Part shown: in pieces, positions 1 to 64,000 of the stretch
Numbering within the stretch: the stretch's first letter is position 1
How the letters are laid out: each line of letters starts with the position of its first letter
NCBI RefSeq assembly: GCF_940670685.1
Contig: NZ_OW711693.1
Span: 930,001-994,000, forward strand
Direction of reading: 5' to 3'
Length of the DNA: 64,000 nt
Source: Anaeropeptidivorans aminofermentans
GTDB taxonomy: Bacteria > Bacillota > Clostridia > Lachnospirales > UBA5962
Program-made: the position numbers and the translations under genes
The notes under the pieces: generated by a model
What the model was told of the DNA's origin: nothing
Database searches by the model: none
What the model saw: only the letters and a program-made list of their open reading frames with translations

Positions 1-482
1 TTAGAGGAACCCCCGATTTATCCGCCAACGCAATAATATCAGCCCTTACGGAAAATAAAAAAATAATTCTTGCTGATGGATTAGTATCTGATGCTTCTTT
101 TAAAGTACAGTTTGACCCTCTCCATTCAAAACTTGCAGACGAAATAGAAAAGGCCTATATGGATGCAGGCGTTTTAGTGCCGAATAAAGATGATATTTTA
201 AACCCCATAAAAGACAGGAATAAAATAAAGATATTTGAGGCCCTTGTGGAAGCGGGAACCCTTGTAATGATAGATAAGCAAATGTTTTTTCATAAAGATG
301 TGTATGAAAACTGTCTTAAAATAATGAAGGAACACATTGAAAAAAACGGTACAATAACGTTAGGAGAATTCAGGGATTTAATAGGAGCTTCCAGAAAATA
401 TGCCGTGGCTCTTTTAGAATACTGGGATTCTAAAAAAATAACGAAAAAGGTCGGAGACGCAAGGGTTTTAACTAAAAAGTAA
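1..482 (+). CDS. selB: Selenocysteine-specific elongation factor SelB, C-terminal part (5' truncated by window)
   Basis: The open frame enters at base 3 and ends at TAA 480-482, so the true start lies upstream of the window. The visible roughly 159 residues match the tandem winged-helix C-terminus of SelB, which binds the SECIS hairpin of selenoprotein mRNAs. The closing segment, with ITLGEFRDLIGASRKYA and then KVGDARVL, is the last winged helix of the family. SelB is the specialised GTPase that brings Sec-tRNA to in-frame UGA codons. Its GTPase domains are not visible. Context supports the call, since tRNA-Sec and two UGA-containing glycine reductase genes lie directly downstream. An ATG at 159 is internal and not the start. 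Confidence 0.93.
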   Translation, partial: RGTPDLSANAIISALTENKKIILADGLVSDASFKVQFDPLHSKLADEIEKAYMDAGVLVPNKDDILNPIKDRNKIKIFEALVEAGTLVMIDKQMFFHKDVYENCLKIMKEHIEKNGTITLGEFRDLIGASRKYAVALLEYWDSKKITKKVGDARVLTKK

Positions 483-612
483 AGAAAGTATAATCTTTTA
501 GGTTTTATAATTTAATTATCGGAAATAATAATAGGAAAATATAAACATTAATGCCGAAGGTAACATAGTATAAAAAAGGATAGTTTTTCTAAAGTATATT
601 TTTTAAATGGAT

Positions 613-655
613 AAAAGGCTTAGAATATCTTTAGTAATGGTATACTAAGCCTTTT
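613..655 (+). terminator. Inverted repeat after selB, possible terminator
   Basis: A perfect 11-bp inverted repeat (AAAAGGCTTAG at 613-623, CTAAGCCTTTT at 645-655) has a 21-nt loop and ends in four T. It sits 130 bp after the selB stop. The stem is AT-rich and the loop long, so termination is probably weak. The rest of 483-1020 is AT-rich with no credible gene. Confidence 0.45.
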
Positions 656-1020
656 AAAGTAAATACTTAATTAAAAAATAGTATATATGCCGATAATTTT
701 TAGAGTACGATTTTGGTCGACTATCATACTAGCTGCGGTATACAGAACACTGTCTACAAGATGCATCACAAAATTACACTATTTTTTATATCTATGAATA
801 TTTTGCATAGTAGAAAATATAATTTGCAGGATTTTTTAATAATTTGTCATAAGAAGAAAAATTGTGAAGTTTTTGTCTAAAATTAGGAGGCTATTACTTT
901 ACAAAAAAATATAAATATGTTATTGTTACATTGCATATGAGTGCAGTTTTTCTATCAATAAAACTTATGGAAAACCCTATAGTTAAAGGTATATCTATAA
1001 CTTAAACCATATAGTTCGTG

Positions 1021-1049
1021 TTGACAAATATAACAAAACATGATACCAT
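1021..1049 (+). promoter_or_regulatory. Promoter for tRNA-Sec and probably the grd leader
   Basis: TTGACA at 1021-1026 is followed after 17 bp by TACCAT (1044-1049), preceded by TG at 1041-1042 as an extended -10. The predicted start is about 10 nt before tRNA-Sec. No terminator is seen between the tRNA and the glycine riboswitch, so the same transcript may continue into the leader. Confidence 0.6.
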
Positions 1050-1064
1050 TATTATATATGATAT

Positions 1065-1162
1065 GGGGGTAGAAGGGTCGCTGGTGTGCCCTCCGGTCTT
1101 CAAAACCGGTAATAGCGGCTTATACCCGCTTAGGTGGGTTCGATTCCCACATACCTCCGCCA
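1065..1162 (+). tRNA. selC: tRNA-Sec (anticodon TCA)
   Basis: A 98-nt tRNA with encoded CCA. The anticodon stem CCGGT/ACCGG closes loop CTTCAAA with anticodon TCA, which reads UGA. It has a long variable arm (AGCGG/CCGCT) and a T arm GTGGG/CCCAC around TTCGATT. The acceptor stem GGGGGTA pairs with TACCTCC, including one G-U pair. The long variable arm and UCA anticodon identify tRNA-Sec, which is charged with Ser, converted to Sec, and delivered by SelB. It sits between selB and the selenoprotein operon that needs it. Confidence 0.96.
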
Positions 1163-1197
1163 ATTAGAGGTTAAAATTAAATATGTTTTGGATGAAA

Positions 1198-1320
1198 GCT
1201 ATGGGAGAGACTATTTCATATAGCGCCGAAGGTTTAAGCTTATAGTTTGCCGACTATAAGTGATAATCTCAGGCAAAAGAACCATAGCGGGACAACACTC
1301 TGAAGGGTTCCAACAGAGAA
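1198..1320 (+). ncRNA. Glycine riboswitch (single aptamer with short accessory hairpin)
   Basis: P1 is formed by GCTATGG (1198-1204) and CCATAGC (1282-1288). Inside it are GGGAGAGAC, GCGCCGAAGG and ATCTCAGGCAAAAGAACC, the conserved glycine-aptamer core. A second complete aptamer is absent. A short hairpin CTCTG/CAGAG (about 1299-1317) takes its place, as in singlet glycine riboswitches with a ghost partner. A terminator follows at once. Position before grdX-grdE-grdB implies that glycine controls expression of its own reductase, probably as an ON switch. Confidence 0.9.
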
Positions 1321-1321
1321 G

Positions 1322-1365
1322 GCATCGGGTATACTTTTATATGTTTGTATACTGGGATGCTTTTT
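1322..1365 (+). terminator. Riboswitch expression-platform terminator
   Basis: GCATC (1322-1326) and GTATAC (1329-1334) pair with GTATAC (1347-1352) and GATGC (1356-1360), with a small internal loop, followed by TTTTT. It lies directly downstream of the glycine aptamer and 320 bp before grdX. Confidence 0.8.
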
Positions 1366-1686
1366 ATTATGTTTTTTTACTTGAAGCATTAGCCAAAAAT
1401 TTACAAATATAAAATTTTTACTGCAAAAAACTGGTTTTTGTTAAAAAACAAAGAGGCAGAACTTCCTTGTTTTGAGGCGAAAAAATGCTGATGTTTGAGT
1501 TTAAAAGACATTTTAAGTTCAAATAATACATTAAATGGCATAAATCGTATATTTGAACAATTGTTAATAATAAAAAAATAGGATATACTTATAGTGGGCT
1601 TGTAGCACAATATTTATACGGCTATTAGAATTAGGGTTTTTACCGTATAACAAGGCCTTAAGTAATAATCTGGAAGCAGGGATATA
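1366..1686 (+). other. Long 5' leader between riboswitch terminator and grdX
   Basis: About 320 AT-rich bases with no supported gene. A minus-strand open frame here (1401-1610) has no ribosome binding site and a low-complexity product, and is not considered real. No further riboswitch or promoter was recognised. Confidence 0.4.
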
Positions 1687-2061
1687 GTGGACTTTATCTG
1701 TGTTACGAATAATGAAACACTCTACAACAAGTATAAAGATGATTTTGAAATAAGATTTTATAATATCCCTTTAAGGGATATTATGGTTAAGGTAAGAGAT
1801 ATGGTTCATGACGGCCATAAGATACTTACCCACCCCCTATCAGGAAGTGTAAAACCCGGCGAAACTACAATAAAAAGCATATTTGTCACCAAGAAAAAAA
1901 GCGGGCTTGACCACGAAAGTCTTATTTTAATTGAAACTAGCATAGAAGTCTGCGATAAGTTTGTTAAAAGACATTTTACTTATAAGAAAAGCAGAGAGGA
2001 TTTTGAGACTGTTGATTTATCGCTTGCAGAGTCGGCGCTTGTCAGCATGTCCTCTTTTTGA
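1687..2061 (+). CDS. grdX: GrdX family protein of the glycine reductase operon
   Basis: A 124-residue soluble protein starting at GTG 1687 behind GGAAGCAGGGA. No membrane segment or signal peptide is seen. It matches GrdX by length and by its place as the first gene of a glycine reductase operon. GrdX is conserved in such operons but its biochemical role is not established. It lies 85 bp before grdE and is expected to be under the upstream glycine riboswitch. The identification rests on context and overall resemblance, not on a catalytic motif. Confidence 0.8.
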   Translation: MDFICVTNNETLYNKYKDDFEIRFYNIPLRDIMVKVRDMVHDGHKILTHPLSGSVKPGETTIKSIFVTKKKSGLDHESLILIETSIEVCDKFVKRHFTYKKSREDFETVDLSLAESALVSMSSF

Positions 2062-2146
2062 GTGGGATACCGGCTTCGGCCTGTATTATAAAGGGGTTTG
2101 CAAATAGGGTTAACCCTCAAATTATTATATAAGGGAGGTAAGTGTT

Positions 2147-3427
2147 TTGAAATTAGAATTAGGGTATATTAATATCACCGATATCCTATTTTCCGACGTT
2201 TCAAAGGTAGAGAACGGCGTTCTTCATATTAATAAAGAAGAACTTGAAAAAATCGTTCTTGAGGACGAGCACATCGCTTCAGTTTCTTTCGAAATTGCAA
2301 AGCCGGGTGAAAGCGTTCGTATTACACCTGTTAAAGACGTTCTTGAACCAAGGGTAAAGGTTTCCGGTACTGGAAGTATTTTCCCAGGAACACTTAATAA
2401 GGTAGAGACAGTTGGAAATGGTAGGACACATGTTCTTAAAGGCTGTGCAGTTGTAACTGCCGGTAAAATTGTAGGCTTCCAGGAAGGTATTATCGATATG
2501 TCCGGTGTTGGAGCCGAATACACACCTTTCTCAAAGCTTAACAATCTTGTAATGGTGATTGCACCTGTGGAAGGCTTAAAACAGCATGAGTATGAGCATG
2601 CCGTAAGAATGGCCGGCCTTAAGATTACAGCTCACGTTGGCGAGCTTGGAAGAAACGTTACGCCAGACTCTGTTGACACATTTGAAACACCAACAGTTAC
2701 AGAAGGACTTAAGCTCTATCCAGAGCTTCCAAGAGTAGCTTATGTTCAGATGCTTCAGAGCCAGGGTCTTCTTCATGACACTTATGTTTACGGAGTAGAC
2801 GCTAAGAGAACAATTTCCACATTAATTTATCCTACAGAAATCATGGACGGTGCCATCATAAGCGGTAACTGTGTTTCTGCATGCGATAAGAACACAACAT
2901 ACCATCATTTAAATAACCCAGTTGTTCAAGAATTATTTGCTGCTCACGGCAAAACTCTTAACTTTGTTGGCGTTATAATCACAAACGAGAACGTTTACCT
3001 TATGGATAAAGAGCGTTCATCAGACTGGAGCGCAAAGCTTGCTGAGTTCTTAGGACTTGACGGCGTTGTTGTAAGCCAGGAAGGTTTTGGTAACCCCGAC
3101 ACAGACCTTATTATGAACTGCAAGAAGATTGAAGCTAAAGGCGTTAAGACTGTTATTATAACAGATGAGTATGCAGGCCGTGACGGAAAGAGCCAGTCTC
3201 TTGCCGATGCTGACGCAGCTGCCGATGCAGTTGTTACAGGCGGAAATGCAAACGAAGTTATCGAATTAGGCCCTATGGATAAAGTTATAGGTATGCTTGA
3301 TTACGTTGACAAAATTGCCGGCGGATTCGACGGAAGCCTTAAGGCTGACGGCAGCATCACTGTTGAGCTTCAGGCTATAACAGGCGCAACAAACGAACTC
3401 GGATTTAATAGATTAAGCGCTAGATAA
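2147..3427 (+). CDS. grdE: Glycine reductase protein B, proprotein subunit GrdE
   Basis: A 426-aa protein starting at TTG 2147, seven bases after GGGAGGT. GrdE is made as a proprotein and cleaved at an Asn-Cys bond to give two subunits of the glycine-binding selenoprotein B, with a carbonyl (pyruvoyl-type) group formed from the Cys. The sequence SGNCVSACDK carries this site, and Cys242 by this numbering agrees with the cleavage residue known for the family. It works with GrdB, encoded 18 bp downstream, to bind the amino group of glycine as a Schiff base. Codon use is that of a highly expressed gene. Confidence 0.95.
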   Translation: MKLELGYINITDILFSDVSKVENGVLHINKEELEKIVLEDEHIASVSFEIAKPGESVRITPVKDVLEPRVKVSGTGSIFPGTLNKVETVGNGRTHVLKGCAVVTAGKIVGFQEGIIDMSGVGAEYTPFSKLNNLVMVIAPVEGLKQHEYEHAVRMAGLKITAHVGELGRNVTPDSVDTFETPTVTEGLKLYPELPRVAYVQMLQSQGLLHDTYVYGVDAKRTISTLIYPTEIMDGAIISGNCVSACDKNTTYHHLNNPVVQELFAAHGKTLNFVGVIITNENVYLMDKERSSDWSAKLAEFLGLDGVVVSQEGFGNPDTDLIMNCKKIEAKGVKTVIITDEYAGRDGKSQSLADADAAADAVVTGGNANEVIELGPMDKVIGMLDYVDKIAGGFDGSLKADGSITVELQAITGATNELGFNRLSAR

Positions 3428-3445
3428 AGAAAGGAGGTAAGCACA

Positions 3446-4753
3446 TTGAGTAAAATAAAAGTAGTTCAATATATTAACCAGTTCTTCGCTCAGATAGGCG
3501 GAGAGGAAATGGCTCACATTAAACCAGAGCTTAGACAAGGTCCTGTTGGCCCAGGTCTTGCTTTCAATCAGGCTTTCGGCGATCAGGCTGAAGTAGCGGC
3601 AACAATCATCTGCGGTGACTCTTATTTCAACGAGAACCTTGAGACAGCTAAAAAAGAAGTTCTTGATATGGTAAAATCCCAGAATCCTGACATCTTCATA
3701 GCTGGACCAGCTTTCAATGCAGGCCGTTACGGCGTTGCTTGCGGTACAATCGCAGAAGCAGTTCAGAACGAGCTTAATATCCCTGTTTTAACAGGTATGT
3801 ATATAGAAAACCCAGGCGCAGATATGTTCAAGCAGTCTGTATACGTAGTTTCTACAAAAAACAGTGCTGCAGGCATGAGAGATGCAGTTAAGGTTATGGC
3901 TCCTCTTGCACTTAAACTTGCAAAAGGTGAAGCTATCGGTTCCTCAGCAGAGGAAGGATACCTTCCTAACGGAATCAGAAAGAACTTCTTTGAAAAAGAA
4001 ATCGGAGCTAAGAGAGCTGTTACTATGCTTGTTAAGAAGCTTGCAGGCAAACCTTTTACAACAGAGTATCCTATGCCTGATTTCGACAGAGTAGCACCAA
4101 ACCCAGCAGTTAAGGATATTACAAAGGCTACAATCGCTCTTGTAACTTCCGGCGGTATCGTTCCAAAAGGAAACCCAGACCATATCGAATCTTCAAGTGC
4201 TTCCAAGTACGGCGAATATGATATTGACGGCGTTATGGACCTTACAGCTGAAACTTATGAAACTGCTCACGGTGGTTATGACCCTGTTTATGCAAACGAA
4301 GACTCCGACAGAGTTCTTCCTGTTGACGTTTTAAGAGAGTTTGAAAAAGAAGGCAAAATCGGTAAATTATACAAATATTTCTACACTACAACTGGTAACG
4401 GTACTTCTGTTGCCAACTCCAAAGCTTTTGCTTCTGAATTCGGCAAGAAACTGAAAGAAGACGGAGTAGACGCCGTTATTCTTACTTCCACCTGAGGCAC
4501 CTGTACACGTTGCGGTGCAACGATGGTTAAAGAAGTTGAAAGAGCAGGCATTCCTGTTGTTCATATTTGTACAGTTGTTCCTATTTCCCTTACAGTTGGA
4601 GCGAACAGAATCGTTCCTGCTATAGCAATCCCTCATCCACTTGGCAACCCTGCCTTAACTATGGAAGAGGAAAAAGATATCAGAAGAAAAATGCTTACAA
4701 AAGCATTAAATGCATTAACCACAGAGGTTGATGACCAGACAGTATTTGAATAA
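3446..4753 (+). CDS. grdB: Glycine reductase protein B, selenoprotein subunit GrdB (Sec350)
   Basis: The gene starts at TTG 3446 after AAAGGAGGT and reads through TGA 4493-4495 to TAA 4753, giving 435 residues with selenocysteine at position 350. The Sec context, TST-Sec-GTCTRCGATMVKE, is the family signature. Sec350 attacks the C-alpha of glycine, which is bound to the GrdE carbonyl, and the carboxymethyl group then passes to GrdA. A hairpin begins two bases after the UGA. Any caller that stops at UGA will split this gene into a 349-aa piece and a 76-aa piece starting at 4523. Confidence 0.96.
4493..4518 (+). promoter_or_regulatory. Sec UGA codon of grdB with SECIS-like hairpin
   Basis: TGA 4493-4495 is followed by GCACC (4497-4501) pairing with GGTGC (4514-4518) across a 12-nt loop. 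Bacterial SECIS hairpins sit directly 3' of the UGA inside the coding region and are bound by SelB, and this one has the right distance. SelB recognition of the loop is inferred. Confidence 0.6.
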
Positions 4754-4764
4754 CAAATACTAAG

Positions 4765-4791
4765 CCCGGGGAGCCTCAGGGCTTCCCCGGG
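4765..4791 (+). other. Intercistronic GC-rich hairpin between grdB and trxB
   Basis: CCCGGGGA (4765-4772) pairs with TCCCCGGG (4784-4791), extended by GCC/GGC around loop TCAG. There is no T-run after it, so it is less likely a terminator than a processing or mRNA-stabilising hairpin that separates the stoichiometry of grdEB from trxBA. Confidence 0.55.
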
Positions 4792-4886
4792 AATTATAGA
4801 AGCTTAAAAGGATAAGCTCTGTGGAAATGTCGGCGCTGCATTTGCAGGTCGGTACAAAAAAATTTTAAGACAATTAGGAGGTTAAT

Positions 4887-5831
4887 ATGAGTAAAGTTTA
4901 TGATCTTATTATTCTCGGAGCAGGACCTGCAGGCTTATCAGCAGGTTTATATGCAGGAAGAAGCCGTATTTCTACACTTATAATTGAAAAAAGCAAGGAC
5001 GGCGGACAGATAGCCATTACCGATGAAATCGAAAACTATCCAGGCTCTCTTCCGGAAGAGACCGGCCCTTCCTTAATTAAGAGAATGACAGACCAAGCTG
5101 CAAAATTCGGCGTAGAAAGATGCGCAGACACAATTACAGAAGTTGATTTCACAGGTGAAATCAAAAAAATCACAGGAACAAAAGGCGAATATCTTGCAAA
5201 GAGTATTATTATTGCTACAGGTGCTAACCCAAGACCTATGGGCTGCCCAGGAGAAAAAGAATACGTTGGTAAAGGCGTATCCTACTGTGCAACTTGCGAC
5301 GGTGCATTCTTTGAAGATATGGAAATTTACGTAGTAGGTGGCGGAGACTCTGCTGTTGAAGAGGCTATGTACTTAACTAGATTCGGAAGAAAAGTTACTA
5401 TTATCCACAGACGTGACCAGTTAAGAGCTGCTAAGAGCATTCAGGAAAAAGCATTTAAAAACCCCAAAATGGATTTCATGTGGGATAGCGTTGTTACCGA
5501 AGTTAAAGGTGAAGACGGCGTTATGACAAGCATGATCGTTGAAAACGTTAAAACCGGAGAAAAAACAGAGATTTTTGCAGACGAAGAAGACGGTATTTTC
5601 GGATTATTCGTATTCGTAGGCTTCTTACCTACAACTCAGCTTTTCGAGGGCAAGGTGGCTATGGAAAACGGCTATATTATTGGCGACGAAAACATGCATA
5701 CAAACGTTCCGGGCGTATTCGTAGCAGGTGACTGCCGCGTTAAGAGCTTAAGACAGGTTGTTACAGCTGCTGCCGACGGAGCTATTGCCGCTACTCAGGT
5801 AGAAAAATATCTTGAGCATCTTGAAGGCTAA
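4887..5831 (+). CDS. trxB: Thioredoxin reductase
   Basis: A 314-aa flavoprotein starting at ATG 4887 after TTAGGAGGT. It has the N-terminal FAD motif GAGPAGLSAG (about residues 9-18), an NAD(P)-binding GGGDSAVEEA, and the redox pair CATC (Cys134, Cys137) in SYCATCDGAFF. It transfers electrons from NAD(P)H to thioredoxin. Its location inside the grd operon shows its main job is to reduce the thioredoxin that regenerates the selenol of GrdA after each turnover. In many glycine reducers trxB-trxA precede grdE, whereas here they follow grdB. Confidence 0.95.
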   Translation: MSKVYDLIILGAGPAGLSAGLYAGRSRISTLIIEKSKDGGQIAITDEIENYPGSLPEETGPSLIKRMTDQAAKFGVERCADTITEVDFTGEIKKITGTKGEYLAKSIIIATGANPRPMGCPGEKEYVGKGVSYCATCDGAFFEDMEIYVVGGGDSAVEEAMYLTRFGRKVTIIHRRDQLRAAKSIQEKAFKNPKMDFMWDSVVTEVKGEDGVMTSMIVENVKTGEKTEIFADEEDGIFGLFVFVGFLPTTQLFEGKVAMENGYIIGDENMHTNVPGVFVAGDCRVKSLRQVVTAAADGAIAATQVEKYLEHLEG

Positions 5832-5902
5832 GCAAAACTGAAATTTTTACAATATTTACTTTGAATAAGGGGCCGTTTTACGGCTATAACATAAATAATA
5901 GC

Positions 5903-6030
5903 TATGGTAAATTTAAATTAAGCGGTAACAAATCGTATATTTTGAACGGATTCAATATAGGGCTTTTATCTATTTAGGTCTTTTATGAAAATAGTTTTTT
6001 GTTGCTTCCCTAAGTGAAGTTTACTTTATA
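5903..6030 (+). repeat. Degenerate copy of the TATAGTAAATTT palindromic repeat
   Basis: The left end TATGGTAAATTT and right end AGTTTACTTTATA are decayed forms of the inverted ends seen at 7028-7166 and elsewhere. The interior is AT-rich and only loosely similar. It fills most of the gap between trxB and trxA. Confidence 0.45.
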
Positions 6031-6084
6031 CTGCAAATGCAGATTTTAATTTTAAGTAAAATGATAATATAAGGAGGATTTAAA

Positions 6085-6402
6085 ATGTTAGAAGTTGATA
6101 AGTCAACCTTTGAAACAGAGGTTTTAGGTGCAGAAGGTAAAGTTTTCGTTGATTTCTTTGGTGACGGCTGCGAGCCATGTAAAGCTCTTATGCCTTTCGT
6201 ACACGAATTAGCAGACAAATACGGCGACAAAATAAAGTTTTGCAGCCTTAACACAACAAAAGCAAGAAGACTTGCTATAGGACAAAAGGTTCTCGGCCTT
6301 CCCGTTATGGCTATTTATGAAAACGGCGCTAAAGTTGAAGAGCTTATTAAAGAAGACTGTACAGAAGAAGCCATTGAGGCTCTTGTACAGAAACACATCT
6401 AG
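6085..6402 (+). CDS. trxA: Thioredoxin of the glycine reductase system (GCEPC active site)
   Basis: A 105-aa thioredoxin-fold protein starting at ATG 6085 after AAGGAGG. The active site is G-C29-E-P-C32 instead of the canonical WCGPC. Loss of Trp and replacement of Gly by an acidic residue are typical of thioredoxins dedicated to glycine reductase. It delivers electrons from TrxB to reduce the oxidised Sec-Cys pair of GrdA. It is 72 bp before grdA, in the same direction. Confidence 0.93.
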   Translation: MLEVDKSTFETEVLGAEGKVFVDFFGDGCEPCKALMPFVHELADKYGDKIKFCSLNTTKARRLAIGQKVLGLPVMAIYENGAKVEELIKEDCTEEAIEALVQKHI

Positions 6403-6473
6403 TTTCAGCAACAGGTTATTTTACGCAACTAGCGTTTAATAATATAAAGTCAACATAAGAAAGGAGAATCCAT

Positions 6474-6944
6474 ATGAGCCTTTTAGAAGGTAAGAAAGTC
6501 ATCATTATTGGTGATAGAGATGGTGTTCCTGGTCCTGCAATTGAAGAAGTAGTAAAGACTGCCGGTGCAGATGTAGTATTTTCTTCAACAGAATGCTTTG
6601 TCTGAACTGCCGCCGGTGCAATGGACCTGGAAAATCAAAAGAGAGTTAAGGAATTTGCTGAACAATTCGGACCAGAAAATCTGGTTGTAGTTGTTGGTGC
6701 AGCGGAAGCTGAAGCTGCTGGTCTTGCAGCTGAAACCGTTACAGCAGGTGATCCTACTTTTGCAGGCCCATTAACAGGAGTTCAGTTGGGACTCAAGGTA
6801 TATCATGTTTGTGAAGAAGAAATTAAATCCGAAGTAGATGAAGCAGTTTATGATGAACAAGTTGGCATGATGGAAATGGTACTTGATGTCGATGAAATCG
6901 CTTCAGAAATGCAGGGAATCAGAGACGAGTTTACGAAGTACTAA
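6474..6944 (+). CDS. grdA: Glycine reductase selenoprotein A (Sec44)
   Basis: ATG 6474 follows AAAGGAG. The frame passes through TGA 6603-6605 and ends at TAA 6944, giving 156 residues with Sec at 44 in ECFV[12 protein letters not shown]. The C-x-x-Sec motif is diagnostic of GrdA, the small acidic carrier that receives the carboxymethyl group from protein B as a Se-carboxymethyl selenoether and hands it to protein C. The apparent open frame from 6621 is only the part after Sec. Downstream of this UGA I see only a weak imperfect hairpin. Confidence 0.96.
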
Positions 6945-6954
6945 TCTCTAAGAG

Positions 6955-6998
6955 AATGGTGGTGTGGCAGTGGTTATCCTCTGCCTATCACCATTTTT
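6955..6998 (+). terminator. Terminator after grdA
   Basis: AATGGTG (6955-6961) pairs with CACCATT (6989-6995), and inside it GGCAG (6966-6970) pairs with CTGCC (6981-6985). The right arm runs into TTTTT. It separates grdX-to-grdA from grdCD. Confidence 0.75.
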
Positions 6999-7027
6999 GA
7001 GATAAGGCTTTATGTTAATATACTCTT

Positions 7028-7166
7028 TATAGTAAATTTCATATAAAGAAGCAGCAAAAGCCTATTCCCAACAGGCTCAAAAATACGGATTTCCTTCGGA
7101 AACGGTACATTTTTGAACCTGTGCGAATATACGGCTTTGCTACTATTTAACTTTAAATTTACTATA
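7028..7166 (+). repeat. Palindromic repeat family A, copy 1
   Basis: A 139-bp element with perfect 12-bp inverted ends TATAGTAAATTT / AAATTTACTATA. Its interior contains AAGAAGCAGCAAAAGCC, a near-palindromic centre GGATTTCCTTCGGAAAC and ACGGCTTTGCTAC. It is clearly related to copies at 7251, 10404 (reverse orientation), 16364, 17373 (reverse) and 31637. It carries no coding capacity, as expected of a MITE or dispersed hairpin. Confidence 0.75.
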
Positions 7167-7250
7167 TTTATCAGTAGTAAACGAACTTGAAATCAGAAAA
7201 GGATGGAAAGCTGTATTCCGGAACGTTTGCTGCTTGTGAAGTTTGTTTAC

Positions 7251-7386
7251 TATAGTAAATTCTTATAAAGAAGCAACAAAAACAGATTTGCTAAAGACTC
7301 AAAACGTATCTTTCCAGGGGAACAGTATATTTTTGAGCTTTTATAAATATATGGTTTTGTTACTGTTTAACTTTAGATTTACTATA
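7251..7386 (+). repeat. Palindromic repeat family A, copy 2
   Basis: A 136-bp element with ends TATAGTAAATT / GATTTACTATA. It is a diverged copy of the element at 7028 in the same orientation. Just before it, 7175-7252 holds another inverted repeat (AGTAAACGAACTT against AAGTTTGTTTACT) whose right arm overlaps this element's left end, suggesting nested insertions. From 7387 to 7609 the grdC leader shows no other clear feature. Confidence 0.65.
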
Positions 7387-7609
7387 TATATCATATGGAA
7401 GCTTCAATTTCAAATAGTATTAAAAAACAATGAGCTATTTAAGCTTAATATATAGTTTATACTAAGCACATTTGAAAAATGATATAAGCGTAAGATTGTA
7501 AATCGTTTTTTAAGTGAGCATCTCCTTAAAGTTAGCAAGTATCTTTTTACCTTTGTTAACTATAACCCTTTATTCCATAATAAATAATTGAGGAAGGTTG
7601 TGAATTTTT

Positions 7610-9145
7610 ATGAACAGCGTAATAAAAGGTACCTCTTATATTCTCGTTAATACTCCTGATATGATTGTTCAAAACGGAACTACTCAGACTACTGAGAGAG
7701 TTGTTAATCCAGGCAGCGAATATTTAAAAGAAATTGATAAGCACATAAGAAGCTATGAAGACGTCGTAAATTATCTTCCAAATCAGGCTTATATCGGAAA
7801 CGTAACTCCTGAAGAATTAGCTGCAGTTGAAATGCCATGGTATGACAAGCTTATTACAAACGGCGAAAGATACGGCAAATTCGGCGAAATCATGCCTCAG
7901 GACGAATTTTTAATTTTAATGCAGGTATGTGACGCATTCGACCTTTTAAAGCTTGAAAAGGGCTTCGTAGCAAGAACAAGAGACGCTTTTGCAAAGCATC
8001 CTTTAATGGGCGAAGACGTTGTTGCAAGAATTAAAGAAGGCGTTGAGATTGCTGAAATAAAGAAATTTGTTGAAGAAGAGCATTCAGAGCCTTTATACCA
8101 TATGGGTGAATTAGTAGGCTATGTTAAAAGAGCCCATGACGTTGACACAAACCTTTCAGCTCATGTAATCCATGAAAACCTTGTTTCCAAGGCTACAAGC
8201 GTTCTTGCGCTTCTTCACCTTGTTGAAAAATCAGGTGTTGCTAAAGATGAAATTGAATATGTTATCGACTGTTCCGAGGAAGCTTGCGGCGATATGAACC
8301 AAAGAGGCGGCGGTAACTTTGCGAAGGCTGCTGCTGAAATCGCAGGTCTTTCCAAAGCTACAGGCTCTGACACAAGAGGTTTCTGTGCTGCTCCTGCTCA
8401 CGCTATGGTTCTTGCTGCTTCTCTCGTAAAATCAGGTGCTTATAAGGCAGTTGCCGTTACAGCAGGCGGCTGTACAGCAAAGCTTGGTATGAACGGTAAA
8501 GACCACGTTAAAAAGGGCATGCCTGTATTAGAAGACGTATTAGGCGGCTTTGCAGTATTAGTAACTGCTGATGACGGCGTTAATCCCATTGTTAATTTAG
8601 ACATCTTAGGAAGACATACTGTTGGAACAGGTTCATCACCACAGGCTGTTATTTCTTCACTTGTTGCCGATCCTCTTGAAAGAGCAGGCCTTAAAATAAC
8701 AGATGTTGATAAATACTCTCCTGAAATGCAGAATCCAGATATTACGAAGCCGGCAGGTGCAGGTAATGTTCCTGAGGCAAACTATAAGATGATCGGCGCT
8801 CTTGCTGTTAAGAGAGGCGACATGGAAAAGGCTGAGCTTGCAGGCTTTGCTAAAAAGCACGGTATGGAAGGCTGGGCACCTACACAGGGTCATATTCCTT
8901 CAGGCGTTCCATATATCGGCTTTGCAAAAGAAGACATATTAGCAGGAAAAATTAAAAACGCGATGATCGTAGGTAAAGGAAGCCTCTTCTTAGGAAGAAT
9001 GACAAACCTTTTCGACGGCGTATCTTTCATTATAGAAGCAAACAAAGGTGAAACTCAGCAAGCAGGCGGCGTTTCCGAAGAAGAAATTAAAAACATGATT
9101 GCAAAGGCTATGAAAGATTTTGCTTCCAGCTTAATTTCCGAATAG
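7610..9145 (+). CDS. grdC: Glycine reductase protein C, beta subunit GrdC
   Basis: A 511-aa protein starting at ATG 7610, 12 bases after AGGAAGG. GrdC is the larger subunit of protein C, which turns the Se-carboxymethyl group on GrdA into an enzyme-bound acetyl thioester and releases acetyl phosphate, the energy-conserving step. The sequence has the thiolase/FabH-like features of the family, including glycine-rich segments and a conserved C-terminal KGSLFLGRMTNLFDG. grdD follows directly. The terminator and repeats after grdA mean grdCD probably has its own promoter. Confidence 0.93.
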   Translation: MNSVIKGTSYILVNTPDMIVQNGTTQTTERVVNPGSEYLKEIDKHIRSYEDVVNYLPNQAYIGNVTPEELAAVEMPWYDKLITNGERYGKFGEIMPQDEFLILMQVCDAFDLLKLEKGFVARTRDAFAKHPLMGEDVVARIKEGVEIAEIKKFVEEEHSEPLYHMGELVGYVKRAHDVDTNLSAHVIHENLVSKATSVLALLHLVEKSGVAKDEIEYVIDCSEEACGDMNQRGGGNFAKAAAEIAGLSKATGSDTRGFCAAPAHAMVLAASLVKSGAYKAVAVTAGGCTAKLGMNGKDHVKKGMPVLEDVLGGFAVLVTADDGVNPIVNLDILGRHTVGTGSSPQAVISSLVADPLERAGLKITDVDKYSPEMQNPDITKPAGAGNVPEANYKMIGALAVKRGDMEKAELAGFAKKHGMEGWAPTQGHIPSGVPYIGFAKEDILAGKIKNAMIVGKGSLFLGRMTNLFDGVSFIIEANKGETQQAGGVSEEEIKNMIAKAMKDFASSLISE

Positions 9146-9156
9146 AGGTGAATACA

Positions 9157-10317
9157 TTGAGTAATGTAGAAAAGGTAATTGCTAAGATATTTAACGAGGT
9201 AGCTGATGGCCTTTTAACCGGTCAGATGGGAAGCATTCCTAATATAGCCATTACAGGTATAGGCAGCGAGCACGGCGAAGCAGAGGTTATGGCCGGAGCT
9301 TTAAGAGCCGCTAAATCCGGTATCAATGTAAGCTATATAGGAAGCCTTCACGAGGATGGCGTAACTACCGTTGAAGTAGAAAACGAAGAAGCTTGCCATA
9401 AGAAAATGGACGAACTTCTTGCCAATAAGGAAGTAGACGGAGCAGTAACAATGCACTATCCGTTCCCTATCGGCGTTTCAACAGTAGGAAGAACAATTAC
9501 ACCCGGAACAGGGAAAGAACTTTTTATCGCTACAACAACAGGAACATCTGCTACAGACCGCGTAACGGCAATGGTTAAAAATGCTATTTACGGTATCATA
9601 GCAGCGAAAGCCTGCGGAGTTAAAAATCCGACGGTAGGTATTATAAATATAGACGGCGCACAGCAGACTTATAACGCCTTGAAACAGCTTAAAGAAAGAG
9701 GCTACGATATAAATTTTGCTGAGTCCAAAAGAGCAGACGGCGGCTGTATTTTCAGAGGAAATGACATTCTTACAGGCGCTGCCGACGTAGTAGTATGCGA
9801 TTCTCTTACAGGAAACGTACTAATTAAAATGCTTGCTTCCTTCACAACAGGCGGAAGCTATGAAAGCGTTGGCTTTGGATACGGCCCCGGCGTAGGCAAA
9901 GGATATGACCAGATCGTTATGATTATCTCCAGAGCTTCCGGCGCACCTGTGATTTCAGGCGCTATCCAGTATGCCGCAGACCTTGTAAGAGGCAATTTCT
10001 TCGACATATCCCACAAGGAATTTGAAAAGGCTGAAAAAGCAGGTTTTAATGAAATCCTTGATAAAATAAAGGCTTCCAATAAGCCCGCTGCAAAGGCTGA
10101 TGAAGCTGAGGTTGTTGCTCCTCCGAAAGAGGTTGTTACAGCTCAGATTTCCGGCATTGAAGTTATGGACCTTGAAGACGCCGTTGCTGCTCTCTGGAAA
10201 GCAGGAATATACGCTGAAAGCGGTATGGGCTGTACAGGACCGATTATTTTGGTTCCAGAAGACAAATGCGAAAAAGCAGTGGAAATACTTCAAAAAGACG
10301 GCTGGATTACACAATAA
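9157..10317 (+). CDS. grdD: Glycine reductase protein C, alpha subunit GrdD
   Basis: I choose TTG 9157, six bases after AGAGGTG, over the in-frame GTG 9148, which would lie in the Shine-Dalgarno. grdE and grdB use the same TTG arrangement. The product is 386 aa. With this start the Cys of SGMGCTGPI is residue 359, which as I recall is the number given for the acetyl-thioester cysteine in characterised GrdD, and that supports the start. GrdD catalyses formation of acetyl phosphate from the acetyl-enzyme. An Ala/Lys/Pro-rich linker (about 305-325) separates the main PlsX-like domain from the C-terminal Cys domain. Confidence 0.93.
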   Translation: MSNVEKVIAKIFNEVADGLLTGQMGSIPNIAITGIGSEHGEAEVMAGALRAAKSGINVSYIGSLHEDGVTTVEVENEEACHKKMDELLANKEVDGAVTMHYPFPIGVSTVGRTITPGTGKELFIATTTGTSATDRVTAMVKNAIYGIIAAKACGVKNPTVGIINIDGAQQTYNALKQLKERGYDINFAESKRADGGCIFRGNDILTGAADVVVCDSLTGNVLIKMLASFTTGGSYESVGFGYGPGVGKGYDQIVMIISRASGAPVISGAIQYAADLVRGNFFDISHKEFEKAEKAGFNEILDKIKASNKPAAKADEAEVVAPPKEVVTAQISGIEVMDLEDAVAALWKAGIYAESGMGCTGPIILVPEDKCEKAVEILQKDGWITQ

Positions 10318-10325
10318 TTAAAAAT

Positions 10326-10354
10326 GAAAACTACCCGCTCAGCGGGTAGTTTTC
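10326..10354 (+). terminator. Strong terminator after grdD
   Basis: GAAAACTACCCGC pairs perfectly with GCGGGTAGTTTTC across a TCA loop, and the right arm ends in a T-rich tract. It begins nine bases after the grdD stop. Confidence 0.9.
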
Positions 10355-10403
10355 ATTTTCTGATAAATAGATTTCTATTCCTTTTTTATGAAAAGTTTAT
10401 ACT

Positions 10404-10541
10404 TATAGTAAATTTAAAGTTAAATAGTAGCAAAGCCGTATATTCACGAAGGCTCAAAAATATACCGTTTCCGAAGGAAATCCGTGTTTTTGAGCCTGAT
10501 GGGAATAGGCTTTTGCTGCTTCTTTATGATAAATTTACTAT
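10404..10541 (-). repeat. Palindromic repeat family A, copy 3 (reverse orientation)
   Basis: A 138-bp element with ends TATAGTAAATTT / AAATTTACTATT. Its reverse complement is nearly identical to the copy at 7028-7166, including the GGATTTCCTTCGGAAACGG centre. Copies in both orientations argue for mobility or spread as a hairpin. An open frame over it (10324-10554) is not a gene. No further feature is seen in 10542-10698. Confidence 0.75.
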
Positions 10542-10698
10542 TGAATCAATATAAAACAGCAGCATTTTCAATTTGCTTTTCTCTTATTTATGACCCTTTA
10601 AGGCCAAATATTTGCGGCGGAATTAAAAGCAAATTAACTATACTATAAAAAGTGATAAAGGCCGTTTTTTGATAGGATAGAGACCGTTTCTTGCCTTT

Positions 10699-11253
10699 TT
10701 AAAGTATAAGACTCTCTTTCGTAAGTTCATAATGACACAGTATGATTTTTGTATTATTTTTTTCTAAAGTATCCTTAGATTTGCCTATAAATTGAAACCC
10801 CACCTTTTCCATTACGGCGCCGGAGGCTTTATTTTCTTCTATATGCCTTCCCGTTATTCTTTTAAGGCCTGCCTGATTGAGGCCGTACGCTGCTACGGCT
10901 CTTAGGGCTTCTGTCATTATTCCCTTATGCCAAAAGCTTCTGCCGATGCAATAGCCTATTTCCCTTTCCTTTTTCATAATGCCAAGGTCCGTTAAGTCTA
11001 TAGAGCCTACAGGCTCATTGTTCTCCTTTAGGCATATGGCCCATGCCATATGTTCGGGGCTTTTATATTTTTGTGCCCATGATTTTAAAAGGGATATAGT
11101 TTCGTCGATGGTTTTATGAGGGGTCCATGTGAGGTATTTTGTCACTTCGCTGTCATTTGCCCAGTTTCTAAACATAGCTTCTGCGTCGTTTATCTCAAAA
11201 GGCCTTAAAATAAGCCTTTCAGTAACTATTGTTTTTGTTCCTGAATGGTTCAT
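10699..11253 (-). CDS. GNAT family N-acetyltransferase (RimJ/RimL-like)
   Basis: A 184-aa single-domain acetyltransferase. The N-terminus TERLILRPFEINDAEAMF is typical of the RimJ/RimL branch of the GNAT superfamily, and the central REIGYCIGRSFWHKGIMTEA segment holds the acetyl-CoA binding motif A in diverged form. It probably acetylates a protein N-terminus or a small amine, and the substrate cannot be read from sequence. It is downstream of addB on the same strand, with a double hairpin between them. Confidence 0.8.
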   Translation of the reverse strand: MNHSGTKTIVTERLILRPFEINDAEAMFRNWANDSEVTKYLTWTPHKTIDETISLLKSWAQKYKSPEHMAWAICLKENNEPVGSIDLTDLGIMKKEREIGYCIGRSFWHKGIMTEALRAVAAYGLNQAGLKRITGRHIEENKASGAVMEKVGFQFIGKSKDTLEKNNTKIILCHYELTKESLIL

Positions 11254-11282
11254 GATACCTCCAAATAAATAAGATATAAGAT

Positions 11283-11345
11283 GAATAAAACTAAGCTTTG
11301 CTTAGTTTTATTCACGAATACATTTTACGAAGAAAAATGTATGAG
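11283..11345 (+). repeat. Double-hairpin repeat family B, copy 1
   Basis: The first hairpin is GAATAAAACTAAGC (11283-11296) / GCTTAGTTTTATTC (11300-11313) with loop TTT. The second is ATACATTTT (11318-11326) / AAAATGTAT (11334-11342) around ACGAAGA. The same layout occurs at 54374-54435 and, reversed, four times at 19265-19594. Confidence 0.7.
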
Positions 11346-11368
11346 CAGGGCTTACCCTATATATAGAG

Positions 11369-14300
11369 CTAAAACTCGTTAAAGGAATTTTTGTTTTTAA
11401 TAATATTATACGGATTCTCCTTAGGGTCGAAGGCGCAAATGCCTTTATACTGACAGTAATCGCAGCCTGTGGCGTTTCCTTTTTTAAAGGGCAGGGGAAG
11501 TATCCTTCCGCCGATCATATGCCTGCCTATTTCTTTGGCCTTTTCTACAGAGTAATCCATGGCTTTTTTAAAGGTGTTTTCATCGGCTATGGCACCGGAT
11601 CTGCTTGTGTATTCCCCCTTGGCATTTTTGTTTACGGAAATTACGGGAGAGGACTTCTCTATACTGTTATCCAATGCTTCTATTACTGTGCTTTCCCCCA
11701 ATATAAGGCCGCTCATTTTAAATTGCTCCAATATGAATTTTTCAATATTATCAGGAGAAATTTTTTCATTATATTCAATCACAGGGTCATTTATTCTAAA
11801 ATAAAATATTCCCCCCGGGAGCATTTCGGTTTCAATATTAAAAAGGGCCTTTGCGTTTTTAATGAGGCTATTGATATAAAGAAGCAATTGCAGCTGCATT
11901 CCGTAATAGATATCTGTGGGGTTAAAGGCCTTGCTTCCTGATTTATAGTCTATGATTTTAACATATACCTTACCGTCGCTTTTTAGCAGGTCTACTCTGT
12001 CTATTCTTCCCGTAAGCATTAGGATATGCTTTTCGCTAAGTTCTATTTTTATTCCCGTTAAGGGGCTTTTTATTCCAAAGTCTATTTCTGCGCCGTAAGG
12101 CTTAAAGCTTCCTCTTTTTAAATGAAGGCTTAATGCCCATATGGATTTTCTGGCTGTTCTTTCGGCTCTCTGAAGAGCATAGGTGGCAGGGGCATCATTA
12201 AGGAATATATCGCTTTTAAAGTTATTTTTTACAATGCTTATGGCTTTATTTGTATATAGGTCGATATCCCTTTGATTGAGGCTGCCCCATTCCATATTAT
12301 TTTCAAAAATAAGCCGTGAAAATTCTTCCAGTATACTGTGGAAGAGGTTTCCCATATCAAGGCTTCTTACCTGATATTCACTTCTTTCCTTAAGACCCAG
12401 ATTATATTTTGCGAAAAAGGCAAAGGGGCATTCAGCGTATTTTTCAAGCCTTGAAACACTGGTTTTAATTTCCCTTGGATAAAGCATTTCTGTGGTTTCA
12501 GGGCTTAGGCTTTCATGGCCTTTTGAATGGGCTATTTCCTTTATTTTCTTTATATAGCTTGCGTATTTTGTATTGTTTTCATACCACTCAATAAGGGCTT
12601 TATAAAGGCTGTTTATATTTTTCTCTTTTAAACTGTTCTGTATTCCCAATGCCGCCTTTTCAAGCATGGGCTCAGGAAGGGAGATGAATTCTTCTCCTGA
12701 ATAATCCAGGTTTGTGTCTTCAAAAAGCTTCTCTATCCGTGAAATAACGAAAGAGGAAAACATTGCCTTGCCTTCTAAGTCAGAGGAAGGGTAGGAGAGG
12801 ATTAAAAGCTCCGTTGCCCTTGCAAGCACGGAATAAATCAGGAAATTATCATTTTGCATTGCCTGAAAACTATCCGGTGCAAGCTCTATACCCTTTTCAG
12901 AAAGGGAGGCTCTGTCCTTATCACCTAAAATGCCGTCGTCCTTTTTTACCTTGGGAAATTCGTTTTCCAGTACACCAAGAACAATCAAAGCCTTTATTTC
13001 ATCTAAACGGCTTCTGTAAATATCGCCGAATATAACTCTGTCTCTAACGGGAGGGATTGCTCCCGTATCTCTTGATAAAATACCTGTTTCAAATATTTCA
13101 AAAAACTGAGAAAGGTCCATTTGAATGTCACCGAAAATATCTGAAATTTTATCAAGGACCTGACATAAATTTTCCCATGCGCCCAGATGTTTTTTCATAA
13201 GAGGCTTGTCGTCTTTATTATAAGCTTCTTCATAAAGAGCTTCCATGCTTTCTTTCACATTCAGCTCCTTAAGCATATGATATAGCCTTAAAGTAAATTC
13301 ATTTCCAGTAAGAGCTGTTTTTTTGCTCATGCCCTCGGCAAAATAATTGATATATTTACATGCTTCATTCTTTAGCTCATGAATCTTATCCTTATTAAAT
13401 AAAGAGTCTTTTGAAAAGCCGTAGAGCCATTCAGGAAGGCGCCATTTATAGCCCTTTATGCCATAGGCGATAACGTAATTTTCAAGGATGTCAATATCAT
13501 CTTTATTCATGGGAATAAGCCCTGATTTTAAGAAACGGAATATGCTTTCATAAGACCAGTCTCTTGCCGGAATTTCCACGGCGGCTCTTACAAGCTCTAT
13601 AAGAGGGTGGGCGGATATATCCATACGGGAATCTATGAAAAATGAGATGTGATAGCTTTTAAATATGCTTTCAACCATATTTTCATAAGCCTTCATATCG
13701 GCCGCTAAGATTGCAATGTCACAATATTGATAGCCTTTATCGCGGACAAGCTCTATGATTTTATCGGCGGCCATGGAAACCTCATCGTAACGGGTTAAGG
13801 CCCTGTAGATTTTTACTCTCTTATTCTCCCCTGTAAATCTCACCGGCCTGTAATTAAAATAATTTTTCTCAAGAAAAAGCAAATCAGGGGCATCTTTAAG
13901 CCTGATACAGTCCTTCAAAAGAAGAGGAGAAAGTATTTTTATGCCTTCTTTTGAACAAATATCTGTAAGTTTGTTTACGGCTCTTTTAATCTCAAAGAAT
14001 ATATCGTTCTGCTTTAAATCCCTATAATATAAATCCCCTGTTCTAACTGTAAGGCTGATGCTTACTTTTTCGGCTTTTTTTAATAAAGATGAGATTACTT
14101 TGTACTCCTGAGGGGTAAAACCTGAAAAATTATCAATCCATATATAAGCGCCTTCTATAAAATCCAGCTGATTTATATTGACGGCTAAAATATCCAAGGC
14201 TTCGTCCATGGAGATATAATTATTTTCTATATAGCTTAAATAGGAGGAATATATCAGGGCAATATCCGATAGTTTAATATCCTCAGGCTGATTTTTACGG

Positions 14301-14725
14301 GAGGAATCTAAAAGATCGTTGGGGCTTATGCTGTACTGGTGAAATTCTTTTATTAAATCGCATATTTTATCGATAAACCCGGGGGTAATATTCGTATTTT
14401 TAAAAAATTTAAGCTCATTTTTATGGATGTTTAATATTTTTCGAATGAGCATTGCTTTTGCAGTATCGTCCAGGCTTTTTTGAGATTTTATTCCCGTCTG
14501 GCTGAACATATGGTATGCAAGCCGCTGAAAGCTTAGCACCTGAATATTCATGATAACCTTGTTTTTGGATTTTTCCGCAAGTTTCCGTTCGGCTTCCAGA
14601 GAAAACTGCTCAGGGACGATATAAATAATGTTTTTAAATTTATCCTCAGAAAGAGAAAGCATCTCTTTGAAGCATTCTTCAGTTTTTCCTGTTCCGGCTC
14701 CTCCGAAAATATATTGCATTTTCAT
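11369..14725 (-). CDS. addB: ATP-dependent helicase/nuclease subunit B
   Basis: A 1118-aa protein. I choose ATG 14725, preceded by AAAGGTG, over an upstream in-frame ATG at 14776, because the Walker A motif GGAGTGKT then lies at residues 8-15 as in AddB. The C-terminal half has the nuclease domain with a 4Fe-4S cluster site: Cys766 in YAECPFAF and Cys1088, Cys1091 and Cys1097 in CDYCQYKGIC. The IDYKSG motif (about residue 925) is part of the RecB-type nuclease. AddB pairs with AddA to process double-strand breaks. An adjacent addA is usual, but here the next gene downstream is a GNAT. Confidence 0.93.
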   Translation of the reverse strand: MKMQYIFGGAGTGKTEECFKEMLSLSEDKFKNIIYIVPEQFSLEAERKLAEKSKNKVIMNIQVLSFQRLAYHMFSQTGIKSQKSLDDTAKAMLIRKILNIHKNELKFFKNTNITPGFIDKICDLIKEFHQYSISPNDLLDSSRKNQPEDIKLSDIALIYSSYLSYIENNYISMDEALDILAVNINQLDFIEGAYIWIDNFSGFTPQEYKVISSLLKKAEKVSISLTVRTGDLYYRDLKQNDIFFEIKRAVNKLTDICSKEGIKILSPLLLKDCIRLKDAPDLLFLEKNYFNYRPVRFTGENKRVKIYRALTRYDEVSMAADKIIELVRDKGYQYCDIAILAADMKAYENMVESIFKSYHISFFIDSRMDISAHPLIELVRAAVEIPARDWSYESIFRFLKSGLIPMNKDDIDILENYVIAYGIKGYKWRLPEWLYGFSKDSLFNKDKIHELKNEACKYINYFAEGMSKKTALTGNEFTLRLYHMLKELNVKESMEALYEEAYNKDDKPLMKKHLGAWENLCQVLDKISDIFGDIQMDLSQFFEIFETGILSRDTGAIPPVRDRVIFGDIYRSRLDEIKALIVLGVLENEFPKVKKDDGILGDKDRASLSEKGIELAPDSFQAMQNDNFLIYSVLARATELLILSYPSSDLEGKAMFSSFVISRIEKLFEDTNLDYSGEEFISLPEPMLEKAALGIQNSLKEKNINSLYKALIEWYENNTKYASYIKKIKEIAHSKGHESLSPETTEMLYPREIKTSVSRLEKYAECPFAFFAKYNLGLKERSEYQVRSLDMGNLFHSILEEFSRLIFENNMEWGSLNQRDIDLYTNKAISIVKNNFKSDIFLNDAPATYALQRAERTARKSIWALSLHLKRGSFKPYGAEIDFGIKSPLTGIKIELSEKHILMLTGRIDRVDLLKSDGKVYVKIIDYKSGSKAFNPTDIYYGMQLQLLLYINSLIKNAKALFNIETEMLPGGIFYFRINDPVIEYNEKISPDNIEKFILEQFKMSGLILGESTVIEALDNSIEKSSPVISVNKNAKGEYTSRSGAIADENTFKKAMDYSVEKAKEIGRHMIGGRILPLPFKKGNATGCDYCQYKGICAFDPKENPYNIIKNKNSFNEF

Positions 14726-14790
14726 TAAAACACCTTTTTCTATAGTATAAAGACTTAATTTAAAATCAAGGTCCATATTCCAATAATTAC

Positions 14791-14814
14791 GAGAAAACGC
14801 AAATGCGTTTTCTC
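14791..14814 (-). other. Hairpin upstream of addB
   Basis: GAGAAAACGC / GCGTTTTCTC with loop AAAT forms a perfect 10-bp stem. Its tip resembles the hairpin at 48611-48632 and the first stem of the family B double hairpins. It has no obvious gene to terminate. Confidence 0.5.
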
Positions 14815-14895
14815 TTTCTCAATTATAAAGTAAATAGCTGCAAAAGTATAGTTTATACTCACTGAACTTAAAAACGAGTACAAGCGCAAGCTTAC

Positions 14896-15023
14896 GTAGT
14901 AAAACAATTTAATTACGGTAAGAAAAACCCTATATTTTGAATAGCTTAATATAAGCGATTCTATATATTTAAGCCGTTTATAAAAAATAAATTTTTGTTA
15001 CTGCATTAAAACTGTTTTACTGT
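14896..15023 (+). repeat. Degenerate element with TAGTAAAACA / TGTTTTACT ends
   Basis: The ends are a decayed inverted repeat and the interior includes AAGCCGTTTATAAAAAATA and TTGTTACTGC, shared with the element at 22859-22988. A small hairpin (CTAAACTT / AAGTTTAG) lies just after it at about 15058-15083, and a similar one is at about 19797-19825. Confidence 0.45.
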
Positions 15024-15150
15024 AAATCGTTTTTTAGTCTGCCGCCCTATAGGGTTACTAAACTTATTTTAAAGTTTAGCAACTATATGAATAATTTAGG
15101 TTTTGCCCTAATAAAATATAACATGTTTAATTATAAGGAGGTTCTTCATA

Positions 15151-15576
15151 ATGGGCGGAACTAAAATAATAGTGCTTAAATTAAAGGAGATAATTAAAAC
15201 CGCATTAATCGTCATTGCCGGTATTATTCTTATACTCCTGCTTATTAAGTTTTTCCTGCCGAAAGATAAAGACAATGCCGGGGAAAGTGTAAGATACATG
15301 CCGGGTACATATACTGCAGAGATTTATTTAAGCAAAGGTAGCGCTGATGTGGAGGTTACTGTTTCGGAAGATAAGATAACAAAGGTTGCACTTAAGAATA
15401 TCGATGAGAGCCAGGAGGTTTTTTATCCTCTTCTTAAGCCTACTATGGAAATTATAGCCTCTGAAATACTTGAAACCCAGTCTCTTACAGTAGACATACC
15501 ATCGGAAAACACGGTAACGGGACAGGTGCTTGTAGGAGCAATAGAAGAAGCCTTGGAAAAGGCCAAGCAGAATTAA
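15151..15576 (+). CDS. Membrane-anchored protein with FMN-binding-like domain
   Basis: A 141-aa protein starting at ATG 15151 after AAGGAGG. One hydrophobic segment (about residues 16-34) is followed by a basic turn and an extracytoplasmic domain with MPGTYTAEIYLSKGSADVEVTV, the layout of small FMN-binding (FMN_bind-like) domains. The flavinylation motif SGAT is not present, and the matching region reads SENTVTGQVL, so covalent flavin attachment is doubtful. It could be a structural or redox accessory protein at the membrane. It is convergent with the XRE regulator gene. Confidence 0.55.
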   Translation: MGGTKIIVLKLKEIIKTALIVIAGIILILLLIKFFLPKDKDNAGESVRYMPGTYTAEIYLSKGSADVEVTVSEDKITKVALKNIDESQEVFYPLLKPTMEIIASEILETQSLTVDIPSENTVTGQVLVGAIEEALEKAKQN

Positions 15577-15666
15577 AGTACATAAATAAAGTAAAATATA
15601 GCCCATTTACTTTTATTCCGACAGAAGTAAGAGGCTTTAAAAGGCTTAGGCTAGAGCAAAAATAAA

Positions 15667-15697
15667 TTGACATGTTATTTGTATTCACAAGTATAAT
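15667..15697 (+). promoter_or_regulatory. Promoter-like element ahead of a terminator, no gene between
   Basis: TTGACA (15667-15672) and TATAAT (15692-15697) are consensus boxes with a 19-bp spacer. Only about 75 nt separate the predicted start from the end of the hairpin at 15730-15775, so any product would be a short RNA. Confidence 0.4.
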
Positions 15698-15729
15698 CAT
15701 TTAAAACAAATACCGCCTGTTAGGCTGGT

Positions 15730-15775
15730 GCGATAAAGAAGGTCCGAAGAATTTTCTTCGGACCTTCTTTATCGC
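15730..15775. terminator. Bidirectional terminator between convergent genes
   Basis: A perfect 21-bp stem, GCGATAAAGAAGGTCCGAAG onward (15730-15750) with its complement at 15755-15775, around an ATTT loop. It lies between the plus gene ending at 15576 and the minus XRE gene ending at 15782. Confidence 0.8.
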
Positions 15776-15781
15776 AAATAC

Positions 15782-16120
15782 TTATTCGAGAGGCCTACGT
15801 TCATGAGGCACTGGATCATCTGTAAACCCGATGAGATAATCTACACTTGTATTGTAATAATAAGACAGCTTAATAAGAACTTTAACTGGAATCTTTGTTT
15901 TTCCATTTTCGTAGTTTGAATATGTACGCTTTGTTACGCCAATATAATTGGCTATTTGCGTCTTTGTGTAATTGTACTGCTCTCGCAACTCTTTTAAATG
16001 TATTTCTTGTAACTGCAATTGCTCTGCTAAATCTTGCTGTGAAAGCGTTTTCCCCTTCCGAAACAATGAAGCTTTAGGGCTGAGATTTAATGAGCCATCT
16101 TCATTTTTACTTTTAAACAT
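15782..16120 (-). CDS. XRE-family transcriptional regulator
   Basis: A 112-aa protein with start ATG 16120 behind AAAGGAG. An in-frame ATG at 16141 would place that Shine-Dalgarno inside the coding region. The C-terminal half is a Cro/CI-type helix-turn-helix, with NYTKTQIANYIGVTKRTYSN as the recognition region and ISYYYNTSVDYLIG-like ending as in small Firmicute repressors. The N-terminal half is a Gln/Leu-rich extension, possibly a coiled coil for dimerisation. It is divergent from a truncated second XRE-like gene, with an inverted repeat between them. Confidence 0.85.
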   Translation of the reverse strand: MFKSKNEDGSLNLSPKASLFRKGKTLSQQDLAEQLQLQEIHLKELREQYNYTKTQIANYIGVTKRTYSNYENGKTKIPVKVLIKLSYYYNTSVDYLIGFTDDPVPHERRPLE

Positions 16121-16136
16121 AAATATTCTCCTTTTT

Positions 16137-16206
16137 GACATTAGTGTTTATCATATTAACTAGTATAGAACACAATCGAATGGCAGTTGACCTTCACTAA
16201 ATGTCA
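16137..16206. promoter_or_regulatory. Separated inverted repeat upstream of the XRE gene
   Basis: TGACATTAGTG (16137-16147) and CACTAAATGTCA (16195-16206) are inverted copies, one base different in length, flanking the divergent promoter region. This is a plausible autoregulatory operator pair for the XRE protein. Confidence 0.4.
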
Positions 16207-16207
16207 A

Positions 16208-16360
16208 ATGAGAAAAAATATGAAATTTATAGATTTAAACAAAAATATGATTCAGCAAATAGAAAGCCGCCAACGTTTTGTAACAGATATCGAACTTAGA
16301 GCATTTTCAAATTTCTTTGATATTACAGTCGATGAGCTTATACAGGACGATAGCATATAA
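16208..16360 (+). pseudogene. Remnant of an XRE-type regulator
   Basis: A 50-codon frame from ATG 16208 encodes IESRQRFVTDIELRAFSNFF followed by DITVDELIQ, which is the last helices of a Cro/CI HTH domain without the recognition helix. An overlapping frame from 16201 begins MSNEKKYEIYRFKQKY, as if the original N-terminus is now in another frame. No good ribosome binding site is seen. I read it as a frameshifted and internally deleted gene. Confidence 0.5.
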
Positions 16361-16363
16361 GGC

Positions 16364-16485
16364 TATAGTAAATTCCTCATAAAGAAGGAAAAAAGCCGAT
16401 TCCTTAAGGAATCAGCTTTCCTTCAGAAACAGCATATTTTAAATCCTCATGAATATATGGCTTTGTTACGGTTTGCTTATATATA
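16364..16485 (+). repeat. Palindromic repeat family A, copy 4
   Basis: It begins TATAGTAAATTCC and contains TCATAAAGAAGGAAAAAAGCC and ATATATGGCTTTGTTACGG, like the copy at 7028. The right end is decayed. Confidence 0.55.
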
Positions 16486-16518
16486 GGTTGGTCTAGATAA
16501 GCTAATTCAGTACAGTTA

Positions 16519-16543
16519 AAAACCGCCCTGTGGGGGCGGTTTT
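16519..16543 (-). terminator. Terminator after the ZIP transporter gene
   Basis: AAAACCGCCC pairs with GGGCGGTTTT around TGTGG, 15 bp past the minus-strand stop. AT tracts on both sides allow bidirectional use. Confidence 0.75.
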
Positions 16544-16557
16544 GGTTTGTAATATAA

Positions 16558-17313
16558 TTAAGCAAATAAATAATCTATGCAAAGCATTACGATAAACCCT
16601 GCAATTAATGAATAGGTCGCCTGATTTTCATATCCGTGGCTGTGGGTATCGGGAATCATTTCATGGCTTATGACAAAGAGCATGGTACCCCCTGCAAAAG
16701 CCAATATAAAGGGCAGGATAACGGCAGACACGCTTATTGCTGCATAACCTATAAGCGTTCCTAAAACCTCTGTAAGGCCTGTTATAAGGGCTATAATCAT
16801 GGCTCTTTTACGGTCAAGACCGGCAGCGATAAGAGGGATTATAGTAATCATTCCTTCAGGGATATTTTGAAGGGATATACCGATGGCTATGGATAAGGCA
16901 TTGCCAATATTATCACCTGTGAAGCTTACGCCTACGGCAAGGCCTTCAGGGAAATTATGTATGGCTATGGCTAGAAGAAATAATATTACTTTGTCGAGGC
17001 TTTCCCTGTTTCCGGTGTCTGCCAGGGAAGGCTCTATGTAATTATGGATATGGGGAACAGCTTTATCAAGAATCGTAATGAAAAAAGCGCCTGCGGCTAT
17101 TCCTGCAATAGTTGCAAAAAGGGTTGAATTCGGCTGCTCCATAGAAGGAATAATTAAGCTGAATACTGTTGCTGCAAGCATGATACCTGCGGCAAAGCTT
17201 AAAATGATATCATTCATTTTATGGGTGATTTTTTTAATGGGAAAAGACAATAAGGAGCCTATAAATGTGGACATTCCAACTCCTACGCCTGTTAGCAATA
17301 CATTTGTAAACAT
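16558..17313 (-). CDS. ZIP family divalent metal transporter
   Basis: 251 aa from ATG 17313, behind AAAGGA with rather long spacing. The alternative ATG at 17373 lies inside a repeat element and lacks a ribosome binding site. About eight membrane segments are predicted. The two ZIP signature helices are present: HNFPEGLAVGVSF in TM4 and NIPEGMITI in TM5, whose His, Asn and Glu residues bind the metal. The family moves Zn, Fe or Mn into the cytoplasm. The GufA-like branch fits best, but the metal cannot be assigned. No metal operator was recognised close by. Confidence 0.88.
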   Translation of the reverse strand: MFTNVLLTGVGVGMSTFIGSLLSFPIKKITHKMNDIILSFAAGIMLAATVFSLIIPSMEQPNSTLFATIAGIAAGAFFITILDKAVPHIHNYIEPSLADTGNRESLDKVILFLLAIAIHNFPEGLAVGVSFTGDNIGNALSIAIGISLQNIPEGMITIIPLIAAGLDRKRAMIIALITGLTEVLGTLIGYAAISVSAVILPFILAFAGGTMLFVISHEMIPDTHSHGYENQATYSLIAGFIVMLCIDYLFA

Positions 17314-17372
17314 ATAAGGCTTAATTCCTTTCTTTAGATTAAAATTTGAGCAATAGTTTATGCCATTATCCA

Positions 17373-17516
17373 TATAGTTACAGTAAATTTAAATAGAACA
17401 GCAGCAAAACCGTATATTCATGTAGGCTCAAAAATGTACTGTTTTCGAAGGAAATCCGTGTTTTTAAGTCTTTAATGAATCAGTTTTTATTACTACTTTA
17501 TAAGAAATTTACTATA
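17373..17516 (-). repeat. Palindromic repeat family A, copy 5 (reverse orientation)
   Basis: It begins TATAGTTACAGTAAATTT and ends AAATTTACTATA, with the GTTTTCGAAGGAAATCCGTG centre in the same orientation as the copy at 10404. It lies just upstream of the ZIP gene. Confidence 0.65.
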
Positions 17517-17529
17517 AAAACCTAAAACA

Positions 17530-17583
17530 GCGGAAAGGAAGCTTAAAACAATAGAAAATTAAGCTTTTAAGCTTCCCTTTGCT
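17530..17583 (-). terminator. Probable terminator after the VanW-family gene
   Basis: GCGGAAAGGAAGCTTAAA (17530-17547) pairs imperfectly with TTTAAGCTTCCCTTTGC (17566-17582). It lies 48 bp downstream of the minus-strand stop at 17631. Confidence 0.5.
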
Positions 17584-17630
17584 ATATTTAATATTTTATC
17601 TATATTGGCATTTTAATTACAGCTTTAATA

Positions 17631-19202
17631 TTATTCAATAATCGGCGGAACCTCAGTTTCCTCAACAGGAGTTTCATGATTAGGCGTATCTGAAGGAATT
17701 TCAGGAACCGCTTCCGGCGGGGTTTGGGTTGTGCTTTGAGGAACCTCTGAAGGCTCTTCCTCAGGCGACTTAGGAGCCTCAGGGCCTATTCCTACCCGAA
17801 TTATGGAACGGCGGGGCTTGTAATAACTTAAATTAACCTTTTCTCTGGCTATTTCCTTATCGTTTTCATAAACTATTTTGTATAAATTATATTTTGTGCC
17901 TGCAAGGGCTTCTACCTTAACTTCCTTTTGACCAAGGGGAAGCTCTTCCGTCTCTACGACTTCTTCAGCAGGAGGGGGAACGGTTTCCACAAGGGTATTG
18001 TAAAATTCAAGCCTGCGGCCTTCGTTATGTATTTCGTATCCATAAACGTTTACAGTAAGGATATTTCCGGTAATATCTGTTTCTATAGTAACAGGATAAT
18101 CCGTATTATTCTTAAATTTCAGGTCAATGTAATCTCCCGCAAGAGTAGCATCGTAAGCTGCAGGAACGTATCCCACCCTCTGAGAGTGGTTTTGCCTTTC
18201 TACGATGTCAAGTTCGGCATAGAGCAGGGCAATATAAAGAGTCGAGGAAACCTGGCAAACGCCTCCGCCCATTCCGTCTTCAAGAACGCCCCCGATGATT
18301 ACAGGAGCCATGGAATAGCCGTTTGCGACGGTCATTTCCCCAAAGGCAGCGTTCGTTGAAAATACTTCTCCCGGATAAACTACGTAATCATTTATTTTAT
18401 CTGCGGCAGTGTATATATTTTGATTCCTTCCGGCAGCACCGCCGGCGATTTTCGTTTGATAAGTGCCTATAAGCTGAGTAGCCTTTCGGAAGCTTTCCTC
18501 CGTATATTGGGCTTCAACAGGCGCTGTAGGAACAGACATGCTGCCGCCTTTTTTGCTGTCTAAAAACTCAACCATAGCTTTTACGGCATCTTCTTCCACT
18601 ACTTTTATTCCGGCAATTTCAGGCGTAGTTATAAACACGCCGTTTTCTCTTTTCAAAGAAGCATTTACAGGCTCTTTGTTTATGGCTTCTGATAATGCGG
18701 AAGCCTTTTCCTTTACGGAATTTAAGTCATAAGCATATTCTGCCGTTAGTTTAAGAGGATTCTCAACAAGGTTGTTTATTTTTTCAAGCCTTTCCTTGGG
18801 CTCGCCTTTCCTTCCGTATTCAAAAGCAGCATTTACGGCAGATTCTATATCGTATTGGGCTTTAAAATCTGTAAATATATATTCAAAAAGGTCGTTTCCG
18901 TGTGAAAAGCCTATTTTTTCTTCAGAAAAAGTTTTATTCAGCTCATTTTCAAGCTTTGTTAAGGCTTCGTCCTTTTTTAATCCCCCTATATTGATATCAT
19001 TTATGTAAATATTATCGTAGATTGTATCTGTTTCAGCGATTTTAATTTCTTCCGCTTCTTTATCTGATTTAATATCGTTAACTACCTCACAGCTTACAAT
19101 TACCAGAGAGGTAAGAGCCAGCATTAAAAACGCGATGCTTACGGGAAGCATAAAAGAGCGTTTTTCTTTTCTCCTCTTTTTTGTTCTATTACTATTGGGC
19201 AT
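17631..19202 (-). CDS. VanW family protein with peptidoglycan-binding-4 and G5 domains
   Basis: 523 aa from ATG 19202, nine bases after AAGGAG; an upstream ATG at 19226 is less likely. A basic N-terminus and one hydrophobic segment (about residues 18-40) anchor it to the membrane. Next come a PG_binding_4-like region (about 60-220), a VanW domain with VYPGEVFSTNAAFG and GGVCQVSSTLYIALLYAEL, and a G5-like module. The tail from about 470 is Pro/Glu/Thr-rich. VanW proteins are common cell-envelope proteins of spore formers with unproven function, and vancomycin resistance should not be inferred. The VanW domain starts at about residue 245. Confidence 0.85.
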   Translation of the reverse strand: MPNSNRTKKRRKEKRSFMLPVSIAFLMLALTSLVIVSCEVVNDIKSDKEAEEIKIAETDTIYDNIYINDINIGGLKKDEALTKLENELNKTFSEEKIGFSHGNDLFEYIFTDFKAQYDIESAVNAAFEYGRKGEPKERLEKINNLVENPLKLTAEYAYDLNSVKEKASALSEAINKEPVNASLKRENGVFITTPEIAGIKVVEEDAVKAMVEFLDSKKGGSMSVPTAPVEAQYTEESFRKATQLIGTYQTKIAGGAAGRNQNIYTAADKINDYVVYPGEVFSTNAAFGEMTVANGYSMAPVIIGGVLEDGMGGGVCQVSSTLYIALLYAELDIVERQNHSQRVGYVPAAYDATLAGDYIDLKFKNNTDYPVTIETDITGNILTVNVYGYEIHNEGRRLEFYNTLVETVPPPAEEVVETEELPLGQKEVKVEALAGTKYNLYKIVYENDKEIAREKVNLSYYKPRRSIIRVGIGPEAPKSPEEEPSEVPQSTTQTPPEAVPEIPSDTPNHETPVEETEVPPIIE

Positions 19203-19264
19203 TGACACTCTCTCCTTAAAATTCATAGTCCAAAAGCCTTCAGGCTATGAAAGTTCACATTATC

Positions 19265-19594
19265 ATTCATACATTTTCCTTTGGAAAATATATTCATTAG
19301 TAACATCAAGCAAAGCTTGATGTTAAAGCTTTATATATTAATCCTAGGTTTGTAATTCATACATTTTCCTTCGGAAAATATATTCATTAATAACATCAAG
19401 CAAAGCTTGATGTTAAAGCTTTATATATTAATCCTAGGTTTGTAATTCATACATTTTCCTTCGGAAAATATATTCATTAATAACATCAAGCAAAGCTTGA
19501 TGTTAAAGCTTTATATATTAATCCTAGGTTTGTAATTCATACATTTTCCTTCGGAAAATATATTCATTAATAACATCAAGCAAAGCTTGATGTT
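19265..19594 (-). repeat. Tandem array of family B double hairpins, 90-bp period
   Basis: Four copies start at 19265, 19355, 19445 and 19535, exactly 90 bp apart, and the last is partial. Each holds TACATTTTCC-TTCG-GAAAATATA, then TAACATCAAGC-AAA-GCTTGATGTTA, then a spacer with TTATATATTAATCCTAGG. Copies 2-4 are almost identical and the first differs at a few bases. In reverse complement the unit matches the double hairpins at 11283 and 54374. Repeat and spacer are both conserved, so this is not a CRISPR array. Confidence 0.9.
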
Positions 19595-19872
19595 ATTAAC
19601 ATTATATATTATGAATATGATAAACACAATAACACAAGTTTAAAGTCGTGCTGGGTTTATTTTACATTAATTAAAATAAAAAGGGATATCCCCTGTGTCT
19701 TAAAAGTGCATAAAGCCGTATTGATATTAAGCGGACTTAGAAAAATATACAAGCGTAAATTTATGAATCTTTTTCAAGTTAGTATCCCCCTGCAATTATT
19801 AAACTTATTTTTAAGTTTGGTACCCATAGAAGTAAATTTTTTAAAAGCATAAAACTGGCAATTCATATTAAT

Positions 19873-19887
19873 TGATATTCATTATCA
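19873..19887. promoter_or_regulatory. Fur-box-like palindrome
   Basis: TGATATTCATTATCA matches the Fur consensus TGATAATNATTATCA at 13 of 14 fixed positions, embedded in a longer palindrome ATTGATATTCATTATCAAT. No iron gene is adjacent, so it may be a fortuitous AT-rich palindrome. The rest of 19595-19934 shows no gene. Confidence 0.3.
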
Positions 19888-19934
19888 ATTAATTTCGGGT
19901 AAAAAAACAGCAGAGAAACGACTTATCAAGGGAA

Positions 19935-19961
19935 GCTTTATCCGGCTTAGCCGGATAAAGC
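19935..19961 (-). terminator. Terminator after the stalk-domain protein gene
   Basis: GCTTTATCCGGC pairs perfectly with GCCGGATAAAGC around TTA, about 40 bp past the minus-strand stop at 20001. Confidence 0.65.
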
Positions 19962-20000
19962 ATATAGCATTGTCTGCTCTGCTGAGGTTAAGCAATTGGC

Positions 20001-21380
20001 TTAATATAAATATTGAGAGGCAAGGGTTGAAATCACAGCATCTGTACCAAGCTCAATACCGTATTTGTCATTTGCTGTGTATACGGAATATACTTGACCT
20101 GTATATTGGTCAATCCAGAGCCTTTGACTGTCTTTAACATCTAAAACGATTGACCAGTATCTTCCGAGAACAAGACCTTCGCTTTTAAAAGCAAGGTTTT
20201 TTTCCATATAGCTTCTTGTAAATACCATCTGGTTTGGAACCCATTCGATATTATCGAAGAAAGAAGATGCTTTTGCAAGGGCCTGGCTTTCATCTATAGT
20301 TGATTTTGAGCCTTTGCTTTCAACGTTTATTATAGGGATAAAGGGGTCGTTTCCTTCTTTAAAGTAAACATCTGTATTGAGGTTTTCTGCAACAAATCTT
20401 ATGGGAACATAAGTAGAATCATTTATGATCTGGGCAGGAACATCTAATGTTACGCTTTGACCGTCTACAGTGGCCTCTGAATCGCCTATGTACATTTCGA
20501 TTTTCGCGCTTCCTTCAATGGTGACCTTCTTCATAGCAGGATTCCATGAAACCTCTGCGTTCAGATTTTCGCTTACGACTCTTACAGGTACGAGAGTTGT
20601 TCCTTCAAGATTAACAGGGTAGAAACCGGATATTAAATCTCCGTTTATCATAAGAAGGCCGTATACGTATCTTGTTCCCTGGCTTTCGATGTTCTGGCTT
20701 TCTCCGTTAGGGAAGGTAACAGAATTAAAGCTTAAGTTTGAGCTTCCTGATAAGGCGCCTTTAAAGTCCGGGCTTTTTCCTGCAGGAAATACGCCTGCAT
20801 ATACTTCGTTGATATTTTCTTTGTTTATGGCGGAGAAGCTTATGCTTACCATATCTAAAATTTCTGTCTGAAGCTTATCGTATTGCTCCTTTGTTACTTC
20901 TTTGTTATAGAAGAAATATAAGGAATCCCAATCGTCCATATCTTCTGTTTTGTATCTTCTTGTTTTGAATATTTCATCAGATTGGTTCAGGCCCTTCTCC
21001 TGATCATAGACTACATAGTACATGCCTGATGTATTTGTGTAGGAAATCACAAAACCTTCTGTATCGAGGTTTCTGTAGAAAGCGCTTCCGCCTACAAAGG
21101 ACCTTTCAGTAACTGCGGCGCCATTTTTCAATCTTACGATTTTATAGGCCTTGCCGTCATTTCCGCCTTTTAAGAAAAGCTCTGGTATGCCGTCATTTTC
21201 AATATCATAGAGAGCAAAGCTTGTGTAATTCGATTTTTGCTCTTGAATTTTTGACAATTCATCGTCAAGATATTTCGTAAAAGCATCAGGCCAATTTAAG
21301 CTGTAGGCGAATGCGGTATAAGAAAAGGTGCCTGTGAGAATAAGGGCCAGGGTTAACACTGCCGCTGCAAGTCTCTTCAT
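20001..21380 (-). CDS. Secreted protein with copper amine oxidase N-terminal-like (stalk) domain
   Basis: 459 aa from ATG 21380 behind AAGGAG. It has a clear signal peptide, with a basic start, a hydrophobic core and AFAYS at about residues 24-28. An N-terminal domain (about 30-200) with FALYDIENDGIPELFLKG is like secreted proteins with Ca-binding-type loops. It is followed by a stalk domain, with TTLVPVRVVSENLNAEVSWN and its repeat STYVPIRFVAENLN, then a C-terminal YcdB/PepSY-like region. Stalk domains occur in clostridial surface proteins as adhesive modules, and no amine oxidase active site is present. Function unknown. Confidence 0.75.
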   Translation of the reverse strand: MKRLAAAVLTLALILTGTFSYTAFAYSLNWPDAFTKYLDDELSKIQEQKSNYTSFALYDIENDGIPELFLKGGNDGKAYKIVRLKNGAAVTERSFVGGSAFYRNLDTEGFVISYTNTSGMYYVVYDQEKGLNQSDEIFKTRRYKTEDMDDWDSLYFFYNKEVTKEQYDKLQTEILDMVSISFSAINKENINEVYAGVFPAGKSPDFKGALSGSSNLSFNSVTFPNGESQNIESQGTRYVYGLLMINGDLISGFYPVNLEGTTLVPVRVVSENLNAEVSWNPAMKKVTIEGSAKIEMYIGDSEATVDGQSVTLDVPAQIINDSTYVPIRFVAENLNTDVYFKEGNDPFIPIINVESKGSKSTIDESQALAKASSFFDNIEWVPNQMVFTRSYMEKNLAFKSEGLVLGRYWSIVLDVKDSQRLWIDQYTGQVYSVYTANDKYGIELGTDAVISTLASQYLY

Positions 21381-21489
21381 AATTCAACATCTCCTTTGTT
21401 TTTGATAATTGTAATCAAATTAACATAACATATGTAAAGATATTTTTAATTACAATTTTCAATTTTACTGGATTTTATTAATACAAAAA

Positions 21490-21573
21490 GTCACGAACTT
21501 AGAGAACAGAGCAGCTGTGATTTAAAGATGCTCTGTGAACTTAGTGAGTGACGTTCAGATTGCTTTGCAATCT
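21490..21573. other. Two hairpins in the 21381-21707 gap
   Basis: The first is an extended imperfect hairpin in which GTCAC and CAGAGCA pair with TGCTCTG and GTGAC (about 21490-21549). The second is TTCAGATTGC-TTT-GCAATCTGAA at about 21551-21573, with the same GC-TTT-GC tip as family B. It may terminate the asparaginase-like gene or be another repeat. No gene is seen in the gap. Confidence 0.45.
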
Positions 21574-21707
21574 GAATTTTGTTGATAAAAACTAATTATA
21601 TAAATGAATTAGTTTACAAATATGATACCATAATTTGCATGGACATAATATTATATTTATATTACATTTGAATTTGTTTTATAAATTAAGCTTCTATTTG
21701 TGTTAAA

Positions 21708-22763
21708 CTAAACTATTTTTTCAAAGAAAATATTAGTGCCGTTTATAAAGTTGTTAATGTCCTTTGCATTTTCGCATAGTTCAAGGCCTATAAGGACTTT
21801 TGCATATAAGTTTTCAAAAGAGATATCATAGGCAAGGTTTACATTGCAGTCGGAGGCAAGATTCGTAACGGATTCATAATGGTCGCCTTGAGAGCTTATT
21901 TCCGCAATAAACAAAGGAATATTGTTCTCTGCAAGTTTATCTATCAGCTTATTGATTGAATTGTCGGGATAGTTTTTTTCGGTGAAAAATGTTCCTGAAT
22001 GGTATACCCCGTAAACAACGGCATCAATGTTGTTGCTGAAATTATAAAAATCATGCCGCATTCCCACATAGGGGTATATGAGGATAACTCGCTTATTAAG
22101 CTTAATGACCTTATCTTTATAAGGGCATTCCAAGGCATTTATTTCTTCTGCTGTGGGATTAAGGGGGTCATTATTGTAAACAAAAACCCTGTTCACGATT
22201 CTTCCGAAATAAACATTCTTAAAGCTGTCATAGTTGTCTACCACCTGATCCATCTGCTTTACTCTTGAACCGAGATGTACTTCAACCTTTCCTTCATGAT
22301 TTTTATAAATTACATATACGCCCTGAACATTTACGCTGAATATAAAATCCAGAGCAGCGGCAAAATTATCCACGCCATTTGACTGAGGAAGGTCAAGAGG
22401 GTGGTTACTTGATACGAAAATAATAGGGACTTTTTTACATGAGAACAAAAGGCTTATTATATTTGCCGTATATGCGAGAGTATCTGTGCCGTGGGTAATA
22501 ATTACGCCCTTATATTTGCTGAAATCTACTTTATACATAGCATCGAGAAAAGTGTTTAAAAGCTCCATGTTTAAATTTTCGCTTAAAGTAAATATAGGCC
22601 TTATAATTTCAAATTCAATATTATGGTCTTCTACTCTTTCTAAAACTCTGCCGTATTGGTATACCTGCTTTGAATTGTCGTAATTGCTTAAAGTGCGGAT
22701 TGATGAAATAGAGCTTGTAGCAAAGGTGCCGCCTGTTTCAACTACTAAAACCTTATTTTTCAT
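21708..22763 (-). CDS. Asparaginase-family amidohydrolase
   Basis: 351 aa from ATG 22763 behind GGGAGG. It has both threonine motifs of the L-asparaginase fold: VVETGGTFATSS at the N-terminus, with the nucleophile region TGGT, and GVIITHGTDTLAYTA at about residue 85. No signal peptide is present, so it is cytoplasmic. It probably releases ammonia from asparagine or a related amide, which suits an amino-acid fermenter. The C-terminal half is less conserved than in typical AnsA, so an alternative substrate is possible. Confidence 0.82.
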   Translation of the reverse strand: MKNKVLVVETGGTFATSSISSIRTLSNYDNSKQVYQYGRVLERVEDHNIEFEIIRPIFTLSENLNMELLNTFLDAMYKVDFSKYKGVIITHGTDTLAYTANIISLLFSCKKVPIIFVSSNHPLDLPQSNGVDNFAAALDFIFSVNVQGVYVIYKNHEGKVEVHLGSRVKQMDQVVDNYDSFKNVYFGRIVNRVFVYNNDPLNPTAEEINALECPYKDKVIKLNKRVILIYPYVGMRHDFYNFSNNIDAVVYGVYHSGTFFTEKNYPDNSINKLIDKLAENNIPLFIAEISSQGDHYESVTNLASDCNVNLAYDISFENLYAKVLIGLELCENAKDINNFINGTNIFFEKIV

Positions 22764-22858
22764 TGGTAAATCCTCCCGTATTTATACTCAAATCATCAAA
22801 AAACCGTAAATCATATGAAGCAGGAAAAGCCATCTGCTTTATATAATCAAACCGGATA

Positions 22859-22988
22859 TATAGTAAAACAGTTTTTAAGGCAGGAACATAAACCTATTTT
22901 TCATAAACGGCTTCATATAATAGAAACGCTTATATGAAGCCATTCAAATATACGGTTTTCGTTACTGTAATCAAATTATTTTACTATA
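22859..22988. repeat. Palindromic repeat with TATAGTAAAA / TTTTACTATA ends
   Basis: 130 bp with perfect 10-bp inverted ends. An internal hairpin CTTCATATAA...TTATATGAAG sits near the centre. The ends share TATAGTAAA with family A, but the interior differs and matches the element at 14896. It lies between the divergent asparaginase and regulator genes. The remainder of 22989-23325 is AT-rich with no gene. Confidence 0.6.
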
Positions 22989-23325
22989 AGTGTAACCTGT
23001 TTAAAATTCGTATGTATTATAACATTTTTACTATGAGATATAAAGCCTATAAATAAAAGACTTAGGCTATAATTAAAAATCGTAATTTAATAAACTAAAA
23101 ATAATAATATATTACAGTAATTTACTTAAATCAGATAAATATCAGATTAATGGCTGTTTCTGAAAATTGTTCCTGATTAAATTGTGCTAAGAATAAATTT
23201 CTAAGTTATTTAATTAGGTTGCTATAAATAAAATAAATTTATAAAAAGAACAGTAAAAACAAATACTATGAATATTAAGGGTCCTATCCATTCCACAGGG
23301 TAAATATTTTTAGGGGGCAGTTTTT

Positions 23326-24486
23326 ATGTCTAAAGAAAAATACGAGAATTTATACATAAAGACCTTTGGAAACTTCGATATTAAATATTCAGGCAAAACA
23401 ATATTTATAAAAAAGAGAAATCAGGCAAAGCTTGAAGCCATACTTCAATATCTTGTGCTGAATAACGGAAAAGCCATCAATCCCGTAAAAATAATAGAGG
23501 ATATATGGCCCGAAAATGATTATACGGATTATAAAAAGGTGCTTCAAACATATGTATACAGAATTAAGAACTTTTTATCCGGTGAAAATTATTTCGGAAA
23601 AGACTTTTCCCCCAATCTTTCAATCACAAATGTAAAAGGCGATTACAGGCTGGATTTTTTAAAGGGAGTAATTCTTGATGAGAACATTTTTGAAGATATT
23701 ACTAAAGAAATAAAAGAAGAGGACGATTGTAATAAGCTTATCCTTATTGCAGATAAGTTAAGGGATATTTATGAAGGCGAATACATGGCAGGCTTCTACA
23801 ATGAATATCTTGTTTTAAGAAAAAGGAATTTTTACAGGCAGCTTTATTCTGCTTCCATAACGATTCTTTTAAATAAGCTTTATGACGGAAAAATATTTGA
23901 CAGTGAAATCATACGGCTATGTGAAGCTTTTTTTACAATAGATGATATCGATGAGGATGTTAATCTGATATTTCTGAAAACGCTTATAAGGTCCAATAAC
24001 AGAAGCCATGCGAAAAGACATTTTGATTATATCAGTGTTAAAATGAATGAGGTGCTGGGGATAACCCCTGGAAGAAGCATAACAGACCTTTTCAAGAAGG
24101 AAGAAAAAGAAGAAACAGACTATGCTTTCCAGAAAACAGGCAGTTTAGTTTTGAGCAGAGAAGATCTCGACAGAATTATAGAAGAAAGAATTGCCGAAAG
24201 GCTAAGGCCTGAAAATCCGATATATACCATGCTCAAAGTAGAAATTACAGGCAATATAGATTATATTCCCGAAGAAAGCATTGCGTCTTTATTCCAAGGT
24301 TCTTTAAGAAAAAACGATGTTTATGCCGTAATAGATGGCTTAAATTTTATTCTTATGCTTTACAGAGTTAATTATGACGCAGTGCCAATCGTTAAATTAA
24401 GGATTATTGAAAGAATAAGCAAGCTTTTTAAAGAAGAAGAAGTTAAATTAAATATTAACGTATATCCTACCACTACCATAGGATGA
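23326..24486 (+). CDS. SARP/BTAD-type transcriptional regulator
   Basis: 386 aa from ATG 23326 after TAGGGGG. Residues 1-105 form an OmpR/PhoB-type winged helix as in SARP regulators (LYIKTFGNFDIKYSGKTIFI, then ILQYLVLNNGKAINPVKIIE), and residues 110-265 are a bacterial transcriptional activator (BTAD) helical region. The C-terminal domain from about 285 is of unknown type and could be a GGDEF-like or sensory remnant. No ATPase domain is seen. It ends in its own terminator 375 bp before the SipW/TasA-like cluster and reads toward it, so it is a good candidate regulator of that cluster. Confidence 0.78.
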   Translation: MSKEKYENLYIKTFGNFDIKYSGKTIFIKKRNQAKLEAILQYLVLNNGKAINPVKIIEDIWPENDYTDYKKVLQTYVYRIKNFLSGENYFGKDFSPNLSITNVKGDYRLDFLKGVILDENIFEDITKEIKEEDDCNKLILIADKLRDIYEGEYMAGFYNEYLVLRKRNFYRQLYSASITILLNKLYDGKIFDSEIIRLCEAFFTIDDIDEDVNLIFLKTLIRSNNRSHAKRHFDYISVKMNEVLGITPGRSITDLFKKEEKEETDYAFQKTGSLVLSREDLDRIIEERIAERLRPENPIYTMLKVEITGNIDYIPEESIASLFQGSLRKNDVYAVIDGLNFILMLYRVNYDAVPIVKLRIIERISKLFKEEEVKLNINVYPTTTIG

Positions 24487-24513
24487 TTTTTAAATGTAAG
24501 GTTTTTGAGTGCG

Positions 24514-24543
24514 AAATGCAGTATATAGATACTGCATTTTTTT
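24514..24543 (+). terminator. Terminator after the BTAD regulator
   Basis: AAATGCAGTA (24514-24523) pairs with TACTGCATTT (24530-24539) and is followed by more T. The downstream open frame 24483-24695 overlaps it and is not considered a gene. The following 24544-24860 leader includes TG-A-TACTAT (24787-24795), an extended -10 candidate for the cluster. Confidence 0.8.
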
Positions 24544-24860
24544 GCGGAGGATTTTATGTAAATTCACAAAATAATTGCTTTAAAAGCGTAAAACCCTTTA
24601 CATTTATACAAAAAAATTTCAAGAAAATGGTATGGACTTCCTTATTTATTCTAATATTCGGATTTATAGATGTATTGTCTTTAGCTAACACATGATTGAA
24701 TGGCCATAAATTTTTATATGAAGCTGAAATAAGTGCGAAATGTTATTGAAAAGATTGAATCCTGTGTGAGAATTGAAAGCGGATTTTGATACTATAGGTG
24801 TATAGCAAACTCTTAAGCAATAAAATTCAATTGTTTTATCAAGCTGAAAAGAGGATATGT

Positions 24861-25430
24861 ATGAATGAAAATATGAAATCAGAAGAAAAAAACAGAAGAA
24901 AAAGCCCTGTGAAAATATTTCTTGATATTGTTACGGCTGTGTTTTTCGTTATATGCGTTGCTCTTCTTCTGAGCTCTATTTTATCAAAATATGACAAATC
25001 TATTTTTGGATTTAGAAGCTTTATCGTTCTAACAGGAAGCATGAGCCCAACTTTTGACGCAGGAAGCTTCATAATTGTAAAAGATAAGGCTCCCGAAAAT
25101 ATAGAGACAGGAGATATTATCACTTATGAAATAAGTGATAATGTTATTTTAACACACAGAGTAGTAGAAAAGAATAACACGAATGGATACTCATTTATTA
25201 CGAAAGGCGACGCCAATAATATAGAAGATAAAAATCCTGTTAAGGAAACACAGATAATCGGGGTTGCCGTATTGTGGATTAACGGTCTTGGCTCTCTTTT
25301 ATTAAGTCTTCAGCAGCCGCGGAATATGATTTTACTTATAAGCCTTATTCTTATTTTGTTTGGCTTGTGGGAAATTATACCTTGGTTTGTGAGGAAAAAA
25401 GATGAAGGAGATAAGACCACGAATACTTAG
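24861..25430 (+). CDS. sipW: SipW-type (ER-type) signal peptidase I
   Basis: 189 aa from ATG 24861, six bases after AGAGGA; an in-frame ATG at 24798 lacks a ribosome binding site. A first membrane segment (about 21-42), the catalytic Ser60 in LTGSMSPTF, His99 in LTHRVVE where bacterial-type enzymes have Lys, and a second membrane segment near 155-175 are the hallmarks of the ER/archaeal-like subclass. Bacillus SipW processes the TasA fibre protein. The five downstream genes, three of them with TasA-like signal peptides, are its probable substrates. The symbol denotes type, not proven orthology. Confidence 0.88.
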   Translation: MNENMKSEEKNRRKSPVKIFLDIVTAVFFVICVALLLSSILSKYDKSIFGFRSFIVLTGSMSPTFDAGSFIIVKDKAPENIETGDIITYEISDNVILTHRVVEKNNTNGYSFITKGDANNIEDKNPVKETQIIGVAVLWINGLGSLLLSLQQPRNMILLISLILILFGLWEIIPWFVRKKDEGDKTTNT

Positions 25431-25450
25431 TTTCATAGAGGTGGTGAGTT

Positions 25451-28400
25451 ATGAAAAAGAGAGGCTTTAAAAGGGGTATTGCATTTCTGCTGGCAGTTAT
25501 TATGGTGTTTTCTGCATCGGAATTTCCTGCAGGGGCATTTGCTTTGGCTGGCACAGTAATTGGTCAGGAAAATGCAGTACCAGATGAATCGCCTTCAGAA
25601 GAAGAATCGAGTGAAGAAGAAAACACCGAAGATATCGAAAATCCTGCAGAAGATAACAATCCTATAGAAGAAGAAAAGAATGAAGAGGGTGAAACGCCTA
25701 CAGAAAGTGAAAATCCGGCAGAGAGCGAAACTCCAGTGGAAAGTGAGACGCCTACAGAAGACGAAACGCCTGCAGAGGGCGAAACCCCTACGGAAGAGGA
25801 AATACCGATAGAAGGAGAAACACCTGCAGAAGGCGAAACGCCAACAGAGAGTGAAACACCTATAGAAGGCGAAATTCCTCCGGTTCCAGAAGCACCTGCA
25901 GAGGTTGAAAATCCATTTGCCGATATGGAATTTTCTATTGAATTAATGACAGACGCCCTCTATCTTTTAGCAGACCAATATGGCTATGACAGGGAAATCG
26001 TTGATTGGCTCCTGTATCACAGCTCGGAAGACTTCGGATATTTAGAGTATATATATGGCTTAATAATTAATGAACCGGAGACGATTCCTTATTTTCTTGA
26101 AGGCGTCAGCGAAAGAAAATATTATTATGAAAACCCCGAAGCATCTTCTCAAGACCCAGTCTACAAGGAAGAGGAATTGAAAGATGAAGAAAACCCTGAA
26201 ATAGCGGCCGCTGCAGAAGAGTTCAGCATGTATATAGAAAATATTGTTGCTGAACGAGAAGAGGAAGCCTCAGAGGAAAAAGAAGGAACAGAATTTTATT
26301 ATCCTGCGCTTTTCAGCACAAGGCTTGCACTTTTTAGCCTTTCTCCTCCCGAAACAAAAACAACTGAGATGGGAGACGGCCAATATATCAGAAAGACCAT
26401 AAAAAAGCTTGATACATTCAGGCATTATCAGGTTGACCTTGAGCTAAGGGCTAAGAAAGAGATAACAGAATTGCCTGGGAAAAGCCTGGACATAGCACTT
26501 ATTTTTGATACATCAGGAAGTATGGAAGGTACTAATTTAAATGGTGCGAAAGATGCTGTCAAAGCCTTTGTAAACGGCTTTCCAACGAAGGAAGAAAATG
26601 GGCAACAGATTTTTAAAGATGATGTTCGGATCAGTATAATTTCCTTCAATACAAATGCAGAAATTAAGAAAGAGCTTACGAACAATCCTCAGCAGGTTAT
26701 AAACGCCATTCAAAACTTAAGTGCTAACGGCGGTACGAATATTCAAGACGGTATTTTAAAAGCAAAAAACTCTTTAGGAGTAAATGACGGGGATAATCTT
26801 AACAATTCCGACAGGAAAAAAATAATGATACTTTTATCCGACGGAGAGCCCACCAATATTGCTACTGATGAGTGGACTTATAATGAGTATCAGTTTGATA
26901 GGAATAAACATGGTTTTTCTAAGCCTAGTCTTTATAATTCAACAAAACGGTGGACTTATACGAGCTATGCATTTACAAAGACTATTTTATGGATTTTTTC
27001 TACAGACTATTTCGAGATAAAATTTGGGGATAGAGCCTTTGAAAGGCAGGATATATATAGGTCAGATTGGTTTTCCCCAATAGCGCCTATAGGAAGCACC
27101 ACTACTGCTCTCAGACAGCAGGTAACCTTAGCCGAAGCACAATATGCCGCTAACCAAGGCATAGATTTATATACTGTAGCCTATACAGGCAATCAGAACC
27201 TTAAGGACCTTTTAGAAAAAATGACCTACGCCATGAACGGTTCCCCAAGCTTTAACAGTAATCTATCAGACAATGTGTTTAAAGGCGGTATTTCTCTTTC
27301 AGATATTCCTCATTATGAAGGAAAAAGAGCCTTTGCAGCCAATAATACAGGGGATCTGAAAGCAATATATGCTGAGCTTCAAGGCGAGATTTTTAAGAAT
27401 TTGATTTCCTTTACGGTAGAAGATACTTTGGAAGCAAACTTTGAGTTTGTAGAATTTGCGGAAAATACTGAAAATGACAATGAAGCTAACGGGGACGACA
27501 TAAGCGTTTCTGAGAACAAGATTACTTGGGAGACCAGCCTTGACAATCGGTTTGAAGGTGATTACGGAACAGGAAGATTATCCTTTATAGTAAAGGTTAT
27601 CGATGCGGATATTTGGGAAAAAGGTGCAGGGCTTGATGGAAGCGCTATTGAAAAACAGCCTTTAGCCACAAGTACCTCTGTTGAATATACGCCCACCAGC
27701 AGTTCAGAGCCTGCTACAGTATATCTTGAGGAACAGCCCATAATGCCCGTAGACCCTCTTGTTAACGGCACGGCGTCGGTAGTTCTTTCAAGCACGAAGG
27801 ACCCCGCAGAAGCAATTCTTTTGGGAGATGCTATAGACCTTATAGGGACGATTACAAACGGAAACGCTTCTTTTAGCTATCAATGGTATAACGGAGATGA
27901 CCCTTCACCAACGGAAGCAATACCAAACGCCAACGGAACGATTGCCTTCGGCTATGGAAATAATTTAACTATCGCTATCCCGAATACCGCAGTTGAAGGC
28001 CTGAAACCTGAAGGAAACAGTTCCTACACTCTTTTCATTAAAGATGAAAAGGCGGCAGCAGCCGGATATGAAAATGAGCGGGTTTTAGGTGTTAATATCC
28101 CCGTTGCAGTAGAGGTATTTGAACCTAAGCTTACAGTTAAGGTTCAAGGAGGAAGCTCCGATATCGACGGAAGGTTTGAAACAAGGGTTATAAAGACATT
28201 GGAAAATAATCATGCTTCCAGCTGGTATTTTATGGGCCTTGCTGAAAAAACATATACGAATAATGACAATATAGAAAGAGGAACATATTCCGCAGAAGCT
28301 TATGTACCATATGGATATAAGGCAACCGGCGGAGAAGCTGTTGAGATTATTCTTACAAAAGACGGAAACGACGACTGGACAGGATATGAAAAGGAAATAA

Positions 28401-28498
28401 CAATTGAAATTGAAAAAGATGACCCATTGTTTTTCTTTGACTGGGCATGGTTCGGCGGAAGCTTTATAAATGCTGTGTTGTTCAGATGGGAGGGGTAA
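25451..28498 (+). CDS. Large secreted von Willebrand factor A domain protein
   Basis: 1015 aa from ATG 25451 behind GAGGTGGTGAG. A basic N-terminus and hydrophobic stretch (residues 9-34) form a signal peptide. Residues about 40-150 are an acidic low-complexity region built of E-T-P/E-S repeats. The vWA domain starts near 345 with an intact MIDAS: D353-TSGSM, GGTNIQDGI and LLSDGEPTN. Beyond it are beta-rich repeats. No LPxTG, membrane helix or other anchor is visible at the C-terminus, which ends FGGSFINAVLFRWEG. It could be a fibre tip adhesin or assembly factor. It sits between sipW and the TasA-like genes in one operon. Confidence 0.82.
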   Translation: MKKRGFKRGIAFLLAVIMVFSASEFPAGAFALAGTVIGQENAVPDESPSEEESSEEENTEDIENPAEDNNPIEEEKNEEGETPTESENPAESETPVESETPTEDETPAEGETPTEEEIPIEGETPAEGETPTESETPIEGEIPPVPEAPAEVENPFADMEFSIELMTDALYLLADQYGYDREIVDWLLYHSSEDFGYLEYIYGLIINEPETIPYFLEGVSERKYYYENPEASSQDPVYKEEELKDEENPEIAAAAEEFSMYIENIVAEREEEASEEKEGTEFYYPALFSTRLALFSLSPPETKTTEMGDGQYIRKTIKKLDTFRHYQVDLELRAKKEITELPGKSLDIALIFDTSGSMEGTNLNGAKDAVKAFVNGFPTKEENGQQIFKDDVRISIISFNTNAEIKKELTNNPQQVINAIQNLSANGGTNIQDGILKAKNSLGVNDGDNLNNSDRKKIMILLSDGEPTNIATDEWTYNEYQFDRNKHGFSKPSLYNSTKRWTYTSYAFTKTILWIFSTDYFEIKFGDRAFERQDIYRSDWFSPIAPIGSTTTALRQQVTLAEAQYAANQGIDLYTVAYTGNQNLKDLLEKMTYAMNGSPSFNSNLSDNVFKGGISLSDIPHYEGKRAFAANNTGDLKAIYAELQGEIFKNLISFTVEDTLEANFEFVEFAENTENDNEANGDDISVSENKITWETSLDNRFEGDYGTGRLSFIVKVIDADIWEKGAGLDGSAIEKQPLATSTSVEYTPTSSSEPATVYLEEQPIMPVDPLVNGTASVVLSSTKDPAEAILLGDAIDLIGTITNGNASFSYQWYNGDDPSPTEAIPNANGTIAFGYGNNLTIAIPNTAVEGLKPEGNSSYTLFIKDEKAAAAGYENERVLGVNIPVAVEVFEPKLTVKVQGGSSDIDGRFETRVIKTLENNHASSWYFMGLAEKTYTNNDNIERGTYSAEAYVPYGYKATGGEAVEIILTKDGNDDWTGYEKEITIEIEKDDPLFFFDWAWFGGSFINAVLFRWEG

Positions 28499-28500
28499 AA

Positions 28501-29091
28501 ATGAGAAAGAAAATTGCTCTGTTGGCTATACAGGCGTTTCTTCTGTTTACCCTGTTGGTCGGAACAACGAATGCATGGTTTATAGGTGAAACGGCCCCAG
28601 AAAATGCTGCCGAAGCCAAGGCGGCAAAAATAAACGCCTCCCTTGATTTTAGCCTTAACAGTAAGAAGGGGATTCCCGGGGAAAAGATTGTCATATCGGA
28701 TAAAAATACAATCATGGATAATGGCAGCACAAGAAATTATATTTATAAAATAACATATACCTTAAGCGAAGGTTCTGAATTAATAGAACATATTTCCCTT
28801 TCAGAAGAAAATACGGATAATTTAGCAGTGCAGTATGATTCAACTGCCAAAACCCTTACTGTATACGGAGTAAACAAGGTTGAAACTAGACAGGATAAGA
28901 ACATTATCCTTCCTGCCCTTGCGGCTGAATTTAAGGTGCTTAGGAACCCTTCTCAGGCGGCAGGCTTCATGATTTCAGCGAATCTTCAATATTGCCAGAA
29001 TACAAAAGCGGCGGCAGAAGCAGTTTTAGGCATTAATGATGCTTTATTCCTTGAACTGAATAATGGGTTAGGCGGTGGAAGCAATGAGTAA
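28501..29091 (+). CDS. TasA/camelysin-like secreted protein 1
   Basis: 196 aa from ATG 28501, just after GGGAGGGG. The signal peptide ends LLVGTTNAWFIGE, and an A-W-F just after the hydrophobic core is characteristic of SipW-processed proteins. The rest is a beta-rich domain of the TasA/CalY class with IPGEKIVISDKN. It ends in a short gly/ser tail. The gene overlaps the next by eight bases (ATGAGTAA), indicating tight co-translation. It is likely a minor fibre subunit or anchor. No catalytic motif is seen. Confidence 0.72.
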   Translation: MRKKIALLAIQAFLLFTLLVGTTNAWFIGETAPENAAEAKAAKINASLDFSLNSKKGIPGEKIVISDKNTIMDNGSTRNYIYKITYTLSEGSELIEHISLSEENTDNLAVQYDSTAKTLTVYGVNKVETRQDKNIILPALAAEFKVLRNPSQAAGFMISANLQYCQNTKAAAEAVLGINDALFLELNNGLGGGSNE

Positions 29092-29716
29092 GAAAAGATT
29101 ATTGTTAGCTTCCTTATCCATAATCGCTATTTTAACATTAACTTTAGGCTTATCCTATGCATGGTTTACAGGAAGCTCTGAACCTGATGCCGTAAGCAGT
29201 GCGATGGCAACTGTAGATGTTTCAGTTCCTGAGGAAGCTGTTGTAACAGAGAATGAAGCTGCCTTTACAATTGCGAATAACAGCAATATCGGAACTTATT
29301 TACGCATAGGCTGGACGCCTATATATCAAGTGCGGGATGAAAACAATAACTGGGTTGATACTGCCAGAGACACTTCTCACATTACCGTTAGCTTTGCTGG
29401 TTTAGAACCAGATATCAGCGGTGCGAGCCTTAGCCCAGAACCCATAACAAGCTCAAACGGGTATTCAAAAAATATGCTGACTATGGCAGATACGAATAAT
29501 AATTATTTTGTTTTACCCGGCGGCATGAGTGTAAGCGGAAAAATAAATTTAACCGGTGTTTCTGTCAGTGAAGATGGAAATGAACGACTTGTAATTGTAT
29601 TTATCCCCGAAGCCCTTCAGGCCACAAAAAAGGCAGTTGAATCTGCAAGCGCTTACGGCTGGGACGCAGGCAAAGTTTTATCTCAGGACGGAAGCATAGC
29701 AGGAGGTGGTAATTAA
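29084..29716 (+). CDS. TasA/camelysin-like secreted protein 2
   Basis: 210 aa from ATG 29084. The signal peptide has LTLGLSYAWFTGSSEP, the SipW-type cleavage context. The mature part is beta-rich with IANNSNIGTYLRIGW, as in TasA-like domains. Its start overlaps the preceding stop and its own stop overlaps the next start by one base, so the three genes are translationally coupled. No cysteine-based or catalytic motif is seen. It is presumed to be a structural subunit of a surface fibre. Confidence 0.72.
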   Translation: MSKKRLLLASLSIIAILTLTLGLSYAWFTGSSEPDAVSSAMATVDVSVPEEAVVTENEAAFTIANNSNIGTYLRIGWTPIYQVRDENNNWVDTARDTSHITVSFAGLEPDISGASLSPEPITSSNGYSKNMLTMADTNNNYFVLPGGMSVSGKINLTGVSVSEDGNERLVIVFIPEALQATKKAVESASAYGWDAGKVLSQDGSIAGGGN

Positions 29717-30615
29717 TGATTAAAGTAAGAAAATTATCCTTATTCATTGCCACTCTAACTATTATAAGCTTAATACTTACAAGTATAAATATGAAGTCCG
29801 CTTATGCAGACCAAATCATTGTATCAGGCCAGTATTCCTTAGACCTTGCCGTTTTTGACGATGACATATTAGAGATTGGTGCAAATATGCTCCCCGGAGA
29901 GAAAATTGAAGGAAGAATGCGGGTTACAAATACAGATACAAGGCCATTTATTCTCTATATAAACGTCGCTTATATACCTGAACCTTTAGAAGCGGAAGGC
30001 CCTGAAGTGTTCTCTGAGCTTTTAGATAAGCTTAATATAACCGTATCTCAGGGCGGAAATGTTTTAACCAGCTTTCCGGCAAAAGGGGGAGGCCCGTATC
30101 AATTAGGCCGTCTTGACCCCAATGGGATATCGACTTTAAATGTTAAAGTTGAAATGCAGGAAGATGCAGATGACGCTTATCAAAGCAGATTGGCACATCT
30201 TATATGGACGTTTACGGCGGAAGGTATAGGAGGACCGAATCCAACCCCAAGCCCGACCCCTGCACCACCGGACGATGACGACGATGATTCTCCGCCATCA
30301 GAACCGGTGGATAGACCGAGAACCCCCGGAAGCGCAACCGGCGGGGGAACAGTGATTACAACCAGTCCCCCGGCTGCCCCGGAGCTTATAGAAATACCCG
30401 AGGAGCCGGTGCCCTTAGGAAATCCTCAAATACCAAGCATTAACGACACGGAAGAAATTATAGAAATACTTCCTGAAGAAATTCCTTTAGGAACCATAAA
30501 GGCTAATCCTAAAACGGGAGTGGAATCTAAAGCCTTCAGAAATGCCAATATAGCATTTTTTGCAGTATCGGCTGCAATATTTTTTATAACTAAAAAGGCA
30601 TCAATTAAAAATTAA
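29716..30615 (+). CDS. P-x-T-G cell-wall anchored protein of the SipW/TasA-like cluster
   Basis: 299 aa from ATG 29716 behind AGGAGGTGG. A signal peptide (residues 1-32) precedes a TasA-like domain with MLPGEKIEGRMRVTNTDTRP. A Pro/Asp-rich linker (about 175-265) follows. The C-terminus is a sorting signal: NPKTG at 264-268, then a hydrophobic span and a KKASIKN tail. A sortase would attach it to peptidoglycan, although no sortase gene is in the window. It is the likely wall anchor of the assembly. The next gene is separated by a weak hairpin and about 90 bp. Confidence 0.78.
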   Translation: MIKVRKLSLFIATLTIISLILTSINMKSAYADQIIVSGQYSLDLAVFDDDILEIGANMLPGEKIEGRMRVTNTDTRPFILYINVAYIPEPLEAEGPEVFSELLDKLNITVSQGGNVLTSFPAKGGGPYQLGRLDPNGISTLNVKVEMQEDADDAYQSRLAHLIWTFTAEGIGGPNPTPSPTPAPPDDDDDDSPPSEPVDRPRTPGSATGGGTVITTSPPAAPELIEIPEEPVPLGNPQIPSINDTEEIIEILPEEIPLGTIKANPKTGVESKAFRNANIAFFAVSAAIFFITKKASIKN

Positions 30616-30707
30616 CATAAGCCCTTTAAGATAATTTAGGGCATTTACAAAAGAGATTTTAAAAAACATATTGACTATAAATTATACTTATTTGGAGGTA
30701 ACTTAGT

Positions 30708-31313
30708 ATGAAAAAGACAAGAATAGCAGGTATGGTATTAGGTGTATTAGCTTTAGCAGCGGGCGCAATGGGAACTTATGCATGGTTTACGGCTTCCGAC
30801 AGCAATGTTGCAATCAATGTTAAAGCAGCAACGATTGTAGTAGAATCTGATGATTTAAAAGCAGATATTAATGAAGACGGCTATCTTCCGGGGGAATCTA
30901 TTGTTGCCAAAGGTGTTGTAGTTCGGAATACAGGCTCCAGAGAAGCCGTAATAAAAATTACGCCGAATGTTGAGGCAAAATCAGAAGGAAATGCCGCAGA
31001 CGAAGCTTTAAAAGCAGCCCTTGGAAATCCAGAGTTTACCTTTGCTGAAGGCTACAATCCTACGAACGTATTTCAAGCAGGTCAAGACCTTTACGTATTC
31101 CTTGATGCAAAAGCATCTTTCGGAGCGGAAGAGGGTAAGGAAGTTAATATTTCGGCAGGCATAAGCGAAGACCTTGGCGGACAGACAGGTCAAGAGGGCC
31201 AAAGCGGAGAAGTTACATTTAATTACACAGTTACAGCAGTACAGGGGACTAAAGCAGCTGTAGCAGCGGAGTTTCCGGCTGTAGGAAATGCATTTGATTC
31301 ACTTTATAAATAA
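30708..31313 (+). CDS. TasA/camelysin-like secreted protein 3, probable major subunit
   Basis: 201 aa from ATG 30708 behind TTGGAGGTAAC. The signal peptide ends AMGTYAWFTASDS, with the SipW-type YAWF motif. The mature domain has LPGESIVAKGVVVRNTGSRE, the TasA/CalY-like core. It lies after a 92-bp gap with a short hairpin (GCCCT/AGGGC) and is followed by a strong terminator, so it may be made from its own transcript at higher level, like the main fibre subunit in comparable operons. No metal or protease site is visible. Confidence 0.75.
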   Translation: MKKTRIAGMVLGVLALAAGAMGTYAWFTASDSNVAINVKAATIVVESDDLKADINEDGYLPGESIVAKGVVVRNTGSREAVIKITPNVEAKSEGNAADEALKAALGNPEFTFAEGYNPTNVFQAGQDLYVFLDAKASFGAEEGKEVNISAGISEDLGGQTGQEGQSGEVTFNYTVTAVQGTKAAVAAEFPAVGNAFDSLYK

Positions 31314-31374
31314 GTGTTACATAACAGATAAAAAAGCAGGTAAGATCCTTTGGGATTAAAACTGCTTTCATAAT

Positions 31375-31411
31375 AAAAAAGCCGGAGGGTGCTAAACCCA
31401 CCGGCTTTTTT
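31375..31411 (+). terminator. Terminator of the fibre cluster
   Basis: AAAAAAGCCGG (31375-31385) pairs with CCGGCTTTTTT (31401-31411) with an inner GGGT/ACCC extension. Confidence 0.9.
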
Positions 31412-31540
31412 ATGTAAGAAATCCACGGTAAAATTTCGGTTTGTTGCTATTTGCAATTAGCTTAAAGCTTTGCAAGAATTTATTGTATCTGCTGTTTTCA
31501 TACATTGCCTGATTTTTAGAGACGTTCTAACATTATAAAG

Positions 31541-31581
31541 CCTCCTAAAGGTGTGAGATACAAACCAATAGGAGGTTTTTT
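31541..31581 (+). terminator. Second terminator-like hairpin
   Basis: CCTCCTA (31541-31547) pairs with TAGGAGG (31569-31575), followed by six T. No gene is seen between 31412 and here, so it may end a small RNA or act as back-up. Confidence 0.55.
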
Positions 31582-31636
31582 AACAATTAAGATTCAAAAA
31601 TACAAAAGAGAAGTTTTATATTATAAACTTCTTATA

Positions 31637-31761
31637 ATAAAGTAAGTAAAACCTATTTACTATGGATTCAAAAATATAGCTTTCCTTTGGAAATGGTTTA
31701 TTTTTGGACCAATGTGAATATAGGATTTTTGTTACCGGTTCACTTGAATACTTATAGTAAT
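31637..31761 (+). repeat. Palindromic repeat family A, copy 6 (diverged)
   Basis: The core GATTCAAAAATATAGCTTTCC, then GGAAATGGTTTATTTTTGG and GAATATAGGATTTTTGTTAC, follows the order of the copy at 7028. The ends are decayed but retain TATAGTAA at 31754. Confidence 0.5.
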
Positions 31762-31889
31762 ACGCATATCAATCGGTAACGCCTCATTTTGAAACTGCTA
31801 TGAATCAGAGAGATTTTCAAATTTTTTCTGTTCCTATTTCATGTAAACTGATAGCAGCGTTGCTTTTCAAATTGTGAATAAAAGAAGTA

Positions 31890-33266
31890 TTAAGCAATTT
31901 GTTTAGGAGATAAGTCCGTTTCTTTTTCAAAATCTGTTTGAGGATTTTTTCTTAAATATCTGGTTCCAAAAGGTGTGAATATAGATACAATTGCAAATAT
32001 TGCCAATATGTAGCAATACCAAACATAAGGGGCTATTTCAAATGGGCTCATAAGACCTGCAGAAAGGCTTCCTGCTATCAGAAGCTGAGCGCCATAGGGT
32101 ATTATGCCCTGTATAACACATGAGAAAGTCTGTAAAAGGGTAGCGGCTTTTCTGGAATCAACGGCATACTTCTTAGATACTTCCTTTGTAAGCTGACCGC
32201 ATATTATGATTGATACAGTGTTATTTGCGGTGGAAGCGTTTATAAGAGATATCAATGTACTTATGCCAAGCTCAGCGGACTTTTTAGACTTTATCATTTT
32301 GCTTATTTTATGAAGTATCCAGTCAAGCCCCCCGCCTTTTGTTACTAAATTAGCCAAGCCGCCTGTAAGCATGGATAGAAGAAAAATGTCTATCATACCT
32401 GTGAATCCCGAATAGATTTGCTGAACATAGTCAAGGCCTTTAAAACTTCCGTAACCGAAGCCTATAAGCCCTGCGATTACGATACCACCGGTCAAAACTG
32501 CAAATACATTCATACCTGCTATAGATGCTATAAGAACAAATATGTAAGGAATGATTTTAATTATATTGAAAGCATATTCCTGGCTTTCAGGAGTAGAAAT
32601 AGGCTTTCCGAATATTAAGAGAAGAATTATGGTAACTATTGTTGCAGGCAATGCAAAATCAAGGCCTACTCTGAATTTATCTTTCATAGATACTTCCTGA
32701 GTTCTTGTGGCGGCGATGGTAGTATCTGATATAAAGGATAAATTATCGCCGAACATAGCGCCCCCCACAAGAGAACCAAGCACCAAAGGAAGATTTAAGC
32801 CTCCTTTTTCTGCCAGCTGGATAGCGATAGGACCTACTGCAACTATTGTTCCTACAGAAGTGCCTGTAGCTACAGAGATAAACATAGATATTAGAAAAAT
32901 TCCAACAGTTATGTATTGAGCAGGTATTAATGTAAGACCAAGATTAACCGCAGAATCTACTCCGCCCATAGCGCTTGATACGGAGGTAAATGCGCCTGCA
33001 AGCAAATATATAGTACACATTATTATGATATTGTCTTCACCGCAGCCTTTGATAAATATACCAAATTTTTCATTCATAGATCCCTTTAGTAAAATAAATG
33101 CAAATATTATGCCTATAACCGCCGCAACGGGAGCAGGGAATTGATAAAACGCCATTTCTACGCCTTTTATATTCAAGATAATGCCCGCTGCCAAATATAT
33201 AAGCACAAAAATAAGAAAAGGCAATAAAGCGATTCCATTACCTTTTTTGTCATTTAAATTATTCAT
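31890..33266 (-). CDS. NhaC family Na+/H+ antiporter-type transporter
   Basis: 458 aa with about 11-12 membrane helices. The internal segment ATGTSVGTIVAVGPIAIQLA and GGAMFGDNLSFISDTTIAAT are conserved in the NhaC (ion transporter) family, the latter with the ion-coordinating Asp residues. Family members exchange Na+ for H+ or carry substrates such as malate/lactate, so the cargo is open. It is 19 bp downstream of the MtaA-like methyltransferase gene in the same operon, which suggests it imports or exports that enzyme's substrate or counter-ion. Confidence 0.85.
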   Translation of the reverse strand: MNNLNDKKGNGIALLPFLIFVLIYLAAGIILNIKGVEMAFYQFPAPVAAVIGIIFAFILLKGSMNEKFGIFIKGCGEDNIIIMCTIYLLAGAFTSVSSAMGGVDSAVNLGLTLIPAQYITVGIFLISMFISVATGTSVGTIVAVGPIAIQLAEKGGLNLPLVLGSLVGGAMFGDNLSFISDTTIAATRTQEVSMKDKFRVGLDFALPATIVTIILLLIFGKPISTPESQEYAFNIIKIIPYIFVLIASIAGMNVFAVLTGGIVIAGLIGFGYGSFKGLDYVQQIYSGFTGMIDIFLLSMLTGGLANLVTKGGGLDWILHKISKMIKSKKSAELGISTLISLINASTANNTVSIIICGQLTKEVSKKYAVDSRKAATLLQTFSCVIQGIIPYGAQLLIAGSLSAGLMSPFEIAPYVWYCYILAIFAIVSIFTPFGTRYLRKNPQTDFEKETDLSPKQIA

Positions 33267-33285
33267 TTTTATAATCTCCTTTTGA

Positions 33286-34356
33286 CTATGATATTATAGG
33301 CAAATCTAAATTCAACGGATATTTGCCGTATAAACTGCCTGCCTCCATAAACATTTCAATGTTTTCTATAGGGGTATGCATGGGAATTTGGCAGCCTGTA
33401 CTTAAAATATATCCTTTCTTTGAATCATGGCCTTTTCGTATACATTCTTTTACGGAACTGAATATGGCTTCTCTTTTTCCTGCATAAACAACATCTACGG
33501 GGGGAACATTGCCTGTTATAATCACTCTGTCTCCCATTACCTGTTTAGCCTCTTCCAAGTCTTCTGCATTATCTATGCTGAAATTTGAAATTCCGGCATC
33601 TACAATATCTTCCCAAATATCTCTGCTTGATCCGCAGACATGTATTCCCGGAGCGCTGCCGGTCTTTTCTTTAATTTTTTTTATATTCTTTTTGAGGGCG
33701 GGCAAAGAAAATTCTCTGAATTGCTTAGGGCTTATAAGGCTTGTTGATGAAACAGGGTCAGCAAAGCTTATCGATACGCCTAATTTTGCAACCTCTTCTA
33801 TATATCTGTTATTTGCTTCTGCTACGATATCCATGAGAACATGTACTTTTTCAGGATACTTAATCATCCATTTCATAAGATTTTCTGTGCCTGCTACAGA
33901 TGCGGCTACGCTGAAAGGCCCGGACATAGCGGCCCCTACGTCAACCTTGTCTACAAGGGCATCCCTTGTAAGTCTGATAGCTTCTAATAAAACAGGAAGG
34001 ATACCGTCTTTATGGGGATCGGGGAGTTTAAGGGATTCTATTTCATCTACGGACTTAACAGCAGGCTCCAGCAAATATGAAATGTTATAATCCGGATAAG
34101 CAACCTTTGCACCCATTGCCTCTGCAACCCCTCTAAGGCTTGTGGATATTCCGACACTATCATGGCGCAGCCTTTCAAACAGCGCTATTTCCAGCCCTGA
34201 CATAAGTTCTGCCGAATGGTAATAATCACTTGCCTTTACGCCTATAAAGGGTGTCATAGTCGCTCCCATATCGGGAATGCAGATTATGCGGTCTATTTCT
34301 TCGCCCTTAGCAAAGGCATCCATTCTCTCCCTTGGTGTCATTTCTTCTTTCCTCAC
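33286..34356 (-). CDS. URO-D family corrinoid methyltransferase (MtaA/MtbA-like)
   Basis: 356 aa from GTG 34356, eight bases after AAAGGAG. The family of uroporphyrinogen decarboxylase includes zinc methyltransferases that move a methyl group from a corrinoid protein to a thiol. The zinc ligands His239-x-Cys241 (GIHVCGSS) and Cys322 (LSTGCQIP) are present, which favours a methyltransferase over true haem-pathway HemE. No corrinoid protein or MttB-type partner is in the window. The co-operonic NhaC transporter may supply the methylated substrate. Exact substrate unknown. Confidence 0.78.
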   Translation of the reverse strand: MRKEEMTPRERMDAFAKGEEIDRIICIPDMGATMTPFIGVKASDYYHSAELMSGLEIALFERLRHDSVGISTSLRGVAEAMGAKVAYPDYNISYLLEPAVKSVDEIESLKLPDPHKDGILPVLLEAIRLTRDALVDKVDVGAAMSGPFSVAASVAGTENLMKWMIKYPEKVHVLMDIVAEANNRYIEEVAKLGVSISFADPVSSTSLISPKQFREFSLPALKKNIKKIKEKTGSAPGIHVCGSSRDIWEDIVDAGISNFSIDNAEDLEEAKQVMGDRVIITGNVPPVDVVYAGKREAIFSSVKECIRKGHDSKKGYILSTGCQIPMHTPIENIEMFMEAGSLYGKYPLNLDLPIIS

Positions 34357-34390
34357 TTTAAATCTCCTTTCAAAAACATTGTACTAACCT

Positions 34391-34417
34391 AGACGCTATA
34401 AATTATTAATCGCGTCT
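34391..34417 (-). promoter_or_regulatory. Inverted repeat upstream of the methyltransferase operon
   Basis: AGACGC (34391-34396) and GCGTCT (34412-34417) flank an AT-rich 15-bp core, 35 bp upstream of the GTG start. It may be an operator overlapping the promoter or a leader hairpin. Confidence 0.4.
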
Positions 34418-34544
34418 AATATGACAATTATATAACTAATGATGTTATAAATAAAATTGAATATAATTATAATGAACTCACAGATTATTGATAAATTTAA
34501 TGTTTTTTATACTTTTGTGTCATAATAAAATATCTATTGCCGTT

Positions 34545-34581
34545 AAAACATAATAAAACTGACAGTTTTATTATGTTTTTT
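34545..34581. terminator. Orphan terminator-like hairpin
   Basis: AAAACATAATAAAACT (34545-34560) pairs perfectly with AGTTTTATTATGTTTT (34564-34579), followed by T residues. No gene ends here on either strand. Confidence 0.5.
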
Positions 34582-35323
34582 GGTTTTTATTTAATGGTTT
34601 TAAGGTTTTTGGATTTAATTTTATATCAAATCAAAATGCTTCTCTGGCCTGAATTTTTGCGGTTAAAGCTGTTTAATGCCCCAAATTATAAGTTTTTATA
34701 ATAATTATATGATAGAGCTATCTGATATTAAAAACGAATCCTAAGGTCATGGTATTGCACCCGATGGTGCCGGCGGAAATTCAGCGGATAGCTGCCGAAG
34801 TGCTCCAGAAAGGGGAGGAGAAGGTGAGAAGACTTTAAATAGCCTCTTCAGATTTGACGGGATAGGTATCAAAGAAGGTTTACTACTAATACAGAAGAAG
34901 CTGAAGTATACCAATGAGTAGATGGCACAATTAAAATTGGCGTTTTTCTACGTCTATTTAAAATAAAATGGCGATAAAGCAATGTAAAAGTAAGGCTGTA
35001 CCGCACCATCTTAATTGTATGTTTCACTATTATAAAAAATCAAAATCTTATAAGTTTCTTTGATTATGTAATACTGCTTATTTGGGAATGATTTATCATA
35101 GGCACTAATTGTGTTATGCCCAGTTCAAGGATTGTACAACGCTTAGAAACACAAGGAAATTTAAAATCATTCTCTTTGGCTAAGGTATGTTCTGCCGCAT
35201 TAGATAGACAATCTTACATAGTATTATTTGCAAGCTATTCCTGCTTTATATAAAAATATTATTTTATCTGTTTAAATTAATTACAGAACAGAATTTTATG
35301 GCAGGTAATTTCAGCTAAATCTC
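34582..35323. other. Intergenic region with a GC-rich coding remnant
   Basis: Mostly AT-rich, but 34746-34836 is strikingly GC-richer. One frame over it (34749-34838) reads MVLHPMVPAEIQRIAAEVLQ and KGEEKVRRL before a stop, which looks like the end of a real protein that I cannot identify. A second short frame at 35116-35253 has no ribosome binding site. The stretch is interpreted as decayed DNA, possibly acquired. Confidence 0.35.
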
Positions 35324-35352
35324 TTGACAATTTTGGCGGATTAGGATACTAT
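35324..35352 (+). promoter_or_regulatory. Promoter of tRNA-Ala
   Basis: TTGACA (35324-35329), 17-bp spacer, TACTAT (35347-35352), about 27 bp before the tRNA. Confidence 0.7.
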
Positions 35353-35378
35353 ATATAAGTCATTGTTCGACACTATAT

Positions 35379-35454
<76 letters not shown>

Positions 35455-35460
35455 AAAAAC

Positions 35461-35499
35461 AGAATAACCGCAAGGCTTTTAGCCTTGCGGTTATTCTTA
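35461..35499 (+). terminator. Terminator after tRNA-Ala
   Basis: AGAATAACCGCAAGGCT pairs perfectly with AGCCTTGCGGTTATTCT around TTT. Confidence 0.85.
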
Positions 35500-35592
35500 T
35501 GGAAATGAGAAAGCGGATACTTGATAGATTTTTGCAGAGGAATCACAGCATGCAAAATTCTCTCGGTTTAGGCCTGCTTATTTGTACTGAAG

Positions 35593-35628
35593 AAAAAACC
35601 TCAAGGATAAAGAGCCCTGAGGTTTTTT
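35593..35628 (+). terminator. Terminator-like hairpin without an upstream gene
   Basis: AAAAAACCTCA (35593-35603) pairs with TGAGGTTTTTT (35618-35628). Between 35500 and 35592, and from 35629 to 36023, no gene is supported. Confidence 0.55.
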
Positions 35629-36023
35629 ATGTTTTATAAGATAGGATATGTGATAAAAGCTATAAATAAAATAATCTTTTAACATTTTTTAGAACCTTCT
35701 TATTTGTGCAGAATGGATTCCTTGCACCAGTTATTTTGTGTTTATATTATCTGAAAAATGATTTAAAGAGCATCTCAGGCCAGTGCTATTGCTCCGCAGT
35801 TATTCTTCCGTTCGGATTTTTAAACAGCAAAGCCCTCCGGCATCTCACAGACACAGAATCTTCTAGAATAGCTTAACCTGATCGATTTTGTTTTCACACT
35901 TCGGAGGAATATGGCAGTATAAACAACGGCGGTAAAATAAGTGCTAGCATCTACACAATAAAACTACGGCTCATAAACCGGAATCATCCCCATAAGGGGT
36001 ATATAAGCAATATTTAAAGGCTG

Positions 36024-36053
36024 TTGACAATAACCGTTTAAATATAGTAGAAT
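36024..36053 (+). promoter_or_regulatory. Promoter of the siderophore transport operon
   Basis: TTGACA (36024-36029) and TAGAAT (36048-36053) with an 18-bp spacer, about 300 bp before the binding-protein gene. Two palindromes follow it within 60 bp. Confidence 0.6.
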
Positions 36054-36063
36054 GAATAAAGTT

Positions 36064-36110
36064 AGTTATCAATAACTTCTATTTATGCAAAAAAGTTAGC
36101 CTGAGCTAGC
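36064..36110 (+). promoter_or_regulatory. Two operator-like palindromes, possibly metal-responsive
   Basis: AGTTAT-CA-ATAACT (36064-36077) and GTTAGC-CTGA-GCTAGC (36095-36110) lie just after the promoter. The second resembles DtxR/IdeR-type boxes (TTAG...CTAA). Iron repression would fit the downstream transporter. The assignment is by resemblance only. Confidence 0.4.
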
Positions 36111-36354
36111 AAAAAGAAGGCGTAATTTTGCAGTAAATCTTATAAAAACAGAGAACGAAAATACAGTAAAGGGGAGGATTTACAAGGATAAGATAAGAAA
36201 GTTTTTAGAAAATTACACATGGTCATAGGAAATTACATTACAGTGGTATCTAAAGGGGATCTGATTATAAATCTCCCATAAAAATATAATATAGATATGA
36301 ATTCTATCAATTCAATAGTTGCTTGTCTATCAAGCTTACATAAGGAGAATATGT

Positions 36355-37431
36355 ATGAGAAAATCTAAAGTTTTTAAACTAACTGCTATGATTGCAGTTT
36401 TTGCTTTAATGCTCACAGCTTGCTCAAATGCAAATAATGGGCCGGCTTCGTCTGAGAAACCCGAGGCGGAAACATCTGCAAGCCCCGAACCCTCTGCATC
36501 AGTTGAGCCTGAGCCGGCAGAATCTGTTGAACCTGAGGCAGCTTCAACTGTTGAAATTACTGATGTTCATGGAACGGTTACGGTTCCTGTAAATCCAAAG
36601 AATGTAGTTGCTTTGGATAATAGAACTTTTGAAACTTTAGCTGATTGGGGAATTGAATTAGCGGCTGTTCCGAAGGGCGTAATGCCAGCGGATTCACCCT
36701 ATGTAAAAGATGATTCCGTTCAAGATATTGGCAATCATGGTGAACCAAATCTGGAAATTATAGCGGCTGTAGATCCTGAACTTGTAATTGTCGGTCAAAG
36801 ATTTGCCAGATATTATGAAGATATCAAAAAATTAGTGCCAAATGCAGCTGTTATTGATCTTAATTTTGACGTTTCTGGGGAAGCGGATTCACCCGGAGAT
36901 AATTTAGTAAATGGGCTTAAAGACTCCACAACCGCTTTAGGACAAATTTTTGATAAAAACGAAGAGGCGGAACAATTGGTAGCCGATTTTGAAAAGGCGA
37001 TTGAAGATGCTAAAGCAGCATATAACGGAACAGATACAATCATGAGTGTGGTAGTTTCCGGCGGAGAGATTGGTTTTTCAGCGCCGCGTTCCGGACGTGT
37101 TTGGGGACCAATGTATGAAATTTTCGGATGGACTTCAGCATTAGACGTAGAAGGCGCTACTTCTGATCATCAAGGTGATGATATTTCTGTTGAAGCCATT
37201 GCACAAAGCAATCCCGATTGGATTTTCGCACTGGATCGTGATGCGGCAGTATCTTCTATAGAGGACGCAGTTCCTGCCCAGGACGTTATTGACAATTCGC
37301 CTGCCCTTCAAAACACTACTGCTGTTTCTAAAGGACAGATCGTTTATGCACCAAACGATACTTACACAAATGAATCAATACAAACTTATATAGAGTTATT
37401 TGAAAACATGGCGAATGCTTTGGCAAAGTAG
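36355..37431 (+). CDS. Iron-siderophore ABC transporter, substrate-binding lipoprotein
   Basis: 358 aa from ATG 36355 after AAGGAG; an in-frame ATG at 36319 has no ribosome binding site. The signal peptide ends in a lipobox LTAC with Cys23. A Ser/Glu/Pro-rich linker (about 28-65) is followed by a FecB/TroA-type binding fold with GTVTVPVNPKNVVALD and EPNLEIIAAVDPELVIVGQR. It resembles the YclQ/FatB/CeuE group that binds catecholate siderophores. It is first in a four-gene operon with two permeases and an ATPase. Confidence 0.88.
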   Translation: MRKSKVFKLTAMIAVFALMLTACSNANNGPASSEKPEAETSASPEPSASVEPEPAESVEPEAASTVEITDVHGTVTVPVNPKNVVALDNRTFETLADWGIELAAVPKGVMPADSPYVKDDSVQDIGNHGEPNLEIIAAVDPELVIVGQRFARYYEDIKKLVPNAAVIDLNFDVSGEADSPGDNLVNGLKDSTTALGQIFDKNEEAEQLVADFEKAIEDAKAAYNGTDTIMSVVVSGGEIGFSAPRSGRVWGPMYEIFGWTSALDVEGATSDHQGDDISVEAIAQSNPDWIFALDRDAAVSSIEDAVPAQDVIDNSPALQNTTAVSKGQIVYAPNDTYTNESIQTYIELFENMANALAK

Positions 37432-37450
37432 CATAAAGGAGCATGACGTA

Positions 37451-38464
37451 GTGCCGAAAAATACAATGCAAAAAATCACAGGGGCTGAGACTTCTCAGCC
37501 CCAACATTATAATCGTAATAAAATATGGACAAAACCATTTATATCAGCAATTATTATTGTTTTTATTTTGGGCATCATATCGCTGTTTACCGGAGTTTAT
37601 GATATACGAGGCCAAGAAGATGGAATAAATATGTTTTTCATAACCCGGGTTCCAAGAACAGCGTCCCTAATGCTTACCGGGGCTGCAATGTCAATGGCAG
37701 GCCTCGTAACGCAGCTTATTACACAGAATCGTTTAGTTGAACCTACCACAACAGGAACAATTGAATGGGCAGGTTTGGGCCTTATTTTTGTTTATTTAGT
37801 ATTTCCCGCGCCGACTTTGGTTCTAAGAATGACTGGTGCAATTATTTTTTCTTTTATAGGAACGATGGTTTTCTTTTTATTTTTAAGAAGGGTTAAACTT
37901 CGCTCGTCTTTAATTGTCCCGATTATAGGAATGATGCTTGGAGCAGTCATTTCCGCAATTTCCACTTTTATTGGACTTGTTTTTAAAATGACGCAAAATA
38001 TTGAAACTTGGTTTGTAGGCTCTTTTGCGCCGGTTCAAATTGGAAGATATGAATATTTATGGCTCATTGTGATAGTTACTTTTTTAATTTTTATCTATGC
38101 CGATCGATTGACTTTAGCTGGGCTAGGGGAGGACATCGCAACAAGCCTCGGCGTAAATTACAATAAGATTGTTCTTCTTGGTACCGGTCTTATTTCTTTT
38201 GCAGTTGGTATTGTTGCGGCTGTTATTGGAAACTTGCCTTTTTTAGGTTTAATTGTACCCAATATAGTTTCAATGTATAGAGGCGATGATCTTAGGGGTA
38301 ATCTGCCTTGGGTATGTGTGCTGGGAATGGGGACGATAACCCTTTGCGATATTATTTCCCGTACAATTATTATGCCTTTTGAAGTCCCTGTCTCTTTAAT
38401 CCTTGGAACCGTAGGGGCGGTTATATTTATTCTTATTTTATTAAAACAAAGGAGGCTAAGATGA
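37451..38464 (+). CDS. Iron-siderophore ABC transporter permease 1 (YclN/FatD-like)
   Basis: About 337 aa. I favour GTG 37451, ten bases after AAAGGAG; an ATG at 37466 is also possible. A longer frame from 37400 would overlap the preceding gene. It has about nine membrane segments of the FecCD family, with VPRTASLMLTGAAMSMAGLV near the start and NLPFLGLIVPNIVSMYRGDD as the cytoplasmic coupling loop that contacts the ATPase. It shares a 4-bp ATGA overlap with the next permease, as expected for a heterodimeric channel. Confidence 0.85.
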   Translation: MPKNTMQKITGAETSQPQHYNRNKIWTKPFISAIIIVFILGIISLFTGVYDIRGQEDGINMFFITRVPRTASLMLTGAAMSMAGLVTQLITQNRLVEPTTTGTIEWAGLGLIFVYLVFPAPTLVLRMTGAIIFSFIGTMVFFLFLRRVKLRSSLIVPIIGMMLGAVISAISTFIGLVFKMTQNIETWFVGSFAPVQIGRYEYLWLIVIVTFLIFIYADRLTLAGLGEDIATSLGVNYNKIVLLGTGLISFAVGIVAAVIGNLPFLGLIVPNIVSMYRGDDLRGNLPWVCVLGMGTITLCDIISRTIIMPFEVPVSLILGTVGAVIFILILLKQRRLR

Positions 38465-39525
38465 GTGAATTTATATATCCTAATAAAGAAAATGCTGAAA
38501 GTGATTTTAGCCTTCTCAATGAAAATAGGTCGGCCAGGGCTTTTCGTTCCAAGAAAGAAGAAAAACGTTATTGGATTTTATTGATAACCTTAATTGTTCT
38601 AGGCGCCTTTGCTTCCTACGGCCTTTTGGTTTATAACAATCCTGTGCCGATAGATTCTCCTTCTTTTATCCCGGTTGTTAAAAGAAGGATGGTAGCCCTT
38701 GTTGCAATGATTATTTCTGCAATTTGTCAAAGTTTAGCTACCGTCGCTTTTCAATCGAGTACGAATAATAGGATTATAACTCCTTCGCTTTTAGGGTTTG
38801 AAGCCCTTTATTCAACAATACATACCAGTACGATGTTTTTTTTCGGTACCCGTATATTTATAAATTTTAGCGGCATTGAATCCTTTCTGTTTCAAGTTGT
38901 TGTTATGGTCTTAATGTGTTTGATACTTTACGGATGGTTGCTTTCTGGAAAGTATGGCAACTTACAGCTTATGCTTTTGGTCGGGGTTATTATTGGAACC
39001 GGGCTGAAGTCCGTGTCATCTTTTATGAGAAGGCTTTTGGCGCCGTCTGAGTTTGATGTTTTACAGGCAAGATTATTTGGCTCCGTCAATAATGCGGATG
39101 CCGCGTACTTTCCTGTTGCAATTCCGATTGTAATAATTACAGCATTGCTTATCCTTGCTTATGCTAAAAAGCTAAATGTATTGTCCCTTGGAAAGAGCGT
39201 CAGTACCTCTTTGGGCATTAAGCATCAATTTGGCATAATATATGTTCTTATATTAGTTTCTGTTCTAATGGCAATTTCAACCTCTTTGGTTGGGCCGCTT
39301 ACTTTTTATGGCTTTTTAGTTGCAACCATGACTTATCAGGCAGCGCCAACTTATGACCACAGATATATTTTTCCAATGTCTCTTGCCATCGGATTTTTGA
39401 TAATAACAGGCTCATACTTCTTTATGTATCATATATTTAGGGCCCAAGGCGTAGTTTCCATTATTATTGAGATGTTTGGGGGAGTAGCGTTTCTAATTGT
39501 ATTGTTAAGGAAGGGAACTTTATGA
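38461..39525 (+). CDS. Iron-siderophore ABC transporter permease 2 (YclO/FatC-like)
   Basis: 354 aa from ATG 38461. A soluble N-terminal stretch of about 35 residues precedes eight or nine membrane helices of the FecCD family. The segment TSLVGPLTFYGFLVATMTYQ corresponds to the coupling loop region. It overlaps the preceding permease and the following ATPase gene by 4 bp each, so the products should be made in equal amounts. It pairs with the first permease to form the membrane channel. Confidence 0.85.
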   Translation: MSEFIYPNKENAESDFSLLNENRSARAFRSKKEEKRYWILLITLIVLGAFASYGLLVYNNPVPIDSPSFIPVVKRRMVALVAMIISAICQSLATVAFQSSTNNRIITPSLLGFEALYSTIHTSTMFFFGTRIFINFSGIESFLFQVVVMVLMCLILYGWLLSGKYGNLQLMLLVGVIIGTGLKSVSSFMRRLLAPSEFDVLQARLFGSVNNADAAYFPVAIPIVIITALLILAYAKKLNVLSLGKSVSTSLGIKHQFGIIYVLILVSVLMAISTSLVGPLTFYGFLVATMTYQAAPTYDHRYIFPMSLAIGFLIITGSYFFMYHIFRAQGVVSIIIEMFGGVAFLIVLLRKGTL

Positions 39526-40274
39526 TAAAGATTGATAATGCTAGAAAGCTGTATACGGATGAGGTAGAAATAGGACCTTTAGATATTCAAATACCAAAAG
39601 CCGGCCTTACTTCTTTAATTGGACCCAATGGAGCCGGAAAATCTACGGCACTTTTGATGATCGGAAGACTTTTGAATATGGACGAAGGCCAAATTAAGGT
39701 AGCAAATATGAATGTTTCCGAATCTAAATCAGAAGACTTAGCAAAAATTTTAACTATTTTACGACAAGAAAATCATTTTGTAACGCGGCTTACTGTTAGG
39801 CAGCTGGCTGGATTTGGGCGGTTTCCTTATTCAAAAGGCCGATTAACGAAAGAGGATGAGTCCATTATATCTAAATATATTGACTTTTTAGACCTGACTG
39901 ATTTAGAAAACAGATATTTAGATGAGCTCTCCGGCGGTCAAAGGCAAAGGGCATATGTAGCAATGGTTTTGTGCCAGGAGACGGAATATGTACTTTTGGA
40001 CGAACCGCTAAACAATCTTGATGTTGCTCGTTCCGTTCAAATGATGGAACATTTAAGGCATGCTGCCAACGAATTTGGCAGAACAATTCTGACTGTTATG
40101 CACGATATAAATTTTGCAGCCAAATATTCTGACAGAATTTGTGCTATGAAAGATGGACGAATTGCCGCTTTTGGAAAGGTAGAAGACATTATGAGTCCAG
40201 AACTTTTGACTGATATTTTTGAAACAAAAATAGAAATCATTGATGGTCCTTATGGGCCAATAGCAATTTACTAG
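39522..40274 (+). CDS. Iron-siderophore ABC transporter ATP-binding protein
   Basis: 250 aa from ATG 39522. Walker A is GPNGAGKST (about residues 33-41), the Q-loop lies near LRQENHF, the signature is LSGGQRQR, Walker B is YVLLDEPLNNLD and the switch His is in TVMHDINFAAKY. All catalytic residues are intact. It is of the FepC/FhuC/YclP group and powers the permease pair. It is the last gene of the operon and is followed by a strong terminator. Confidence 0.92.
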   Translation: MIKIDNARKLYTDEVEIGPLDIQIPKAGLTSLIGPNGAGKSTALLMIGRLLNMDEGQIKVANMNVSESKSEDLAKILTILRQENHFVTRLTVRQLAGFGRFPYSKGRLTKEDESIISKYIDFLDLTDLENRYLDELSGGQRQRAYVAMVLCQETEYVLLDEPLNNLDVARSVQMMEHLRHAANEFGRTILTVMHDINFAAKYSDRICAMKDGRIAAFGKVEDIMSPELLTDIFETKIEIIDGPYGPIAIY

Positions 40275-40289
40275 TTATTAAATTAATCA

Positions 40290-40314
40290 AAACCACCGGC
40301 TAAGCCGGTGGTTT
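40290..40314 (+). terminator. Terminator of the siderophore operon
   Basis: AAACCACCGGC (40290-40300) pairs with GCCGGTGGTTT (40304-40314) around TAA, followed by ATTTTT. Confidence 0.9.
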
Positions 40315-40473
40315 ATTTTTGCTCTGTAAAGGTATGTTGTTGGCAGGGCTGAAAGCCCTCTGAAACGGTTAAAAGATGAAAATATCAAAACCAACACCGA
40401 ATTTTGGCCATTTTCATCAGTGTTTTTCGTGTCAGTCCTGCAGCTTACGGAGCTTTCTTAACATTAAGGCTTT

Positions 40474-42507
40474 TTAATTACTTAATTGAACAATAGTTAA
40501 AGTACGGTTCATATAACCTAAAACAGGAAAATCCGTACTAATACTTACCCCTACTTCATCTCCTGCGGCTAAGGAGGCTTGGGCAATAAACGTTGAACTG
40601 CTTCTATTGGATATTTTGAAAAAGGTAGTAGTATCGCCAAAAATTGGAACGCCGTTAACGGTAATAATCGCATTGAGATATGGTTGATCCGGATCCGGAT
40701 CAGTAGTAGCTTCAGCGTTGATAGATATCGTTATTTGATAAATCCCGCTTTCTCCCACTACCAGTTCATTGCCGGATAGGCTGACGGTGATAGTACCTGA
40801 TAAAGGTCCGACCACACTAAATGGCACGGGGGTGAATGTTGCCCCGGGTGTCTCGTTGTTAGCTCCTCTTAAAGATCCGTAAGCCAAAACAACTTCTCCG
40901 GTGGGACCGGTAGGCCCTGTAGCACCGTCGACTCCGGCAGGTCCAGTAGGTCCGGTAGCGCCATCAGTTCCAGCAGGTCCGGTAGCGCCATCAGTTCCAG
41001 CAGGTCCGGTAGGTCCAGTAGCACCATCGATTCCGGCAGGTCCGGTGGGTCCGGTAGGTCCGGTAGGTCCCGTAGCGCCGTTGGTTCCGGCAGGCCCTGT
41101 GGGTCCGGTAGGTCCCGTAGCACCATCGATACCGGCAGGTCCTATGGGTCCAGTAGGTCCCGTAGCACCATCGATTCCGGCAGGTCCAGTAGGTCCGGTA
41201 GGTCCCGTAGCGCCGTCGGTTCCGGCAGGACCAGTGGGTCCAGTGGGTCCGGTAGCACCATCAGTTCCGGCAGGTCCAGTGGGTCCAGTAGCACCATCGA
41301 TTCCGGCAGGTCCTGTGGGTCCAGTAGGTCCAGTAGTGCCGTCGATTCCAGCAGGACCAGTGGGTCCGGTAGCACCATCAGTTCCAGCGGGCCCGGTAGG
41401 TCCAGTAGGCCCAGTAGCGCCATCGATACCGGCAGGTCCAGTAGGTCCCGTAGCGCCATCGATTCCGGCAGGACCAGTGGGTCCAGTGGGTCCGGTAGCA
41501 CCATCAGTTCCGGCAGGTCCAGTGGGTCCAGTAGCACCATCGATTCCGGCAGGCCCTGTGGGTCCAGTAGGTCCAGTAGTGCCGTCGATTCCAGCAGGTC
41601 CAGTGGGTCCGGTAGCACCATCAGTTCCGGCAGGTCCAGTGGGTCCAGTAGCACCATCGATACCGGCAGGCCCAGTAGGTCCAGTAGGTCCAGTAGTGCC
41701 GTCGATTCCAGCAGGACCAGTGGGTCCGGTAGGCCCAGTAGCACCATCGATTCCGGCAGGCCCTGTGGGTCCAGTGGGTCCAGTAGCACCATCTATTCCG
41801 GCAGGCCCTGTGGGTCCAGTAGGTCCGGTAGGTCCAGTAGCACCATCGATACCGGCGGGCCCAGTAGGTCCAGTAGGTCCCGTAGCGCCATCGATTCCGG
41901 CAGGACCGGTGGGTCCAGTGGGTCCGGTAGCACCATCAGTTCCGGCAGGTCCAGTGGGTCCAGTAGCACCATCGATTCCGGCAGGTCCAGTGGGTCCGGT
42001 AGCACCATCAGTTCCGGCAGGTCCGGCAGGTCCAGTAGGTCCAGTAATGCCGTCGATTCCAGCAGGCCCAGTGGGTCCGGTAGGCCCAGTAGCACCATCA
42101 GTTCCAGCAGGTCCTATGGGTCCTGTGGGCCCAATAGGGCCTTGAAGTCCCTGAGGTCCTTGAGGCCCAGTAGGTCCAGTGGGTCCAGCAGGTCCGGTGG
42201 GTCCAGTAGGTCCATCAATTCCAGCAGGCCCTTGGGGGCCGGTAGGACCTTGAAGCCCCTGAGGCCCTTGGGGGCCGGTAGATCCGATAGGGCCCTGCGG
42301 ACCTTGAGGTCCGACATCGCCAGTGGGTCCGGGAATACCTTGCGGGCCAGCAGCACCCTGCGGGCCAGCAGCACCTTGTGGGCCTTGCGGACCGATTGAC
42401 CCCTGCGGACCAACTGGACCGGGTATGCCCTGTGGGCCAGTGGGGCCTACGCAACAACAGGAGCATGGATTAGGGTACGGTTGTTTGCAACCTCGATATA
42501 TATTCAT
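40474..42507 (-). CDS. BclA-like collagen-triplet exosporium/surface protein
   Basis: 677 aa from ATG 42507 behind AAAGGATGG. A short Cys-rich N-terminus (CSCCC, residues 15-19) leads into more than 500 residues of uninterrupted Gly-X-Y triplets, mostly [10 protein letters not shown](I/T)DGATG units. The last 130 or so residues form a beta-rich C1q/TNF-like domain similar to BclA. Such proteins form hair-like filaments on spores. The DNA is made of near-identical 27- to 36-bp blocks, so copy number probably varies between strains. The mirrored plus-strand frame over it is a shadow. Confidence 0.9.
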
Positions 42508-43123
42508 TGTAATTCCATCCTTTTGATATTAGTACGCACCTTCTTTCACAGAAGAATGGGCCTTATTATACAATATGTCGGCTATAATTAATTGTGATAC
42601 ACAGAAATCTCCAAACGATATAATTCAATATATTGTCCAATTAAGATAAGGCGCACTATAATAGCATTGTGTTAAATTAAAAGAATATGAGCGAATTACC
42701 TTTATGCAGATGTGCTTTCTAAAAAACACTAAAAGACAATTATTTTGAGGCAATATTTTTAGAAGAGCAGTTATGCTCTCTTTTCTATACCTAATACAAG
42801 AAAAAAGAACATCAGGCTTCCCAGACTGCTAAGCTTGAATAAACCAATGAAATTGTTGAGAAAATGAAATCAGAGATTTCCTGTATTCAAACATGATGGG
42901 AGATTTTTGACAGTGGTATGGAAGTTAAAAAGATGCTTACAAATTATATCATCAAATGAATCAGTACATGGAAAGAGTATAAATTGAATATCCGGCAATT
43001 CCTAAATGGCCTTGATAGTAGTGCGGATATGCGGCATTCTAAAACCATTAGAAACAAGTTAAGCTCTCCTAAGCTAAGATGTATTCTTTAACATAAACCA
43101 TTTTTATGGGAATGCCGATATAT
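42508..43123. other. Upstream region of the collagen gene, decayed sequence
   Basis: No intact gene. At 42850-43090 one plus-strand frame gives broken pieces such as NEIVEKMKSEIS, EIFDSGMEVKKMLTNYIIK and KEYKLNIRQFLNGLD separated by stops, as in a decayed gene. Origin not recognised. Confidence 0.35.
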
Positions 43124-43179
43124 GAAAGCGTGCTTGAATGGCATTTAAGCGGTCAGCACTTTGCTCCCGCTTATCTCTG
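43124..43179 (+). pseudogene. Degenerate partial copy of tRNA-Ala(GGC)
   Basis: GAAAGCG, CTTGAATGGCATT, AAG, GGTCAGC and TCCCGCTTATCTC occur in the same order and spacing as in tRNA-Ala at 35379-35454, from the D arm to the acceptor 3' strand. The T loop is altered and CCA is missing. A terminator follows directly, as after the functional gene. Confidence 0.75.
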
Positions 43180-43180
43180 A

Positions 43181-43228
43181 TTTACATAAGAAAAGGCGAA
43201 TCCCAAGGTTCGCCTTTTCTTATGTAAA
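43181..43228 (+). terminator. Terminator after the tRNA-Ala remnant
   Basis: TTTACATAAGAAAAGGCGAA (43181-43200) pairs perfectly with its complement at 43209-43228 around TCCCAAGG. From 43229 to 43649 no intact gene is seen; there are broken frames and a palindrome at 43494-43531. Confidence 0.75.
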
Positions 43229-43649
43229 GAGATTCGAATATTTCCATTAAAGAAATTAAAAAGGATACCGACACTTTGAAAAGCTTCTTAATAAAAGATA
43301 GTCTATCGAAATTAACCCGAGAATGAGGAGTTTAAGGGCGAAAGATTCAATCATATTAAGCAATATGAGTTCCGATAGATTCATGCAGATTAATGAACTG
43401 CAGCTTGCCTGATATATTGGAGAGGATACCGCAGAAGTTACGTACTTTTAAAGCTTATAGAACAAGCTCTTTGCACTTCCTACGAACTATTTGATATATA
43501 AAGAAAACCATCGATGGCTTTCTCTTATATAACTGAATCATAGGCAGGAAGAAACAGACTTTAGAATAGCATTATTTATTTTGCCTTGCGGAAGCCTATC
43601 CTTCTATATAAGTAAGTGAGCTCTCTATAAAGAGACGATTAAATTATAA

Positions 43650-43985
43650 TTAGATACCAAAATGAATAATATACCTGTTGTTTTCTTTTGCCTCATTTAT
43701 TAAAGCAATTAAAGGAATGTATTCCTCTTTACTCTGAGATAATAAAACTCTTAAAAATCCATCCATTGACTGGGGCGGTATGAGGGTAATTCCATAATAG
43801 GCAAGGCCCTTTTCCGGCCTTTGCAAGGTATGCCAGTAGCAATCTAAGGCTTGTAAATCAGTCAAAATGGGTTCAATGAAATCGTCATGAACTGCAATGC
43901 AATGGTATTTTTCTGCTTCATAAGTATCAAAGCGTTCTATAGCAGACGGCTCTTTTTGCATAATACCAAACTCATGTTTTGCCAT
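43650..43985 (-). CDS. Conserved hypothetical protein
   Basis: 111 aa from ATG 43985 behind AGGAGG. It is soluble, with no signal peptide and no known catalytic motif. Notable segments are EKYHCIAVHDDFIEPILTDL, YWHTLQRPEKGLAYYGITLI and a C-terminal RYIIHFGI. I believe similar small proteins are widespread in clostridia but cannot give a function. It stands alone between decayed DNA and the tRNA-Asp promoter region. Confidence 0.7.
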   Translation of the reverse strand: MAKHEFGIMQKEPSAIERFDTYEAEKYHCIAVHDDFIEPILTDLQALDCYWHTLQRPEKGLAYYGITLIPPQSMDGFLRVLLSQSKEEYIPLIALINEAKENNRYIIHFGI

Positions 43986-44344
43986 TATTATACCTCCTGA
44001 GTTCTATTTGTTGTGACTTGCGCAAAATATCAATGTATTTTGTAAACTTATATTCTATCAGAAAAACTATACTATAATATTCGTAATACTTCTATATAAT
44101 TTAATGATTTTTATTAGATAAAAAGAAAGAATTAAAAGAATGCCCTTAGATAGTAAAACCTTAAAACTTAGAAATATATGGCCCAAGAAAGAGCTTAAAT
44201 ATCTTCAAATTACTTTTTTCGTAAAATACGTCTTTAAATGGAATAGGAATTTTACCCATTTTCCTTTAAAACAGCCATTATTTCACTCTAAAAATCCATA
44301 GGAGGAAAAAGTGAGAAATATGTAATTAATTTTTGAAATTATGC

Positions 44345-44373
44345 TTGACTTATACAGGTTTATCCATTATAAT
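44345..44373 (+). promoter_or_regulatory. Promoter of the tRNA-Asp/tRNA-Val pair
   Basis: TTGACT (44345-44350), 17-bp spacer, TATAAT (44368-44373), 39 bp before tRNA-Asp. The region 43986-44344 upstream shows no gene. Confidence 0.8.
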
Positions 44374-44412
44374 ATTTTAAGTCAGCACAAGACAGCGAAA
44401 GTTAAATCTTGT

Positions 44413-44489
<77 letters not shown>

Positions 44490-44503
44490 CTAAAATTTAA
44501 TAC

Positions 44504-44576
44504 GGGCGTTTAGCTCAGCTGGGAGAGCGCTTGCCTTACAAGCAAGATGTCATAGGTTCGAGCCCTATAATGCCCA
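44504..44576 (+). tRNA. tRNA-Val (TAC)
   Basis: 73 nt without encoded CCA. The anticodon loop CTTACAA between CTTGC and GCAAG carries TAC. It is identical to the minus-strand tRNA at 52057-52129. Confidence 0.95.
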
Positions 44577-44578
44577 TT

Positions 44579-44617
44579 AAAACCTTGTTGTTATTTTAAA
44601 TAACGGCAGGGTTTTTT
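44579..44617 (+). terminator. Terminator after tRNA-Val
   Basis: AAAACCTTGTTGTTATT pairs with AATAACGGCAGGGTTTT using G-U pairs, followed by T. Confidence 0.75.
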
Positions 44618-44637
44618 ATTGTATCTCATACAATAAA

Positions 44638-45345
44638 CCACCTGCTATGCAGGTGGAGGGAAAATGCTTTAGCTTCAAGAAAAATACCCCCTGTGATAAA
44701 ATAAAGTGGGTTTGCCAACCACAATTATTAGATCATAGGAGGTGTGTCCGATGGACAAAAATAGTTTATCACATACAACCTGGGAATGTAAATATCATCT
44801 GGTATTTGCTCCAAAGTATCGAAGACAAATAATTTATGGAAGATTAAAGGCGGATATAGGAAAGATACTTAGAGAATTATGTGAAAGAAAAGGTATAGAA
44901 ATAATAGAAGCAGAATGTTGTAGTGACCATATACACATGTTAGTCAGAATACCACCTAAATATAGTGTATCAGAGATAATGGGATATTTGAAAGGAAAGA
45001 GTTCTTTAATAATATTCGATAGACATGCAAATTTAAAATATAAATATGGGAATAGACATTTCTGGTGTAGAGGATATTATGTTGATACAGTAGGTAAAAA
45101 TGCGAAAAAAATAGAAGAATACATTAGAAATCAAATACAAGAAGATAAAGTAGCAGATCAAATTTCATTGTTAGAATATATTGACCCGTTTACGGGGGAG
45201 CCAGTGAAAGGAAATAAAAAATAAACCGCTTTAGCGGTTATTGGGAAGTAAATGCGGTTGGCAAACCGCTTCGATGCGTCCTCAGACGCATGCCAGTAAG
45301 AGCCCCTTATAGGGGCAGAGCAAACTACCGGCTAAGCCGGTAGTT
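44638..45345 (+). mobile_element. IS200/IS605-family element (IS200-type, tnpA only)
   Basis: The element is bounded by subterminal hairpins: CCACCTGC-TAT-GCAGGTGG (44638-44656) on the left and ACTACCGGC-TAA-GCCGGTAGT (45324-45344) on the right, and holds one Y1 transposase gene. No inverted terminal repeats or target duplication are expected for this family, and the exact ends may lie a few bases outside. No tnpB or omega RNA is visible. It landed just after the tRNA-Val terminator. Confidence 0.85.
44751..45224 (+). CDS. tnpA: IS200/IS605 family Y1 transposase
   Basis: 157 aa from ATG 44751, seven bases after AGGAGGTG. It is a HUH endonuclease of the Y1 transposase class: H60-I-H62 in SDHIHMLVRIPP and the nucleophilic Tyr124 in EEYIRNQIQED. 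The length is normal for TnpA, and all catalytic residues are present, so it could be active. It cuts and rejoins single-stranded DNA at the flanking hairpins. A hairpin (AACCGC/GCGGTT) overlaps the region just after the stop and may terminate transcription. Confidence 0.93.
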   Translation: MDKNSLSHTTWECKYHLVFAPKYRRQIIYGRLKADIGKILRELCERKGIEIIEAECCSDHIHMLVRIPPKYSVSEIMGYLKGKSSLIIFDRHANLKYKYGNRHFWCRGYYVDTVGKNAKKIEEYIRNQIQEDKVADQISLLEYIDPFTGEPVKGNKK

Positions 45346-45777
45346 ATGATTTTTTCTGTGTATTGCTACAATCTACAAAAGAAAGCTTTATTTTTGTATA
45401 CCTTTAATATATAATTAAAAATATTATGGCTATATAGAAAATTCTTAATAAATATAAGAAATTAGAAAGACTGCGCATAAGCCGTCTCAGTTTAGAAGAT
45501 AGGATACCTTGTATATTTACCGATGGATGGAATTGACTAGGCTCTACTCATATAGTTTTTTCCAAGAACTGTATTCAAGAATAAAACAGGGCTTTACCCG
45601 ATTTTATTCATATTATATCAGAGAAAATTTGAAAGAAGAGAAATAGGCTATAGAGATATAGGAGAATGGCTTAGACTGCAAAGACTATGAAAATTAAATT
45701 TTTATATAAGATTCTGTTAAATAGGGGATTAAACCATAGGGCAGTATACTTTTTCATTTGAATCTTCTATAAGCGTA
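45346..45777. other. Intergenic region before the GGDEF gene
   Basis: About 430 AT-rich bases. No gene, riboswitch or clear terminator was recognised here. Confidence 0.4.
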
Positions 45778-47040
45778 TTGAACCAAAAGGGGGTGATTCC
45801 CATTGAAAATAAAGCAATAGTGAATGTTAACGGCACCGACGAAGAAAATCTTATTCTTTTAAATAAGTTGTTAAATAAGATGATAGCCAATGAAAAATTA
45901 CCTGATATGGACCTTAGTAAAATAAAAAACGGGCATTTAAGAGAAGTATTTGAGACCCTTAATATCTTATCGGATAACCTTGACGAATTAAGGAATTATA
46001 TGAATTCTCTGGCCGAAGGAAATATTGACGCAGAGCCGCCTTCCCGCCAGAATTATATTTCCGGGGGGCTTAAGGAATTACAGTCTAATCTGCTTCATAT
46101 GACATGGAAGGTAGACCAGATAAGCAAGGGAGACTATAATCAAGAGATTGACTTTATGGGAAGGTTTTCCGATTCTTTTAATGATATGGTTACAAAGCTT
46201 AGAGCAAGAGAAAGTGAAATATCCGAGGCAAGGCAAGTTGTAGAGGCCTTATCTGCTTATGCCGATATAGTGCTTTTTGTTACCGATGCCAAGACAGGAA
46301 AGCTTATTTATTGCAAAAGCAAGCTTGATGAAATAGAATGGAAAGAATCCTGCAGGCTGGACCTTAAAGTTTTCGTAAATAAGCTCCATGAAAAAGTTTC
46401 CTCCGAGAAGCTTCCTTCCTATGAATGGGAGGTATATTCGGATATTGAATTAAAATGGTATTGGGCGAAATCCATGATTATGTCATGGACCAATAATGAA
46501 AGCGTGTATTTGCATATGCTTTTAGATATTTCCGACCAAAAGGAAATACTTAAGGATTTAGAAGACAAAATTAATAGGGATATTCGAACGGGAATATATA
46601 ATTATCCCTTTGCCAAAAATAAAATTAAAGAGCTTATTGAGGCTAGGTCAAACTTTACAATAGTTTTTATGGATTTAGACGGCTTAAAAGATGTAAATGA
46701 CAGTTTTGGCCATTTAGAAGGGGATAAACTGATAAATAACTTTGTTAAGCTGGTGCTTTCTCAAATTCGCTCGGAAGACTTCTTTTGCAGAATAGGGGGA
46801 GACGAATTTTTAATCATATCACCTTATTCAACAGAGAAAGTCCTTGAAAAGGTAATAAACAGAATACGCACTAAAATAAATGATTTTAACAATAAAAGCA
46901 AATCCCCCTATTCAGTAGCGTTTAGCCACGGAATAGAGGAATATATAGCGCAGAGAGAAAGCTGCAGTGTAAATGAGCTTATTGATTGCGCTGATAAGAA
47001 AATGTATTCAAATAAGCTTCAAAAAAAGCATCGGCCATAG
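45778..47040 (+). CDS. GGDEF domain protein, probable diguanylate cyclase
   Basis: Up to 420 aa if TTG 45778 is used. A strong Shine-Dalgarno, AAAAGGGGGTG, lies inside that reading and points instead to initiation near 45802, where the in-frame codon is ATT. The N-terminal half has HAMP-like linker helices (about 60-140), then a PAS-like region (about 150-255). The C-terminus is a GGDEF domain with FMDLDGLKDVNDSFGHLEGD and an intact GGDEF at residues 340-344, so it should synthesise c-di-GMP. No membrane segment is seen. It converges on metK with a 4-bp gap. Confidence 0.88.
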   Translation: MNQKGVIPIENKAIVNVNGTDEENLILLNKLLNKMIANEKLPDMDLSKIKNGHLREVFETLNILSDNLDELRNYMNSLAEGNIDAEPPSRQNYISGGLKELQSNLLHMTWKVDQISKGDYNQEIDFMGRFSDSFNDMVTKLRARESEISEARQVVEALSAYADIVLFVTDAKTGKLIYCKSKLDEIEWKESCRLDLKVFVNKLHEKVSSEKLPSYEWEVYSDIELKWYWAKSMIMSWTNNESVYLHMLLDISDQKEILKDLEDKINRDIRTGIYNYPFAKNKIKELIEARSNFTIVFMDLDGLKDVNDSFGHLEGDKLINNFVKLVLSQIRSEDFFCRIGGDEFLIISPYSTEKVLEKVINRIRTKINDFNNKSKSPYSVAFSHGIEEYIAQRESCSVNELIDCADKKMYSNKLQKKHRP

Positions 47041-47044
47041 GAAA

Positions 47045-48238
47045 TTAAATAAGCTTATACTTTTTTATATCATCTTTAAGCTTTTCAGCCATGTCTGTTT
47101 TTTCCCAAGGAAGGTTTAAATCATTTCTGCCAAAATGGCCATAGGCAGCAACCTGCTTATATATAGGCCTTCTAAGGTCTAAATTCTTTATTATGGCCGA
47201 TGGCCTGAAATCAAAATTATCAAGAGCGATTTTTGCGATATCCTCATCAGAAATGATTCCAGTATTTTTAGTATCTATGTGGACTGACACCGGCCTAGCC
47301 ACGCCAATGGCATAGGCTATTTGTATTTCACAGCTTTTTGCAAGCCCTGCAGCAACTATGTTTTTAGCAACGTATCTTGCCATATAGCTTGCTGACCTGT
47401 CCACCTTTGTGGGGTCTTTTCCGGAGAAAGCGCCGCCGCCGTGTCTTGCGTAGCCCCCGTAAGTATCTACGATTATTTTTCTGCCTGTAAGGCCGCTGTC
47501 GCCTTTCGGGCCGCCTATTACGAAACGCCCTGTAGGATTGATGAAATACTTTGTATTTTCGTCTATAAGGTTAGAGGGGATTGTCGTTTTAATTACCTTT
47601 TCAATAATATCCCTTTCGATTTCCTCATGAGATACTTCGGGGCTGTGCTGTGAGCTTATAACAATGGTATCGATTCTTTTAGGGCCGTTTTCACCGTACT
47701 CTACGCTTACCTGCGTTTTGCCGTCAGGCCTTAAATATGAAATTTCCCCGTTATTTCTTACTTCTGAAAGCTTTCTTGCCAAGTTATGGCTTAATACTAT
47801 GGGAAGGGGCATAAGCTCTTCTGTTTCATCGCATGCAAATCCGAACATCATTCCTTGGTCTCCGGCGCCTACATTTTCGCTTTCTTCATTTTCAAGCTTT
47901 GATTCAAGAGATTTGTCAACGCCAAGAGCGATGTCTGGAGACTGCCCTTTAAGAGATACGATTACTCCGCAGGTATCATAGTCAAATCCGTATTTGGCTC
48001 TGTCATATCCTATGTTCTTCACTGTTTTTCTTACGATATCTTCGATATCAACATAGCAGTCTGTCGTAACTTCTCCAGCTACAAATATAATGCCGGTAGT
48101 GGCCATAACCTCACAGGCAACTCTGCCGAAGGGGTCTTTTTCGATAATAGCGTCAAGGATGGCGTCTGAAATCTGGTCGCATATTTTATCTGGATGGCCT
48201 TCTGTCACAGATTCAGACGTAAAAATATAATTCTTCAT
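47045..48238 (-). CDS. metK: S-adenosylmethionine synthase
   Basis: 397 aa from ATG 48238 behind AGGAGGAAG; an upstream in-frame ATG at 48298 lies in the riboswitch terminator. It begins [20 protein letters not shown], the methionine/ATP-binding N-terminal signature, and contains [10 protein letters not shown] and [16 protein letters not shown], both diagnostic. It makes SAM from methionine and ATP. Expression is under an SAM-I riboswitch in its leader. Confidence 0.98.
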
Positions 48239-48274
48239 AATCTTCCTCCTAGGAAATATTCGCGAGCAATTAAT

Positions 48275-48305
48275 AAAAAAAGGAATAGATGTTATCACCT
48301 ATCCC
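48275..48305 (-). terminator. SAM riboswitch terminator
   Basis: On the minus strand GGATAGGTG pairs with CATCTATTCC across ATAA and is followed by seven T (48275-48281). It lies between the aptamer and the metK ribosome binding site. Confidence 0.8.
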
Positions 48306-48320
48306 CCGAATCCTTAATTA

Positions 48321-48421
48321 ACTCATCTTCCGGATATATATCCGGGGGAATTAGCACCATAGCATAAAGCCTGGTTGCCGGGTTTCACAGGGCCCTTGTC
48401 CCTCCACCTCTCTGGATAAGT
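48321..48421 (-). ncRNA. SAM-I (S-box) riboswitch
   Basis: Minus-strand reading gives CTTATCCAGAGAGGTGGAGG, then CCCTGTGAAACCCGGCAACC, TGGTGCTAATTCC and the closing GATGAG, the conserved S-box order. P1 is CTTATC/GATGAG. SAM binding should promote the terminator and switch metK off. Confidence 0.96.
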
Positions 48422-48610
48422 ATTATATTTAATTTTGAACCATAATTATATCATTCGTTATAAAATCTGTCAACATGCATAATTATTATCAAAAATCAAA
48501 GAAATATAGAAGCTTTTGTAAAAAAGTATTTATATCAATAGATTCTTTATGGCTTAATGTGTATCTATTTACCTTAATAGCAAAGGGGTGTACTATATTT
48601 TAACTTTTCA

Positions 48611-48632
48611 GACAAACGCATATGCGTTTGTC
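48611..48632 (-). terminator. Hairpin after sigK
   Basis: GACAAACGC / GCGTTTGTC around ATAT, five bases past the sigK stop. It is followed on the minus strand by a short A/T tract, so it is a weak terminator. Confidence 0.5.
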
Positions 48633-48636
48633 CGAT

Positions 48637-49314
48637 TCAATCCTTTATTTCCTTGCAAAGTCTTTTGAGGGCCTTTTTTTCTATTCTTGATACATAAGAA
48701 CGAGATATGCAAAGCATATCTGCTATTTCCCGCTGGGTCATTTCTACGCCGTTTACAAGGCCGTACCTAAGCTCTAATACGATTCTTTCTCTTCCTTTAA
48801 GCACAGATTTGATTTTGTCGTAAAGAATACCTATTTTAAGGCCAAGCTCAACCATTTCTTCGATGCTGTAATTTTCGTCGGCAAGCTTATCTTCTATTTT
48901 AACTTCATTTCCGTCGCTGTCTACACCGATAGTATCCTGAAGATATAAATCATTGGCATGCTTTTTTGTAGAACGGATATTCATGAGAATTTCGTTTTCT
49001 ATACATTTTGCCGCATAGGTTGCAAGTTTCGTTTTTTTGTTTGGTTTATAAGTGTTTACTCCTTTGATAAGGCCTATGGTTCCTACTGAAATTAAATCTC
49101 CCACCGTTTCTTTGCTGTTTTGACTGTATTTTTTCACAATGTGGGCTACCAGTCTTAAATTATGCTCTATAAGCTTATTTCTTGCTTCTATATCACCGTT
49201 TGCAAAATCGTTGAGATACTTTTCCTCGTCCTCGGGTGATAGAATTTCTGGAAAGGAGTTTCCGCCGGAAATATAAGAGCAAAGAAAAAAAGCAGGTATT
49301 ATATAGAAAAGCAT
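48637..49314 (-). CDS. sigK: RNA polymerase sporulation sigma factor SigK
   Basis: 225 aa from ATG 49314, with GGGGGTG five bases upstream. A hydrophobic 20-residue pro-sequence precedes FPEILSPEDEEKYL, as in pro-sigma-K, so activation by proteolysis is expected. Region 2 has HNLRLVAHIVKKYSQNSKET and the -10 reading ATYAAKCIENEILM; region 4 has EMTQREIADMLCISRSYVSR. SigK drives late mother-cell gene expression. The gene is continuous, with no skin element splitting it. Its ribosome binding site lies in the upstream operon's terminator hairpin. Confidence 0.95.
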   Translation of the reverse strand: MLFYIIPAFFLCSYISGGNSFPEILSPEDEEKYLNDFANGDIEARNKLIEHNLRLVAHIVKKYSQNSKETVGDLISVGTIGLIKGVNTYKPNKKTKLATYAAKCIENEILMNIRSTKKHANDLYLQDTIGVDSDGNEVKIEDKLADENYSIEEMVELGLKIGILYDKIKSVLKGRERIVLELRYGLVNGVEMTQREIADMLCISRSYVSRIEKKALKRLCKEIKD

Positions 49315-49320
49315 AAAAAC

Positions 49321-49363
49321 ACCCCCAATCCGTCACCTTATATATTTATGACAGATTGAGGGG
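49321..49363 (-). terminator. Terminator of the chromate transporter operon, overlapping the sigK leader
   Basis: On the minus strand CCCCTCAATCTGTCA pairs with TGACGGATTGGGGG (one bulge), followed by TGTTTTT. The 3' arm includes the GGGGGTG that serves as Shine-Dalgarno for sigK. Confidence 0.75.
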
Positions 49364-49410
49364 AAAAGTGCATGGTTCCCTATTTATATTCTATTTACTT
49401 TATTTCTTTA

Positions 49411-49974
49411 TTATCTTAAAAAGATGATTCCAAGAAATGCAGCGATAAAAATTACTTTTATAGGATTCATTTTAATCTTTATAAGGGCAAAGAGACAAAG
49501 GCCGAATATAACGATGGCCATAATGTCTATTGCGGCAAAGGGGGCTGCAATTACAGATTTAACCCCATCTTGAACTAAAAATATATCCTTGCCGAGGATA
49601 ATAGCAGTATTCAGCATTAATCCTCCTGTGGCCATTTTAATGGAGGTTAAAAAGCCCTTTAAATACTCTGAATCCTTATATTTAGTAAGAAAGTAATAAA
49701 CAATAATACACAGTACGATAGAAGGGGTGCATACAGCCGCCGTAGCAGCTAGAGAACCGGGAAGGCCTGCCTTTATAAAGCCTATGTAAGTAGCTGAATT
49801 TATGGCAACAGGGCCGGAAGCAAGAAGTTCAAGAGCAGTCATATCTGCAAATTCCTGAGCGGTAAGCCCAACCATTGCGCTTCCTTCGGAATAAATAAGG
49901 GCTATAAGGGCGTATCCGCCGCCGAAAGCAAGGCTGCCCAGCTTAAAAAACATCCAGTAAAGTTTTGCTATCAT
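49411..49974 (-). CDS. Chromate transporter family protein, half-size subunit B
   Basis: 187 aa with five or six membrane helices. The motif FKLGSLAFGGGYALIALIYS near the N-terminus is the CHR domain signature. Short-chain ChrA proteins carry one CHR domain and work as pairs encoded by adjacent genes. It overlaps the preceding subunit gene by one base (TAATG). Family members export chromate in some bacteria; in anaerobes the true substrate is often unknown. Confidence 0.85.
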   Translation of the reverse strand: MIAKLYWMFFKLGSLAFGGGYALIALIYSEGSAMVGLTAQEFADMTALELLASGPVAINSATYIGFIKAGLPGSLAATAAVCTPSIVLCIIVYYFLTKYKDSEYLKGFLTSIKMATGGLMLNTAIILGKDIFLVQDGVKSVIAAPFAAIDIMAIVIFGLCLFALIKIKMNPIKVIFIAAFLGIIFLR

Positions 49975-50540
49975 TATGCCTTCACCTTCCTTTTATTGTA
50001 AATTACTCTTACAATGCCTACGGCTCCGCAGCCGATGATTACGAGTATAGGGCTTACTTTAAACACGAAGGAGACTAAAAATGCAATGATTGCCATAGAC
50101 ATGGAAAAACTGCTTTTAGAAGCACCTTTTATTATATCTATGGCGATTTGCATAATAACAGCTACGGAAGCTGCTCTTATGCCGTTTATAGCTCCCGTTA
50201 CAAATTGATACCGCATTAAAAAATCATAGGAAAGAGCAATAAAGAGCATTCCGAAGAAAGCCGGGAGCACGGTTCCGGATATTGCAACAACTGCTCCTGC
50301 CCAGCCTCCGATTTCCCTGCCTATGAAAAAGCCGGCATTAATTGCAATTGCTCCCGGAATAGACTGTCCCAGAGCGTAACACTCCAATACCTTTTCCCTG
50401 TCCATAAGCCCTGCCTTTGAAAGCTCCTCCTGCAACAAAGGCAAGGTTACCGCTCCGCCGGTAAAGGCAAAGAGCATGGTTTTAATATAGATGATAAATA
50501 GTTCCTTCAGTTTTTGTGCCTTAGGCTTATTGCTATTCAT
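49974..50540 (-). CDS. Chromate transporter family protein, half-size subunit A
   Basis: 188 aa with a basic N-terminus and five or six membrane helices. The CHR signature is TMLFAFTGGAVTLPLLQEEL, and LGQSIPGAIAINAGFFIGRE is the second conserved loop. It forms a pair with the next gene. Its start overlaps the end of tcdA by eight bases, so the three genes are transcribed together although tRNA modification and chromate transport have no known link. Confidence 0.85.
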   Translation of the reverse strand: MNSNKPKAQKLKELFIIYIKTMLFAFTGGAVTLPLLQEELSKAGLMDREKVLECYALGQSIPGAIAINAGFFIGREIGGWAGAVVAISGTVLPAFFGMLFIALSYDFLMRYQFVTGAINGIRAASVAVIMQIAIDIIKGASKSSFSMSMAIIAFLVSFVFKVSPILVIIGCGAVGIVRVIYNKRKVKA

Positions 50541-51273
50541 TGTCCCTCTCCTTTATATCTTTTATTAAATCCTTTGTTACCTCTGACGCCATGATAAGGC
50601 CTGCTACAGAGGGAACAAAAGAAACGCTTCCCGGTAAACGGGTTCTCTTTTCTTCCGGCATTTTTAAAATGCTTTCATCGCTTATATTATATTTTTTAAC
50701 GGGTTTTTCCTTTGAGAAAACTACTTTTAACTTTGGAATGGAACGCTTTTTAAGCTCTGTTCTCATAATCTTGCATAAAGGGCAGTCTTTTGTGCTGTAA
50801 ATATCCGTAAGTGCGAGCTGAGTAGGGTCAAGCCTGTTTCCACAGCCCATTGCTGATATAAGAGATATATTTTCTCTGTGGCAGATCTCTGCAAGCTTTA
50901 GCTTTCCTGTTATTGTATCAATGGCGTCTACCACATAGTCGCAGCCTTTTAAATCTACTTCACTTCCGTCAAGATAAAAGACATTGTGTAAAGACAAATT
51001 TACATCAGGGTTTATATCCTTCATGCGCTCTGCCATTATGTGGGTTTTGTTTTTTCCTACAGTAGACCTTAAGGCAATAAGCTGGCGGTTTATATTAGAA
51101 ATATCAACCTTGTCGTTATCTACCAGTATAAAGGAGCCTACACCGCTTCTGCAAAGAGCCTCCGCAGCAAAGGAGCCTACGCCTCCAAGTCCGAATACGG
51201 CTATCTTTGATGATTTAAGCTTCTCTACGGCATCTTCACCTAAAAGAAGCTTCGTTCTTACTAAAAAATCCAT
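50533..51273 (-). CDS. tcdA: tRNA threonylcarbamoyladenosine dehydratase
   Basis: 246 aa of the E1-like/ThiF fold. It has the nucleotide-binding AVFGLGGVGSFAAEALCRSG (about residues 25-44), LVDNDKVDISNINRQ with the adenylation Arg, and VVDAIDT. A C-terminal CPLCK region and SVSFVPSVAGLIMASEV match the TcdA (CsdL/YgdL) subgroup, which cyclises t6A37 in tRNAs reading ANN codons. It starts at ATG 51273 with no strong ribosome binding site that I can mark. Confidence 0.88.
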   Translation of the reverse strand: MDFLVRTKLLLGEDAVEKLKSSKIAVFGLGGVGSFAAEALCRSGVGSFILVDNDKVDISNINRQLIALRSTVGKNKTHIMAERMKDINPDVNLSLHNVFYLDGSEVDLKGCDYVVDAIDTITGKLKLAEICHRENISLISAMGCGNRLDPTQLALTDIYSTKDCPLCKIMRTELKKRSIPKLKVVFSKEKPVKKYNISDESILKMPEEKRTRLPGSVSFVPSVAGLIMASEVTKDLIKDIKERDNE

Positions 51274-51411
51274 ATCTGTCCTGCCTTATTCTGAAATTTG
51301 CAGTAAATTGATTTAAACCCCGTCTGTTTATATTATAATCGGTAACGGTCTTTTTACTGCCTATACAAGAATACAATAATTTTGAGGAAACATCAAGGCG
51401 GCAAACAGAAA

Positions 51412-51816
51412 TTATCTTATATATCCTGCCATATCCCTTTCCTCTAATTTTTTGAAATTAAAGGACCGATAAAACTTATTGTCTACGATGTCATTTTTAT
51501 CGGTTATAACCATAAACATTCTCGCTTCAGCGTATTTTTCCATGACTGTCTTAAAAAGAAACGTGCCAATCCCTTTTTTCTGATACTTTGGATCAACAAT
51601 TAAATCCTGTACCAATAAAATATGCTCTCCGTCTCCAACGCATCTGATAAAGCCGATAAGTTTACTATCATCAAAGGCGCCCAGCATATATAACGACGTA
51701 TTAAAGACCCGTATTAGTTTTTCATCGTCTTTTAAATAAGTATTCCAAGATTCTTTTCTGTAAATTTCTTTTATTGATTCAAACATTGAAGAATCTATTT
51801 CCTTGTAGTGAATCAT
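51412..51816 (-). CDS. GNAT family N-acetyltransferase
   Basis: 134 aa, a single GNAT domain. LIVDPKYQKKGIGTFLFKTV is the acetyl-CoA pyrophosphate-binding loop (Q/R-x-x-G-x-G/A type), and IRCVGDGEHILLVQDL precedes it as the central strands. The substrate is unknown. It lies alone between tcdA and the tRNA operon terminator, on the same strand. Confidence 0.85.
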   Translation of the reverse strand: MIHYKEIDSSMFESIKEIYRKESWNTYLKDDEKLIRVFNTSLYMLGAFDDSKLIGFIRCVGDGEHILLVQDLIVDPKYQKKGIGTFLFKTVMEKYAEARMFMVITDKNDIVDNKFYRSFNFKKLEERDMAGYIR

Positions 51817-51896
51817 GGTCCATTGCCCCTTCCGCTTTCTTTTTTCTATATGCGGCAGTAGGCTTTATCTTCATCATACCATTTTTCCATAGATAA

Positions 51897-51935
51897 AAAA
51901 AGCATAGCCTTTCTTCAAGAAAGGCTATGCTTTTT
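51897..51935 (-). terminator. Terminator of the tRNA Pro-Val-Met operon
   Basis: AAAAAGCATAGCCTTTCTT pairs perfectly with AAGAAAGGCTATGCTTTTT around a single C or a small loop. Confidence 0.85.
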
Positions 51936-51945
51936 AAGTTTCTAA

Positions 51946-52019
51946 TAGCGGAGGAGGGATTTGAACCCCCGACACTGCGGGTATGAACCGCATGCTCTAG
52001 CCAACTGAGCTACTCCGCC
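51946..52019 (-). tRNA. tRNA-Met (CAT)
   Basis: 74 nt without encoded CCA. The anticodon loop TTCATAC between TGCGG and CCGCA carries CAT. Acceptor GGCGGAG pairs with CTCCGCT. Elongator versus tRNA-Ile(CAT) cannot be decided with certainty. Confidence 0.9.
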
Positions 52020-52056
52020 AAATAAGTTCACATAAAATATGTGAACTTATAAAAAA

Positions 52057-52129
52057 TGGGCATTATAGGGCTCGAACCTATGACATCTTGCTTGTAAGGC
52101 AAGCGCTCTCCCAGCTGAGCTAAACGCCC
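52057..52129 (-). tRNA. tRNA-Val (TAC)
   Basis: 73 nt, identical to the plus-strand copy at 44504-44576, with anticodon TAC. A hairpin (AGTTCACATA/TATGTGAACT, 52025-52049) sits between it and tRNA-Met and may guide processing. Confidence 0.95.
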
Positions 52130-52135
52130 GTAAAA

Positions 52136-52209
52136 TCTGGGTGACAAGATTTGAACTTGCGACCTCTAGAACCCCATTCTAGCGCGCTACCAAACTACGC
52201 TACACCCAG
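52136..52209 (-). tRNA. tRNA-Pro (GGG)
   Basis: 74 nt without encoded CCA. The anticodon loop ATGGGGT between CTAGA and TCTAG carries GGG. Acceptor CTGGGTG pairs perfectly with CACCCAG. It is the first tRNA of the operon. Confidence 0.92.
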
Positions 52210-52240
52210 ATACTTTACATTCAATTAACGAACGATAATA

Positions 52241-52269
52241 ATTATAATACACTAATTGTAATAAGTCAA
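52241..52269 (-). promoter_or_regulatory. Promoter of the tRNA Pro-Val-Met operon
   Basis: Minus-strand TTGACT (52269-52264) and TATAAT (52246-52241) with a 17-bp spacer, 31 bp before tRNA-Pro. Confidence 0.85.
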
Positions 52270-52469
52270 TAGTCAAAATGGATTTAGGCAGGGTAAATAC
52301 ATGAAAGCATTTTTCCTTTTACTAAAATAAAGTTTTGGCGATACATCAATAAGATTAATACTTAAAATAGGCAATCCCTCCTGATGGTTTTTACCTTTTT
52401 CTAAATTAATAGGGTAGGGATTATTATAGGCTTAATAAAGCCGGCTGAACTAAAGGACAGATAATACAT

Positions 52470-52503
52470 AAAAAATGCCCGAACATAGTTCGGGCATTTT
52501 TTT
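52470..52503 (-). terminator. Terminator after the purine permease gene
   Basis: AAAAAATGCCCGAAC pairs with GTTCGGGCATTTTTT around ATA. It ends five bases before the permease stop on the minus strand. From 52270 to 52469 no gene is seen. Confidence 0.85.
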
Positions 52504-52507
52504 ACTA

Positions 52508-53932
52508 TTAAGCAGGGATAATGCTTAATATAACAAAATTCAATATAAAAAGGATAGTTGAAACAATAAGTATGGGGTGTAAATCCTTTGTCTGTTTCTT
52601 GCATACTTTAACGATGCAGTAGAATATAAAGCCTGTGGCGATACCATAGGATATGCTGTAGCAAAGAGCCATAACGATGCCGGCAAAGAAAGCGGGGATA
52701 GCTTCTTCAAGTTCATCCCATTTGATTTCTTTGAAGGCAGAAAGCATCATGATGCCTACGGCTATTAAAGCGGGGGCTGTTGCTGCGGCAGGTACAATTC
52801 CGGCTACAGGCGCAAGGAATATGGAAAGAATGAAAAGCAATGCAGTAACAACGCTTGTAAGGCCTGTACGGCCGCCTGCGCCTATACCTGCGGCACTTTC
52901 AACATAAGTTGTTGTATTGGATGTGCCTAAAATAGCTCCGATTGAGGTTGCAATGGAATCTGAGAAAAGAGCTCTGTCCATTTTTGATTTAAAGCCTGTA
53001 CTTAACTCCATTGCTTTTTCGTCTTCTGCGCTGAAGATACCGCTTTTGCGGCCTGTTCCTATGAAGGTTCCGATGGTGTCAAAAGTATCTGAAAGGCTAA
53101 AGGCAAATATCGTCATCAGAACAAGAGGGATTCTTGAAGGGTCAGAGAAAAGAGAAAGCATGCCCTTTGGCCCGAAGGCGGCGCCGAAAACCTGGCCAAG
53201 CTCAGCAAAGGCTGTGCCTACGTTTGCTGTTGCACCGATAGATGAAATATCTACAACACCCATGGGTATTCCGATAATTGTGGTTCCGATGATGCTTATG
53301 AGAACAGCACCTTTTACCTTTAATACTAAAAGAACAATAATAAGTATTATACCTATGATTGCAAGTATGACAGGTGCAGTATTAAATTTAACAAGAGCTG
53401 GAACGATGCCAGCATCTGCAACAACGGTGCCGCTGTCAAAAAGCGCATAAGTGCCTGGGTCTGCCGTAAATTGAAGAAGCCCTGCGTTTTTTATTCCTAT
53501 ATAGGCGATGAATACGCCGATACCGCCGCCTATGGCATTTTGCATGCTTACAGGGATTGACTTAATTATGGACTTTCTTATTTTAGTAACGGTTATGATT
53601 ACATTGATGACACCGCATAAGAAAACCATTGCAAGGGCCTGCTCCCAGCTGAAATTGAGGCCGAAGCAAACTGTATAGGTAAAGAATGCATTAAGACCCA
53701 TACCCGGGGCCTGAGCATAGGGAACATTTGCAAAAAGTCCCATGATTAAAGTTCCGATGGCAGACGCAATTATGGTTGCAAGAAATACTGCGCCCCAAGG
53801 GATACCTGTCTGAGAAAGCATAGAGGGATTGACAAAAATAATATAGCTCATTGCGAAGAAGGTTGTAAATCCAGCCATGACTTCTGTGGAAACATTTGTC
53901 CCATTTTCTTTAAGTTTAAAAAACCTCTCCAT
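52508..53932 (-). CDS. NCS2 family purine (guanine/hypoxanthine) permease
   Basis: 474 aa from ATG 53932 with 12-14 membrane helices, of the AzgA/PbuG branch. MAGFTTFFAMSYIIFVNPSM, PYAQAPGMGLNAFFTYTVCF, MTIFAFSLSDTFDTIGTFIG and GTSNTTTYVESAAGIGAGGR are hallmark segments of purine permeases, the last two lining the substrate site. Transport is by proton symport. The guanine-type riboswitch upstream makes guanine or hypoxanthine the likely cargo. Confidence 0.93.
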   Translation of the reverse strand: MERFFKLKENGTNVSTEVMAGFTTFFAMSYIIFVNPSMLSQTGIPWGAVFLATIIASAIGTLIMGLFANVPYAQAPGMGLNAFFTYTVCFGLNFSWEQALAMVFLCGVINVIITVTKIRKSIIKSIPVSMQNAIGGGIGVFIAYIGIKNAGLLQFTADPGTYALFDSGTVVADAGIVPALVKFNTAPVILAIIGIILIIVLLVLKVKGAVLISIIGTTIIGIPMGVVDISSIGATANVGTAFAELGQVFGAAFGPKGMLSLFSDPSRIPLVLMTIFAFSLSDTFDTIGTFIGTGRKSGIFSAEDEKAMELSTGFKSKMDRALFSDSIATSIGAILGTSNTTTYVESAAGIGAGGRTGLTSVVTALLFILSIFLAPVAGIVPAAATAPALIAVGIMMLSAFKEIKWDELEEAIPAFFAGIVMALCYSISYGIATGFIFYCIVKVCKKQTKDLHPILIVSTILFILNFVILSIIPA

Positions 53933-53985
53933 TGATGAAACTCCCCTTTAAAATATTTGAATATATGTACCATTTTCAGAGCATA

Positions 53986-54012
53986 TAAAAGGCAGCCGGT
54001 TTCTCGGCTGCC
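53986..54012 (-). terminator. Purine riboswitch terminator
   Basis: GGCAGCCG and CGGCTGCC pair around GTTTCT-type loop sequence, with TTTTA after the hairpin on the minus strand. Confidence 0.8.
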
Positions 54013-54055
54013 GTAAAAACAATAGGAAATAAAACCCTTAAAAAATGGCTTTAAT

Positions 54056-54125
54056 ATCCAATAGTCGGACATTTTACGGCGTCCGGTAGAAACTCAGAGC
54101 CCATACCACTCTGATTATATTGGTT
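54056..54125 (-). ncRNA. Purine riboswitch, guanine type
   Basis: Minus-strand CCAATATAATCAGAG opens P1, followed by GGTATGGGCTCTGAGTTTCT, ACCGGACGCCGTAAAATGTC and CGACTATTGG. The specificity base in CCGACTAT is C, which selects guanine/hypoxanthine (U would select adenine). The region 54126-54373 upstream has no gene. Confidence 0.96.
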
Positions 54126-54373
54126 CATTATTTACAATTCATAGGTATTTTACTATGTTTTGCTTTTTCGGTCAAGAGAATAGTAAAAATATAGGTAGAT
54201 AGGACGAAAAAAACTGTATCCTGTAAAAATATAGCTGATAGCTTGTTTTCAAATGGGCTTACTGATAAAGAAGATTAGTATAAATTAAGAGGTATTAAAT
54301 ATAATTTGAAAAATAAAAACCGGCCTTCTCCATAAGTTTTTTAAAAACAGGAGTATATATTGTGATATAATGT

Positions 54374-54435
54374 GGATAAAACTAAGCATAGCTTAGTTTT
54401 ATCCACGAATACATTTTACGAAGTGAAATGTATGA
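54374..54435 (+). repeat. Double-hairpin repeat family B, copy 3
   Basis: GGATAAAACTAAGC (54374-54387) pairs with GCTTAGTTTTATCC (54391-54404) around ATA. It is followed by ATACATTTTACGAAGTGAAA and TGTATGAG as the second hairpin. The sequence after ACGAATACATTTTACGAAG is nearly identical to the copy at 11283. Confidence 0.7.
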
Positions 54436-54527
54436 GGAGCACCTATCCTTATGATATAATAACATAAAAATAAGATTTTACTTATAAAAGCGGCAGTAAA
54501 GAACGCCCTAGCTGAAGGAGGATGAAT

Positions 54528-55298
54528 ATGGGAAAAATGCCTGTTTTATTTGTAGGCCACGGCTCGCCTCAATATGTAATAGAAGAAAACAATAAATATA
54601 CTCAAGGCTTTAGGGATATAGAAAAATCCATACCAAGGCCGAAATCCATATTAATAGTTTCGGCTCATTGGGAGAAAATGCGAAATACGGTAATGAATAA
54701 CGAAAATCCGCCTACGATACATGATTTTTACGGTTTTCCGAAGGCGCTTTATGAAATATCCTATCCTGCCGCAGGCGATACTGCTCTTGCGGAAAAGGTA
54801 AAAGAAATGCTTCCGGGAGAGACGGTTTTTGACTCTCAGTACGGTCTTGACCACGGAAGCTGGGCGGCCCTTTTGTTTATGTATCCTGAGCATGACATCC
54901 CTGTCTGCCAGCTCAGTATAAACAGGGGAGTTGACCTGCAGGGAATGTACGAAATAGGAAGAGCGCTTTCAAGCCTTAGAGATGAAGGTGTTTTAATCAT
55001 AGGAAGCGGAAACATCGTCCATAACTTAAGACTTGTAAATTTTTCAATGGAAGAAGGATATTCCTGGGCTCAAGAATTCGATAATTACATATACGAAAAT
55101 ATAAAAAATAAGAATATAGACAATATCATAAATTATAAAAACGCAGGCGAATCCTCTTCAAAGGCTTTTACTACCATAGAGCATTTTGCCCCTTTAATAT
55201 ATGTTTTAGGTGCTGGAGATCAATACGCTGAATTTACGGTTTTTAATAAAAGCTGCACCATGGGAAGCATGTCAATGACATCTTATCTTTTTGAATAA
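54528..55298 (+). CDS. DODA-type extradiol ring-opening dioxygenase family protein
   Basis: 256 aa; I choose ATG 54528, seven bases after GAAGGAGG, over ATG 54522. It has the non-haem iron ligands of the LigB/DODA family: GHGSPQYVIEEN with His near residue 9, VSAHWEK with His near 45, and LDHGSWAAL with His near 110. The YgiD/DODA group cleaves catechols such as DOPA in aerobes. In an anaerobe that oxygen-dependent reaction is unlikely, so the physiological role is unclear. It converges on the ABC exporter operon. Confidence 0.85.
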   Translation: MGKMPVLFVGHGSPQYVIEENNKYTQGFRDIEKSIPRPKSILIVSAHWEKMRNTVMNNENPPTIHDFYGFPKALYEISYPAAGDTALAEKVKEMLPGETVFDSQYGLDHGSWAALLFMYPEHDIPVCQLSINRGVDLQGMYEIGRALSSLRDEGVLIIGSGNIVHNLRLVNFSMEEGYSWAQEFDNYIYENIKNKNIDNIINYKNAGESSSKAFTTIEHFAPLIYVLGAGDQYAEFTVFNKSCTMGSMSMTSYLFE

Positions 55299-55300
55299 AT

Positions 55301-55326
55301 AAAGGCTCCGCTTAAGCGGAGCCTTT
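55301..55326. terminator. Bidirectional terminator between convergent genes
   Basis: AAAGGCTCCGCTT pairs perfectly with AAGCGGAGCCTTT. The minus-strand gene's stop codon (55312-55314) lies within it. Confidence 0.85.
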
Positions 55327-57075
55327 TAGTTTTTCTTCGGAAGGGTTTATAAACTGGCTGTTATAAAGCCTGCAGTAAAAGCCTTTTTTATCTAAAAGCC
55401 TTGTGTGGCTTCCGGTTTCTATAATTTTGCCTTTATCCATAACGATGATTATATCGGCCTCCTGAATGGTTGAAAGCCTATGGGCGATGATAAAGCTGGT
55501 TTTTCCCTTCATAAGGGTTTTTAAAGCTTCCTGAATGTCAAGTTCCGTCATAGGGTCTACACTGCTTGTTGCCTCGTCGAGAATGAGCATGGGAGAATCT
55601 GCAAGCATACTTCTTGCTATGGCAATAAGCTGTTTTTCCCCTTGGGAAAGGCTTCCGCCTTCTTCACCGATTACGGTGTCGTAGCCGTCTTTAAGCCTTG
55701 TAATAAAATTATGAGCCCTTGCATTTTTGGCGGCCTCTATGATATCTTCAAAAGAAGCGTTTTTATTTCCGTAGGCAATATTATCCTTGATTGTTCCTGT
55801 AAAAAGCCATGTGTCCTGGAGCACCATGCCAAAGGCAAGCCTTAAGCTGTCTTTTGAATAGTTCGTTATGTTCTTTCCGTCTATCAATATATTACCGTAA
55901 TCTAAATCGTAAAACCGCATCAGAAGATTTACCATAGTGGTTTTTCCGGCGCCTGTAGGGCCTACAATGGCAACCATGCTGCCCTTTGGAATATTGACAG
56001 AGAAGTTTTCTATAAGCTTACTTGATTTATTATAGCTGAAAGAGGCACTTTCAAATTTTACGTTTCCTTCTATATTTTCAAGCCTTTCAAGATCCGCTGT
56101 TGAAGCTTCCGGAATTTCGTCAATGAGAGAAAATATTCTTTCGGAGGAAGCAAGGGCCGATTGAAGCTGGGAAGAAATCGCTGTAATTTCGTTAAGAGGC
56201 TTTGCAAACTGGGCGGAATAATTTATAAGGCTTGTAATTGCTCCTACCGTAAGGCTTCCTGCTGCCGCTAAGGCCCCCCCGATAAGCCCGACAGAGATAT
56301 AAGCGATATTATTTATAAATCTTGTAGAAGGATTCACAAGAGAGGAAAAAAACTGCGCTTTTTGACCGTATACATAAAGGGTATCATTGATTGCAGAGGC
56401 TTCCTCTTGAAGAATATCTTCATAATTAAATGCCTTGGCAGTTTTAAGCATGGAAATGCTTTCTTCTATATAGCCGTTATATTGGCCTACAAGCTTTTGC
56501 TGATTCTTAAAAAGCTTTGAAGAATTTCCAGAAATGAAGCCTGCGATGATAAGGGCGATAGGGGCTACGATTCCTACGGCAAAGGCGATGGAAGGGCTTA
56601 TATAGAACATAAGGTAAAAGGAGCCTGCAATGGTAATGATTGCAGAAAAAAGCTGCGTAACCGCCTGAAAAAGCCCTTCTGCAACTAAATCAAGGTCATT
56701 TGTAAATATACTCATAAGCTCTCCTGTTTTTCTGCTGTCAAAAAAACTTAAGGGAAGCGTTTTTATTTTTTCAAAAAGGTCTTTTCTTATATCCCTTACA
56801 GCATGGTTTGATACATAAGCAGACATTGCCGAAAGAAGCCAGCCTGAAAGAGAGGCTACAATATATAAGACTAAAAGCTTTAAAAGCAAAGGCATTATAA
56901 TTTCAAAGGAAACATTATTGATTCCCCGTATTTCATTTACAGCTTTACCTAATACATAGGGAGCGGCCAATGTAGAGCCGCTGCCAATAGCCGCAAGTAA
57001 AAATATAGTTATAATATGGGGCAGATATTTTCCGCAGTAATAAAGAAGCCTTTGGATGATTTCTTTTTTTTTCAT
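55312..57075 (-). CDS. Heterodimeric ABC exporter, subunit with canonical Walker B (BmrD/TM288-type)
   Basis: 587 aa with six membrane helices and an NBD. Walker A is GPTGAGKTT, Walker B is MLILDEATSSVD with the catalytic Glu, and the switch is AHRLST. The signature reads LSQGEKQ instead of LSGGQ, the usual mark of this subunit in heterodimeric exporters, where one ATP site is degenerate. The partner gene lies upstream in the same operon with a 134-bp gap. Likely drug or lipid export. Confidence 0.92.
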   Translation of the reverse strand: MKKKEIIQRLLYYCGKYLPHIITIFLLAAIGSGSTLAAPYVLGKAVNEIRGINNVSFEIIMPLLLKLLVLYIVASLSGWLLSAMSAYVSNHAVRDIRKDLFEKIKTLPLSFFDSRKTGELMSIFTNDLDLVAEGLFQAVTQLFSAIITIAGSFYLMFYISPSIAFAVGIVAPIALIIAGFISGNSSKLFKNQQKLVGQYNGYIEESISMLKTAKAFNYEDILQEEASAINDTLYVYGQKAQFFSSLVNPSTRFINNIAYISVGLIGGALAAAGSLTVGAITSLINYSAQFAKPLNEITAISSQLQSALASSERIFSLIDEIPEASTADLERLENIEGNVKFESASFSYNKSSKLIENFSVNIPKGSMVAIVGPTGAGKTTMVNLLMRFYDLDYGNILIDGKNITNYSKDSLRLAFGMVLQDTWLFTGTIKDNIAYGNKNASFEDIIEAAKNARAHNFITRLKDGYDTVIGEEGGSLSQGEKQLIAIARSMLADSPMLILDEATSSVDPMTELDIQEALKTLMKGKTSFIIAHRLSTIQEADIIIVMDKGKIIETGSHTRLLDKKGFYCRLYNSQFINPSEEKLKGSA

Positions 57076-57209
57076 GGAACAAACCTCCGTTATACTCGAA
57101 TAAAAGTAAAATAGCAGCGTTGTAAATTTGCCTTTCTCTTATTTCATCTCTCTAAAGCCATATATTTACAGGGCCATAAAACTCAATTGACTACATAGGA
57201 CTTTAATAT

Positions 57210-58937
57210 TTATGCCGCTTCATCGATTGATATTTTTTGAGAACGGCATATTTTTCTGTACAGTTCGGAATTTTTCAAAAGCTCCGAATGGGTTCCTATG
57301 GCTGCAAGCCTTCCGCCGTCTAAAACAAGGATAGTATCGCAGTCCATAATATTGCTTACCCTTTGAGAAGAAATAAGGATGATTCCTTCATTAATTTCTT
57401 CAAGGGCCATTTTAAGCTTATATGCCGTAATATAGTCAAGAGCACTGGCGCTGTCGTCAAGAAGGAGTATTGGGGCCTTTTTCATTAAGGCTCTTGCGAT
57501 GGCAAGTCTTTGACGCTGGCCGCCGGAGAGACTTTTACCGCCTTGGGCAACTTCCGTATTAAACTTTTCAGGAAGCCTTTCTATAAATTCCATTGCCTGA
57601 GAGGCCTTGGCGGCTTCTTTCATATCTTCATAAGAAGCGCTTCGCCTTCCCCATAAAAGATTGGATTTTATGGTTCCCGTAAAAAGCTCTGCCTTTTGAG
57701 GCACAAGAGATATATGCTCCCTTAAAGAATTAAGGTCATAATCCTTTATATCGATTCCGTTTATTTCTATGGCGCCTTGGGAAGAATCATAAAATCTTGG
57801 AATCATATTGAGTAATGAAGACTTGCCGGAGCCGGTGCCCCCTATAATACCGATGGTCTGATTCTTTTCTGCCTTAAAGGAGATGTCTGCAAGGGCGCTT
57901 TCCCCTGTACCGTAGTTTAAGGACACATTTTTAAATTCCAATGAAACAGGAATCGAAGTATCGAATAAAGAGGCATTTTCTTTGCTTTTTATTTCCGGTT
58001 CCGTACTAAATATTTCCTGTATTCTTGAAGCGGAAGCAAATGCCTTATTAAAAAGCACCGCAAGATTTGATACAACAATAAGGGCAAGCATGATCTGGGT
58101 AATATAGCTTATGAAGGCGATAAGCTGGCCTTGGGTAAGACCGCCGATGTTAACTCTTTTTCCGCCGTAGTAAACAATAGCTAAAGAAGCAAGATTCATT
58201 ATAATTAAAGTTGCCGGGGAAATAAGAGCCGAAAAGATGCCGGATTTTATTGATATTTTTGTCCAGAAGCCATTTGATTTTTTAAATCTTTCTTCCTCGT
58301 CATAAGATTTTGCAAAGGCTCTGATAACCCGGATTCCCATAAGGTTTTCCCGTATGATAAGGGCAAGGCCGTCAAGGGATTTCTGAACGGATTTATAAAG
58401 AGGAATGGTAATTTTCATTATGGCAAACAGCAAAAATATAAAAACAGGTATAAATACCATAAGGAGGATACTTAATTTAAAATCAATGGACATGGCCATA
58501 ATCACGCCGCCGATGGAAAGAAAAGGCGCCCGGATTACAAGCCTTATGAACATGGCCACGGCGGTCTGCAGCTGGGTAACGTCATTTGAGGCCCTGTTAA
58601 CAAGAGAAGAAGCCCCGAATTTATCCAGCTGGCTGTGGGATAATGTGCCTATTTTCTTAAAAACCTCATTTCTTACTGCTGTTCCAAAACCTTGGGAGGC
58701 TACAGATGCAGAATACTGACAGAATATGGCGCAGATAAGACCTAAGGCAGAAATGACAGCCATTACTGCTGAAATGGATATGATATAGCTTTTATCGTTA
58801 TTTTTTATTCCTATGTCTATCAGCCTTGCCATCAGTATGGGCAAAGTAAGCTCAAATACGGCTTCCACAAGCTTTGCTGAAGGGCCAAGGATTAATTGTT
58901 TTTTGTAAGGTTTTAAATATTTTAACAGATTTTTCAT
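57210..58937 (-). CDS. Heterodimeric ABC exporter, subunit with degenerate site (BmrC/TM287-type)
   Basis: 575 aa from ATG 58937. It has six membrane helices, Walker A GGTGSGKSS and a canonical signature LSGGQRQR. Walker B is ILLLDDSASALD, with Asp in place of the catalytic Glu, and the H-loop reads SSQRVS with Gln for His. These changes are those expected for the degenerate half of a BmrCD/LmrCD-like exporter and complement the downstream subunit. It is divergent from a LysR gene. Confidence 0.92.
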   Translation of the reverse strand: MKNLLKYLKPYKKQLILGPSAKLVEAVFELTLPILMARLIDIGIKNNDKSYIISISAVMAVISALGLICAIFCQYSASVASQGFGTAVRNEVFKKIGTLSHSQLDKFGASSLVNRASNDVTQLQTAVAMFIRLVIRAPFLSIGGVIMAMSIDFKLSILLMVFIPVFIFLLFAIMKITIPLYKSVQKSLDGLALIIRENLMGIRVIRAFAKSYDEEERFKKSNGFWTKISIKSGIFSALISPATLIIMNLASLAIVYYGGKRVNIGGLTQGQLIAFISYITQIMLALIVVSNLAVLFNKAFASASRIQEIFSTEPEIKSKENASLFDTSIPVSLEFKNVSLNYGTGESALADISFKAEKNQTIGIIGGTGSGKSSLLNMIPRFYDSSQGAIEINGIDIKDYDLNSLREHISLVPQKAELFTGTIKSNLLWGRRSASYEDMKEAAKASQAMEFIERLPEKFNTEVAQGGKSLSGGQRQRLAIARALMKKAPILLLDDSASALDYITAYKLKMALEEINEGIILISSQRVSNIMDCDTILVLDGGRLAAIGTHSELLKNSELYRKICRSQKISIDEAA

Positions 58938-59015
58938 AAAGCACCTCTTTATTTATGTACTATATACAGCAATAAAATGATAGCATAAAACGAACTATAT
59001 TAAAAATATTGAATA

Positions 59016-59037
59016 AGTATAGTAACTATACTATAAT
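59016..59037 (+). promoter_or_regulatory. Palindromic operator overlapping the lysR promoter
   Basis: AGTATAG-TAA-CTATACT (59016-59032) is a perfect 7-bp inverted repeat, fitting the T-N11-A rule for LysR regulators. TATAAT at 59032-59037 overlaps its right end and could be the -10 box of the regulator gene. It lies between the divergent exporter and lysR genes. Confidence 0.55.
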
Positions 59038-59058
59038 GATATACATAGAGGTGAATTT

Positions 59059-59937
59059 ATGGATTTAAAACAGCTGGAATATTTTGTTACCACCGTAAAA
59101 GAAGGGAATATATCGAAAGCTGCTCAAAGGCTTCATATTTCCCAGCCCCCTTTAAGCACGCAGCTAAAGCTTCTTGAAGAGGAGCTGGGCGTGATACTTT
59201 TTGACAGAGGGGCAAGGAGTATCCGCCTTACGGATGCAGGGAAGATTTTCTTCGACAGGGCGGCCTCTATACTCAATATGGCAGATTCGGCAGTAAAGGA
59301 AATGCATGACCTTCGCCTTGACGGAAAAGGAACCTTGCGCCTTGGGCTGATATCATCGGCAGGGCCTTATATAATGGAGAAAATAAAAACTTTCCATATA
59401 GAACATCCTGATATTATGTTTCAGGTTTACGAGGCTAATACGTATGAGCTTATTGAGCTTATTCATTCGGGGGTTATTGAGGTTTCCGCCTTGCGAACGC
59501 CATTCAATAAGGAAGGGCTTGAAATTAAATATATCCATAGCGAAGCCGTAGCAGCAATAGGCAAGGAAAGCTTTTTTGAAGGAATGGCAGATGAAATTTA
59601 TCTTGAAGAGCTTAAGGAAAAGCCCCTTATCATCTATAGGAGATGGCAGAATATTATTATCGGAATATTTAAAGAAAAGGGTCTATATCCGCATATTTTA
59701 TGCATCAATGACGATGCAAGAACGACTTTGCAATGGGCAAAAGAAGGCATGGGTATAGGTCTTCTCCCTGAATATCTTTGCAATGAAAATAAGGACGGCA
59801 TAGTTAAAAGGAGAATTCTCGCAGGCAATACCCTTGATACGGAACTTGCAGTTGTAAGAAAAAAGGGCAAGGGCAGTATTACATCAAAAATAGCAGAAGA
59901 ATTTATGAAGCATTGTACAGTAAAGAATGAAAATTAG
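59059..59937 (+). CDS. LysR family transcriptional regulator
   Basis: 292 aa from ATG 59059 behind AGAGG. The N-terminal winged helix is MDLKQLEYFVTTVKEGNISK and AAQRLHISQPPLSTQLKLLE, typical of LysR. The C-terminal periplasmic-binding-type domain is complete. It is divergent from the ABC exporter and 26 bp upstream of a pirin gene, so it may regulate both. The inducer is unknown. Confidence 0.93.
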   Translation: MDLKQLEYFVTTVKEGNISKAAQRLHISQPPLSTQLKLLEEELGVILFDRGARSIRLTDAGKIFFDRAASILNMADSAVKEMHDLRLDGKGTLRLGLISSAGPYIMEKIKTFHIEHPDIMFQVYEANTYELIELIHSGVIEVSALRTPFNKEGLEIKYIHSEAVAAIGKESFFEGMADEIYLEELKEKPLIIYRRWQNIIIGIFKEKGLYPHILCINDDARTTLQWAKEGMGIGLLPEYLCNENKDGIVKRRILAGNTLDTELAVVRKKGKGSITSKIAEEFMKHCTVKNEN

Positions 59938-59963
59938 AATATTTTACGGGAAGGGATGGCAGT

Positions 59964-60800
59964 ATGAAGAAAAGAGAAATTAGAAAAATAGTGAATGGAA
60001 AATCAGCCGTTGACGGGGCAGGGGTAAGGCTAGTTAGAGTTTTAGGTCATGAGGATACGGAGGATTTTGACCCTTTCCTTATGCTTGATTCTTTTGACTC
60101 TAAAAATCCCGACGACTATATAAAGGGTTTTCCGCCGCACCCCCATAGAGGTATAGAAACATTGACTTATCTTATTGACGGAAAAATAGAGCATGAAGAC
60201 AGCCTTGGCAATAAAGACACTATAAATGCCGGTGAAAGCCAGTGGATGACGGCAGGAAGCGGAATCATCCATCAGGAAATGCCCCTTGCTTCTGAAAATA
60301 TGCTGGGCTTTCAGCTTTGGATCAACCTTCCGGCAAATGAAAAAATGACAGAGCCTGAATATCTAAGCATAACAGAAGACAGGATGGGATTTTTTGAAGA
60401 CGAAAGCTCCGTGGTAAGAGTGATTTCCGGCGGCTATAAAAATGCTTCGGGGGTTCAGCCAAGGCATGTTAAGGCAAGTATATTTGACATAATACTTAAA
60501 GAAGGAAAATCTATAGAAATCGAAACAAATGCTCTGGAAAACGTATTTGTATTTTTAATAGACGGTGACGGTATTATTAATAATAAAAATATAGCGTGTA
60601 AATCAGCTGTTTTATTTAGCGAAGGAGATACCATAGAAATATCTTCACCAGAAAACGCCCAGACAAGATTTATATTCTTTTCAGGAAAGTCCTTAAAAGA
60701 GCCTATTGCATGGGGCGGACCCATTGTTATGAATACAAAAGAGGAGCTTAAATTTGCTTTTGAAGAGCTGAGACTGGGAAATTTTATAAAGAGCCACTAA
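59964..60800 (+). CDS. Pirin family protein
   Basis: 278 aa from ATG 59964 behind GGGAAGGGAT. It is a bicupin with the pirin metal motif: PHPHRGIETLTYLIDGKIEH (about 55-75) has the His and Glu ligands, followed by MTAGSGIIHQEMP. The C-terminal cupin is complete (about 185-270). Bacterial pirins can show quercetinase activity or bind regulators and enzymes, and the role here is unknown. It is probably co-transcribed with lysR. Confidence 0.92.
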   Translation: MKKREIRKIVNGKSAVDGAGVRLVRVLGHEDTEDFDPFLMLDSFDSKNPDDYIKGFPPHPHRGIETLTYLIDGKIEHEDSLGNKDTINAGESQWMTAGSGIIHQEMPLASENMLGFQLWINLPANEKMTEPEYLSITEDRMGFFEDESSVVRVISGGYKNASGVQPRHVKASIFDIILKEGKSIEIETNALENVFVFLIDGDGIINNKNIACKSAVLFSEGDTIEISSPENAQTRFIFFSGKSLKEPIAWGGPIVMNTKEELKFAFEELRLGNFIKSH

Positions 60801-61092
60801 AGCATGTTTTGAAATGTGAAATCTTAGTTATTTCGTCTGAAAAAGTAGTTTCTTTGTCAAAAACATTTAAAATGCATCTTATCCAGTGATATGAAATCCC
60901 ACAGGCTTTAAATGGATTTTCATAAAAGATTAAAGAGCATTGCTGAATTTTTTCTCAGAAATTTTGCTTTGTAAAAACCTAAGCATAATACCGAAGGTAT
61001 TATGCTTAGGTTTTTTTGACCGTTCTGCTTAAATTTCTATTTTTCGGGCGAAATCTTCGTCGATTTTCCGATTTTCAAAACACGCTCTAAGC
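60801..61092. repeat. Large imperfect palindromic element with AGC(A/G)TGTTTTGAAA ends
   Basis: AGCATGTTTTGAAATGTG and the nearby TTTCGTCTGAAAAAGTAG at 60802-60851 match, in reverse complement, the sequence at about 61034-61086 (CGGGCGAAATC, TTTTCAAAACACGCT). The interior includes a terminator hairpin. No coding frame is seen. Confidence 0.45.
60975..61017 (+). terminator. Terminator downstream of pirin gene
   Basis: AAACCTAAGCATAATACC (60975-60992) pairs perfectly with GGTATTATGCTTAGGTTT (60996-61013) around GAA, followed by T. Confidence 0.85.
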
Positions 61093-61170
61093 ATAAGCAA
61101 AATATTTATCAGCTTTAATGTTTTAAACATGATTTTTAAATATTTTTATCGTAGCAATCTTGATATTATA

Positions 61171-61203
61171 ACAAAAAGCCGGTTTCCAGGCCGGTTTTTT
61201 TGT
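61171..61203 (+). terminator. Second terminator, no gene before it
   Basis: ACAAAAAGCCGG pairs with CCGGTTTTTTTGT around TTTCCAGG. Between 61018 and 61170 no gene is seen, so it may end a short RNA. Confidence 0.7.
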
Positions 61204-61331
61204 TGCAATATTAAAAAATAATTGTATAAGGAACGGTATATTTATTCATATTTTAAGATTAATAATACATTTTAAGGCAGTTAGAATAAACTAATTTTAG
61301 GCAATTGGAAGTATCTGGATAAAAAAATATA

Positions 61332-61349
61332 TTGACAAAAATTTGTCAA
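61332..61349 (+). promoter_or_regulatory. Palindrome over a -35 box upstream of the hydrogenase operon
   Basis: TTGACAAA-AA-TTTGTCAA is a perfect 8-bp inverted repeat. Its left half is a consensus -35 box, with a possible -10 (AAAATA) 17 bp on. It lies 344 bp before hndA. The remaining 61350-61692 leader is AT-rich and shows no gene. Confidence 0.45.
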
Positions 61350-61692
61350 CAATTAAAATAATATTGGGAGAGTATTATGGGAATATAGAAATCCATAGTA
61401 TAATCTTATATGAAATTATAAAAAATATTTGATTTTTATAGACTTAAATGATAAATTTGTATTCAGTTGATTTGTTTGAGCATTATTGTTGTTTTTGAAG
61501 AAAATTGAAGTTAAATGTAGATTTATCGAATTTTTATTGCTAAAATTAAATGTAAAATTATGAAAGATTTTAAAAGCAGCAGCCAGCTTTAATTCTGCTT
61601 GGTTTTAAGCCGTTTAATGCCTTATGGGTATACCGGAATAAAAATAAATTGGCTATAGAGCATATTTGCTTTAAATTTAAGGGGGAAAGTAC

Positions 61693-62211
61693 ATGAAGAA
61701 AAGCATCACAACGCTTCCTTTTAAGGATACGGAGGAGCAGGCAAAGGAGCTTGATGAAATACTAGCTCGTTATAAGGACGTTCCTGGGGGAATCATGCCT
61801 GTCCTTCAGGAGACGCAAAGGATATATGGGTATTTACCTTATGAGGTTCAAAAGAAAATATCTGAAGACATGGATGTTAAAATGGAGGAAATATACGGAA
61901 TCGCTACTTTTTATTCTCAGTTTTCTCTTACGCCTAAAGGCCAATACGACATTTCTGTTTGCCTCGGCACGGCCTGCTATGTAAAAGGCTCAGGGGACAT
62001 TTTGAATGAAATATCTAAACTCCTTGGCATCGGTACAGATGAATGTACTGCCGACGGAAAGTTTTCCATCTCCAGCTGCAGATGCATCGGCTGCTGCGGC
62101 CTTGCGCCTGTTATGACAGTAAACGGAGAAGTTTACGGAAGGCTTGAGGTTAAGGATGTAAAAGGAATACTGGAAAAATACGATGATGAATTTTTCAGTA
62201 AGGCGAATTAA
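61693..62211 (+). CDS. hndA: NADH-linked hydrogenase/dehydrogenase subunit, NuoE/HndA-like
   Basis: 172 aa from ATG 61693 after AAGGGGG. It has the thioredoxin-like [2Fe-2S] fold of NuoE, with MEEIYGIATFYSQFSLTPKG and the four cluster cysteines in CLGTACYVKGS and SCRCIGCCGLAPVM. With NuoF-like HndC it forms the NAD-reducing module of electron-bifurcating hydrogenases or related dehydrogenases. The downstream NuoF-like gene lies after one small gene. The hydrogenase subunit itself is beyond the window, so the exact enzyme is inferred. Confidence 0.88.
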   Translation: MKKSITTLPFKDTEEQAKELDEILARYKDVPGGIMPVLQETQRIYGYLPYEVQKKISEDMDVKMEEIYGIATFYSQFSLTPKGQYDISVCLGTACYVKGSGDILNEISKLLGIGTDECTADGKFSISSCRCIGCCGLAPVMTVNGEVYGRLEVKDVKGILEKYDDEFFSKAN

Positions 62212-62229
62212 TTTGTTAGGGGGAGCTTT

Positions 62230-62559
62230 ATGGATACGATAGAAAGGCTTTCGGAAATACGTAAAGAAATGCATCGGGATATGACCATGAGAAGGCTTGA
62301 TGTAGATAAAACAAGGATAATCGTAGGTATGGGCGAAAGCGGAATCAACGCCGGCGCAAGAGCGGTTTTAAAAAGCATACTGAAATACATAGACGATAAT
62401 GCCATAGATGATGCCGTTGTTATTTTAAATAACTTTAACGATCAGAATAATTGGGCGCCTGTAGTATGGATAGAAAGAACAGGAAAGCCTTTAAGCATAT
62501 TTTCAAATGTTGAACCGGATCATATAGAGGATATTTTGGACCCTGTTTATAATGCTTAG
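62230..62559 (+). CDS. HndB-like small subunit lacking the Fe-S cysteines
   Basis: 109 aa from ATG 62230 after TTAGGGGG. It has the position and fold of HndB, a thioredoxin-like ferredoxin subunit, with TRIIVGMGESGINAGARAVL where related proteins have a G-T-C-G cluster motif. The protein contains no cysteine at all, so it cannot hold a [2Fe-2S] cluster in the usual way. It probably has a structural role or is a paralogue that lost its cofactor. It lies 18 bp after hndA and 126 bp before the NuoF-like gene. Confidence 0.65.
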   Translation: MDTIERLSEIRKEMHRDMTMRRLDVDKTRIIVGMGESGINAGARAVLKSILKYIDDNAIDDAVVILNNFNDQNNWAPVVWIERTGKPLSIFSNVEPDHIEDILDPVYNA

Positions 62560-62685
62560 GGGGCTATATATTAAGGGGAAGGCATAAGGTTTTAAATCGT
62601 TGAAATTTGTCTCAATATTTCCATAAGGAAATTGAGCCTTGTTTCGCCTGTTTTTAAACAGCATTACTATATAGGGGGAAATTGA

Positions 62686-64000
62686 ATGATACGTTCTAGT
62701 GTTATGGTGTGCAATGTGGCAGGCTGTTATTCGTCAGGCGGTCCGTCTATTGCAGAAGAGCTTGAAAAGCAGATAAAAAACTATGGTTTGGAAAATGAAA
62801 TAAATGTAGTTAAAACAGGCTGTTTCGGCTTATGCGTCGAAGGGCCTATTATGATTGTTTATCCCGACGGAAGCTTCTATAGCAGGCTTCAAAAGGAGAA
62901 TATAGAAGAAATCGTAAGAGAGCATCTTTTAAAAGGCTGCGTTGTAGAAAAATATCTCTATAATAAAACTGTAAAAGATGGAAAAGTAATACCCTTTAAA
63001 GATACGGACTTTTACAAAAAGCAGGAGCGTATCGCCTTAAGAAACTGCGGAATCATTAATCCTGAAAAAATTGAAGATTATATTGCCAACGAAGGATATT
63101 TAGCCCTTCAAAGATGCCTTACTAAAAATACGCCGGAAGAAGTTATGGCTATTATCGATAAGGCGAATTTAAGGGGAAGAGGAGGCGGCGGTTTCCCGGC
63201 AGGAAGAAAAATGAAAGCTACAGCCGTGGAAGCGGACCCTATAAAATATGTATGTGTAAACGCCGATGAAGGCGACCCGGGCGCATTTATGGACCGTTCC
63301 ATTCTTGAAGGGGACCCTCACAGCGTTCTTGAAGCCGTTACCATAAGCGGATATGCTATCGGAGCAGAAAAAGGCTTTATTTATGTAAGGGCGGAATATC
63401 CCGTAGCAGTAGAAAGGCTTAGAAAAGCCATAAAGCAGTCTCACGAGCTTGGGCTTTTGGGAGAAAGCATTATGGGAACAGATTTTTCCTTCGACATAGA
63501 GGTGCGTTTAGGCTCAGGTGCATTCGTATGCGGAGAAGGAACCGCTCTTTCAAACTCTATAGAAGGAAAAAGGGGAGAGCCCAGAAAAAGGCCGCCCCGC
63601 CTTGCGGAAAAGGGTATTTTCAATAGGCCTACCTTCCTTTCAAATGTAGAAACCTTCGCTAATATGGTACCTATTATATTAAAGGGCCCAGATTGGTTCA
63701 GAAGCATAGGAACAGAGGCTTCCCCGGGAACAAAGGTGTTTGCCCTTGGGGGAGACATTGTAAATACAGGTCTTGTAGAAGTCCCCATGGGAACGACTTT
63801 AAGAACAATTATTGAAGAAATAGGCGGAGGAATCCCCGGCGGCAAGAAAATAAAAGCTGCCCAAACAGGAGGCCCTTCCGGCGGCTGTATCCCTGTGGAA
63901 AATATGGACGTTCCCGTAGATTTCGACAGCCTTACAAAAATAGGTTCCATGATGGGTTCCGGTGGCCTTATCGTAATGGACGAGGACACCTGCATGGTGG
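62686..64000 (+). CDS. hndC: NuoF/HndC-like NADH-binding flavoprotein subunit (3' truncated by window)
   Basis: The frame starts at ATG 62686 after AGGGGGAA and stays open to the end of the window, 438 codons. An N-terminal thioredoxin-like [2Fe-2S] domain has MVCNVAGCYSSGG and KTGCFGLCVEGP. The NuoF domain follows, with the FMN site GRGGGGFPAGRKM (about residues 164-176), the NADH site NADEGDPGAFMDRS and CGEGTALSNSIEGKRGEPRK. The C-terminal 4Fe-4S region is only just reached. HndC passes electrons between NAD(H) and Fe-S clusters of the complex. Confidence 0.92.
   Translation, partial: MIRSSVMVCNVAGCYSSGGPSIAEELEKQIKNYGLENEINVVKTGCFGLCVEGPIMIVYPDGSFYSRLQKENIEEIVREHLLKGCVVEKYLYNKTVKDGKVIPFKDTDFYKKQERIALRNCGIINPEKIEDYIANEGYLALQRCLTKNTPEEVMAIIDKANLRGRGGGGFPAGRKMKATAVEADPIKYVCVNADEGDPGAFMDRSILEGDPHSVLEAVTISGYAIGAEKGFIYVRAEYPVAVERLRKAIKQSHELGLLGESIMGTDFSFDIEVRLGSGAFVCGEGTALSNSIEGKRGEPRKRPPRLAEKGIFNRPTFLSNVETFANMVPIILKGPDWFRSIGTEASPGTKVFALGGDIVNTGLVEVPMGTTLRTIIEEIGGGIPGGKKIKAAQTGGPSGGCIPVENMDVPVDFDSLTKIGSMMGSGGLIVMDEDTCMV

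Follow-up and report, generated by a model that had tools for sequence, protein, structure and literature searches.

The window is a stretch of 64,000 nucleotides from Anaeropeptidivorans aminofermentans (contig NZ_OW711693.1, positions 930,001 to 994,000). It carries, on the plus strand, a gene cluster in the order SipW-vWA-T1-T2-ANCH-T3, with a BTAD-type gene upstream. The features are as follows.

23326..24486, plus strand: BTAD-type gene, candidate regulator (Pfam Trans_reg_C and BTAD, both under cut-off; relatives)
24510..24546, plus strand: terminator-like hairpin 3' of the BTAD gene (-14.8 kcal/mol, z -3.27, T run)
24861..25430, plus strand: SipW / ER-type signal peptidase, 189 aa, ATG start at 24861 (TIGR02228; Ser60/His99)
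25451..28498, plus strand: large secreted vWA protein (Pfam VWA, repeats, hydropathy and motif scan)
26489..26857, plus strand: vWA domain, residues 347-469, the Pfam-matched stretch (Pfam; MIDAS residues)
28501..29091, plus strand: T1, small protein, signal peptide end TNAWF (sequence; L007 and L019 relatives)
29084..29716, plus strand: T2, small protein, signal peptide end SYAWF, TasA-like via its family (family profile)
29716..30615, plus strand: ANCH, predicted TasA-fold ectodomain, proline-rich spacer and NPKTG sorting signal (AF2 model, family alignment A1)
30505..30519, plus strand: NPKTG sortase motif of ANCH (sequence)
30708..31313, plus strand: T3, signal peptide end TYAWF, SipW-dependent-type, tentatively TasA/camelysin-like (TIGR04088, PF12389)
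31373..31413, plus strand: intrinsic terminator hairpin at the cluster end (-25.7 kcal/mol, z -5.75)

The SipW and vWA genes are separated by 20 bp, vWA and T1 by 2 bp, and ANCH and T3 by 92 bp; T1 overlaps T2 by 8 bases, and T2 overlaps ANCH by 1 base. A 70-aa open reading frame at 24483 was dropped as a gene because it had no family. All the parts named in an earlier, sequence-only reading were present on one strand: the BTAD-type gene, a SipW with Ser60 and His99, a vWA domain with MIDAS, three AWF proteins, an NPKTG protein, and a terminator. Its formula for the signal peptide ends, (T/Y)xAWF, holds for AWF in T1, T2, and T3, but T2 has S in place of T or Y (SYAWF). The same cluster is present in a near-identical MAG (L007, UBA11329), in which an ambiguous NN interrupts the vWA gene.

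SipW matched TIGR02228 at 100.5 bits (cut-off 51.85) and is the sole match to this model in the genome. The catalytic-type residues Ser60 and His99 were confirmed in its sequence, and it scored under the cut-off of the Bacillus SipW equivalog NF046067 (86.3 of 190). A PF04203 search of the genome yielded two sortase genes, both away from the cluster and both nearest to class B, and no class C sortase. One of the two was over the cut-off of the class B sortase model (200.1 of 153.75) and the other just below it (143.9). A class B sortase gene of this genome, encoding 279 aa, is located at 578 kb.

ANCH has the features of a sortase-anchored protein, namely an xPxTG motif (NPKTG), a hydrophobic 19-mer from residue 279, and a basic tail, in a genome that holds sortases. 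The anchor-domain models NF033073 (24.8 of 48) and NF033846 (15.7 of 23.5) stayed under their cut-offs. An AF2 model of the ectodomain (residues 31-179) reached a pLDDT of 71 and a pTM of 0.67 from an alignment of 4 rows, one of which is a BsaA-family protein. TasA made up the first three Foldseek matches of this model, with E values of 2e-4 to 1e-3 and moderate TM-scores (0.51 and 0.41). Against the PDB, TasA 5of2 was the best match (Z 11.0, 133 residues); TasA scored 11.0 and 10.6, and the next unrelated chain 8.9. The model thus predicts a TasA fold for the ANCH ectodomain. The NPKTG protein had been read as the wall anchor; its ectodomain model matches TasA best, so the anchor would itself be a fibre-type subunit. 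Among the 25 non-seed matches to the ANCH ectodomain, 24 lie in genomes with a SipW over the cut-off and 12 within 10 kb of SipW.

The small AWF proteins were compared by family profiles after removal of the signal peptides and with T3 excluded from the T3-type family. Earlier comparisons, with signal peptides kept and T3 inside its own family, had given 98.8, 95.7, 86.8, and 99.6%; the lower figures are used here. Against the T3-type family, in which 9 of 11 aligned members match PF12389, the T2 family scored 97.4%, the short-T family 99.0%, and the ANCH family 87.0%, and two parts of the vWA protein used as controls scored 0.1 and 0.4%. The ANCH family scored 60.7% against the T2 family and 0.7% against the short-T family. 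As single sequences without families, T2, ANCH, and T3 scored 0.2, 10.8, and 50.4%, respectively. T2, which is 35% identical to an L019 protein and 27% to an L082 protein, is supported as TasA-like by its family profile, not by its own sequence alone. The AF2 model of T2 was too poor to count for or against a TasA fold (pLDDT 54, best Z 5.0, no TasA among the matches listed).

T3 exceeded the TIGR04088 cut-off (19.6 of 19), indicating a SipW-dependent-type signal peptide; T1 and T2 carry AWF in their sequences and gave no TIGR04088 match. T3 alone matched PF12389 at an E value of 0.037, and its mature part scored 50.4% over 153 columns against the putative family without T3. With the signal peptide cut off, T3 had no relative except L007 in the set searched, and it did not reach the cut-off of the BsaA family TIGR04090 (15.3 of 60). 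T3 is regarded only tentatively as TasA/camelysin-like. The relatives of T1 in the set are L007 and a 426-aa L019 protein whose gene has the corresponding position in its locus. T1 showed no link to the TasA-like superfamily, scoring 0.1% against the T3 family without the signal peptide (63.5% only with it kept), 0.3% against ANCH, and 0.2% against the short-T family. A PDB sequence search with three family alignments returned no TasA and few matches, with chance-like E values of 0.03-0.9. In viral contigs searched with family alignment A3, 12 stretches fit the pattern and none was confirmed; alignments A1 and A2 showed too little conservation for such a search.

SipW-type genes over the cut-off were found at 79 places in 54 of 245 genomes of the order. 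Seventy loci were fetched around other SipW places; a SipW gene could be called in 68, TasA-like neighbours occurred in 29, and a TasA-like protein bearing a sortase-type end in 20. TasA-like profiles matched 82 of 1201 proteins in the set of SipW loci, and 78 of these 82 are encoded no more than six genes from SipW; in the loci fetched for BTAD, they matched 0 of 249 proteins. The order large protein, small TasA-like protein, T2-like protein, and ANCH occurs at L051 and L109 (with one gene between at L109), and the order SipW, large protein, T1-like, and T2-like protein at L019. The neighbourhood is thus conserved beyond the window's family, in others of this order, and the proposed system was not refuted by a lack of conservation. 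If the AWF proteins and ANCH were single surface adhesins or binding proteins and SipW a maturation enzyme, no fibre would be needed. A TasA fold is at most putative for T1-T3, and an excerpt on CalY describes a surface adhesin early and a fibre later (PMC13082335), both of which suit this view; two to five TasA-like genes occur per locus in 21 of 68 SipW loci, which fits heteropolymer subunits better, and we regard the fibre-less alternative as improbable.

Eight loci encode a SipW-sortase fusion, and each of them has an anchored TasA-like gene. The fusions passed the Pfam cut-off for the sortase domain in 8 of 8 cases and for Peptidase_S26 in 7 of 8. They tie SipW maturation and sortase action to each other. 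These fusions, together with the predicted TasA fold of ANCH, argue against a plain SipW/TasA (BsaA-like) matrix operon, in which the T proteins would form free fibres without sortase and ANCH and the vWA protein would be separate, merely co-expressed surface proteins. Such an operon is nevertheless in keeping with the lack of a sortase gene in the window cluster, with a BsaA-family protein over the cut-off (79.1 of 60) at the SipW-ANCH-vWA locus L010, and with the polymerisation of BsaA without SrtB, BsaB, or BsaC, as given in a portion of PMC7395162. On balance we consider it unlikely.

The large protein of the window comprises a signal peptide, E/P/T-rich repeats, a vWA domain with MIDAS, and a hydrophobic C-terminal tail. 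The domain matched Pfam VWA at 63.1 bits (E 5e-17), and the MIDAS consists of D353-T-S-G-S, plus GGTN and LLSDGE. Of the seven genomes of the family to which the window belongs, one, its own, yielded the vWA gene. At L019, the protein at the matching gene position shares the C-terminal part (E 5e-16) and has no vWA domain by Pfam; therefore, it is the scaffold that is conserved rather than the vWA head. Hydropathy and motif scans of the window protein found no xPxTG motif and no second membrane stretch. These two observations would suit an assembly or shedding factor at the membrane side rather than a tip adhesin, a role that could be combined with the fibre reading. However, CnaB or SpaA-domain proteins occupy this position at other loci, as expected of exchangeable adhesive heads, and the membrane-side role seems somewhat unlikely. 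That adhesin tails mimic N-terminal donor strands is no more than an idea: with a profile of 32 mature N-termini, the tails of the large proteins (L010 5.0 bits, L035 4.3, L062 4.0, window 2.4) did not outscore unrelated C-termini. The best match of this profile was an 81-aa open reading frame at a contig end, which resembles the start of a TasA-like protein.

The BTAD-type protein consists of a Trans_reg_C-like winged helix, a BTAD part, and, from about residue 256 to 386, a degenerate C-terminal part of the GGDEF-like kind; positions 256-398 of its family profile match GGDEF-containing proteins. It scored under the Pfam cut-offs for Trans_reg_C (23.2 bits) and BTAD (15.2 bits, cut-off 22.1). 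Its BTAD assignment is by homology, not by score, because the relatives L034, L035, and L040 are above the BTAD cut-off, L034 also being above that for GGDEF. The gene ends 374 bp ahead of the SipW start and is followed by its own hairpin; therefore, it is probably a transcript separate from the SipW operon. The BTAD family occurs at 49 places among the 245 genomes, of which four, the window and three others, are beside SipW. All four were seeds of that family search. A role of the protein as regulator of the operon is plausible only, and the idea of a cluster-specific regulator was dropped.

Taken together, the fibre reading made at the outset was supported in part: a SipW/TasA-type system with a conserved neighbourhood was upheld, and the NPKTG protein would be more than an anchor. 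By a narrow preference, we read the cluster as a TasA-type fibre linked to the wall by a class B sortase via a TasA-fold base subunit, with a vWA adhesin as its cap and a BTAD regulator. This reading draws on the gene set and order, the predicted TasA fold of ANCH, the conserved cassette, and the SipW-sortase fusions in relatives. SipW would cleave the AWF-type signal peptides of T1-T3, and the aromatic N-terminus thus exposed would serve as a donor strand, so that strand complementation of the TasA type would join the subunits. ANCH lacks such an aromatic donor-type N-terminus because its signal peptide is ordinary (SAYA-DQ, by eye); it may accept the last strand and end growth, and a class B sortase would link it to peptidoglycan through NPKTG. 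At the distal fibre end, the secreted vWA protein, which has no anchor itself, would act as an adhesin, its C-terminal tail holding it in place. Expression of the operon may be switched by the BTAD regulator, with the degenerate GGDEF-like domain as a possible ligand sensor. More tentatively, and with rather less confidence, the cluster may encode a hybrid pilus, in which a TasA-type donor-strand fibre is combined with a dedicated TasA-fold terminator fixed to the wall by a class B sortase, and an exchangeable tip adhesin docks by a C-terminal tail without a sorting signal. The SipW-sortase fusions of relatives would then be a membrane platform coupling maturation and wall linkage, and a nucleotide signal would be sensed by the BTAD regulator through its dead GGDEF domain.

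If true, a TasA-fold subunit linked to the wall, together with SipW and sortase in a single polypeptide, would explain how fibres of this type remain attached to the cell. Similar loci, whose large surface proteins differ (vWA, CnaB, SpaA), are spread over several families of the order; therefore, they may be a common way to display adhesins. The direct question opened is whether a class B sortase acts on a TasA-fold base subunit.

The cluster resembles the Clostridium perfringens sipW-bsaABCRSD operon, whose BsaA forms a pellicle polymer, in having SipW beside secreted beta-rich subunits (excerpts of PMC7395162). A Clostridium sp. locus (L010) links the Bsa operon to the window, as it combines a BsaA-family protein (TIGR04090) with SipW, ANCH-like, and vWA genes. 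The two differ in that T3 is below the BsaA family cut-off and, in the sections of PMC7395162 used here, BsaA polymers form without need of srtB and the operon has a two-component pair in place of a BTAD-type regulator. Sortase independence is described both for the BsaA polymer and for the TasA/CalY fibres of B. cereus, the best-studied fibres of the TasA type, in parts of their source papers (PMC7395162, PMC13082335). With B. subtilis tapA-sipW-tasA (PMC9674648) and B. cereus SipW/TasA/CalY/CapP (PMC13082335), as far as the excerpts describe them, the window shares SipW, SipW-type signal peptides, and several subunits. The predicted ANCH fold is shared with these Bacillus systems as well, and the window differs from them in having a putative TasA-fold protein with a sortase signal and a vWA protein. 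An NCBIfam scan of the window cluster gave no match of the TapA type. Sortase-assembled SpaA-type pili of Gram-positive bacteria carry a vWA-type adhesin at the tip and a wall link at the base. A sortase pilus of this kind was rejected for the window, since the PF04203 search of its genome found no class C sortase and neither T1-T3 nor the vWA protein bears a sorting signal. The likeness to SpaA-type pili would lie in a vWA-type adhesin at the tip and a basal wall link, and, if these roles hold, the cluster would connect two classes of Gram-positive appendages that are usually treated apart.

The gene content that a sequence-only reading had assigned to this cluster was confirmed when the sequence was checked: SipW (signal peptidase), a vWA protein, three small secreted proteins with AWF (T1, T2, and T3), a wall protein with NPKTG (ANCH), and a terminator are all present. 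The conserved neighbourhood that it proposed to look for was also found, as SipW/TasA-like sets recur in other genomes of the order. The cluster is a real, conserved SipW/TasA-type operon, more specific than first read; to the SipW/TasA type it joins a putative wall-anchored protein with a predicted TasA fold and an anchorless vWA protein. The mechanism of the operon is one that we infer.

SipW starts at ATG 24861, carries both Ser60 and His99, and scored 100.5 bits (cut-off 51.85) with the model for ER-type signal peptidases. From SipW to ANCH, no intergenic gap exceeds 20 bp; T3 lies 92 bp further on, and a strong terminator closes the set after it. A separate terminator-like hairpin follows the BTAD gene. 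In the 1015-aa vWA protein there are a signal peptide, a repeat rich in E/P/T, a vWA domain whose MIDAS is intact, and a hydrophobic tail; a motif and hydropathy scan of it found neither an xPxTG motif nor a second membrane stretch. Two features were located as follows.

24094-24483, forward strand: degenerate GGDEF-like C-terminal part of the BTAD regulator
25684-25874, forward strand: E/P/T-rich repeat of the vWA protein

In the near-identical MAG locus (L007), the vWA gene is divided by an ambiguous NN (L007:6696-6697), probably an assembly matter. The signal peptides of ANCH and the vWA protein were judged by eye to be of the ordinary type, and AWF closes those of T1, T2, and T3. Phe is reported at P2' of the TasA SipW site (PMC10269814); a cut after the A of AWF would place Phe at P2', matching TasA.

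ANCH residues 31-179 were folded without a template from a four-row alignment (the window, the identical L007 protein, and two proteins of L010, one ANCH-like and one of the BsaA family, the latter scoring 79.1 with TIGR04090 against a cut-off of 60). The model had a mean pLDDT of 71 and a pTM of 0.67, with weak ends. Its top three Foldseek matches in the PDB were TasA chains (5of2, E 2e-4, TM-scores 0.51 and 0.41). VIA-align gave Z 11.0 for 5of2 (rmsd 2.8, 133 residues) and 10.6 for 5of1, followed by an unrelated chain at 8.9; the TasA fibre structure 8aur gave 7.3. With signal peptides excluded, the ANCH family matched the T3-type family at 87.0% probability by sequence profiles, and ANCH without its family at 10.8%. 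PF12389 (camelysin family), to which we take TasA to be assigned, was matched by 9 of the 11 members of the T3-type alignment. ANCH is a putative wall-anchored protein for which the model predicts a TasA fold.

The T2 profile collected 36 proteins, mainly from SipW loci, and after removal of signal peptides, this family and the T3-type family matched at 97.4% (150 columns). T2 alone reached 0.2%, and its structure model was too poor (pLDDT 54) for fold searches with it to be informative. Membership of T3 in the TasA-like T3-type family is tentative, because T3 passed the SipW-dependent signal-peptide model narrowly (19.6, cut-off 19), scored weakly with PF12389 (E 0.037), had L007 as its sole relative when searched by profile without its signal peptide in the locus set, and matched the family built without it at 50.4% over 153 columns. 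Profile comparisons linked T1 to neither the other small proteins nor ANCH; besides L007, its sole relative is in L019, at the equivalent position of the gene order.

TIGR02228 was matched at E 0.001 in 197 of 245 genomes of the order and over its cut-off in 54; matches below the cut-off are presumably ordinary signal peptidases. Over-cut-off SipW matches occurred at 79 places. Around 78 of them, the window's place excluded, 70 loci were taken, and a simple gene caller called SipW in 68. No more than six genes from SipW and on its strand, two profiles found at least one TasA-like protein in 29 of the 68 loci (three, L016, L030, and L069, on doubtful matches) and at least two in 21; in 20, one had a C-terminus that fits a loose sortase-type pattern. 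As a control, these profiles matched 82 of 1201 proteins of SipW loci; 78 of these lay no more than six genes from SipW, and the other 4 were among the 392 proteins beyond. They matched none of 249 proteins from 16 BTAD-chosen loci. To avoid relying on SipW-chosen loci only, the 245 genomes were searched with the ANCH family. At least 34 places covering the ANCH ectodomain were kept, nine of them profile seeds; sorting-region-only matches and short fragments were dropped. Among the 25 non-seed places listed, 24 are in genomes with SipW over the cut-off; 12 lie within 10 kb of SipW, and for 17 the distance is at most 25 kb. Of seven genomes in the family to which the window belongs, the vWA gene was found in one, the window's own.

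L019 shares the window's order, SipW, a 754-aa protein, T1-like, and T2-like; the 754-aa protein (L019:3004-5265) resembles the C-terminal part of the window vWA protein (E 5e-16), and Pfam found no vWA domain in it. Large protein, short TasA-like, T2-like, and ANCH-like genes follow one another in L051, where the large protein has CnaB domains and SipW lies two genes past ANCH, and in L109, where it is a vWA protein with LPYTG, one gene intervenes, and the nearest over-cut-off SipW is about 49 kb off. L010 (named Clostridium sp.) reads TasA-like, SipW, BsaA-family, ANCH-like, and vWA. BTAD, SipW, TasA-like genes, and a large protein occur together in L034 (vWA head by Pfam), L035 (vWA by motif only), and L040 (SpaA over and PA14 under the cut-off). 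Thus, the head changes and the TasA-like part stays. Large proteins of L020, L025, L034, L035, L047, L062, and L063 share a motif near the C-terminus, of the type (N/T/K)D-x-x-(V/K/R)-N. Across 1480 proteins (469,609 residues), it occurs at no other site than in these seven, a count that is no test since the pattern was derived from the same seven. The window vWA protein lacks this motif. A profile test for donor-strand likeness of the large-protein tails was negative. The window vWA tail (28418-28495) contains AWFGGS, like the mature T2 start AWFTGS, which may be chance.

The window cluster contains no sortase. By PF04203, its genome has two, at 578 kb (class B, 200.1, cut-off 153.75) and at 1528 kb (just under, 143.9), the latter adjoining a VPKTG protein. 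In 8 of the 68 loci (L034, L038, L048, L049, L053, L056, L058, and L059), a SipW domain and a sortase domain are fused in one protein of 405-434 aa. By Pfam, the sortase exceeds its cut-off in all eight and Peptidase_S26 in seven (L056, 22.4 against 22.9). NCBIfam, applied to the L034 fusion only, gave 153.3 for class B sortase (cut-off 153.75) and 89.1 for ER-type signal peptidase (cut-off 51.85). All eight carry SMxP, THR, and YGHNM motifs; a pattern search located the sortase Cys motif in seven, and inspection by eye did so in L034. Each fusion locus has an anchored TasA-like gene, inside the locus as taken in seven and, for L034, just past its edge, in L105. The anchored protein has NPxTG in seven loci, the window having NPKTG, and ends in QTGD in L105. 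In these proteins of relatives, the connection between SipW and sortase is direct.

The BTAD protein, read earlier as the regulator, falls under the Pfam cut-offs for DNA-binding and BTAD domains in the window; its relatives pass that for BTAD. By eye, the C-terminal part of the relatives aligns as GGDEF-like without GGDEF residues. Pfam GGDEF scored 27.4 in L034 (cut-off 23.8) and 18.2, under the cut-off, in L035, and had no match in L040 or the window protein. Positions 256-398 of the BTAD-family profile match L098 and L099, where Pfam counts two GGDEF stretches and the matched part follows the better one. At a threshold of E 1e-50, the family was matched at 49 places in the 245 genomes, and the four near SipW are seeds of the profile. 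Type II/IV-secretion-type pilus genes, with T2SSE, adjoin the BTAD gene in 3 of 16 other loci (L089, L093, and L103). A fair guess is that the BTAD protein is a regulator of surface structures.

Elsewhere in the window, positions 1065-4533 hold a selenocysteine tRNA, a glycine riboswitch, and a SECIS element; by eye, the adjoining genes resemble a glycine-reductase-type set.

A literature search that covered a minority of subscription papers and no bioRxiv preprints found no description of this gene set or of a SipW-sortase fusion. TasA subunits are linked via an N-terminal donor strand, the first of which TapA may supply (PMC9674648), the TasA/CalY/CapP system of B. cereus is called sortase-independent (PMC13082335), and the BsaA polymer of C. 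perfringens is made without srtB (PMC7395162).
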